Positions 1-28,116 of a stretch of 28,116 bases of DNA are shown piece after piece. Every line of letters starts with the position of its first letter. Position 1 is the first letter of the stretch. This DNA comes from a virus, in IMG/VR virus record IMGVR_UViG_3300046804_002589, positions 1 through 28,116 of that record; one strand, written 5' to 3'. The position numbers and the translations under genes were made by a program. The notes under the pieces are model-generated. The model saw nothing but the letters and a program-made list of their open reading frames with translations, made no database searches and had not been told where the DNA came from.

Positions 1-2
1 TT

Positions 3-836
3 GGTAACTTTAACGATATTAAAAAAATTATTCAGTCCCGTATCTTTTACCCTACGTTCGTTACGGGTCTGTCGGGTAACGGTAAAACGTTCTCGGTGGA
101 GCAAGCGTGTGCTCAACTCAAGCGTGAGATGATTCGTGTCAATATCACTATTGAAACTGATGAGGATGACCTGATTGGTGGTTTCCGTCTGGTGAATGGT
201 GAGACTGTCTGGCACAATGGTCCCGTGATTGAGGCACTGGAGCGTGGTGCGATTCTGCTTCTGGATGAGATTGACCTTGCTTCTAACAAAATTCTGTGCC
301 TTCAGTCTGTTCTGGAAGGTAAGGGTGTCTTCCTGAAAAAGATTGGTCGCTTCGTGAAACCTGCCACTGGTTTCAACGTGTTCGCCACTGCAAACACCAA
401 AGGTAAGGGTTCTGATGACGGTCGCTTTATCGGCACCAACGTTCTCAATGAGGCATTCCTTGAGCGTTTCCCTGTGACCTTTGAGCAAGGGTATCCTGCT
501 CCTGCTACTGAGCAAAAGATTCTGGAAGGCATCGCTCTGGACCTTGGTGTAGAAGACCGTGACTTCTGCAAGCGCCTGGTTGATTGGGCAGACATTATCC
601 GCAAGACCTTCTACGATGGTGGTATTGAAGAAATCATCAGCACCCGCCGTCTGGTCCACATCATCCGTGCCTACAGCATCTTCCAAGACAAGGCAAAGGC
701 AATCCAAGTGTGTGTAAACCGCTTTGATGATGAGACCAAGCAATCGTTCTTGGAACTGTATGATAAGGTGGATGCTGACTTCCAGATGCCTACTGAAGAG
801 GCACCTGAGAAAGTTGACTATCCCCCCCATATTTGA
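3..836 (+). CDS. cobS: CobS-like AAA+ ATPase (5'-truncated by window)
   Basis: The reading frame is open from base 3 and the true start lies upstream of the window. The visible part is a MoxR/CobS-type AAA+ ATPase. It shows a Walker A GLSGNGKT (bases 66-89), a Walker B ILLLDEIDLA about 60 residues later, and a sensor-like FATANT. The C-terminal half, with STRRLVHIIRAY, fits the family lid domain. CobS is the ATPase subunit of aerobic cobaltochelatase in B12 synthesis. Marine T4-like cyanophages commonly carry a CobS-like gene without the other subunits, and its role in infection is unsettled. The last codons run through a stretch of seven C and overlap a sigma70-like promoter for the next operon. 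The family call is firm; actual chelatase function is not shown by sequence. Confidence 0.85.
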   Translation, partial: GNFNDIKKIIQSRIFYPTFVTGLSGNGKTFSVEQACAQLKREMIRVNITIETDEDDLIGGFRLVNGETVWHNGPVIEALERGAILLLDEIDLASNKILCLQSVLEGKGVFLKKIGRFVKPATGFNVFATANTKGKGSDDGRFIGTNVLNEAFLERFPVTFEQGYPAPATEQKILEGIALDLGVEDRDFCKRLVDWADIIRKTFYDGGIEEIISTRRLVHIIRAYSIFQDKAKAIQVCVNRFDDETKQSFLELYDKVDADFQMPTEEAPEKVDYPPHI

Positions 837-842
837 TATAAT
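814..842 (+). promoter_or_regulatory. Sigma70-like promoter for the gp45 operon
   Basis: TTGACT at 814-819 and TATAAT at 837-842 are separated by exactly 17 bp, matching the bacterial housekeeping promoter closely. It sits inside the 3' end of cobS. Transcription would start near 849, right at the GGAGG sequence in front of the ATG at 858. It probably drives the small protein at 874, gp45 and the following genes early in infection. Confidence 0.75.
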
Positions 843-857
843 TGGGGGAGGTTAATT

Positions 858-881
858 ATGACTTCCCCTTATTATGGATGA
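858..881 (+). CDS. Possible 7-codon leader peptide overlapping the next gene
   Basis: ATG at 858 is preceded by GGAGG (847-851) with a 6-base spacer, the clearest ribosome site in this intergenic region. The frame encodes MTSPYYG and stops at TGA 879-881, overlapping the ATG of the next gene (874). The next gene has no Shine-Dalgarno of its own, and its frame is closed just upstream by TGA at 859-861. Ribosomes loaded at 858 could therefore reinitiate at 874. No homologue can be judged at this length. It could instead be a chance mini-ORF, with the GGAGG serving 874 from an unusual distance of 22 bases. Confidence 0.35.
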   Translation: MTSPYYG

Positions 882-1281
882 CTATAATCAATTCACTATG
901 ACTCTTAATAGTGAAACTGGACTAATTGACATTAACAAAACCCCTGTGAATATGCCTGAACAATCTACAAATCATCTCTGGAAATACAATGAAGATAAAA
1001 TCCTTAAAGAAGTTGAGGATTATGTAACCAGCACTTATCACGGTCATTACTGTGGTGACCAAGATGGATATGCTGACATTCAAACGATTGATTTGATGGC
1101 AGCAAAAAAACTTGCCGCAGGTTTCTGTCAGGCAAATATTCTTAAGTATGGCAGTCGCTACGGTGATAAGGATGGTCGTAACAAACGTGACCTTCTTAAA
1201 GTGATTCACTATGCTATGCTGCTGCTTCACTTTGATGGTCATTATTCTCGAAAAGATAATGGTCTTACTGAATTCCGCTGA
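874..1281 (+). CDS. DUF3310/SaV-like small protein
   Basis: This 135-residue protein is not firmly recognised. Its central and C-terminal part reads like the DUF3310 (SaV-like) phage family: an IDLMAAKKL segment, a cysteine-containing NILKYGSRYG helix, then a charged GRNKRDLLKVIHYA helix. In that family these form a small helical domain thought to bind or modify nucleotides. The start at 874 is forced by an in-frame TGA at 859-861. No Shine-Dalgarno lies directly upstream, so translation may be coupled to the leader ORF at 858. It is the first gene after the 814-842 promoter and ends two bases before the gp45 start, so it belongs to the clamp operon. Function unknown. Confidence 0.6.
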   Translation: MDDYNQFTMTLNSETGLIDINKTPVNMPEQSTNHLWKYNEDKILKEVEDYVTSTYHGHYCGDQDGYADIQTIDLMAAKKLAAGFCQANILKYGSRYGDKDGRNKRDLLKVIHYAMLLLHFDGHYSRKDNGLTEFR

Positions 1282-1283
1282 TT

Positions 1284-1970
1284 ATGAAACTTCAAAACAA
1301 AACTATGAAACTCTCTGACAATACTCTCGCTCTTCTCAAGAACTTTGCTGGAATTAATAATTCTATTCTTGTGAAGAGTGGTAATCGTCTCCGCACGATT
1401 TCTGTTGCCAAAAACATTCTTGCTGAAGCAGATATTAGCGAAGAGTTTCCCCGTGACTTTGCAATTTATGACCTTAACCAGTTTCTCAACGGTTTGAGTC
1501 TTCATCAGGACCCTGACCTTGACTTTACTGAAGAATCTTATCTTAGTATTAAAGAAGGTAGGCGTCGGGTAAAGTATTTTTATGCCGACCCTAATGTGAT
1601 TATTTCTCCTCCCGATAAAGAGATTCAACTTCCTTCAAAAGACGTTTGCTTCCAATTGGACAGCACTTCTTTGGAAAAATTAGTTAAGGCAGCGGCAGTG
1701 TATCAACTTCCTGACCTTTCTGCTGTAGGTGAGAATGGGGTCATTAAACTGGTGGTTCGTGATAAGAAGAACGATACTTCCAACGAATATGCCATTGTGG
1801 TTGGTGAAACTGACAAAGAGTTTACTTTCAACTTCAAAGTGGAAAACATCAAGATTATTCCTGGTGCCTACGACGTGGTTGTGTCAAAAAAACTTCTGTC
1901 ACAGTTTACGAATCCGAAGTACAATCTCTGCTATTATATTGCTCTGGAACCTGATTCGACTTTCGGATGA
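1284..1970 (+). CDS. 45: Sliding clamp gp45
   Basis: This is the T4-type DNA polymerase processivity clamp, a homotrimeric ring that tethers gp43 and also activates late transcription. The N-terminal MKLSDNTLALLKNFAGIN closely matches T4 gp45 (MKLSKDTTALLKNFATIN). AIYDLNQFL and the C-terminal YYIALEPDSTFG also match. The length of 228 equals that of T4 gp45, or 221 if translation begins at the internal ATG at 1305, which is exactly where T4 gp45 begins. I give 1284 because it follows the upstream stop by two bases and shares the ATTATGAA context of other starts here; neither site has a Shine-Dalgarno. The end overlaps the next gene by four bases (ATGA). Confidence 0.95.
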   Translation: MKLQNKTMKLSDNTLALLKNFAGINNSILVKSGNRLRTISVAKNILAEADISEEFPRDFAIYDLNQFLNGLSLHQDPDLDFTEESYLSIKEGRRRVKYFYADPNVIISPPDKEIQLPSKDVCFQLDSTSLEKLVKAAAVYQLPDLSAVGENGVIKLVVRDKKNDTSNEYAIVVGETDKEFTFNFKVENIKIIPGAYDVVVSKKLLSQFTNPKYNLCYYIALEPDSTFG

Positions 1971-2374
1971 TTCAATTTCTTCTCTATTTGACTCCTACTG
2001 GACAACAAATTGTTAGTAGTATTATGCAGAGAAATTATAATATAAAGGAGAATGCTTCCATCTGCCGTAATAAGGAATTGATGGGAATTGTGCAAACTCC
2101 TAATTTTGTAATTTGTTTGGATAATATTAAAAATGGTGTCAGTCCAGTTAATTATTATGTAAATGAGACAGTCTATCATGAAGCAGTTCATGTAGCACAA
2201 GCATGTAAAAAGGGACCATTAGGTGTAAATGTTTCTCTAGATCCTTATAAAATGAATGATGTAGTTCGTTCTGTAAAGGTTGGAAATGCATATCCTGTAT
2301 ACGAATCAGAAGCGTATTTCCTAGAAGATAAACCCGAACAAGTCCTTTATTTTTTGAAAAAGTTCTGCTTTTAA
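1967..2374 (+). CDS. Hypothetical protein with HExxH metallopeptidase-like motif
   Basis: This is a 135-residue protein that I do not recognise as a named family. Residues 70-77 read YHEAVHVA, a perfect HExxH zinc-peptidase motif (H71, E72, H75). A downstream YESEAYFLED (residues 112-121) offers glutamates that could be the third ligand, as in small gluzincins. There is no signal peptide, so it would act in the host cytoplasm. The ATG overlaps the gp45 stop in an ATGA junction. The local DNA is more AT-rich than gp45. The motif may be structural only, but its setting between the clamp and the clamp loader makes it worth testing. The ORF call is firm; enzymatic activity is inference. Confidence 0.75.
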   Translation: MIQFLLYLTPTGQQIVSSIMQRNYNIKENASICRNKELMGIVQTPNFVICLDNIKNGVSPVNYYVNETVYHEAVHVAQACKKGPLGVNVSLDPYKMNDVVRSVKVGNAYPVYESEAYFLEDKPEQVLYFLKKFCF

Positions 2375-2376
2375 TT

Positions 2377-2889
2377 ATGAACATCTTTGTAACTTCTCCT
2401 TGGCCTGCAGAAAGTGCTCTCTGTCTTCCCGATAAACACATCGTCAAAATGCCTCTGGAGTGCTGTCAAATGCTTTCCATTGTAGCATCCGAAAAATGGG
2501 GTCATGGATATGGCACTCTTCCCAAGGCAGATGGTACATCCTATGCAACTGAGAAGGGTGCTTTTCGTAATCATCCCTGTACCAAATGGGCAGCAGAGTC
2601 CATTCACAATGCTTACTGGTTGATTAAACACGGGATGAATTTGTGTGATGAGTATGCAGTTCGTTATGGTAAAACTCATTCGTGCTATAATACTCTTCTT
2701 GCTGCATACTATCTTTTCCCCAAAGGAAAGATTACTGATGTGACTCCATTCGTTCGTGCTATGCCTGACGAATACAAACTTGATGAAAGCATTGATACAT
2801 TCACTGCATACAAAATGTATATTGCTTCTAAACCATGGGTTGCGGACAACTATCTCCGCATTCCTTCTCGCAAACCTGAATGGGTATGA
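2377..2889 (+). CDS. Conserved hypothetical cyanophage protein
   Basis: This 170-residue soluble protein has several conserved-looking blocks: an N-terminal MNIFVTSPWPAESALCLPDK, then HIVKMPLECCQML, a central NHPCTKWAAESIHNAYWLI helix, and a C-terminal YLRIPSRKPEWV. The LPDKH...E arrangement near the N-terminus and the hP.tkW block faintly recall the pyrimidine-dimer glycosylase family (T4 endonuclease V). I cannot establish that by eye, so no function is claimed. Translation starts two bases after the previous stop (TAA-TT-ATG) without a Shine-Dalgarno, and the stop overlaps the next small ORF (ATGA). It lies in the clamp to clamp-loader operon, which favours a DNA-related role. Confidence 0.7.
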   Translation: MNIFVTSPWPAESALCLPDKHIVKMPLECCQMLSIVASEKWGHGYGTLPKADGTSYATEKGAFRNHPCTKWAAESIHNAYWLIKHGMNLCDEYAVRYGKTHSCYNTLLAAYYLFPKGKITDVTPFVRAMPDEYKLDESIDTFTAYKMYIASKPWVADNYLRIPSRKPEWV

Positions 2890-3020
2890 AATACCAAAAA
2901 GGTGACTTCTTTCTTGACAAGGATACATACACGGTGTATATTTTTGACGGGAATGAATGGTGGGAAGTTGTCCCAGATTGTTATTTGAAAAAACTGATTG
3001 GACTTGATTATGAACAGTGA
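2886..3020 (+). CDS. Small hypothetical protein (44 aa)
   Basis: This short ORF starts in an ATGA overlap with the preceding stop and ends inside the gp44 start region, overlapping gp44 by 11 bases. The product begins MKYQKGDFFLDKDTYTVYIF and contains DGNEWWEVVPDCYLKK. This looks like a compact beta-rich domain, with no motif I can name. The tight junctions on both sides argue that it is real, although the gp44 promoter candidate at 2914-2942 lies inside it and could be the main reason the sequence is kept. Confidence 0.55.
   Translation: MKYQKGDFFLDKDTYTVYIFDGNEWWEVVPDCYLKKLIGLDYEQ
2914..2942 (+). promoter_or_regulatory. Sigma70-like promoter upstream of gp44
   Basis: TTGACA at 2914-2919 and TATATT at 2937-2942 are 17 bp apart. 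Transcription would start near 2949, about 60 bases before the gp44 ATG at 3010. The promoter is embedded in the small ORF at 2886-3020, so gp44 and the genes after it may be expressed both by read-through and independently. Confidence 0.65.
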
Positions 3021-3954
3021 TTTTATTTGGGTTGAAAAGTATCGTCCCAAAACTATTGAAGATTGTATTCTCCCAGAGAATATTAAGAAAACCTTTAGTG
3101 ATTTTCTAAATAAAGGTGAAATTCCAAATATGCTGCTTGCTGGTCCTCCAGGAGTTGGTAAGACAACGGTGGCAAAAGCATTATGTAATGAGTTAGGAGT
3201 AGATTATTATGTCATCAATGGATCCGACGAGGGTAGATTCCTCGATACTGTCAGAAACAATGCGAAAAACTTCGCTTCGACCGTTTCGCTTTCGTCAGAT
3301 GCTAAACACAAAGTCGTCATTATTGACGAAGCAGATAACACAGGAAACGACGTACAACTCTTACTACGGGCGTTTATTGAGGAGTTTGCTGGTAACTGCC
3401 GCTTCATCTTCACTTGCAACTATAAAAACAAAATCATCGAACCCCTCCACTCCCGATGTGCGGTCGTTGAGTTTGGAATCAAAGGGAAAGAAAAAACCTC
3501 ATTGGCAGGATCCTTCTTCAAGCGTCTACAAAACATCTTGGATGAAGAAGGTGTACGATACGATCCTAAAGTCCTTGCCGAACTGATTAATAAACACTTT
3601 CCTGATTGGCGTAGGGTTCTTAATGAGTGTCAAAGGTACTCTGTCGGTGGTGAGATAGATAGTGGTATTCTCGCGTCTTTCTCTGACGTTGCCGTAAATG
3701 ATCTCATTACTCATCTCAAAGATAAGAACTTTCCTGAAGTCCGAAAGTGGGTGGTCGCCAACTTGGACAATGATTCTTCTCTCATTCTTCGCAGGGTTTA
3801 TGACTCCTGTTATAATTGCCTTTCACCCCAATCTATCCCCGCTGCCGTTCTTATTATTGCTAAGTACCAATACCAAATTGCGTTCGTGGCTGATCAGGAA
3901 ATTAACATCTTAGCAGCACTGACTGAAATTATGGTGGAGTGTGAATTTAAATGA
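3010..3954 (+). CDS. 44: Clamp loader large subunit gp44
   Basis: This AAA+ ATPase opens the gp45 ring and loads it on primed DNA together with gp62. From the ATG at 3010 (314 residues) it shows WVEKYRPKTIEDCILP near the N-terminus, as in T4 gp44. It has a Walker A GPPGVGKTT (residues 45-53), a Walker B VVIIDEAD (102-109) and the SRC motif (148-150) that gives the arginine finger in clamp loaders. FPDWRRVLNECQRYS in the lid domain also matches the family. A TTG at 2998 would add four residues but is unlikely. The start has the ATTATGAA context and no good Shine-Dalgarno. Its partner gp62 is not adjacent, as it is in T4, but three genes downstream. Confidence 0.96.
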   Translation: MNSDFIWVEKYRPKTIEDCILPENIKKTFSDFLNKGEIPNMLLAGPPGVGKTTVAKALCNELGVDYYVINGSDEGRFLDTVRNNAKNFASTVSLSSDAKHKVVIIDEADNTGNDVQLLLRAFIEEFAGNCRFIFTCNYKNKIIEPLHSRCAVVEFGIKGKEKTSLAGSFFKRLQNILDEEGVRYDPKVLAELINKHFPDWRRVLNECQRYSVGGEIDSGILASFSDVAVNDLITHLKDKNFPEVRKWVVANLDNDSSLILRRVYDSCYNCLSPQSIPAAVLIIAKYQYQIAFVADQEINILAALTEIMVECEFK

Positions 3955-4157
3955 GTTTGCTTAAAATTGATAAGGCATCTCTTTATGAGATTCCTGTAAA
4001 AACAACTCCTGAAAATGTAAAAGAGGCAAATGAAGGTCTCTTTCGCGCCAAAATGACTGTTCCTGCTGCCGCAAAGCATTGTGGTATGACGCAGAAAGAA
4101 ATGAAACTTACTTTTAGAGAGTATTTGAAGTATCATCCTAAAGATTATGAAAACTAA
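3951..4157 (+). CDS. Small hypothetical protein with possible helix-turn-helix (68 aa)
   Basis: The ATG overlaps the gp44 stop (ATGA) and the end overlaps the next gene by 11 bases, so it is embedded in the operon. The second half, AKMTVPAAAKHCGMTQKEM, followed by KLTFREYLKYHP, has the spacing of a helix-turn-helix: an alanine-rich helix, a CGMT turn, then a second helix. It could bind DNA or RNA, but I recognise no family. Because gp62 should follow gp44 in the ancestral order, this gene and the two after it look like an accessory insertion. Confidence 0.65.
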   Translation: MSLLKIDKASLYEIPVKTTPENVKEANEGLFRAKMTVPAAAKHCGMTQKEMKLTFREYLKYHPKDYEN

Positions 4158-4716
4158 AATTGAATTTGATTTTGAAATGGTAATGGGTGTAGTTGAATAC
4201 ACTCGCCGCCTTCGATTTGGAGGGCAAAAATTTAGTCGTGCTCTTATCATTGAAAAGGCAATTGAAAAGACTAGTAAAAATTTAATCTATGTTGGGTTAG
4301 ATGATACTCTGGGTCACGACTTTACTACTAAAGTAAATGAAGAAATTTGGCGCTTAGAGGCAAAAGGTTTAGATCATTTGTTTCAAACTAATAAAACTTT
4401 TAATACTAGAGAAATCACCCTTAAAAATTTTCAAGGAAATGTAAATAATAATTTTCCTGAAAAAAAGTTTGATGAAATGATTTTGATTGATCAAACTCAA
4501 CGTCATTTTGGTATTGTGTCTTTTAAAAATGCTCTTAAAAATTTTAATGCTAAAAAAAATCTCAAAAAATCTGGATTAAAAATTGTTATTGATAAGAGGG
4601 ATGTTGAATATATCGCTAAAAATGTTTCTCTAGCACCTAAAAAACAAGTAAGAGAACTATATCATGAAATTATTGATGAACTTTACAAATGGGAGGATGA
4701 ATCTAATGAGTGGTAA
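4147..4716 (+). CDS. Unknown protein coupled to the Dam-type methylase
   Basis: This 189-residue protein is lysine- and asparagine-rich, from DNA clearly more AT-rich than gp44 or dam. I do not recognise the family. Residues 108-130 (FDEMILID ... FGIVSFKNAL) have the hydrophobic strand, acidic residue (D109), then strand ending in SFK (K127) pattern seen at the core of many PD-(D/E)XK nucleases. That is suggestive only. The C-terminal 25 residues form a charged helix. The stop overlaps the methylase start by 11 bases, implying translational coupling. A nuclease or a methylase-partner role are both guesses, and it could be an unrelated accessory protein. Confidence 0.65.
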   Translation: MKTKIEFDFEMVMGVVEYTRRLRFGGQKFSRALIIEKAIEKTSKNLIYVGLDDTLGHDFTTKVNEEIWRLEAKGLDHLFQTNKTFNTREITLKNFQGNVNNNFPEKKFDEMILIDQTQRHFGIVSFKNALKNFNAKKNLKKSGLKIVIDKRDVEYIAKNVSLAPKKQVRELYHEIIDELYKWEDESNEW

Positions 4717-5590
4717 TATGAAATCCCTGAAAACTCCTTTACGCTACCCAGGTGGTAAGTCCCGTGCTTGTGAAAAGATGGGACCTTACTTCCCCGACTT
4801 ACGAAACTATGATGAGTTTCGTGAACCATTTCTTGGTGGAGGAAGTGTTGCAATTTACATCACCAAAAAGTATCCTAACCTAGATATTTGGGTGAATGAT
4901 TTGTATGAACCTCTCGTAAACTTCTGGCAGCAACTCCAGATCTTCGGTGTTGATCTTTCCAATGCACTTACAACTCTTAAAAGCACTTGCAATACCCCAG
5001 ATAAAGCAAGACAACTTTTCTTAGTTTCTAAGGAGAAGATCAATGACGAAGATGTGTCAAGTTTCGATCGTGCTGTGGCTTTCTATGTTGTTAATAAGTG
5101 TTCATTCAGTGGTCTCACAGAGAGTTCTTCATTTTCAGAACAAGCATCCAACTCTAACTTCAGCTTGCGGGGGATTGAAAAGTTGCCTGGGTATTCTAAG
5201 ATAATTGAGAATTGGCGTATAACTAATTATTCGTATGATTATCTGATGGATGGAAACAAGAGTGCTTTTATGTATCTCGATCCTCCTTATGACATTAAGG
5301 ATAATCTCTATGGCAGAAAGGGATCAATGCATAAAGGATTTGATCACGATAAGTTTGCTGCTGATTGCAATTCCAACAATATGGATATGCTGGTAAGTTA
5401 TAATACGGACCAACTTGTAAAGGATAGGTTTAAGAACTGGAACGCTGCTGAGTTTGATCTGACTTATACGATGCGTTCCGTTGGTGAATATATGCGTGAG
5501 CAAAAACAACGTAAAGAACTCTTGCTTTTTAATTATGGAATTGAAGGACTGGTTAAACTCAATCAATCAAACGAAGAAGAATCTGATTGA
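4706..5590 (+). CDS. dam: D12-class DNA adenine N6-methyltransferase
   Basis: This 294-residue Dam-family enzyme transfers a methyl group from S-adenosylmethionine to adenine N6 in DNA. Motif X RYPGGKS is at residues 13-19, motif I EPFLGGGSV at 40-48 and the catalytic DPPY at 192-195, in the order of the D12/alpha class. A conserved VNKCSFSGL block at 129-137 also fits. I chose the ATG at 4706 because GGGAGGA lies 8 bases upstream; the frame opens earlier but those ATGs lack a ribosome site at the right distance. It overlaps the unknown gene before it (11 bases) and its last 56 bases run through the start of gp62. A likely role is protecting phage DNA from host restriction. The recognition site cannot be read from sequence; GATC is one possibility. 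Confidence 0.9.
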   Translation: MSGNMKSLKTPLRYPGGKSRACEKMGPYFPDLRNYDEFREPFLGGGSVAIYITKKYPNLDIWVNDLYEPLVNFWQQLQIFGVDLSNALTTLKSTCNTPDKARQLFLVSKEKINDEDVSSFDRAVAFYVVNKCSFSGLTESSSFSEQASNSNFSLRGIEKLPGYSKIIENWRITNYSYDYLMDGNKSAFMYLDPPYDIKDNLYGRKGSMHKGFDHDKFAADCNSNNMDMLVSYNTDQLVKDRFKNWNAAEFDLTYTMRSVGEYMREQKQRKELLLFNYGIEGLVKLNQSNEEESD

Positions 5591-5915
5591 TGAAGATCCT
5601 TCACTTGAGAAGGATTATGCTCCATATATCATCAATCGATGCCTCTCTGGACATATTGATTGTCTGATGTTTGCAAATGAAATGAATCAATATCATTTTC
5701 TTCCCAAAAAGATGCAGTATGACTTTTTTATAAATACTCTGAGAGTTAAAAAGAGATTTTCTCCTTGGCTCCGTAAAGATACAATCAAAGATCTTGATTA
5801 TGTTAAACGTTACTATGGTTATAGTAATGAAAAGGCAAAACAGGCTTTGAGGATTCTTACCAAAGAACAACTAACATTTATTAAATCGAAATTTGAAACT
5901 GGAGGAACAAAATGA
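5535..5915 (+). CDS. 62: Clamp loader small subunit gp62
   Basis: From ATG 5535 this gives a 126-residue protein (MELKDWLNSIN...) with LIDEDPSLEKDYAPYIINRC, FANEMNQYHFLPKKMQYDF, RFSPWLRKD and the end YGYSNEKAKQALRILT. These are features I associate with the short gp62 of marine cyanophages. T4 gp62 is longer (187 residues). It forms the small subunit of the gp44/gp62 clamp loader. The frame is open further upstream, but the longer version lies entirely within dam, and ATG 5535 has the AATTATG context shared by other replication genes. The first 56 bases are also the end of dam in another frame. The end overlaps regA by four bases. Confidence 0.85.
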   Translation: MELKDWLNSINQTKKNLIDEDPSLEKDYAPYIINRCLSGHIDCLMFANEMNQYHFLPKKMQYDFFINTLRVKKRFSPWLRKDTIKDLDYVKRYYGYSNEKAKQALRILTKEQLTFIKSKFETGGTK

Positions 5916-6355
5916 GTGTCGTTCTAGAACCTGAAGTAAAGTGGACGCCCGACCAAATGGTGGAAGTGATTCTTAACGAACCTGATGACTTTCTAAAGGT
6001 TCGTGAGACTTTGACCCGTATCGGAGTTGCTTCACGCAAGGAAAAGAAAATCTATCAATCTTGCCATATTCTACACAAACAAGGTAGATATTATCTTGTA
6101 CATTTTAAAGAACTGTTTGCTCTTGATGGCAAACATGCCAATCTTACGGTAAATGATGTTCAGCGTCGTAATCGTATTGCTCAGTTGATTGCAGATTGGG
6201 GTCTTGTAGAAATTGTTGATGTTTCTAAGATTTCTGATATTGCACCACTCAATCAAATCAAAGTCCTTGCATATAAAGACAAAGGAGATTGGATTTTAGA
6301 GACCAAGTATAATATTGGTGCTAAGAAAAAACGTACAGAAGAGGAAACCGAATAA
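5912..6355 (+). CDS. regA: RegA translational repressor
   Basis: RegA is a small RNA-binding protein that represses translation of many early T4 genes by binding around their start codons. The match is clear: EPDDFLKVRETLTRIGVASRKEKKIYQSCHIL aligns almost residue for residue with T4 RegA, as do YYLVHFKELF and IAQLIADWGLVEIV. The length is 147 against 122 in T4, the extra being short N- and C-terminal extensions. GGAGG lies about 8 bases before the ATG. It overlaps gp62 (ATGA) and is the last gene before a strong terminator. Likely targets are the SD-poor, UUAUG-type starts of this same cluster, but that is inferred. Confidence 0.95.
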   Translation: MSVVLEPEVKWTPDQMVEVILNEPDDFLKVRETLTRIGVASRKEKKIYQSCHILHKQGRYYLVHFKELFALDGKHANLTVNDVQRRNRIAQLIADWGLVEIVDVSKISDIAPLNQIKVLAYKDKGDWILETKYNIGAKKKRTEEETE

Positions 6356-6388
6356 AAAAGTGGGGAGAACAACACTCCCCATTTTTTA
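6354..6388 (+). terminator. Rho-independent terminator after regA
   Basis: A 7-bp GC-rich stem (TGGGGAG at 6361-6367 with CTCCCCA at 6375-6381), extended by A/T pairs on both sides, is followed by a run of six T. It closes the gp45-regA operon. Confidence 0.85.
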
Positions 6389-6399
6389 TGTTCTGAATA

Positions 6400-6433
6400 T
6401 ATAATAATGATGTTGCCTTCGGGGACATTATTA
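6400..6433 (+). promoter_or_regulatory. hsp20 5' region: TATAAT and inverted repeat with UUCG loop
   Basis: TATAAT at 6400-6405 could be a -10 box, but no -35 of the TTGACA type stands 16-18 bp upstream. From 6402 to 6433 an inverted repeat (TAATAATG with CATTATTA) encloses CC-TTCG-GG, a stable UUCG tetraloop. The hairpin lies about 20 bases before a strong AAGGAGG ribosome site. It may shape or stabilise the hsp20 leader. The overlap with the possible -10 means only one of the two roles may be real. Confidence 0.4.
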
Positions 6434-6461
6434 ACTTACAGACGCTTTAAGGAGGTCTATT

Positions 6462-6929
6462 ATGTTCGGAACAAGTTCGCTTACACTCTCAGTGCCAGAA
6501 ACTGCAAAGTATCTGCTGGAGATTCAGAAAAACAGCATCGGATTGGATGAGTGGTTTAAAAGGTTTGATACTGCGTTTGAGACGCATACCAACTATCCAC
6601 CATACAATCTAGTTAAAGAAAGTAATGTTGATTTCCGATTGGAAATTGCACTTGCTGGATATAAAAGAGAAGATATTGAAGTCACTACGGAATGGAATAA
6701 ACTCTTTGTGGAAGCAAAGAAATCTGGTAGCTCTAATGATGAGTATCTACATCAAGGATTGGCAAAGAGAGCATTCACCCGCACCTGGACTCTTTCTGAT
6801 GATGTAGAAGTTAAGGATGTTTCTTTTGAGGATGGATTACTCACTATTAAACTAAATAGAGTTATTCCAGAACATCAGAAGAAGAAGGTATATGAAATCG
6901 TTTCAGGAGTTCGTTCAGATTCTGAATGA
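6462..6929 (+). CDS. hsp20: Small heat-shock protein Hsp20 (alpha-crystallin family)
   Basis: This 155-residue small chaperone is a common T4-like cyanophage gene. The alpha-crystallin domain runs from about residue 45 to 145: YNLVKESNVDFRLEIALAGYKREDIEV, LFVEAKK, the central FTRTWTLSDDVEVKDVSFEDGLLTIKL, and the terminal VIPEH segment replacing the usual IxI. It would bind unfolding proteins without ATP, perhaps protecting host photosystems or assisting capsid assembly. AAGGAGG stands 7 bases before the ATG, one of the best ribosome sites in the window, suggesting strong expression. It sits between the regA terminator and a 65-aa gene that it overlaps by 38 bases. Confidence 0.92.
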   Translation: MFGTSSLTLSVPETAKYLLEIQKNSIGLDEWFKRFDTAFETHTNYPPYNLVKESNVDFRLEIALAGYKREDIEVTTEWNKLFVEAKKSGSSNDEYLHQGLAKRAFTRTWTLSDDVEVKDVSFEDGLLTIKLNRVIPEHQKKKVYEIVSGVRSDSE

Positions 6930-7089
6930 AAAAATTGGTGATTTTGGTGCGACTGCCAAATATGTGAAACCGAAAGAAAATTGTTATGGTAAAACGGTTG
7001 ATTATAAAATGGCACCAAAAAAGAAAGTTTGTGCTTTGAATACTGATAGTGGTTCTGGCGGCGCCTCTGGTGATTCTGGTGGTGAATAA
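6892..7089 (+). CDS. 65-aa protein with capsid-targeting-like N-terminus
   Basis: This small protein begins MKSFQEFVQILNE. That resembles the capsid-targeting sequence of T4 internal proteins (MKTYQEFIAE), which gp21 protease cuts after a glutamate in an (L/I)xE context; here LNE ends at residue 13. The rest is a basic middle part and a Gly/Ser-rich tail (SGSGGASGDSGGE). The gene overlaps hsp20 by 38 bases and has AAGAAGG in front of its ATG. A role as a packaged internal or scaffold-core protein is inferred from the N-terminus alone. It could instead be an unrelated small protein. Confidence 0.6.
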   Translation: MKSFQEFVQILNEKIGDFGATAKYVKPKENCYGKTVDYKMAPKKKVCALNTDSGSGGASGDSGGE

Positions 7090-7092
7090 ATA
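7085..7092 (+). promoter_or_regulatory. Possible late promoter box AATAAATA
   Basis: AATAAATA matches the NATAAATA late promoter form but overlaps the stop codon of the 65-aa gene, where such a string can arise by chance. A transcript from here would end only about 70 bases later at the terminator at 7121-7165, so it would make a short non-coding RNA or nothing useful. Confidence 0.25.
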
Positions 7093-7120
7093 GAATTGAA
7101 TATCGTCGTCGCTAAGCCAC

Positions 7121-7165
7121 AGGGGAGCAACTGGCAAAATCCAGTTGACGCTCCCCTTCTTTTTT
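7121..7165 (+). terminator. Strong rho-independent terminator after hsp20 unit
   Basis: A two-part stem is followed by TTCTTTTTT. The outer stem is AGGGGAGC (7121-7128) with GCTCCCCT (7150-7157). The inner stem is AACTGG (7129-7134) with CCAGTT (7141-7146), with a 3-base bulge and a CAAAAT loop. The descending arm also contains the -35 box of the next promoter. Confidence 0.85.
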
Positions 7166-7173
7166 GCTATAAT
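7145..7173 (+). promoter_or_regulatory. Sigma70-like extended -10 promoter for Sm-like genes and gp43
   Basis: TTGACG at 7145-7150 and TATAAT at 7168-7173 are 17 bp apart, and TGC directly precedes the -10, giving an extended -10. The -35 lies inside the terminator stem of the previous unit. The first gene start (7196) is about 15 bases after the predicted transcription start. Confidence 0.75.
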
Positions 7174-7195
7174 GTGTGTAGGGAAAATATGAAAA

Positions 7196-7531
7196 ATGTC
7201 AATTAAACTAGCACTATTAAAATCAGGTGAGACAGTTATTTCTGATGCCAAAGAACTGATTTCTGATGATAAAGTTTGTGGATATCTTTTTGATAATCCC
7301 CATAAAATTGAGATTAGGAAATCTATTCTTTTAGTTGAGGAACAAAAAGCATCTGATGGAGCAGATGTTGAGATTTCTTTGTCTCCATGGATTGTTCTGA
7401 CAAGTGACAAACAAATTCCAGTTCCTCCTGATTGGATTGTTACTATCGTAGAACCAATCACAACCATTAAAAAAATGTATGAGGAGAAAGTAAATGTCCA
7501 AAACAGTGAAGTGCCTTCTACTGAAGGTTGA
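7196..7531 (+). CDS. Cyanophage Sm-like protein, copy 1
   Basis: This is a 111-residue, beta-rich protein. The arrangement (IKLALLKSGETVISDAKEL, GYLFDNPHKIEI, a variable charged loop, SPWIVLTSDKQIPVPPDW, IVTIVEP and a C-terminal KKMYEEKV helix) agrees with what I remember of an Sm/LSm-fold family described from cyanophage-like metagenomic sequence. Sm proteins form rings that bind U-rich or A-rich RNA, as Hfq does. The next gene is a diverged paralogue overlapping it by 38 bases. It is the first gene after the 7145-7173 promoter and leads into the DNA polymerase. The Sm assignment is from memory and needs a profile search; RNA binding is inference. Confidence 0.65.
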   Translation: MSIKLALLKSGETVISDAKELISDDKVCGYLFDNPHKIEIRKSILLVEEQKASDGADVEISLSPWIVLTSDKQIPVPPDWIVTIVEPITTIKKMYEEKVNVQNSEVPSTEG

Positions 7532-7748
7532 TAATGTAATTGTTACTGAGATTGAGGAAGTCCCTTCGGAACTCGGTGAACCTGATTGCCGACTTCTTAA
7601 TCCTTATCAAATTAATTCTGATGGGGAACTATTTCCTTGGCCAGAAGTAACTGACCAAAGAGAAATGATGATTCATTCTGATAGTATTCTAACTATTGTA
7701 GATCCTAAACCTGAAATTGTTGAAAAGTATCTTGAACTGACTGCATAA
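7494..7748 (+). CDS. Cyanophage Sm-like protein, copy 2 (paralogue)
   Basis: This 84-residue protein aligns with its upstream neighbour along its length: CLLLKVDNVIVTEIEEV with LALLKSGETVISDAKEL, RLLNPYQI with YLFDNPHKI, FPWPEVTDQ with SPWIVLTSD, and SILTIVDPKPEIVEKYLE with WIVTIVEPITTIKKMYEE. It therefore arose by duplication and divergence and is shortened in the central loop. GAGGAG is about 8 bases upstream of the ATG. Its stop overlaps the gp43 start by one base (TAATG), so its translation is coupled to the polymerase. If both copies keep the Sm fold they could form mixed rings. Confidence 0.65.
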   Translation: MSKTVKCLLLKVDNVIVTEIEEVPSELGEPDCRLLNPYQINSDGELFPWPEVTDQREMMIHSDSILTIVDPKPEIVEKYLELTA

Positions 7749-10249
7749 TGCGCTTTTATACAAACGTCCAAATGGTCGGGGATCACTTCTTGGTCCGTGG
7801 TTATGAAAATGGTAAACATTTCATGACTCGTGAGAAGTTTTACCCGACTCTTTTTGTCCCTTCAAAAAAGAATACCGAATACAAAACTCTGAATGGCGAA
7901 TCTGTTGAACCAATTCAACCAGGAACTGTAAGAGAGTGTAGGGAATTTATTAAAAAATATAATGATGTTCAGGGATTTTCAATTCATGGAAATGACCGAT
8001 ACATCTATCAATACATTTCTGAAACTTATCCTGAAGATGAAGTTAAGTTTGACATTAATAAAATCAAAGTAACTACAATTGACATTGAGGTTGCATCAGA
8101 GAATGGATTCCCTGATGTAGAAAGTGCTGCCGAAGAAGTGTTGCTTATCACGATTCAGGATTATAATACGAAGCAGATTCGTACTTGGGGTCTTGGTAAG
8201 TTTAATAATCAGCAGAGTAATGTAAAATATCGTTCTTTTACTAACGAGCACGATTTGTTAAATGACTTTATCAATTGGTGGATGATTGAGGAGAATACTC
8301 CAGAAGTCATTACTGGTTGGAATAGTGAACTATATGATATTCCATATTTGGTTCGTCGTATCGATCGTGTTCTTGGTGAAAAACTGATGAAGCGCATGTC
8401 TCCATGGGGACTAGTGACTGAAAGTGAAACATTTATCTCTGGGCGTAAGCATATTTGCTATGATATTGGTGGAATCAGTCAACTTGACTATCTGAATCTT
8501 TATAAGAAATTTACTTATAAGGCACAGGAATCTTATCGCCTTGACCATATTGCCAATGTTGAACTTGGGTCAAAAAAACTAGACCACTCTGAGTTTGATA
8601 CTTTCAAAGATTTCTATACCAAAGGATGGCAGAAGTTTGTAGAATATAACATCATTGACGTGGAACTTGTTGACCGATTGGAAGACAAGATGAAACTAAT
8701 TGAACTTGCTTTGACTATGGCATATGATGCTAAGGCAAACTATGCTGATGTATTTTCTCAAGTTCGGATGTGGGATACGATTATCTACAACTATCTGAAA
8801 AAAAGGAATATTGTGATTCCTCCAAATGTGAGGTCTGATAAGGATTCAAAGTATGCTGGTGCTTATGTAAAAGAACCGATTCCTGGTGTTTATGATTGGG
8901 TAGTGAACTTTGACCTTAACAGTCTATATCCGCATCTGATTATGCAATACAATATTTCACCAGAAACACTTTTGGAAGAGAGGCACCCTTCTGTAACTGT
9001 AGATAAAATTCTTAATCAAGAAATCAATTTTGAAATGTATAAGGATTATGCAGTTTGTGCAAATGGTGCAATGTATCGTAAAGATGTTCGCGGATTTCTT
9101 CCAGAATTGATGGAAAAGATTTACGAAGATCGTACCGTCTACAAGAAGAAGATGCTTGCCGCAAAACAAGAATATGAGAAGAAAAAGACAAAAGAACTGG
9201 AAAAGGAAATTGCAAGGTGTAACAACATTCAAATGGCAAGGAAGATTCAACTTAATAGTGCTTATGGTGCTATTGGCAATCAGTACTTCCGTTATTTTAA
9301 ACTAGCAAATGCTGAGGCAATTACTCTTTCTGGTCAAGTTTCAATTCGTTGGATTGAAGATAAAATTAACAAGTACCTAAACAAAATTCTTAAGACAAAT
9401 GATGTTGACTATGTTATTGCTTCGGATACTGATTCTATCTACCTTAATATGGGTCCTTTGGTTGAAACTGTATACAAGGGAAGAGAGAAAACTACTGAAG
9501 GCGTTGTTTCGTTCCTTGATAAGGTCGCTAAGGTGGAACTTGAAAAACATATTGAAAGTTGCTACCAAGAACTGGCGGACTATGTAAATGCCTATGACCA
9601 GAAGATGCAGATGAAGCGGGAGAATATTGCCGATCGTGGAATCTGGACTGCTAAGAAGCGATACATTCTAAATGTTTGGGATAGTGAGGGTGTTCGTTAC
9701 GAAGAACCCAAACTCAAAATGATGGGTATTGAGGCAGTTAAATCTTCCACTCCAGCACCTTGTCGTCAGATGATTAAGGATGGTCTGAAACTGATGATGA
9801 GTGGAACTGAAGAGCAGGTAATTGAGTTTATTGATAAGTGTCGTTCTGAATTCAAAAAACTTCCTCCAGAACAGATTGCATTCCCAAGAACTGCTTCTGA
9901 TGTTCGGAAATATTATTCTTCATCAAACATTTATGCTCCCAAAACTCCAATTCATATTCGTGGAGCACTTCTTTTCAATTATTATATTAAGAATAAAAAT
10001 CTTACTAATAAGTATTCTCTCATTGGTAATGGAGAGAAAGTCAAGTTTATTTTCTTGAAAAAACCAAACATTATTCAAGAGAATGTGATTTCTTTTATTC
10101 AAGATTTCCCTAAGGAACTTGGTCTTGACAAATACATAGACTATGACTTACAATTTGAAAAGAGTTTTGTAGACCCACTTAAATCAATCTTAGATGCAAT
10201 TGGGTGGAATGTGGAAAAAACTGTAAACCTTGAATTATTTTTTGCCTAA
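7748..10249 (+). CDS. 43: DNA polymerase gp43 (family B)
   Basis: This is the replicative T4-type polymerase with proofreading exonuclease, 833 residues against 898 in T4. Exo I is TIDIEVASENG with D112 and E114 at the same numbers as in T4. Exo II is around WNSELYDIP (D197) and Exo III around YNIIDVELVD. Polymerase motif A is FDLNSLYPHLI, motif B KIQLNSAYGAIGN and motif C IASDTDSIYL. The C-terminal tail ends in LELFFA, a plausible gp45-binding peptide. The start overlaps the preceding stop by one base. A sigma70-like promoter lies in its last 130 bases. All catalytic residues I can check are present and there is no intein or split. Confidence 0.98.
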   Translation: MRFYTNVQMVGDHFLVRGYENGKHFMTREKFYPTLFVPSKKNTEYKTLNGESVEPIQPGTVRECREFIKKYNDVQGFSIHGNDRYIYQYISETYPEDEVKFDINKIKVTTIDIEVASENGFPDVESAAEEVLLITIQDYNTKQIRTWGLGKFNNQQSNVKYRSFTNEHDLLNDFINWWMIEENTPEVITGWNSELYDIPYLVRRIDRVLGEKLMKRMSPWGLVTESETFISGRKHICYDIGGISQLDYLNLYKKFTYKAQESYRLDHIANVELGSKKLDHSEFDTFKDFYTKGWQKFVEYNIIDVELVDRLEDKMKLIELALTMAYDAKANYADVFSQVRMWDTIIYNYLKKRNIVIPPNVRSDKDSKYAGAYVKEPIPGVYDWVVNFDLNSLYPHLIMQYNISPETLLEERHPSVTVDKILNQEINFEMYKDYAVCANGAMYRKDVRGFLPELMEKIYEDRTVYKKKMLAAKQEYEKKKTKELEKEIARCNNIQMARKIQLNSAYGAIGNQYFRYFKLANAEAITLSGQVSIRWIEDKINKYLNKILKTNDVDYVIASDTDSIYLNMGPLVETVYKGREKTTEGVVSFLDKVAKVELEKHIESCYQELADYVNAYDQKMQMKRENIADRGIWTAKKRYILNVWDSEGVRYEEPKLKMMGIEAVKSSTPAPCRQMIKDGLKLMMSGTEEQVIEFIDKCRSEFKKLPPEQIAFPRTASDVRKYYSSSNIYAPKTPIHIRGALLFNYYIKNKNLTNKYSLIGNGEKVKFIFLKKPNIIQENVISFIQDFPKELGLDKYIDYDLQFEKSFVDPLKSILDAIGWNVEKTVNLELFFA
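10125..10154 (+). promoter_or_regulatory. Sigma70-like promoter upstream of uvsX cluster
   Basis: TTGACA at 10125-10130 and TACAAT at 10149-10154 are 18 bp apart. It is inside the 3' end of gp43, about 90 bases before the first small ORF and about 390 before uvsX. It is a weaker match than the others because of the spacer and the -10. Confidence 0.45.
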
Positions 10250-10413
10250 TGGATTTGCCTATTAATGATAAAGAACTTGATACTATTGTAAAAGCACTTG
10301 GATTTGGTGGTGATGGTGCTCTTTACCATAAACTTAAACTTGTAAAAGAACTTAAAGAACAAGGTTTACCTTATAAAAAAATACTTCGTGAAGAATATGG
10401 GATGGTATGCTGA
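10249..10413 (+). CDS. Small hypothetical protein (54 aa)
   Basis: The ORF overlaps the gp43 stop by one base (TAATG) and runs to TGA at 10411-10413. The product begins MDLPINDKELDTIVKALGF and continues with DGALYHKLKLVKELKEQG and PYKKILREEYGM. This is a charged, probably all-helical small protein with no recognisable domain. It is followed, again with a one-base overlap, by a second tiny ORF. Its position between polymerase and recombinase and its coupling suggest a real gene. Confidence 0.6.
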   Translation: MDLPINDKELDTIVKALGFGGDGALYHKLKLVKELKEQGLPYKKILREEYGMVC

Positions 10414-10550
10414 TGAAAAATTTAATTAAAGTTAAGTATCAATTTAAAGATTATTCTAATTCTACTCTTTTTAAGTTCTTTAAAACTCAAGAAGAAGTAA
10501 ATTCTTTTAAACTTAAAAATCCAAATTATGTTTTTATTGGAGAAAAGTGA
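10413..10550 (+). CDS. Small hypothetical protein (45 aa)
   Basis: This short lysine-rich ORF begins [20 protein letters not shown] and ends NYVFIGEK. It overlaps the preceding ORF and the following uvsX start by one base each (TGATG). That perfect chaining is the main evidence that it is translated. The AT-rich composition and lack of motifs give no function. Confidence 0.5.
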
Positions 10551-11554
10551 TGGATTTTCTTAAGGACATTGTAAAAGAAATTGGTGGTGAGTATACACAA
10601 CTTGCTTCCGATATTGATGAGACTGAGACTTATGTTGACACGGGTTCGTACATTTTTAATGCACTGGTTTCAGGTAGTATATTTGGTGGTGTATCTGGGA
10701 ATAAGATTACTGCTATTGCTGGAGAGTCTTCTACTGGAAAGACTTTTTTCTCTCTCGCCGTGGTTAAGAACTTTCTTGATATTAACCCCAATGGTTATTG
10801 CCTCTACTTTGATACTGAGGCTGCCATTACAAAGTCACTCTTGGAATCACGCGGCATTGACACATCACGCCTTGTCGTGGTTAATGTTGTCACAGTAGAA
10901 GAGTTTCGTGGTAAAGCACTTAAAGCAGTTGACCTTTACTTAAAAAAACCTGAAGGAGAGCGCAATCCCTGTATGTTTGTGCTAGACTCTTTGGGTATGC
11001 TTTCCACGAGTAAGGAGATTAACGATGCCCTGAATGATAAAGAAGTTCGGGACATGACCAAATCTCAACTGATTAAAGGTGCATTTCGTATGCTTACCTT
11101 AAAATTGGGTCAGGCAAACATTCCAATGATTGTAACAAATCATACCTATGATGTCATCGGTGCTTATGTTCCTACTAAGGAGATGGGAGGTGGCAGCGGT
11201 CTTAAGTATGCTGCTTCTACCATTATTCATCTCTCAAAGAAAAAAGAGAAAGATGGTACAGAAGTCATTGGAAACATTATCAAAGCAAAGACTGCTAAGT
11301 CGCGTTTAAGTAGGGAGAACCAAGACGTTGAAGTCCGTTTATTTTATGATGAGCGCGGTCTTGATCGCTATTATGGTCTTCTGGAACTCGGGGAACTCGG
11401 CGGACTCTGGAAAAATGTTGCGGGTCGTTATGAGATGGATGGTAAGAAACTCTATGCAAAAGAGATTCTTAAAAATCCAGAAAAATATTTCACTGAAGAA
11501 GTAATGCAAAAATTAGATGTGATTGCTAAAGGTGAATTTAGTTATGGGACATGA
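10550..11554 (+). CDS. uvsX: UvsX RecA-like recombinase
   Basis: UvsX is the T4 RecA/RAD51 homologue that forms filaments on single-stranded DNA for recombination-dependent replication and repair. From ATG 10550 the protein has 334 residues. The Walker A GESSTGKT is at 58-65, a Walker B-like [10 protein letters not shown] at 141-150, and [19 protein letters not shown] resembles the DNA-binding L1/L2 region. [14 protein letters not shown] is a strong UvsX signature. A GTG three bases earlier is less likely because ATG 10550 overlaps the upstream stop (TGATG). The stop overlaps the hydroxylase-like gene by four bases. Confidence 0.96.
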
Positions 11555-12096
11555 AGAACATTAGAATTATTGAAACTGGTGTTGATGTATCAAAAATCAT
11601 AGAACAACTTGAGCAATATCCAGAAGATTGGGGATCTCAAAAAAATATTAAAGATACTGAACAACTTGATTCTAATAAGTATACTGTGACTGTCGATGTT
11701 CTCCAATTAATTATGGGTGGTATTACCAAAGAAGGTGAATATGTTGGAAATACTGAAATATGTAATAAGACTCCAGCATATGAGCATCATACTGAAGTTC
11801 TTAAATTTGTATTTGATAGATTTAAGAAACTAAGACGATGTGCCTTTTTATCTCTTCCTGTTGGGCAGATAGTTGGAACTCATATTGATGAGGGAACCTA
11901 CTATCTTACAAAAGATAGATATCATCTTTCTATTCAAGGAAAATACGAGTATACTGTTGGTGATGAAGTTGTAATTATTGAACCAGGAACATTTTTTTGG
12001 TTTAATAATAAACTTCCACACAAAGCAGTGAATATTGGTGATGAACCTAGAATTACATTTGTATTTGACATACCTCACCATAAGAAAAATTTGTAG
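11551..12096 (+). CDS. 2OG-Fe(II) oxygenase, aspartyl/asparaginyl hydroxylase-like
   Basis: This 181-residue protein has a double-stranded beta-helix C-terminal half. The presumed iron ligands are H111 and D113 in VGTHIDEG, and H157 in [10 protein letters not shown]167 in [11 protein letters not shown] is the likely 2-oxoglutarate anchor. RYHLSIQG and [12 protein letters not shown] are typical of the Asp/Asn beta-hydroxylase-like family. Such enzymes are frequent in T4-like cyanophages, with unknown substrates. The gene starts in an ATGA overlap with uvsX and precedes gp41 by eight bases, so it is transcribed with replication genes. The host protein or phage component it modifies cannot be told from sequence. 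Confidence 0.8.
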
Positions 12097-12104
12097 TTAA
12101 AATA

Positions 12105-13484
12105 ATGGAACGACTTGAACTTACGATTCTCCGAAACCTTGTATACAATGAAGATTATTCCAGAAAAGTTATACCGTTTATACAACCTGAATATTTTGAG
12201 CAAAGGTCTGAAAGAGTAGTCTTTGAGGAAATCGTTCAGTTTATTGTCAAGTATAATTCTGCAATTACCAAAGAGGCACTTGGTATTGAGATTGAAAATA
12301 GGACTGATTTAACTGAGACTGATATTAAAGATATTCGTGAAATATGCGAAACACTAACTGATTCAGTAGTGGAGAAACAATGGTTGCTAGATACTACTGA
12401 GAAGTGGTGTCGTGACCGAGCAATTTATCTTGCTCTGATGGAATCAATTCATATTGCTGATGGTAATGATGGGAAAAAGAATCGGGATGCAATTCCAAGT
12501 ATTCTTTCCGATGCCTTAGCAGTATCTTTTGATAATAATATTGGGCATGACTATCTTCAGAATTATGAGGAGCGTTATGAATTTTACCATCGCAAAGAAG
12601 ATAAGATCGAATTTGATCTGGAATATTTCAACAAAATCACAAAAGGTGGTCTCCCTAATAAGACTCTCAATATTGCTCTCGCTGGAACGGGAGTCGGCAA
12701 ATCCCTCTTTATGTGCCATGTTGCTAGTTCCGCGTTGTTACAAGGTAGGAACGTACTCTACATCACTCTTGAAATGGCGGAAGAGCGAATTGCAGAAAGA
12801 ATTGACGCAAACCTTCTCAATGTCCCGATTCAGCAACTGGTTGATTTACCACGCCAAATGTTTGAAACGAAAGTAAATAGTATTGCAAAGAAGACTCAAG
12901 GTTCTTTAGTCATTAAAGAATACCCAACTGCTTCTGCTCATGCTGGTCATTTCAAGGCACTTCTCAATGAACTTGCTCTCAAGAAATCATTTAGACCTGA
13001 TATTATTTTCGTTGATTACCTTAATATTTGTGCTTCCTCTAGGCATAAGGCAAACAGCTCTATCAATTCTTATTCATATATCAAGTCAATTGCAGAGGAA
13101 CTTCGCGGTTTGGCAGTGGAATTCAATGTTCCCATTGTCTCTGCTACCCAGACTACCCGCAGTGGTTATGGCAACTCTGATGTTGAACTTACTGATACTA
13201 GTGAGTCCTTTGGTCTCCCTGCTACTGCTGATCTTATGTTTGCCCTTATTAGTACTGAAGAGTTGGAGGGGTTGGGACAGATTATGGTGAAGCAATTAAA
13301 GAACCGATATAATGATCCAACAATCTACAAACGTTTTGTTGTTGGTATTGACCGTGCCAAAATGAGACTGTATGACTGTGAGCAGTCGGCACAGAATGAT
13401 ATACTTGACAGTGGGCAGGAAGAGGAGTATAATTACGAAGAAAAGAAACCAAAAAAATCATTTGAGGGATTTAAATTTTCATGA
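12105..13484 (+). CDS. 41: Replicative DNA helicase gp41
   Basis: This DnaB-family hexameric helicase moves 5' to 3' on the lagging strand and works with primase gp61. It is 459 residues long, close to T4 gp41 (475). The N-terminal helical domain is followed by a RecA-like motor with Walker A AGTGVGKS (193-200), an arginine/glutamate block LYITLEMAEERIAERID, Walker B IIFVDYLNI (300-308) and VSATQTTRSG. Near the C-terminus, KQLKNRYNDPTIYKRFVVGI matches the family. No Shine-Dalgarno is obvious. A perfect-consensus promoter lies in its last 80 bases. It overlaps the MazG-like gene by four bases. Confidence 0.96.
   Translation: MERLELTILRNLVYNEDYSRKVIPFIQPEYFEQRSERVVFEEIVQFIVKYNSAITKEALGIEIENRTDLTETDIKDIREICETLTDSVVEKQWLLDTTEKWCRDRAIYLALMESIHIADGNDGKKNRDAIPSILSDALAVSFDNNIGHDYLQNYEERYEFYHRKEDKIEFDLEYFNKITKGGLPNKTLNIALAGTGVGKSLFMCHVASSALLQGRNVLYITLEMAEERIAERIDANLLNVPIQQLVDLPRQMFETKVNSIAKKTQGSLVIKEYPTASAHAGHFKALLNELALKKSFRPDIIFVDYLNICASSRHKANSSINSYSYIKSIAEELRGLAVEFNVPIVSATQTTRSGYGNSDVELTDTSESFGLPATADLMFALISTEELEGLGQIMVKQLKNRYNDPTIYKRFVVGIDRAKMRLYDCEQSAQNDILDSGQEEEYNYEEKKPKKSFEGFKFS
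13405..13433 (+). promoter_or_regulatory. Consensus sigma70 promoter for mazG and tRNA-Ala
   Basis: TTGACA at 13405-13410, a 17-bp spacer and TATAAT at 13428-13433 form an exact match to the bacterial consensus. It is within the 3' end of gp41, about 45 bases before the MazG-like start. It would transcribe the MazG-like gene, the 58-aa ORF and the tRNA. Confidence 0.8.
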
Positions 13485-13891
13485 CACAAAAAGTTGATTT
13501 TGACAAATACCAAAACTTTGTAGATGCCGTAACCTCTGATGCATCCAAAGATTTTCTTGCTCTGTCTGATCGTATGGTTCAGTTAGATGAGAAGGGTGCA
13601 AATATTGAACGTCTTCTGACTGCTGCCGTTGGTATTAATGCTGAAGGTGGTGAGTTTATGGAGATTGTGAAGAAAATGGTTTTTCAGGGTAAGTCCTGGA
13701 ATGAAGAAACCCGCACTCATTTGATTAAGGAACTTGGTGATACTATGTGGTATGTTGCCCAAGCTTGTATTGCTTTGGAAGTTTCTTTCGATGAGGTTGT
13801 TCAGACCAATATTGATAAACTGATGAAGCGTTATCCTGACGGTTTCTTTGATGTCTATTATAGTGAAAATCGTGAAGAGGGAGACATCTGA
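13481..13891 (+). CDS. mazG: MazG-like nucleotide pyrophosphohydrolase
   Basis: This 136-residue all-alpha NTP-PPase has the metal-binding pattern of the MazG superfamily: E55-x2-E58 in AEGGEF, E84 and D87 in KELGDTMWYVA, and the conserved NIDKLMKRYPDGF near the end. Cyanophage MazG proteins have been proposed to hydrolyse (d)NTPs or affect ppGpp, altering host metabolism. Substrate cannot be read here. It overlaps gp41 by four bases, has its own strong promoter at 13405-13433 and overlaps the next small ORF by one base. Confidence 0.8.
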   Translation: MTQKVDFDKYQNFVDAVTSDASKDFLALSDRMVQLDEKGANIERLLTAAVGINAEGGEFMEIVKKMVFQGKSWNEETRTHLIKELGDTMWYVAQACIALEVSFDEVVQTNIDKLMKRYPDGFFDVYYSENREEGDI

Positions 13892-14067
13892 TGGTTAAAT
13901 CTGTATCTGTAAAAATGGATGTTCGTGCTGCCGCAGCAGTTCGTCAAGTTCTATTTGAAGCACAAAAAGGATACACTTATGATGAATTGAGTGTTCCTCC
14001 TCGTATTACTGATATTCGTAATGTGATTTCTAATCTTGATAGTGAGATTGAAAAACATAATCTTTGA
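13891..14067 (+). CDS. Small hypothetical protein (58 aa)
   Basis: The ATG overlaps the preceding stop by one base (TGATG) and the frame is open for 58 codons. The product starts MVKSVSVKMDVRAAAAVRQV and contains LFEAQKGYTYDELSVPPRI and a C-terminal helix. This looks like a compact helical protein with no known motif. It is the last protein gene before the tRNA and the late region. Confidence 0.6.
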   Translation: MVKSVSVKMDVRAAAAVRQVLFEAQKGYTYDELSVPPRITDIRNVISNLDSEIEKHNL

Positions 14068-14072
14068 TTTTT

Positions 14073-14090
14073 AACCCTTTCGGGGGTTTT
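14073..14090 (+). terminator. Weak terminator-like hairpin before tRNA
   Basis: AACCC (14073-14077) can pair with GGGTT (14084-14088) around a short loop, followed by TTTTC. The stem is only five pairs and the tRNA starts two bases later, so it may be partial attenuation or a tRNA processing leader rather than a full stop. Confidence 0.35.
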
Positions 14091-14091
14091 C

Positions 14092-14164
14092 GGGGAATTA
14101 GCTCAGTTGGTAGAGCGCCTGCTTTGCAAGCAGGATGTCAGCGGTTCGAGTCCGCTATTCTCCA
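14092..14164 (+). tRNA. tRNA-Ala (anticodon TGC)
   Basis: A complete 73-nt cloverleaf is present. The acceptor stem is GGGGAAT with ATTCTCC, including one G-U pair. The D arm is GCTC/GAGC. The anticodon stem CCTGC/GCAGG has loop TTTGCAA, anticodon TGC at 14125-14127. The T arm is AGCGG-TTCGAGT-CCGCT, followed by discriminator A. The 3' CCA is not encoded. It reads GCN alanine codons, mainly GCA and GCU, which are common in the neighbouring structural genes. The internal arms look very similar to cyanobacterial rRNA-operon tRNA-Ala as I remember it, suggesting host origin. Confidence 0.95.
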
Positions 14165-14173
14165 TTTTAGACA

Positions 14174-14180
14174 CTAAATA
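14174..14180 (+). promoter_or_regulatory. Late promoter CTAAATA
   Basis: CTAAATA, a T4-like cyanophage late promoter form, stands 18 bases before the ATG at 14199 and directly after the tRNA. It marks the change from replication genes to late genes. Confidence 0.55.
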
Positions 14181-14198
14181 AAAATAAAATGAAAACAG

Positions 14199-15332
14199 AT
14201 GGCGGAAAAAATATCAGCAAATAGGGGTGACTTATTCGAAGTATTTTTTGCTGCTGCAGTTGCTGCCAGATTTGTAAAAAGAGCAAAAACTAAATCTGCC
14301 AAGATTTTACCCACAGTCAGTGGATCTGATGTTGATATTGTATTGACTGAGATGATGAAAGGTGGTTACATTAAAAATGTCAATGATGTTGGTAGTGCTG
14401 TAATTGATACTGTTTCTGTCTCAGTATCTGTTCCAAAAAAAGCACAAGATTTTTTATCTAACAGAGTAAATTGGGTTAAAGTTTCTGATTTAAGAAATGG
14501 TGCTATAGCATTTGTAAATTCTCATAGTAGACTTAATGCCCAAGCAAGAGGATTATCAATTAACGCTAGACAAGATATTATTAGAGTAACTGCAGCAGGA
14601 ACTGAAGATCAAAAAGGCACAAAAGCTGATGTTAAGATTGAAGTAAATTCACCAACAAATCCTGATAAAAAATTTAGAAATATTGATTATTCCCTTAAGG
14701 TTGAAGGTGGAGAGCAATTTCACCAAGTTTCTGGACAAGGATTTGATAAATTTTTAAATATTTTTGGAGAAATGGGATTAGATGTTTCTCCAATTGCTGA
14801 CAAGTATCAAAATTTTATTGATGAATTCTTTGATAAAGAAATATTTACTAAAAAATATACCTCTAGAGATGATGCGAAGGCAACTGGGGGTGGCGAATAT
14901 CTTAAGAAAGCAGCAAGACTTGTTTATACTTATGCTACACAAAAGTTAAATGAAGGATTGGACACTGTAGATAAGACTGGCACCAAAGTAAAATTTGCTG
15001 ATTATATTATTTACGGTCTTTCTAGAGATATTAATACTGAACTTGTAAAATTTACAGGAAATGGTAAAGTTAAAACCAGATTAGCAAATAGGGAATTTAG
15101 AGATATTCTTGCGAATAGTAGATTTAATGCTAGAATTAATGCCTCTGGGGATCCAAAAATTGAAATTTATAAGTCAAATTCAGACGGTTCAAAACTAAGT
15201 GGAAATACCAATTTGATTATTCAAATTCGTTATAAGATGGAAGTGGCAAGTTCAACCACTGCTTCGGGAAAATCTTATAGATTTTATCCAAGAAATTATT
15301 TGGAAGCTCAACCTGGAATGTTTCTAATATGA
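14199..15332 (+). CDS. Unknown late protein with PD-(D/E)XK-like core
   Basis: This is a 377-residue protein. An N-terminal helix with GDLFEVFFAAAVAARF (E14) precedes residues 143-167, where ADVKIEV (D144) is followed by a strand ending NIDYSLK (K167), then GGEQFHQVSGQGFDKF. The order helix-E, strand-D, strand-xK and a polar QxSGQ helix is what PD-(D/E)XK nucleases look like, with SLK replacing ExK. I recognise no named family, so this is a fold guess. The remaining part, with KLNEGLDTVDKT and a C-terminal YRFYPRNYLEAQPGMFLI, is unassigned. It is the first gene after the 14174 late promoter and overlaps the next ORF by four bases. A virion structural role is the main alternative. Confidence 0.65.
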   Translation: MAEKISANRGDLFEVFFAAAVAARFVKRAKTKSAKILPTVSGSDVDIVLTEMMKGGYIKNVNDVGSAVIDTVSVSVSVPKKAQDFLSNRVNWVKVSDLRNGAIAFVNSHSRLNAQARGLSINARQDIIRVTAAGTEDQKGTKADVKIEVNSPTNPDKKFRNIDYSLKVEGGEQFHQVSGQGFDKFLNIFGEMGLDVSPIADKYQNFIDEFFDKEIFTKKYTSRDDAKATGGGEYLKKAARLVYTYATQKLNEGLDTVDKTGTKVKFADYIIYGLSRDINTELVKFTGNGKVKTRLANREFRDILANSRFNARINASGDPKIEIYKSNSDGSKLSGNTNLIIQIRYKMEVASSTTASGKSYRFYPRNYLEAQPGMFLI

Positions 15333-15574
15333 AAGAACTCCAATTATTTCTTAATAATGTTCTTGATGTTTTTACCACTAAGAAGTCAAGACCAAAAGAT
15401 GTTTTCAATGATTTTATCAAGTATTTTTACTTTACACTTGACAAGGAAATCAAAGATAATAAATCAGATTTATTAAAGAATAAATATATTAAGATTAGGA
15501 AGAATGGTCTTAACTATATTATTGCAAATGAAAAGTCAATAATGTTGAGCATTCATAATAGAATCAAAAAATAA
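15329..15574 (+). CDS. Small hypothetical late protein (81 aa)
   Basis: The ORF begins in an ATGA overlap with the upstream gene and ends two bases before the next start. The product is lysine- and asparagine-rich and mostly helical, starting MKELQLFLNNVLDVF and ending IANEKSIMLSIHNRIKK. No motif or membrane segment is convincing. Its locked position between two late genes suggests it functions with one of them, perhaps as a partner of the 377-aa protein. That is inference. Confidence 0.65.
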   Translation: MKELQLFLNNVLDVFTTKKSRPKDVFNDFIKYFYFTLDKEIKDNKSDLLKNKYIKIRKNGLNYIIANEKSIMLSIHNRIKK

Positions 15575-15576
15575 GA

Positions 15577-16902
15577 ATGAAAAGTTTTTTCCAATTTATT
15601 TCAGAAACAACTGCATCTCAGCAAGCTCAACGTCTTGGTCTTGTTGGTGATGGTCATGGTGGTTGGTATGATAAGCAGGGAGAGTTTGTAGCAAAAACGG
15701 AACTTGGTAAACTTAAGTTTTTTAATAAGCGTCAAAGAGTAGGAGCAAAAGACCCAAAACAAACTGAAAAGGAAAAGACGATTGCTTCACCAGGATATAA
15801 TGATCCTGCATTAATGCAACAACAAGCGGCACAACAGCAAGTTCAACAACAACCAGCACCAGAGCAACAACCTGCTGCACAGCAACCAGTTGCACAAGAA
15901 CCACAGCAACAGGTCGGACCTCCTCCAGTTCCCAAAACAAAAGGAACTCTCACAATTGCCTTTGGTCGTTTCAATCCTCCTACGATTGGGCATCAACAAT
16001 TGATGGATGTTGCTGCTCAATCTGCACAAGCAGATGGTGGAGATTACTTAATCTATCCTTCTAGAAGTCAGGATAAGAAGAAAAATCCTTTAGATGCAGA
16101 TACGAAAGTTTCTTATATGAGAAGGATGTTCCCTGCTCATAGTGAGAGAATTGTAAATGACGCAAACAGCAAAACAATTTTTGATGTTCTTAAAAAAGCA
16201 CACAATGATGGATATGCGAATGTCAGAATTGTTGGTGGATCTGATAGAGTTAAAGAGTTTGAAAAACTATCAGGTAATTATAATGGGCAACTTTATCAAT
16301 TTGATAATATTGAAGTAGTCTCTGCTGGAGATAGAGACCCCGATGCAAAAGGTGTTGAAGGAATGTCTGCTTCAAGAATGAGGCTTGCTGCTGCAGAAGG
16401 AGATTTCCGTAAGTTTAGAGAAGGTCTTCCTCCTGATATGAAGCGTAAGGATGCATTAGAACTTTTTGATACGGTTCGTGCTTCCATGAACATTAAAGAA
16501 GGATGGGATATTTGGGAGATTGCTCCTAAGTTTGATTTTAGAACTTTAAGAGAAAATTATTTAACCGAATCTATTTTTAGAATTGGGGAAATTGTTGAGA
16601 ATTTAAATACTGGGTTGGTCGGTCGTATTATTCGTAGAGGAACAAATTATCTGATTTGTGTTACAGAATCTGGTATAATGTTCAAATCTTGGATTAAAGA
16701 TTTATCTGAATATACTGAAGTTAAAGTTGATGGAATAATGAGAGATAAAATGCATCCAAATACTTTAGTTGGAACTCTTGGTGCATTTAAAAATTATGCA
16801 AATAAAACTCCTGGAGCAATTGGAACTGGAAAAGAGAATTTGCAAGCAGGAGGAAAACCATATGATATTCGTTATTTCATAAATAAATATAGAAAAAAGT
16901 AA
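15577..16902 (+). CDS. Nucleotidyltransferase with capsid-targeting-like N-terminus
   Basis: This is a 441-residue multidomain protein. Residues 1-12 (MKSFFQFISETT) resemble the capsid-targeting peptide of T4 internal proteins, with an ISE cleavage-like site at 8-10. Residues 25-50 hold a DGHGGWYDKQGEFVAK module. A Gln/Pro/Ala-rich linker spans about 80-120. Residues 123-305 are an HxGH-class nucleotidyltransferase: TIAFGRFNPPTIGH (126-139) is the adenylyl/cytidylyl-transfer motif, VRIVGGSDR (216-224) the second motif, and VEGMSASRMR (260-269) the ISxTxxR-like motif. A C-terminal module (335-375, GLVGRIIRRGTNYLICVTE) looks SH3/KOW-like. NMN adenylyltransferase-type chemistry is possible, but the substrate is unknown. 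It is co-transcribed with late genes. Confidence 0.8.
   Translation: MKSFFQFISETTASQQAQRLGLVGDGHGGWYDKQGEFVAKTELGKLKFFNKRQRVGAKDPKQTEKEKTIASPGYNDPALMQQQAAQQQVQQQPAPEQQPAAQQPVAQEPQQQVGPPPVPKTKGTLTIAFGRFNPPTIGHQQLMDVAAQSAQADGGDYLIYPSRSQDKKKNPLDADTKVSYMRRMFPAHSERIVNDANSKTIFDVLKKAHNDGYANVRIVGGSDRVKEFEKLSGNYNGQLYQFDNIEVVSAGDRDPDAKGVEGMSASRMRLAAAEGDFRKFREGLPPDMKRKDALELFDTVRASMNIKEGWDIWEIAPKFDFRTLRENYLTESIFRIGEIVENLNTGLVGRIIRRGTNYLICVTESGIMFKSWIKDLSEYTEVKVDGIMRDKMHPNTLVGTLGAFKNYANKTPGAIGTGKENLQAGGKPYDIRYFINKYRKK
16878..16889 (+). promoter_or_regulatory. Late promoter CATAAATAAATA
   Basis: Two overlapping late boxes, CATAAATA (16878-16885) and AATAAATA (16882-16889), lie about 28 bases before the ATG at 16917, inside the end of the previous gene. 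The correct spacing to the next structural gene supports a functional late promoter. Confidence 0.55.
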
Positions 16903-16916
16903 AGTAAAGAATTTCC

Positions 16917-18551
16917 ATGGCTCAAATTACAGGTGGAACTCATCGTGGTCACGCCGCTGGTGATACTGATATAGAAAAGGCAGCATCGCAGCTTGTTTCC
17001 GATATTAAATATAAGGCTAGAAAAAAGTTGAGTGGTGCGACTCATATGAATCCTGCTCAGGTTGCTCGTGAATATCAAACACTATTGGATGCATCTTCTG
17101 CCACTGGAGCAGTTAAAGCGATTGCAAAGAAAAAGTTGATGGGAGCTTCAGCACCTATTAGAAAGGAAGAATTTACTAATGGTGCTGAATTGGCAACGGA
17201 AAGTGTTGTTAATGCACTGTATAAAGTTTTTGTAGAGAAAAAAGAAGTTAGTATAGAAGAGCAAACTGAATATCTAAAAGAATTATATTCTAAAGTTAAT
17301 AAAAAAGGCGAAAGACTTTATCATATTATTGTAACGGATAAGAAGACTGGCAATACATATACTCGTGATGCGACTCGTGAAAAGATTTCCGAACTTCGTG
17401 CAAATCCAAATATTGCTTCAGTTGAAATGAGTGAGCGTCAGTTAGATTCTGAAAAAGAAAAAAATAAAGGAGAAAATACTGCTAAAGTAAAGGCAGGTAA
17501 AGGTTTAGATCCAGTTGGTCAGGAAGATGCTGATGTGAATAATGATGGTAAAGTAGATAAAACTGACAAGTATCTTAAGCATCGTAGAGATGTTCGTGGT
17601 GCTGCGATTTCAAAAGAAGAAGTTGAATATATTGAAGAAAGAGATGAAGGAAAGCCTGGTCTAATGTTTAAGAAGATTGCGGCAACGGCAGCAAAGAGAT
17701 ATGGTTCACAAGAAGCAGGTAATAGAGTTGCTGGAGCAATTCGTAAAAAAGTTCTTGCTAAAGAAGAAACCGAAGTAAAAGAAAAACCAGCAACTAGCGA
17801 AGAGAAAGCAAAAATTAAAAAGATGCAAACTCTTCATAGATTGATGAAAGCTGCCAAAGCAAAATCTTACTCTTCTGATATTGCTAAGGAAGAATTTATT
17901 GCTGATGCAGTAGGTAAAGACCAAAATGATAGGCAGATTAAACCTATGCCTAAGGGGGCAAGTAATAAAGTTGTAATTGCTCCTGCCCCTAAAAATTTGA
18001 TGGCTCATAATGAACTAGAAGGTGAGCAACTTGATGAGAAGATTACTGCTAAAACTGATATGGGCGCAGCAATCAGAGATTTTAAACAATCAACATCAAA
18101 GCAACTTGCAGGAAGAACGCAAGAGCAAAGAAGACAGGCTGCGATTGCTGCTGTTCTCACTGCTCGTAGAGGAGGTAAAAAATTGGGTGAAGAGGTAGAT
18201 TGTGGTTATGATGATAAAGGTGGTGAAAAAGAAAAGGAAAGAGATACTCGTGGCGATTATGCAAAAACTAACTTAATTAAAAATAAATTGAGAGCAATGG
18301 GTGCTAAGAATCCTATTGTGATGGTTGCTGGATATGAACCAGAAGGTGAGCAGATTGATGAAAGTGAGCGTAGAGAAAGAGACCAAGAAACTTATGGTCT
18401 AGGGGGTCGTCCAGGAGATGACCGCCCTTCGAGACCACTTAATGCTCCTACTGGACCTAAGAAAAAACCAAAACCAAAAGTAAAAGATGTTAATAAGACT
18501 GCGATTGCTATGGTAATGGCTAAGTATGGTGGTAAAAAGAACTTCATGTAA
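16917..18551 (+). CDS. Putative virion structural or core protein, lysine-rich with EF-hand loop
   Basis: This 544-residue protein is very rich in Lys, Ala and Glu. I see no single enzymatic domain. Its style, and its modules, are ones I associate with marine T4-like structural or prohead-core proteins. Visible pieces are two copies of a (K/R)KKL(S/M)GA block near residues 35 and 72, and a canonical EF-hand loop at 206-217 (D206, N208, D210, G211, D214, D217). An Ala-rich [19 protein letters not shown] helix follows, then repeated GEQLDE (369-374) and GEQIDE (477-482) motifs that match the (L/I)xE consensus of T4 prohead protease. The C-terminal tail is Pro/Lys-rich. It has its own late promoter at 16878-16889. 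Function is inferred. Confidence 0.7.
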
Positions 18552-18557
18552 TAAATA
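18550..18557 (+). promoter_or_regulatory. Late promoter AATAAATA
   Basis: AATAAATA overlaps the stop codon of the 544-aa gene and lies 30 bases before the ATG at 18587, the same distance as the other late boxes here. It would drive the single-gene 59-aa unit. Confidence 0.5.
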
Positions 18558-18586
18558 AGACAGGATACTCTTCACAAGAGGTTATT

Positions 18587-18766
18587 ATGTCAGCTGTAAT
18601 CGCATGGGCAATCGCTAATCAAGCACTTATCGCAACTGTTCTTTTTGCAGTTTCAGAAGCACTTGGAGCAAACCCAAAGGTAAAATCAAACGGTATTCTT
18701 TCACTCATTCTTCTTCAAGTTCAAGGGCAACTGAAAGCAAAAGGTGCTAAGGATTTAACTCCCTGA
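18587..18766 (+). CDS. Small hydrophobic late protein (59 aa)
   Basis: This 59-codon ORF has AGAGG 5 bases before the ATG. The first 28 residues (MSAVIAWAIANQALIATVLF then AVSEALGA) form one hydrophobic, alanine-rich helix. A second amphipathic stretch, NGILSLILLQVQGQLKAKGA, follows. It may be membrane-associated or a small helical virion protein; nothing proves either. It has a private late promoter (18550-18557) and terminator (18786-18818), a single-gene unit, which in phages usually means high expression of an abundant product. Confidence 0.75.
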   Translation: MSAVIAWAIANQALIATVLFAVSEALGANPKVKSNGILSLILLQVQGQLKAKGAKDLTP

Positions 18767-18785
18767 GTTTTTAACTCTAAATCGT

Positions 18786-18818
18786 AAAGGAGACCAAAAG
18801 TAAAGGTCTCCTTTTTTT
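18786..18818 (+). terminator. Rho-independent terminator after 59-aa gene
   Basis: A 10-bp stem, AAAGGAGACC (18786-18795) with GGTCTCCTTT (18805-18814), has a 9-base A-rich loop and runs into seven T. The last T is the first base of the next late promoter box. Confidence 0.88.
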
Positions 18819-18825
18819 ATAAATA
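18818..18825 (+). promoter_or_regulatory. Late promoter TATAAATA
   Basis: TATAAATA is the exact T4 late promoter sequence. It is fused to the terminator U-run and lies 30 bases before the ATG at 18856. Confidence 0.75.
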
Positions 18826-18855
18826 TTACTAGAAAAAGAATTATAGGTAAGAAAC

Positions 18856-19623
18856 ATGGCTCTTTGGGGCATTTCAACAAACGCCGAGACTGCTGCTAAT
18901 AATTATGCTATTCCCAAGTATTTGGGTAAGTATTCTTCTGCCACTGGTCTTTTTGAAGCAACTGATAGAAATAGAAGTCCTTATAACTGTTTTGCCGATA
19001 ATCGTGGATGGATTCAAAGACATTATAAGAGTACACATCATTCTGGAATTTCTACTCGCTATTGGGATTCCGTTTTAGTTCCTGTTATTGGATTGAATAC
19101 ATCAGGTGCTGGAACAAGTACGACTGGTTTAGGTCAAGCAACCCCAATTGCGGTTTTCTTTGAAGATCCAAACTTTGCCTCACCAATCAGTATAGGTGCT
19201 GGCGGAACTACTGGAATCGGTACAGGAACTACTGGATATGTTCATGTTGTTTGGAATGAAGCAGTTTATTGTAGTGCTGGTGCAACAGTTCTGATTACTC
19301 CTTCTACTGGTGCAAATATTGTTGCTACTGCTGCTTCTACTGGAGTTCCAGTTCAACTTAATGTTCCTGGTTTAGGGCAAACTGCAATTACTTTTAACGG
19401 GCAAGTAACCAATAGAATTGCTTTTGCTTTCACTGTACCTTCAACTGGTATTGGAACTGTTTTGAGAATTGCTACAGCAAACGGAGTAGTCGGAACAATT
19501 ACTGATTTCTCTGGTGGTGCCGATGTAGATAAAGTTATTAATGGATTAGTTAAAAATATCGCTGGCGCTGGAACAACTTCTGGGGTTGGTATTGGAACGA
19601 CTACTTTGACAATTAAAGCATGA
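18856..19623 (+). CDS. Putative virion structural protein (255 aa)
   Basis: The N-terminal half (MALWGISTNAETAANNYAIP, then YNCFADNRGWIQRHYKSTHHSG) is distinctive and resembles virion proteins of marine T4-like phages as far as I remember. The second half is Gly/Thr/Ser-rich, low in charge and beta-prone (GAGGTTGIGTGTTGYVHVVW, VLITPSTGANIVATAAST), typical of exposed fibre-, decoration- or tube-like structural domains. AGGTAAG precedes the ATG. It follows a perfect late promoter and is the first gene of a group of four. Which virion part it belongs to is not visible. Confidence 0.65.
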   Translation: MALWGISTNAETAANNYAIPKYLGKYSSATGLFEATDRNRSPYNCFADNRGWIQRHYKSTHHSGISTRYWDSVLVPVIGLNTSGAGTSTTGLGQATPIAVFFEDPNFASPISIGAGGTTGIGTGTTGYVHVVWNEAVYCSAGATVLITPSTGANIVATAASTGVPVQLNVPGLGQTAITFNGQVTNRIAFAFTVPSTGIGTVLRIATANGVVGTITDFSGGADVDKVINGLVKNIAGAGTTSGVGIGTTTLTIKA

Positions 19624-19624
19624 T

Positions 19625-19996
19625 ATGAGATTTGATGAATTGAATGAAAATAATTATTTGTTATTTGCTATAAAATTTTACGATAATCCTCAAGCAGTAA
19701 CAATGGAGGATTTTGAATCCGATTTGAAACGAATTCGTTATGTAAAAAGATTATTAAAAAGATATAAAAATACAGGTGAATTGAAGACTCATTTGATTCT
19801 CAATCACCTGACAATTCTTTTTAATGTCTTTAATGATGCTGCTGTTCCCTTATTGTTTTATAATTTAGAAAGTGAACTTTGGCCATCTATTAAAAGTTTT
19901 CTTCTTTTTCTGAATAGATTGCCAGAATATCCGAGAACACAAATTCATGATATAGAGCAAGATTATGAATGTTTATCTCAATTGCAAGCAATCTGA
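19625..19996 (+). CDS. Conserved hypothetical protein (123 aa)
   Basis: This helical protein has the sequence style ENNYLLFAIKFYDNPQ, then FESDLKRIRYVKRLLKRY, then LKTHLILNHLTILFNVF and a C-terminal LWPSIKSFLLFLNRLPEY. I recall similar proteins of about 90-125 residues across T4-like phages of marine bacteria, with no assigned function. It starts one base after the preceding stop and overlaps the following ORF by one base. It is expressed with virion genes from the 18818 late promoter. Confidence 0.75.
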   Translation: MRFDELNENNYLLFAIKFYDNPQAVTMEDFESDLKRIRYVKRLLKRYKNTGELKTHLILNHLTILFNVFNDAAVPLLFYNLESELWPSIKSFLLFLNRLPEYPRTQIHDIEQDYECLSQLQAI

Positions 19997-20223
19997 TGGA
20001 AAGAAAAATAAATAAAATTATTGATATAGTTCACCAATTACGTGAAGATGGTATGGGTGCTGGTGCAGTTTCTGGTGCTCCTACAAATAATGCATCTAGT
20101 GGAAATATAGCAGGATTGCCACCTGATCAACCCCCAGTTGATTTGAGAAAAGGAAGAAGAAGAAATTGGAATCCCTTCTTTAAGAATCTTGCAAAGATGC
20201 AAAGAAGAAAACCACTGCAATAA
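19996..20223 (+). CDS. Small basic Pro-rich hypothetical protein (75 aa)
   Basis: From ATG 19996, which overlaps the previous stop by one base (TGATG), the protein has a helical N-terminus (MERKINKIIDIVHQLREDG), a flexible Gly/Ala/Asn segment and a conserved-looking C-terminus. The last part has LPPDQPPVDLRKGRRRNWNP then FFKNLAKMQRRKP. An upstream in-frame ATG at 19969 is less likely because it lies wholly inside the previous gene. The very basic tail suggests contact with nucleic acid or with another virion protein. Function is unknown. Confidence 0.7.
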   Translation: MERKINKIIDIVHQLREDGMGAGAVSGAPTNNASSGNIAGLPPDQPPVDLRKGRRRNWNPFFKNLAKMQRRKPLQ

Positions 20224-20231
20224 TTAGAACA

Positions 20232-20654
20232 ATGTTTCCAACATCATCTACTGAAACAAAAATAGCACTCCTTGAAGAGCGCATTAATGTTTATGAGCAG
20301 ATGATGGAACGTATTGATACTGCAATTCAAAAGATTGGTGAAACAAGTCAAAATATTAGTCAAATGCTTGCAGTTCACAATGAAAAAATTGAGCAGTGTA
20401 ATCGAACTGATAATTTAATTGTATCAATGATTGAAGATATTAAAAAATCTTCAAGAGAACAGCATGATGAAATTAGTAGAAAACTTGGAGAAAGAATAGA
20501 TAATTTAGAAGAAAAGGTAGAAGCAATATCTCAGTTCAAATGGAAGGCGGTTGGAGCAATTGCGATAGTTGTATTTTTAATCGGAGTCATTCCAACAGCA
20601 ACTTCCCTCTTGACACGCCCATCATCTCAGGTTACAATAGAGCAAGGAAAGTAA
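20232..20654 (+). CDS. Coiled-coil protein with C-terminal membrane anchor
   Basis: This 140-residue protein has heptad-patterned helices from about residue 8 to 100 (IALLEERINVYEQMMERI ... ISRKLGERIDNLEEKVEAIS). A single hydrophobic segment follows at 105-127 (KAVGAIAIVVFLIGVIPTAT), then a short polar tail. This layout resembles small phage membrane proteins of the XhlA/holin-accessory type, but no lysis function can be proved. There is no signal peptide, so it would be tail-anchored in the inner membrane. It is the last gene before the gp61 block, and a sigma70-like promoter lies in its 3' end. Confidence 0.7.
   Translation: MFPTSSTETKIALLEERINVYEQMMERIDTAIQKIGETSQNISQMLAVHNEKIEQCNRTDNLIVSMIEDIKKSSREQHDEISRKLGERIDNLEEKVEAISQFKWKAVGAIAIVVFLIGVIPTATSLLTRPSSQVTIEQGK
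20610..20638 (+). promoter_or_regulatory. Sigma70-like promoter for gp61-nrdA-nrdB
   Basis: TTGACA at 20610-20615 and TACAAT at 20633-20638 are 17 bp apart. The start would be near 20645, about 20 bases before the gp61 ATG. It lets early replication genes be expressed although the genes before them are late type. Confidence 0.7.
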
Positions 20655-20663
20655 TCTTTTATA

Positions 20664-21638
20664 ATGGATTTGATTGATTCCAAGTACATTGGACTCGTAT
20701 CTTCGCGTCTTCAAAAATTTAAAAGGGTTAAAGCGGATCTCTACAACTTCCGTTGCCCTATCTGTGGGGACTCCCAGAAGAACAAGAACAAAACAAGAGG
20801 ATATATCTATCCCGTAAAAAATAATACAAACTTTAAGTGTCACAATTGTGGTGCTAGTTTATCCTTTAATAACTTTCTCAAAGAGTTAGATCCTGTTCTT
20901 CATAAGCAATATACACTTGAGAAGTTCAAAGAAGGTCATACGGGTAGAAACTTTGTGGTTGAGGAACCTACTTTTCAGTTTGTAACACCATCTTTTAAAA
21001 AAAGATTAGACTTACCAAAGGCATCTGAGAACCCTATTTCTAAACAATATCTTGAAAAGAGACTTATAAATCCTGATAAGTTTTACTTTGCTGACAAATT
21101 CCAAGAATGGACTAATACTCAAAAACCCACATTTAGTAGAATTGTAAGAGATGAAAGTCGTATAGTCATACCACTATACACTAGCGAAGGTGAAATCTTT
21201 GGATTCCAAGGAAGAGCATTAGGTCCTAGCAATGTTAAATATATTACAGTGATTTTAGATGAAAGTATCCCCAAAGTCTATGGATTAGAAGGAGTAAACA
21301 AAAATGAAACAATCTACGTCACAGAAGGTCCATTTGATTCAACGTTTGTCAAAAATGCCATCGCAATGTGCGGATCGGATATTTTACTCGATAGTCTTGA
21401 TTTGGGCAACGATATTGTGTACGTTCTTGATAATGAACCTAGGAACAAAGAAATCTGTAACAGGATCTCAAAACTCATCGATAGAGGTGAGAAAGTAGTA
21501 ATTTGGCCAAGGTCAATTACTGAAAAGGATATTAATGATATGGTGCTCTCTGGACTTTCTGTTATGGATGTGTTAAAATCAAATACATATAAAGCACTAG
21601 AAGCAAAAATTAAATTCAATGAATGGAAGAAGGTATGA
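20664..21638 (+). CDS. 61: DNA primase gp61
   Basis: This is the primase partner of gp41 helicase, making RNA primers on the lagging strand. It is 324 residues long (T4 gp61 is 342). The N-terminal zinc-binding domain has C31, C34 (CPIC) and C59, C62 (CHNC). A TOPRIM-like catalytic region follows: YVTEGPFDSTFV carries the conserved glutamate, and VYVLDNEPRNKE the acidic pair. IPLYTSEGEIFGFQGRAL is a typical primase segment. The stop overlaps the nrdA start by four bases. Confidence 0.95.
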   Translation: MDLIDSKYIGLVSSRLQKFKRVKADLYNFRCPICGDSQKNKNKTRGYIYPVKNNTNFKCHNCGASLSFNNFLKELDPVLHKQYTLEKFKEGHTGRNFVVEEPTFQFVTPSFKKRLDLPKASENPISKQYLEKRLINPDKFYFADKFQEWTNTQKPTFSRIVRDESRIVIPLYTSEGEIFGFQGRALGPSNVKYITVILDESIPKVYGLEGVNKNETIYVTEGPFDSTFVKNAIAMCGSDILLDSLDLGNDIVYVLDNEPRNKEICNRISKLIDRGEKVVIWPRSITEKDINDMVLSGLSVMDVLKSNTYKALEAKIKFNEWKKV

Positions 21639-23932
21639 GTAACGGAACAAACGTAATTAAAAGGAATGGGTCAATTGAAAGCCTCAATCTGAATAAACTT
21701 CATTTGATGGTTGAAGAGGCATGTAAAGACCTTGCTGGAGTCTCTGCATCACAAGTTGAGATGCAGTCTGGTATTCAATTTTATGATGGAATTACAACAG
21801 CAGAAGTTCAAGAGATTCTGATTCGTTCTGCATCAGACCTAATTGATCTTGAGCACCCTAATTATCAATTTGTTGCTGCTCGTTTGCTTCTATTTGCGCT
21901 TCGTAAGCAATTGTTTGGTCGTATGCATGAGTGCCCCACGGTGCTTCAACATACTCAAAAATGTGTAGAATTGGGTGTTTATGATGCAGAGATTCTATCT
22001 CTGTATAACGTTGAGGAGTTTGAAAAACTTCAATCATTTATTGATCATGGTCGTGACTATCTGTTTACCTATGCTGGTCTTCGTCAGGTAGTTGATAAAT
22101 ATCTTGTGCAGGATAGGAGCACTGGGGCACTTTACGAAACGCCACAATTTATGTACCTATTGATTGCGGCGACAATTTTTTCAAAGTATCCCAAAGAAAC
22201 ACGTCTAGACTACGTGAGGAAGTACTATGACGCAATCAGCAAGCACAAAATCAACATTCCGACTCCCATCATGGCAGGAGTTAGGACACCACTGCGACAA
22301 TACGCTAGTTGTGTTCTTGTTGATGTTGATGACACCCTCGATAGTATCGGTAGTAGCGACCTGGCTATTATGCGCTATGTTGCTCAAAGGGCGGGAATCG
22401 GTATCAACGCAGGCAGAATCCGTGGTATCAACAGCAAAATCCGAGGCGGAGAAGTTGCTCATACTGGGGTTATCCCATTCCTCAAGAAGTTTGAAGCAAC
22501 TGTCCGATGCTGTACACAAAATGGCATCAGAGGTGGAAGCGCAACTGTACACTTCCCAATCTGGCACCAAGAAATAAGTGATATTTTAGTATTAAAAAAT
22601 AACAAAGGAACCGAAGATAATCGTGTTCGTAAGTTAGACTACAGTATCCAAATCAGCAAAATCTTCTATGAACGATTCATCCAAAATGGAGAAATTACAC
22701 TCTTCTCTCCACACGACGTTCCTGGTCTGTATGATGCTTTTGGCACTGATAGATTTGACGACCTTTATGTGGGTTATGAACGAGATGCATCTGTTCCAAG
22801 AAAAACTATTGGCGCTCAAGAACTCTTTCTGGACCTCCTAAAAGAACGTGCTGAGACTGGTCGTATTTACATTATGAATATTGACCATTGCAATTCTCAC
22901 TCATCCTTTTTGGATAAGGTTGAGATGAGCAATCTGTGTCAGGAGATTACACTTCCTACCAAACCAATTCAACATATCGATGACCCTGATGGTGAAATTG
23001 CTCTTTGTATCCTTTCTGCTATTAATATTGGTAAAATTAAGACCAATGAGGATCTTGAAGTTCTTTGTGATCTTGCTGTTCGCAGTTTGGATGAACTCAT
23101 TGATTTTCAAGGATATCCCGTTAGAGCAGCAGAAATCGCCACCAGAGCACGTCGCTCACTTGGAGTAGGTTATATTGGTCTTGCTCATTATCTTGCCAAG
23201 CACGGGGAGCACTACGATGATCCTGGTGCTTGGAAATTAGTTCATGACCTGACCGAAGCATTCCAATATTATCTGATTCAGGCAACTGTCAATCTTGCTA
23301 AGGAAAAGGGTGCTTGTGAATATTCGCAACGAACTAAGTACGGGCAAGGTATTCTTCCTATAGATACTTACAAGAAAGATGTCGATGAAATCGTTTCAAA
23401 TAATTTGAAGTATGATTGGGAGAGTCTTAGACAGCAAGTGCTCCAGTATGGTGTACGGAACTCAACATTGTCCGCACAGATGCCATCGGAGAGCAGTTCC
23501 GTTGTGTCAAATGCAACCAACGGAATCGAACCACCTCGCGGATACTTGTCCGTTAAGAAGTCGAAGAAAGGTCCACTCAAGCAGATTGTTCCTCAGTATC
23601 AAACTCTTAAGAACAATTATACGCTTCTTTGGGATATGCCTAGCAATACTGGGTATATTAATATTGTTGCAGTTATGCAGAAATTCTTTGATCAAGCGAT
23701 TTCTGGAAACTGGTCCTATAATCCAGAAAATTATCCCAATAATGAAGTTCCTGTTAGTGTAATGGCACAGGACCTGTTGACTACATATAAGTACGGTTGG
23801 AAAACCAGTTACTACCAAAATACTTACGATATTAAAACAGATGAAGTGGAGGAATCCAAACCATCTGTTGATGATTTAATTAACGATATTCTAAATTCGG
23901 AGGAGGAAGATTGTGAGTCTTGTAAGATTTAA
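21635..23932 (+). CDS. nrdA: Ribonucleotide reductase large subunit NrdA (class Ia)
   Basis: The enzyme converts ribonucleoside diphosphates to deoxy forms with NrdB, supplying dNTPs for phage replication. From ATG 21635 (GAAGAAGG upstream, ATGA overlap with gp61) it is 765 residues. The N-terminal ATP-cone region (VIKRNGSIESLNLNKL) is present. SCVLVDVDD and NLCQEITLPT hold the conserved active-site cysteines, and a GGSATVHFPIWH block and NATNGIEPPRGYLSVKKS are family signatures. The tail ends EEDCESCKI, the shuttle cysteine pair. An in-frame ATG at 21623 would add four residues. Intact by all motifs seen. Confidence 0.96.
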   Translation: MSNGTNVIKRNGSIESLNLNKLHLMVEEACKDLAGVSASQVEMQSGIQFYDGITTAEVQEILIRSASDLIDLEHPNYQFVAARLLLFALRKQLFGRMHECPTVLQHTQKCVELGVYDAEILSLYNVEEFEKLQSFIDHGRDYLFTYAGLRQVVDKYLVQDRSTGALYETPQFMYLLIAATIFSKYPKETRLDYVRKYYDAISKHKINIPTPIMAGVRTPLRQYASCVLVDVDDTLDSIGSSDLAIMRYVAQRAGIGINAGRIRGINSKIRGGEVAHTGVIPFLKKFEATVRCCTQNGIRGGSATVHFPIWHQEISDILVLKNNKGTEDNRVRKLDYSIQISKIFYERFIQNGEITLFSPHDVPGLYDAFGTDRFDDLYVGYERDASVPRKTIGAQELFLDLLKERAETGRIYIMNIDHCNSHSSFLDKVEMSNLCQEITLPTKPIQHIDDPDGEIALCILSAINIGKIKTNEDLEVLCDLAVRSLDELIDFQGYPVRAAEIATRARRSLGVGYIGLAHYLAKHGEHYDDPGAWKLVHDLTEAFQYYLIQATVNLAKEKGACEYSQRTKYGQGILPIDTYKKDVDEIVSNNLKYDWESLRQQVLQYGVRNSTLSAQMPSESSSVVSNATNGIEPPRGYLSVKKSKKGPLKQIVPQYQTLKNNYTLLWDMPSNTGYINIVAVMQKFFDQAISGNWSYNPENYPNNEVPVSVMAQDLLTTYKYGWKTSYYQNTYDIKTDEVEESKPSVDDLINDILNSEEEDCESCKI

Positions 23933-25097
23933 AACAGGTTTAGAGGATGCAAAAGTGATTAATCAAATGACCGTTTTCAACTCTCAAGAAGTTGATACTA
24001 AAAAACAACCAATGTTTTTTGGACAACCATTAGGAATTCAGAGATATGATTCTTACAAATATCCCATCTTCGAAAAACTTACAACTCAACAATTAGGATA
24101 CTTTTGGAGACCCGAGGAGGTCTCCTTACAAAAAGACCGTGGAGATTATCAATCTCTTCGTCCAGAACAAAAACATATCTTTACTTCTAATCTAAAATAT
24201 CAAGTTATGCTTGATAGTGTTCAAGGTCGTGGACCTGGTATGGCATTTGCTCCATACTGCTCACTTCCCGAACTGGAAGCGTGTATGAAGGTCTGGGAGT
24301 TTATGGAAATGATCCACTCCCGTTCATACACATATATCATCAAGAATGTTTATTCAGACCCTTCGGATGTGTTTGATACGATTCTTAAAGATGATCGTAT
24401 TCTTGAACGCGCTGTGAGTGTAACTGAAGCATATAATGACTTTATCAATAGTGCTCAACATTATGGAACTTCTGAACTTTGGAAACATGCCCAAGAACAA
24501 GTTCCTTACGCACAAGCAGAAAGATATGAACTCAAACGCAAACTTTTCAGAGCAGTTGCAAACGTTAATATTCTTGAAGGTATTCGCTTTTACGTCAGTT
24601 TCGCTTGCAGTTTTGCATTTGGCGAACTCAAACTTATGGAAGGAAGTGCAAAAATCATTGGACTGATTGCTCGTGATGAGAATCAGCATCTGGTCATCAC
24701 TCAGAACATTCTGAATAAGTGGAAAGAAGGTGATGACCCCGATATGAAGAAAATCTCACAGGAAGAGGAGCAGTGGGTCTACAAGACCTTTGAGAATGCT
24801 GTGAATCAAGAAAAACTTTGGGCAGAGTATCTGTTCAAGGATGGTTCTATGATTGGTCTGAATGATAAACTTCTTCAGCAATATGTTGAGTGGATTGCTA
24901 ATCGTCGTATGAAAGCGATTGGTCTTCGTCCTCTTTATGATATTCCAGCAAAGAACAATCCACTTCCTTGGACTGAGCATTGGATTTCCTCTAAGGGACT
25001 TCAAGTGGCACCTCAAGAAACGGAGCAAGAAACGTATATTATTGGTGGATTAAAGCAAGATATGACATCAAATCATTTTTCTAATTTTAAATTGTAA
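23913..25097 (+). CDS. nrdB: Ribonucleotide reductase small subunit NrdB
   Basis: This R2-type subunit holds the di-iron/tyrosyl radical centre for NrdA. Ligand motifs are visible: WEFMEMIHSRSYTY (ExxH) and IARDENQHL (ENxxH), with FFGQPLGIQRYDSYKYPIF and FWRPEEVSLQKDRGDY near the N-terminus. I give the GTG at 23913 because a strong GGAGGAGG lies 6-8 bases upstream, overlapping nrdA by 20 bases. However, T4 NrdB aligns from the ATG at 23967 (MTVFNSQEVD), so the first 18 residues may not exist and the ribosome-like site may just be the Glu-Glu-Glu codons of NrdA. A terminator follows. Confidence 0.95.
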   Translation: MSLVRFKTGLEDAKVINQMTVFNSQEVDTKKQPMFFGQPLGIQRYDSYKYPIFEKLTTQQLGYFWRPEEVSLQKDRGDYQSLRPEQKHIFTSNLKYQVMLDSVQGRGPGMAFAPYCSLPELEACMKVWEFMEMIHSRSYTYIIKNVYSDPSDVFDTILKDDRILERAVSVTEAYNDFINSAQHYGTSELWKHAQEQVPYAQAERYELKRKLFRAVANVNILEGIRFYVSFACSFAFGELKLMEGSAKIIGLIARDENQHLVITQNILNKWKEGDDPDMKKISQEEEQWVYKTFENAVNQEKLWAEYLFKDGSMIGLNDKLLQQYVEWIANRRMKAIGLRPLYDIPAKNNPLPWTEHWISSKGLQVAPQETEQETYIIGGLKQDMTSNHFSNFKL

Positions 25098-25141
25098 ATT
25101 ATTATGAGACTGAAGTTGAATAGTGAGATTCCAACTTTGAT

Positions 25142-25169
25142 AAAGAGGGTCTTCGGATCCTCTTTTTTT
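25142..25169 (+). terminator. Rho-independent terminator after nrdB with UUCG loop
   Basis: AAAGAGGGTC (25142-25151) pairs with GATCCTCTTT (25156-25165), with one G-U pair, around a TTCG tetraloop, followed by T. The final T begins the next late promoter. A weaker inverted repeat (AAGTTG with CAACTT, about 25113-25137) lies just before it. Confidence 0.85.
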
Positions 25170-25176
25170 ATAAATA
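25169..25176 (+). promoter_or_regulatory. Late promoter TATAAATA
   Basis: Exact T4-type late promoter box, fused to the nrdB terminator tail and 25 bases before the ATG at 25202. Same design as at 18786-18825. Confidence 0.7.
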
Positions 25177-25201
25177 AAAGAAAGTAAAACGTATTAGCAA
25201 G

Positions 25202-26428
25202 ATGACTCTTTCTTCAAATAACCTGAATGAAATTGCAAATTTATATGAAAGTATTGTTGCTTCTGAGCAAGAGCAATTAAATGAAGGCGCCGCTGATGCT
25301 GGTGTTGCTGCTAGAAATATGATTGGAGGTGCTGTTAAACGGGGACTTAATGCTACGGCTGATATTGCAGGAGCCCAATATCAAGGATATGCAGGACAAA
25401 AAACAACATCCAAGGATCCTATTGCAAGAGCATCTAATGCTGTTTCAAGGGCAATATCTTCTCCAGTTAGAGATGCTGGAAATTTTGTAAAGGGATTAGT
25501 AACAGGGCAAGGAGATAAGGCAGCAAAACCTGCAGCACCTGCCAAATATAAGTCATCTTCTGATGGTAAGATGTATGCAAATTATAATGATGCACTTGCA
25601 GCACATAATTCTCGTTTGAAATCTGGCACCGGTTCCTCTGGTGCTCGTCCTCCCGCTGGTGGTGCTCGTCCTCCCGCTGGTGGTGCTCGTCCTCCCGCTG
25701 GTGGTGCTGGTACTACTGGAGGTCCTAAAGTTCTTCCAACCAAACCAGCAGCATCTGCAAAACCAGCAGGTTCTCCGATGCAACAATGGGCAGCAGCACA
25801 TTCAGATCTTGCTGCTAAAGTAAAACCAGGACAATCTGGTTATGGTGATATTCAAAAACAAAGAAATGCAGCGTCTCTAAGTGCTCCAGCAGCGCCTGCA
25901 ACTTCTACATTAGGTCGTACAGTAGCAGCAGCATCAAGACCACAAACAGCATTTACTCCTCGTCCTGCAACCACTGCTCAAGCAACTGCTGCTGCTCCTA
26001 GCACCTCTCCTGCTGCTTCTGGAAGCGTTGCTACTCAAACTAATAAACTTGCTGCTATGAAGCAACAACCTCAAGTAAAACCAGCAGGTGCAGGTGGCGC
26101 TCCAAGAGATAAGCCCCTTTGGGAAGGAGTTGATGCCTATGACCTCGTTCTTGAGTATCTCTTCGACAACGGGCACGTAGACACCTTAGAAGAAGCGCAT
26201 TATGTCATGATGGAGTTAGATGCTGAAATCATTCAAGATATTGTTGAAGCTCACAAACCTCTTCCAACTCAAAAAATGCAGAATAGAAGATATTATGTTC
26301 ATATGAAGACTGGAGAAGCTGCTGGTAGTTCCAATAATGAGAAAATTAGAGATGTGCTGGATAAGTATAAGAAAGATCCAGAAGGTGAAGCAGCAAAAGC
26401 AAAGGCAAAATCAAAATATAAAGGTTGA
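25202..26428 (+). CDS. Putative virion structural protein with Gly/Pro repeats (408 aa)
   Basis: The N-terminus (MTLSSNNLNEIANLYESIVA, then EQEQLNEG) looks like a processed virion or core protein: two LNE tripeptides (8-10 and 26-28) match the (L/I)xE site of T4 prohead protease. The middle is a long Ala/Pro/Gly/Ser-rich low-complexity region containing three GARPPAG units. The C-terminal third has a folded module, YDLVLEYLFDNGHVDTLEEA then HYVMMELDAEIIQDIVEA, of a type I remember recurring in marine T4-like structural proteins. The tail is Lys-rich. It is expressed from the late promoter at 25169. Virion location and processing are inferences. Confidence 0.65.
   Translation: MTLSSNNLNEIANLYESIVASEQEQLNEGAADAGVAARNMIGGAVKRGLNATADIAGAQYQGYAGQKTTSKDPIARASNAVSRAISSPVRDAGNFVKGLVTGQGDKAAKPAAPAKYKSSSDGKMYANYNDALAAHNSRLKSGTGSSGARPPAGGARPPAGGARPPAGGAGTTGGPKVLPTKPAASAKPAGSPMQQWAAAHSDLAAKVKPGQSGYGDIQKQRNAASLSAPAAPATSTLGRTVAAASRPQTAFTPRPATTAQATAAAPSTSPAASGSVATQTNKLAAMKQQPQVKPAGAGGAPRDKPLWEGVDAYDLVLEYLFDNGHVDTLEEAHYVMMELDAEIIQDIVEAHKPLPTQKMQNRRYYVHMKTGEAAGSSNNEKIRDVLDKYKKDPEGEAAKAKAKSKYKG
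25640..25702 (+). repeat. Three perfect 21-bp tandem repeats
   Basis: The 21-bp unit beginning GGTGCTCGTCCTCCC occurs at 25640-25660, 25661-25681 and 25682-25702 without a mismatch, followed by a partial fourth unit. It encodes GARPPAG repeats in a flexible linker and keeps frame whatever the copy number. Its perfect identity and high GC against AT-rich surroundings suggest recent expansion. Confidence 0.95.
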
Positions 26429-26448
26429 TAAAAACTTAAATAATACTC

Positions 26449-26475
26449 AAAGGGGGTTGACAAACCCCCTTTTTT
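26449..26475 (+). terminator. Rho-independent terminator after the 408-aa gene
   Basis: AAAGGGGGTT (26449-26458) pairs with AACCCCCTTT (26463-26472) around a GACA loop and is followed by a T run. The loop and adjacent stem bases spell the TTGACA of the following promoter. Confidence 0.88.
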
Positions 26476-26486
26476 ATTGCTAGACT
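26457..26486 (+). promoter_or_regulatory. Sigma70-like promoter inside terminator hairpin
   Basis: TTGACA at 26457-26462 lies at the tip of the terminator hairpin. TAGACT at 26481-26486, preceded by TGC (extended -10), is 18 bp away. It could transcribe the GIY-YIG-like gene early. The -10 is imperfect. Confidence 0.5.
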
Positions 26487-26504
26487 AGGTTTGTCCCGGT
26501 TAAA

Positions 26505-26512
26505 GATAAATA
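26505..26512 (+). promoter_or_regulatory. Late promoter GATAAATA
   Basis: GATAAATA fits NATAAATA and is 23 bases before the ATG at 26535. With the sigma70-like promoter just upstream, the downstream genes may be transcribed both early and late. Confidence 0.45.
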
Positions 26513-26534
26513 ATAGCTCATAAGATTACTTTAT

Positions 26535-26990
26535 ATGAGCTATGAAAACCCTTGGATATACGATGGAGAAGTATTTGAGTTTTCTCATATTCAAGATTGG
26601 TTTGGTTTTGTTTATCATATTCACTGCACTACAACTGGGCGTAGTTACATTGGTAGAAAATATTTCTGGTCATTCCGCACACCAAAGGGAAAATCTAGAA
26701 AAGTTAAATCAGAGTCTGATTGGAAGCAATACTACGGATCTTGTCCAGAACTCAAAGAAGATGTAAAAAAATACGGTAAAGAATGTTTCCAAAGAAAAAT
26801 ATTATCTTTGCATAAGACCAAGGGCAAATGCAATTTTGAAGAGACAAGACAACTTTTCCTAAATAATGTGCTGACCGAAGCACTTGACTCTGGAGTTCCT
26901 GCATACTATAATAGTAACATACTCTCCAGATACTTTAGGAAGGATTATTTTGATGGTTACCCTGGAACAGACCCTTCGGACATCACATGA
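26535..26990 (+). CDS. GIY-YIG-like nuclease domain protein
   Basis: The 151-residue protein has a GIY-YIG-like core: GFVYHIHCTTTGRSYIGRKY (residues 24-43) gives the VY...YIG strands and the conserved arginine R41. It is followed by SDWKQYYGSCPELKEDVKKYG, CFQRKILSLH and a glutamate-bearing NFEETRQLFL helix, which would hold the catalytic Glu. In T4-like phages this fold is found in Seg homing endonucleases and in free-standing nucleases; here no DNA-binding NUMOD-type extension is seen. The first 20 residues (PWIYDGEVFEFSHIQDWFG) form a short lead-in. It has both a sigma70-like and a late promoter upstream. Activity is not proven. Confidence 0.75.
   Translation: MSYENPWIYDGEVFEFSHIQDWFGFVYHIHCTTTGRSYIGRKYFWSFRTPKGKSRKVKSESDWKQYYGSCPELKEDVKKYGKECFQRKILSLHKTKGKCNFEETRQLFLNNVLTEALDSGVPAYYNSNILSRYFRKDYFDGYPGTDPSDIT
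26884..26912 (+). promoter_or_regulatory. Sigma70-like promoter inside the GIY-YIG gene
   Basis: TTGACT at 26884-26889 and TATAAT at 26907-26912 are 17 bp apart. The start would be near 26919, about 34 bases before the 66-aa ORF and upstream of the peptidase-like and lysozyme genes. Confidence 0.6.
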
Positions 26991-27153
26991 TTGGGCAGTT
27001 GATCGTATTCATTCTCTCTGTGATCAAAAGGACTATGAAGATGCTCAGGCAATTCAATCAGAGTTTAGTGAATGGTTGAATCCAGATATTCCTGATCATG
27101 ATATTTTTTCATTAGAGTTTATAGGAGAAGAAAATGACTTTAGATCTTCATAA
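26953..27153 (+). CDS. Small acidic hypothetical protein (66 aa)
   Basis: The ATG at 26953 overlaps the GIY-YIG gene by 38 bases, and the end overlaps the C39-like gene by 20. The product is acidic and helical (LEQTLRTSHDWAVDRIHSLC, then DYEDAQAIQSEFSEWLNP). An upstream in-frame ATG at 26884 is unlikely because it lies fully inside the other gene and overlaps the promoter. No family is recognised. Its tight coupling to the peptidase gene suggests a related role, for example timing or inhibition, but this is speculation. Confidence 0.65.
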   Translation: MVTLEQTLRTSHDWAVDRIHSLCDQKDYEDAQAIQSEFSEWLNPDIPDHDIFSLEFIGEENDFRSS

Positions 27154-27814
27154 CTTTTTTAAGTATTATGATGAAAAGAATCCAAATCATGTGGCAGCAG
27201 TTCAATGGTTAGAGGATAACCTTCCTGCTGAATACATGGATGATTCAGAAACTGATTGGGTACAAATTTTCAGGACTAAACCACCAACACCTGCGGTTCT
27301 TGCAGTCCCTTATTTCAATCAGGTAGATAATTATAGAGATGCTCATAGAACTTGTAACAGTTCTAGTTGCGCCATGTGTCTTGAGTTTTTAAAACCAGGC
27401 ACTTTAAAAGGAGCCAAAGGCGATGATGCCTATGTTCAAAAAGTATTTGCAATTGGAGACTCAACAGATCACGCAGTTCAAACCCGTGTTCTTGAAAGCT
27501 ATGGTGTTAAGTCACACTTTAGCTACAATCTTTCTTTTTCTGATATTGATAAGAGTTTATCTGCTGGCAAACCTGTCGTTATTGGTATTTTACATCGCGG
27601 TTCTTTATCTGCACCTACTGGTGGGCACATGGTTGTAGTCATTGGAACTACTCCAGATGGTAAAGGTTATTATATTAATGACCCCTATGGATCATTGAAT
27701 GATAATTATACTGGTCCAGTAGAAAATGGTAAAAAGACCATTTACACCAAAGCAGTTCTTAAGTATCGTTGGTGCCCAGGCGGCAACGATGGCTGGGGTC
27801 GTATCTTTCACTGA
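27134..27814 (+). CDS. C39-like cysteine peptidase with N-terminal domain shared with lysozyme
   Basis: This 226-residue protein has two parts. Residues 4-31 (LHNFFKYYDEKNPNHVAAVQ ... LEDNLP) form a small module repeated at the start of the next gene, a lysozyme. Residues 55-226 are a papain-like C39-type peptidase: VPYFNQVDNYRD leads to TCNSSSCAMCLEFL, where C74 stands where CGPTSLAM has its catalytic Cys. H165 in GGHMVVVIG and D183 in INDPYG complete a Cys-His-Asp triad. Such domains cleave peptides or peptidoglycan stems. AGGAG is 7 bases before the ATG. A cell-wall peptidase in lysis is the most likely role; protein processing is the alternative. Confidence 0.78.
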   Translation: MTLDLHNFFKYYDEKNPNHVAAVQWLEDNLPAEYMDDSETDWVQIFRTKPPTPAVLAVPYFNQVDNYRDAHRTCNSSSCAMCLEFLKPGTLKGAKGDDAYVQKVFAIGDSTDHAVQTRVLESYGVKSHFSYNLSFSDIDKSLSAGKPVVIGILHRGSLSAPTGGHMVVVIGTTPDGKGYYINDPYGSLNDNYTGPVENGKKTIYTKAVLKYRWCPGGNDGWGRIFH

Positions 27815-27828
27815 TAGGAGATAGTACA

Positions 27829-28116
27829 ATGGCAAAAGTAGATTTACACAATTTCTTCAAGTATTATGATGAAAAAAACCCCAACCATGTAAAGGGTGTT
27901 CAGTGGATGGAAGACCATCTTCCAGTTAAATTTCTAGAAGATAATGCAGAGTGGGCAGAGATTTATAGAGGAAAAAAGAATAGTGCTGTAGCAGCTGCTC
28001 CAGCCGCTGCAGCATCTGGTGGTGATGATCTTCCAGCATCTGGTATCAAACTTATTAAAGAGTTTGAAGGATGTAGGTTGAATGCCTATCCAGACCCCCT
28101 TTCTGGCAATCTTCCA
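27829..28116 (+). CDS. GH24 T4-type lysozyme (3'-truncated by window)
   Basis: AGGAG lies 8 bases before ATG 27829 and the frame is open to the window end (96 codons seen). Residues 5-32 (DLHNFFKYYDEKNPNHVKGV ... MEDHLP) repeat the N-terminal module of the preceding protein. An Ala/Gly linker (52-65) follows. From about residue 72, IKLIKEFEGCRLNAYPDPLSG is the start of a phage lysozyme/endolysin GH24 domain, with the catalytic glutamate at E80; the TIGYG part lies beyond the window. It should cut peptidoglycan glycan strands. No signal peptide is visible, so it would need a holin for export. Confidence 0.85.
   Translation, partial: MAKVDLHNFFKYYDEKNPNHVKGVQWMEDHLPVKFLEDNAEWAEIYRGKKNSAVAAAPAAAASGGDDLPASGIKLIKEFEGCRLNAYPDPLSGNLP

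Follow-up and report, generated by a model that had tools for sequence, protein, structure and literature searches.

The window analyzed in this work is a virus record of 28,116 bases carrying T4-type genes (e.g., regA and hsp20), and its source is a virus related to cyanobacterial viruses. On the plus strand, the hsp20 gene (6462-6929; PHROG 432, E = 3.2e-53; Pfam HSP20, E = 1.8e-14) is followed by a small gene, P0001 (6892-7089, plus strand), encoding a protein of 65 aa (MKSFQEFVQILNEKIGDFGATAKYVKPKENCYGKTVDYKMAPKKKVCALNTDSGSGGASGDSGGE) and overlapping hsp20, as given in the preliminary description; the overlap measures 38 nt and is in a different frame. Three parts of its product are considered below, i.e., a capsid-targeting-like leader MKSFQEFVQILNE (residues 1-13, 6892-6930, plus strand) with L-x-E at residues 11-13, a conserved core C31-x15-C47 (CYGKTVDYKMAPKKKVC; 6982-7032, plus strand) defined by the family alignment, and a C-terminal tail NTDSGSGGASGDSGGE (7039-7086, plus strand), which proved exchangeable when tails were tabulated across the family. 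A late-promoter-like CTAAATA (6852-6858, plus strand) lies inside hsp20, where it forms the codons CTA AAT, 33 nt 5' of the ATG of the small gene. On the 3' side of P0001 we found an intrinsic terminator (7121-7165, plus strand; -22 kcal/mol, z = -3.8), consisting of a hairpin (7121-7157) and a T-rich run and missed by the pattern scan, and then a sigma-70-like promoter TTGACG-17-TATAAT (7145-7173, plus strand) preceding the genes for DUF6561 and gp43, with 11 of 12 matching positions in a region where nine promoter-like sites were found against 4.4 expected.

Among 50,697 phage records, the only match to P0001 was S-SRM01 (two records of one phage; 61% identity), which comes from a freshwater reservoir and is also the phage record closest to the stretch 6300-7800. 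Two scans of viral contigs yielded relatives at 48 and 61 loci, respectively, with some loci in common, and those in IMG/VR contigs were 43-94% identical to P0001. The family set comprised 85 extracted sequences (the window and S-SRM01 included), 57 of them distinct, one of which (L167) is cut by the contig end. The single cellular match was to a 49,349-bp MAG contig; the IMG/VR contig 2778260978_000004 has the same size, so the former is probably a viral contig in the bin. No Pfam domain was found in P0001 by profile search, and the family profile had no match in PDB up to E = 1. A match of P0001 to PHROG 4890 (E = 0.047) was distrusted. The profiles named "internal virion protein" gave weak signals, given the 43 scans: phrog_8765 was matched by three of the 43 members, with E no better than 0.002, and phrog_7857 by residues 1-15 of one member, L137 (E = 0.24); these values (0.002-0.24) are too weak for membership.

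The median pairwise dN/dS over the whole family was 0.31, and by part it was 0.14 for residues 1-7, 0.27 for the core and 0.51 for the linker (medians of pairs that are not independent, residues 1-12 doubling as hsp20 coding sequence in the overlapping loci), the leader and the two-cysteine core being under the strongest purifying selection. The tail value of 1.40 is meaningless because unlike tails were aligned. With 57 distinct relatives, fixed synteny and a dN/dS of 0.31, the frame 6892-7089 is almost certainly a real gene. A chance reading frame at the hsp20 3' end, which its shortness and the overlap might bring to mind, has a practically negligible probability: it is at odds with 57 distinct homologous proteins under such selection, with 46 loci that lack the overlap and with a late-type element and terminator of its own, and the family alignment rules it out. 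It should be stressed that the public annotation of S-SRM01 places the start of this CDS (157627-157785; L049:20022-20180) at an inner Met, while the leader-bearing frame starts at 157606 and encodes 59 aa; the leader is thereby removed, and annotation thus hides such genes.

The position of the gene is invariable. Of the 84 placed loci, hsp20 lies directly 5' of the small gene in all 83 that have room for it, gp43 or DUF6561 neighbors follow 3' in 79/79, and the spacing to hsp20 is an overlap (38 loci) or at most 31 nt in every one of the 84, the two genes being separated in 46. The gene sits amid replication genes, which counts against packaging. The close association with hsp20, together with the place between hsp20 and gp43, would favor an unpackaged protein that partners or regulates Hsp20 or the replication genes in the cytoplasm and has only an incidental leader likeness. 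We regard such a role as improbable: in the 46 of 84 loci without the overlap, the leader is still kept, and further points against it emerge from the promoter and virion comparisons below.

The leader feature of T4-type internal proteins, an aromatic residue at position 4 and F at position 7, was found in 57/57 and 56/57 distinct members, respectively (residue 4: F in 55, Y in 2; residue 7: F in 56, L in 1), and the F4/Y4 exchange resembles that between T4 IPI and IPII/III. In T4 IPIII, residues 4 and 7 weigh most in targeting, and 8 and 10 in processing (PMC9026906, available text). Retention of the leader merely due to the hsp20 overlap was rejected, for it is kept in 26/26 distinct proteins without the overlap, as well as in 29/30 with it.

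The head protease gp21 cuts after L/I-x-E, according to the same text (PMC9026906). Within their first 18 residues, 32 of the 57 members have such a motif (8.4 in shuffles), and 56 have [LIF]-x-E (38.3 in shuffles). Two observations count against processing here: 25/57 members have no L/I-x-E in this stretch, mostly showing F-M-E there, and the residue after the E of the putative site is K or M in most members. In PDB 2JUB, the solved mature form of T4 IPI starts with residue 20, directly behind ITE (the query lacking Met1), so a displaced site is usable. The proposal that LNE fits the gp21 site is less certain than the one on targeting: LNE occupies residues 11-13 of the window protein, and L/I-x-E is seen in 32/57 members of the family. 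It was also claimed that this leader is a better match than that of the nucleotidyltransferase, i.e., the cytidylyltransferase/NMNAT-like protein of the same window (15577-16902, plus strand; leader MKSFFQFISE; PHROG 395, E = 1.9e-103), homologs of which were reported in virions. This holds for residues 5-6 (QE) and fails for the processing geometry, to which the cytidylyltransferase, with I-x-E at 8-10 like T4 IPII/IPIII, is better suited. A gp21-type protease is present in the relative S-SRM01 (135233-135883; L066:15233-15883; Peptidase_S77, E = 7.9e-37), where it carries the annotation "primosomal protein".

In the alignments A2 and A3, the invariant columns were M1, C31, Y38 and C47, and at least 90% conservation was seen for F4, F7, E13, G16-G19 (GDFG) and Y32. 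The linker varies in length among the relatives, and the core follows C-x14-18-C, with x15 in 37/56 members. The tails are of several types (NTDSGSGGASGDSGGE-like, KRSSSSAGGD-like, FKRKR and FKRKRE). In the DNA surveyed, neither SGDSGG nor KRKR tails were found in proteins outside the family, apart from unrelated ends in DTGG, and the idea of the tail as a module common to other proteins was rejected for want of a non-family carrier there. The part after LNE13 has 52 aa, including 9 Lys, 9 Gly and 4 Ser, with a pI of 8.98 and a net charge of about +2.7 at pH 7. Of the earlier wording "basic and Gly/Ser-rich" for this mature part, "basic" is borne out by the pI, while Gly/Ser richness is confined to the last approximately 15 residues, which are swapped for KRKR(E) in many relatives. 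The AlphaFold model of P0001 is poor (mean pLDDT 57.8), with a helix at 4-14 and strands at 35-37 and 45-47 at low confidence. The invariant cysteines and the basic charge would be compatible with a folded inhibitor as well as with a peptide bound to DNA.

The element CTAAATA differs by one base from the late promoter of S-PM2, NATAAATA (PMC2984593, available text), which counts against its reading as a late promoter. In S-SRM01, the forward/reverse counts are 91/7 for ATAAATA, 21/7 for CTAAATA and 33/29 for GTAAATA. Forty genes of this phage were examined, with T4 gene names assigned from annotation and order, and [AC]TAAATA was present within 70 nt 5' of gp17, gp20, gp22 and seven of nine leader genes, as well as of an endonuclease gene and uvsW, the latter counting against the late-element reading. 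The same holds for its absence within this distance at gp18, gp19, gp21 and gp23; it was likewise absent at hsp20, gp41, gp43, gp44, gp45, gp46, regA, uvsX, gp55 and nrdA.

Across the family, [CT]TAAATA was found in 55 of 58 distinct 80-nt stretches 5' of the genes, and ATAAATA in one more. Its position was compared in all 84 placed loci, which were chosen by hsp20 alone and are partly redundant. In the overlapping loci the element lies inside hsp20 in 36/38 (codons CTA AAT, with TTA AGA instead in the two exceptions, L032 and L040), and in the separated ones it is inside hsp20 in 0/46, while [ACT]TAAATA stands within 30 nt of the ATG in 45/46, often spanning the hsp20 stop. No late-type element was found at L032/L040 and L153. 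An earlier count of 28/28 was partly due to selection, as those 28 loci had been picked for CTAAATA 33 nt 5'. The in-hsp20 element doubles as hsp20 coding sequence, which counts against it; at three other conserved Leu codons of the 28 overlap loci, the commonest codon was found in just 46-70%. Judged from these sequences, the late-type element relocates with the small gene according to the architecture. This is hard to reconcile with the cytoplasmic partner considered above, and so is the finding that in neither S-SRM01 nor the window does hsp20 itself have a late-type element within 70 nt, whereas the small gene does. With such an element 5', a hairpin 3' and then the sigma-70-like promoter of the gp43 region, the small gene has the appearance of a separate late unit amid replication genes. 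The late-promoter-like CTAAATA inside hsp20 (6852-6858) appears to be new here. Elsewhere in the window, a gene for a 377-aa protein (14199-15332; phrog_33928) has CTAAATA 18 nt 5', precedes the leader-bearing cytidylyltransferase and is likely a late gene.

The leader class is not restricted to the P0001 family. In S-SRM01, MK[STN]Fx[EQ]F stands at nine ORF starts (47292, 81722, 82315, 83142, 126582, 138614, 157606, 165428 and 176324), one of these carriers being located directly 3' of gp23. Without their first 12 residues, the nine fall into eight kinds, only the pair 82315/83142 being related (blastp, 28% over 218 aa, E = 1.6e-10) and the remaining pairs having E above 0.7. When expected counts were taken from the motif rate after residues other than Met, K[STN][FY]x[EQ]F after Met was found 9 times vs 0.02 expected in S-SRM01, 4 vs 0.05 in T4, 2 vs 0.06 in P-SSM2 and 2 vs 0.06 in S-SCSM1. 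The strict pattern picked ipI, ipII, ipIII and 61.1 in the T4 control. It was not found after Met in Syn9 and S-CREM2, where the leaders differ in letters (MKKFSAFLSE, MKNFSSFLTE), and a second form, [KR]x[FYL]xxF[LIMVF]xE, was over-represented after Met in each of the six genomes (counts of 1-4 vs 0.00-0.09). The loose M[KR]x[FY]xxF exceeded expectation modestly (11 vs 2.7 in S-SRM01, 8 vs 2.7 in T4, 4 vs 1.9 in P-SSM2, 4 vs 1.5 in Syn9 and 3 vs 0.6 in S-CREM2) and showed no enrichment in S-SCSM1 (2 vs 2.3). The enrichment check that had been set for such leaders thus came out positive in S-SRM01, with nine ORFs, 7/9 of them behind [AC]TAAATA, and negative for the loose motif in S-SCSM1 and for the strict one in Syn9 and S-CREM2.

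Some of these carriers deserve separate mention. The S-SRM01 frame 47292-47495 (L062:7292-7495) encodes 67 aa, in which the leader MKSFQEFLFEE precedes a Pfam HIPIP domain (high-potential iron-sulfur protein; 23.7 bits, cut-off 22), and its product is possibly an electron carrier that is packaged. Further carriers, about 102-106 aa long, similar to one another and starting with MK[ST]FK[QS]F, are encoded close to terminase or sheath genes by S-SRM01 (L066:6582-6890, phrog_1742), S-SCSM1 (L102:44215-44535) and S-SZBM1 (L176:2812-3129), and are absent from the S-SCSM1 and S-SZBM1 virion lists.

One link of the leader to virions comes from S-CREM2, for which 52 proteins were detected by mass spectrometry (PMC10665884, available text). 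The proteins on that list include ones starting with MKDFDSFLEE (SAM hydrolase), VKRFDAFLTE (kinase), MKNFSSFLTE (cytidylyltransferase), MKDLHSFLTE (ORF13), MQTFSMFFSE (ORF136) and MNFSEFNES (ORF15), and a Cas9-annotated one with RFASFMAE at approximately residues 18-25, while no leader-type start was seen by eye among the 24 listed there as structural. Scanning the S-CREM2 genome for ATG/GTG-x{1,2}-[FYL]xxFxxE gave seven frames of at least 50 aa, five of them in the virion list (a 5/5 pattern that is partly post hoc, having been widened after the list was known) and the other two antisense to ORFs 137 and 203. Given 52 of 221 features listed, the chance of four of four being listed is 0.0028. 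The pattern fixed beforehand, MKxFxxF, picked two genes, both virion-listed, and a place (42092) without a frame of at least 50 aa. It is also worth mentioning that a DGHG stretch (SDGHG..D) occurs in the virion-detected Cas9-annotated protein and kinase of S-CREM2 (10313 and 12846, both on the minus strand; L107), and also follows the leader in the cytidylyltransferases of S-SRM01, P-SSM2 and the window; it is a possible second packaging module.

All four virion-detected cytidylyltransferases that were checked, as far as the available sources list them, carry the leader: MKNFSSFLTE in S-CREM2, MKSFLQFLKE in S-SCSM1, MKKFSAFLNE in S-SM1 (T4-GC190; PMC3037559 and record label) and the one residue shorter MRFRQFIIE in S-SZBM1. 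In S-SCSM1, one of two leader-bearing genes is in the virion list, which was used with 48 entries taken from record labels (that of gp012 says just "virion structural protein"), 45 being given in the available text of PMC9602691. The leader-bearing S-SCSM1 gp030 and SSZBM1_191 (about 105 aa) are absent from the virion lists, which counts against the packaging reading. No virion proteome was found for S-SRM01, the sole phage-record match. The presence of this leader class on virion proteins is a further argument against the cytoplasmic partner.

Since the gene is real and begins with a T4-type head-loading tag, its packing into the particle is probable, and we propose that it encodes a small capsid-packaged internal protein using a T4-type capsid-targeting leader. 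The preliminary description was largely right on targeting, and its interpretation overall is partly supported. In the proposed sequence of events, late transcription from CTAAATA would yield the protein, the N-terminal helix (approximately residues 4-14) would dock on the prohead core, and gp21 would remove the leader, most likely after LNE13; about 50 residues, i.e., the basic two-cysteine core and the flexible tail, would then be retained in the head alongside the DNA. Docking, cleavage, retention and ejection are modeled on T4. More speculatively, the mature peptide may enter the next host with the DNA and act there in the manner of T4 internal proteins, or it may bind the packaged DNA. 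A rival reading is a head-assembly helper that the leader directs into the prohead core, where it would act together with Hsp20 as one of the minor core or scaffold components and afterwards be degraded or left behind, without any effector role. The invariable place 3' of hsp20 would suit such a helper, and T4 core proteins are likewise taken up and cut (PMC9026906, available text). It is nevertheless unlikely, as a conserved two-cysteine core is unexpected for a merely degraded peptide, and P0001 has no homolog in other phage records though many of them match hsp20 DNA, which argues against a general assembly factor.

Within the packaged-protein reading, a role of the 65-aa protein as a delivered effector is possible, though our analysis leaves it short of probable. 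A joint and broader reading, which we hold nearly as plausible as its opposite, is that the T4 leader serves as a general cargo code in Kyanoviridae cyanophages and that P0001, with its 65 aa, acts as a peptide effector delivered in this way. One swappable N-terminal tag of about 10 residues would then put unlike passengers into the head for the next cell, among them enzymes of the cytidylyltransferase/NMNAT-like type, a SAM hydrolase, a kinase and a nuclease annotated as Cas9, perhaps also an iron-sulfur protein, and peptides such as P0001; in the 65-aa effector, the cysteine core would be the active part and the tail would be exchanged between lineages. Such a code, if true, would explain the packaged enzymes of cyanophages. 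Virion proteomics of these phages has repeatedly found enzymes without a known loading route, and whether they are carried or left over was left undecided by the authors in the available texts (PMC9602691, PMC10665884). A recognizable leader would make the packaging of enzymes testable and the cargo predictable from sequence, and the ip genes of T-even phages have already been predicted from leader sequence (PMC12373910, available text). In the portions of the open-access literature covered, no prior report of such leaders in cyanophages was found, and the four leader peptides searched as text were also unmatched, so a report in print elsewhere is possible. The kind of leader, T4-type capsid-targeting, is known already; P0001 as its candidate carrier would be new.

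Among known systems, the closest are the T4 internal proteins IPI, IPII and IPIII, which resemble the P0001 family in having an MK[ST][FY]x[EQ]F leader with L-x-E behind it, bodies of small size, and unrelated bodies behind one leader. They differ in that no similarity of the mature parts was found, the small gene lies beside hsp20, the L-x-E of the family has moved to 11-13 or is replaced by F-x-E, and virion presence and injection are putative for the family. The searches for mature-part homology to a known internal protein (Pfam for P0001, PDB for the family profile) were negative; such homology is not defining, because T4 Ip1-3, which inhibit distinct type IV restriction enzymes, have in common just this leader type (PMC12373910, available text). 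Injection into the host and anti-restriction were reported for them in the same text. The T4 gp61.1 protein (54 aa, hypothetical; L072:18966-19130) shares the start MKTFKEFIKE, a GDSGG segment and an end rich in Lys, but belongs to phrog_1823, and profile searches gave no homology to P0001; by its leader, gp61.1 may itself be an unrecognised T4 head protein. The cytidylyltransferase/NMNAT-like proteins of cyanomyoviruses differ from P0001 in having a full enzyme domain instead of a peptide of about 50 residues, and they share with it the same leader class, with one of them encoded in the same window and several found in virions.
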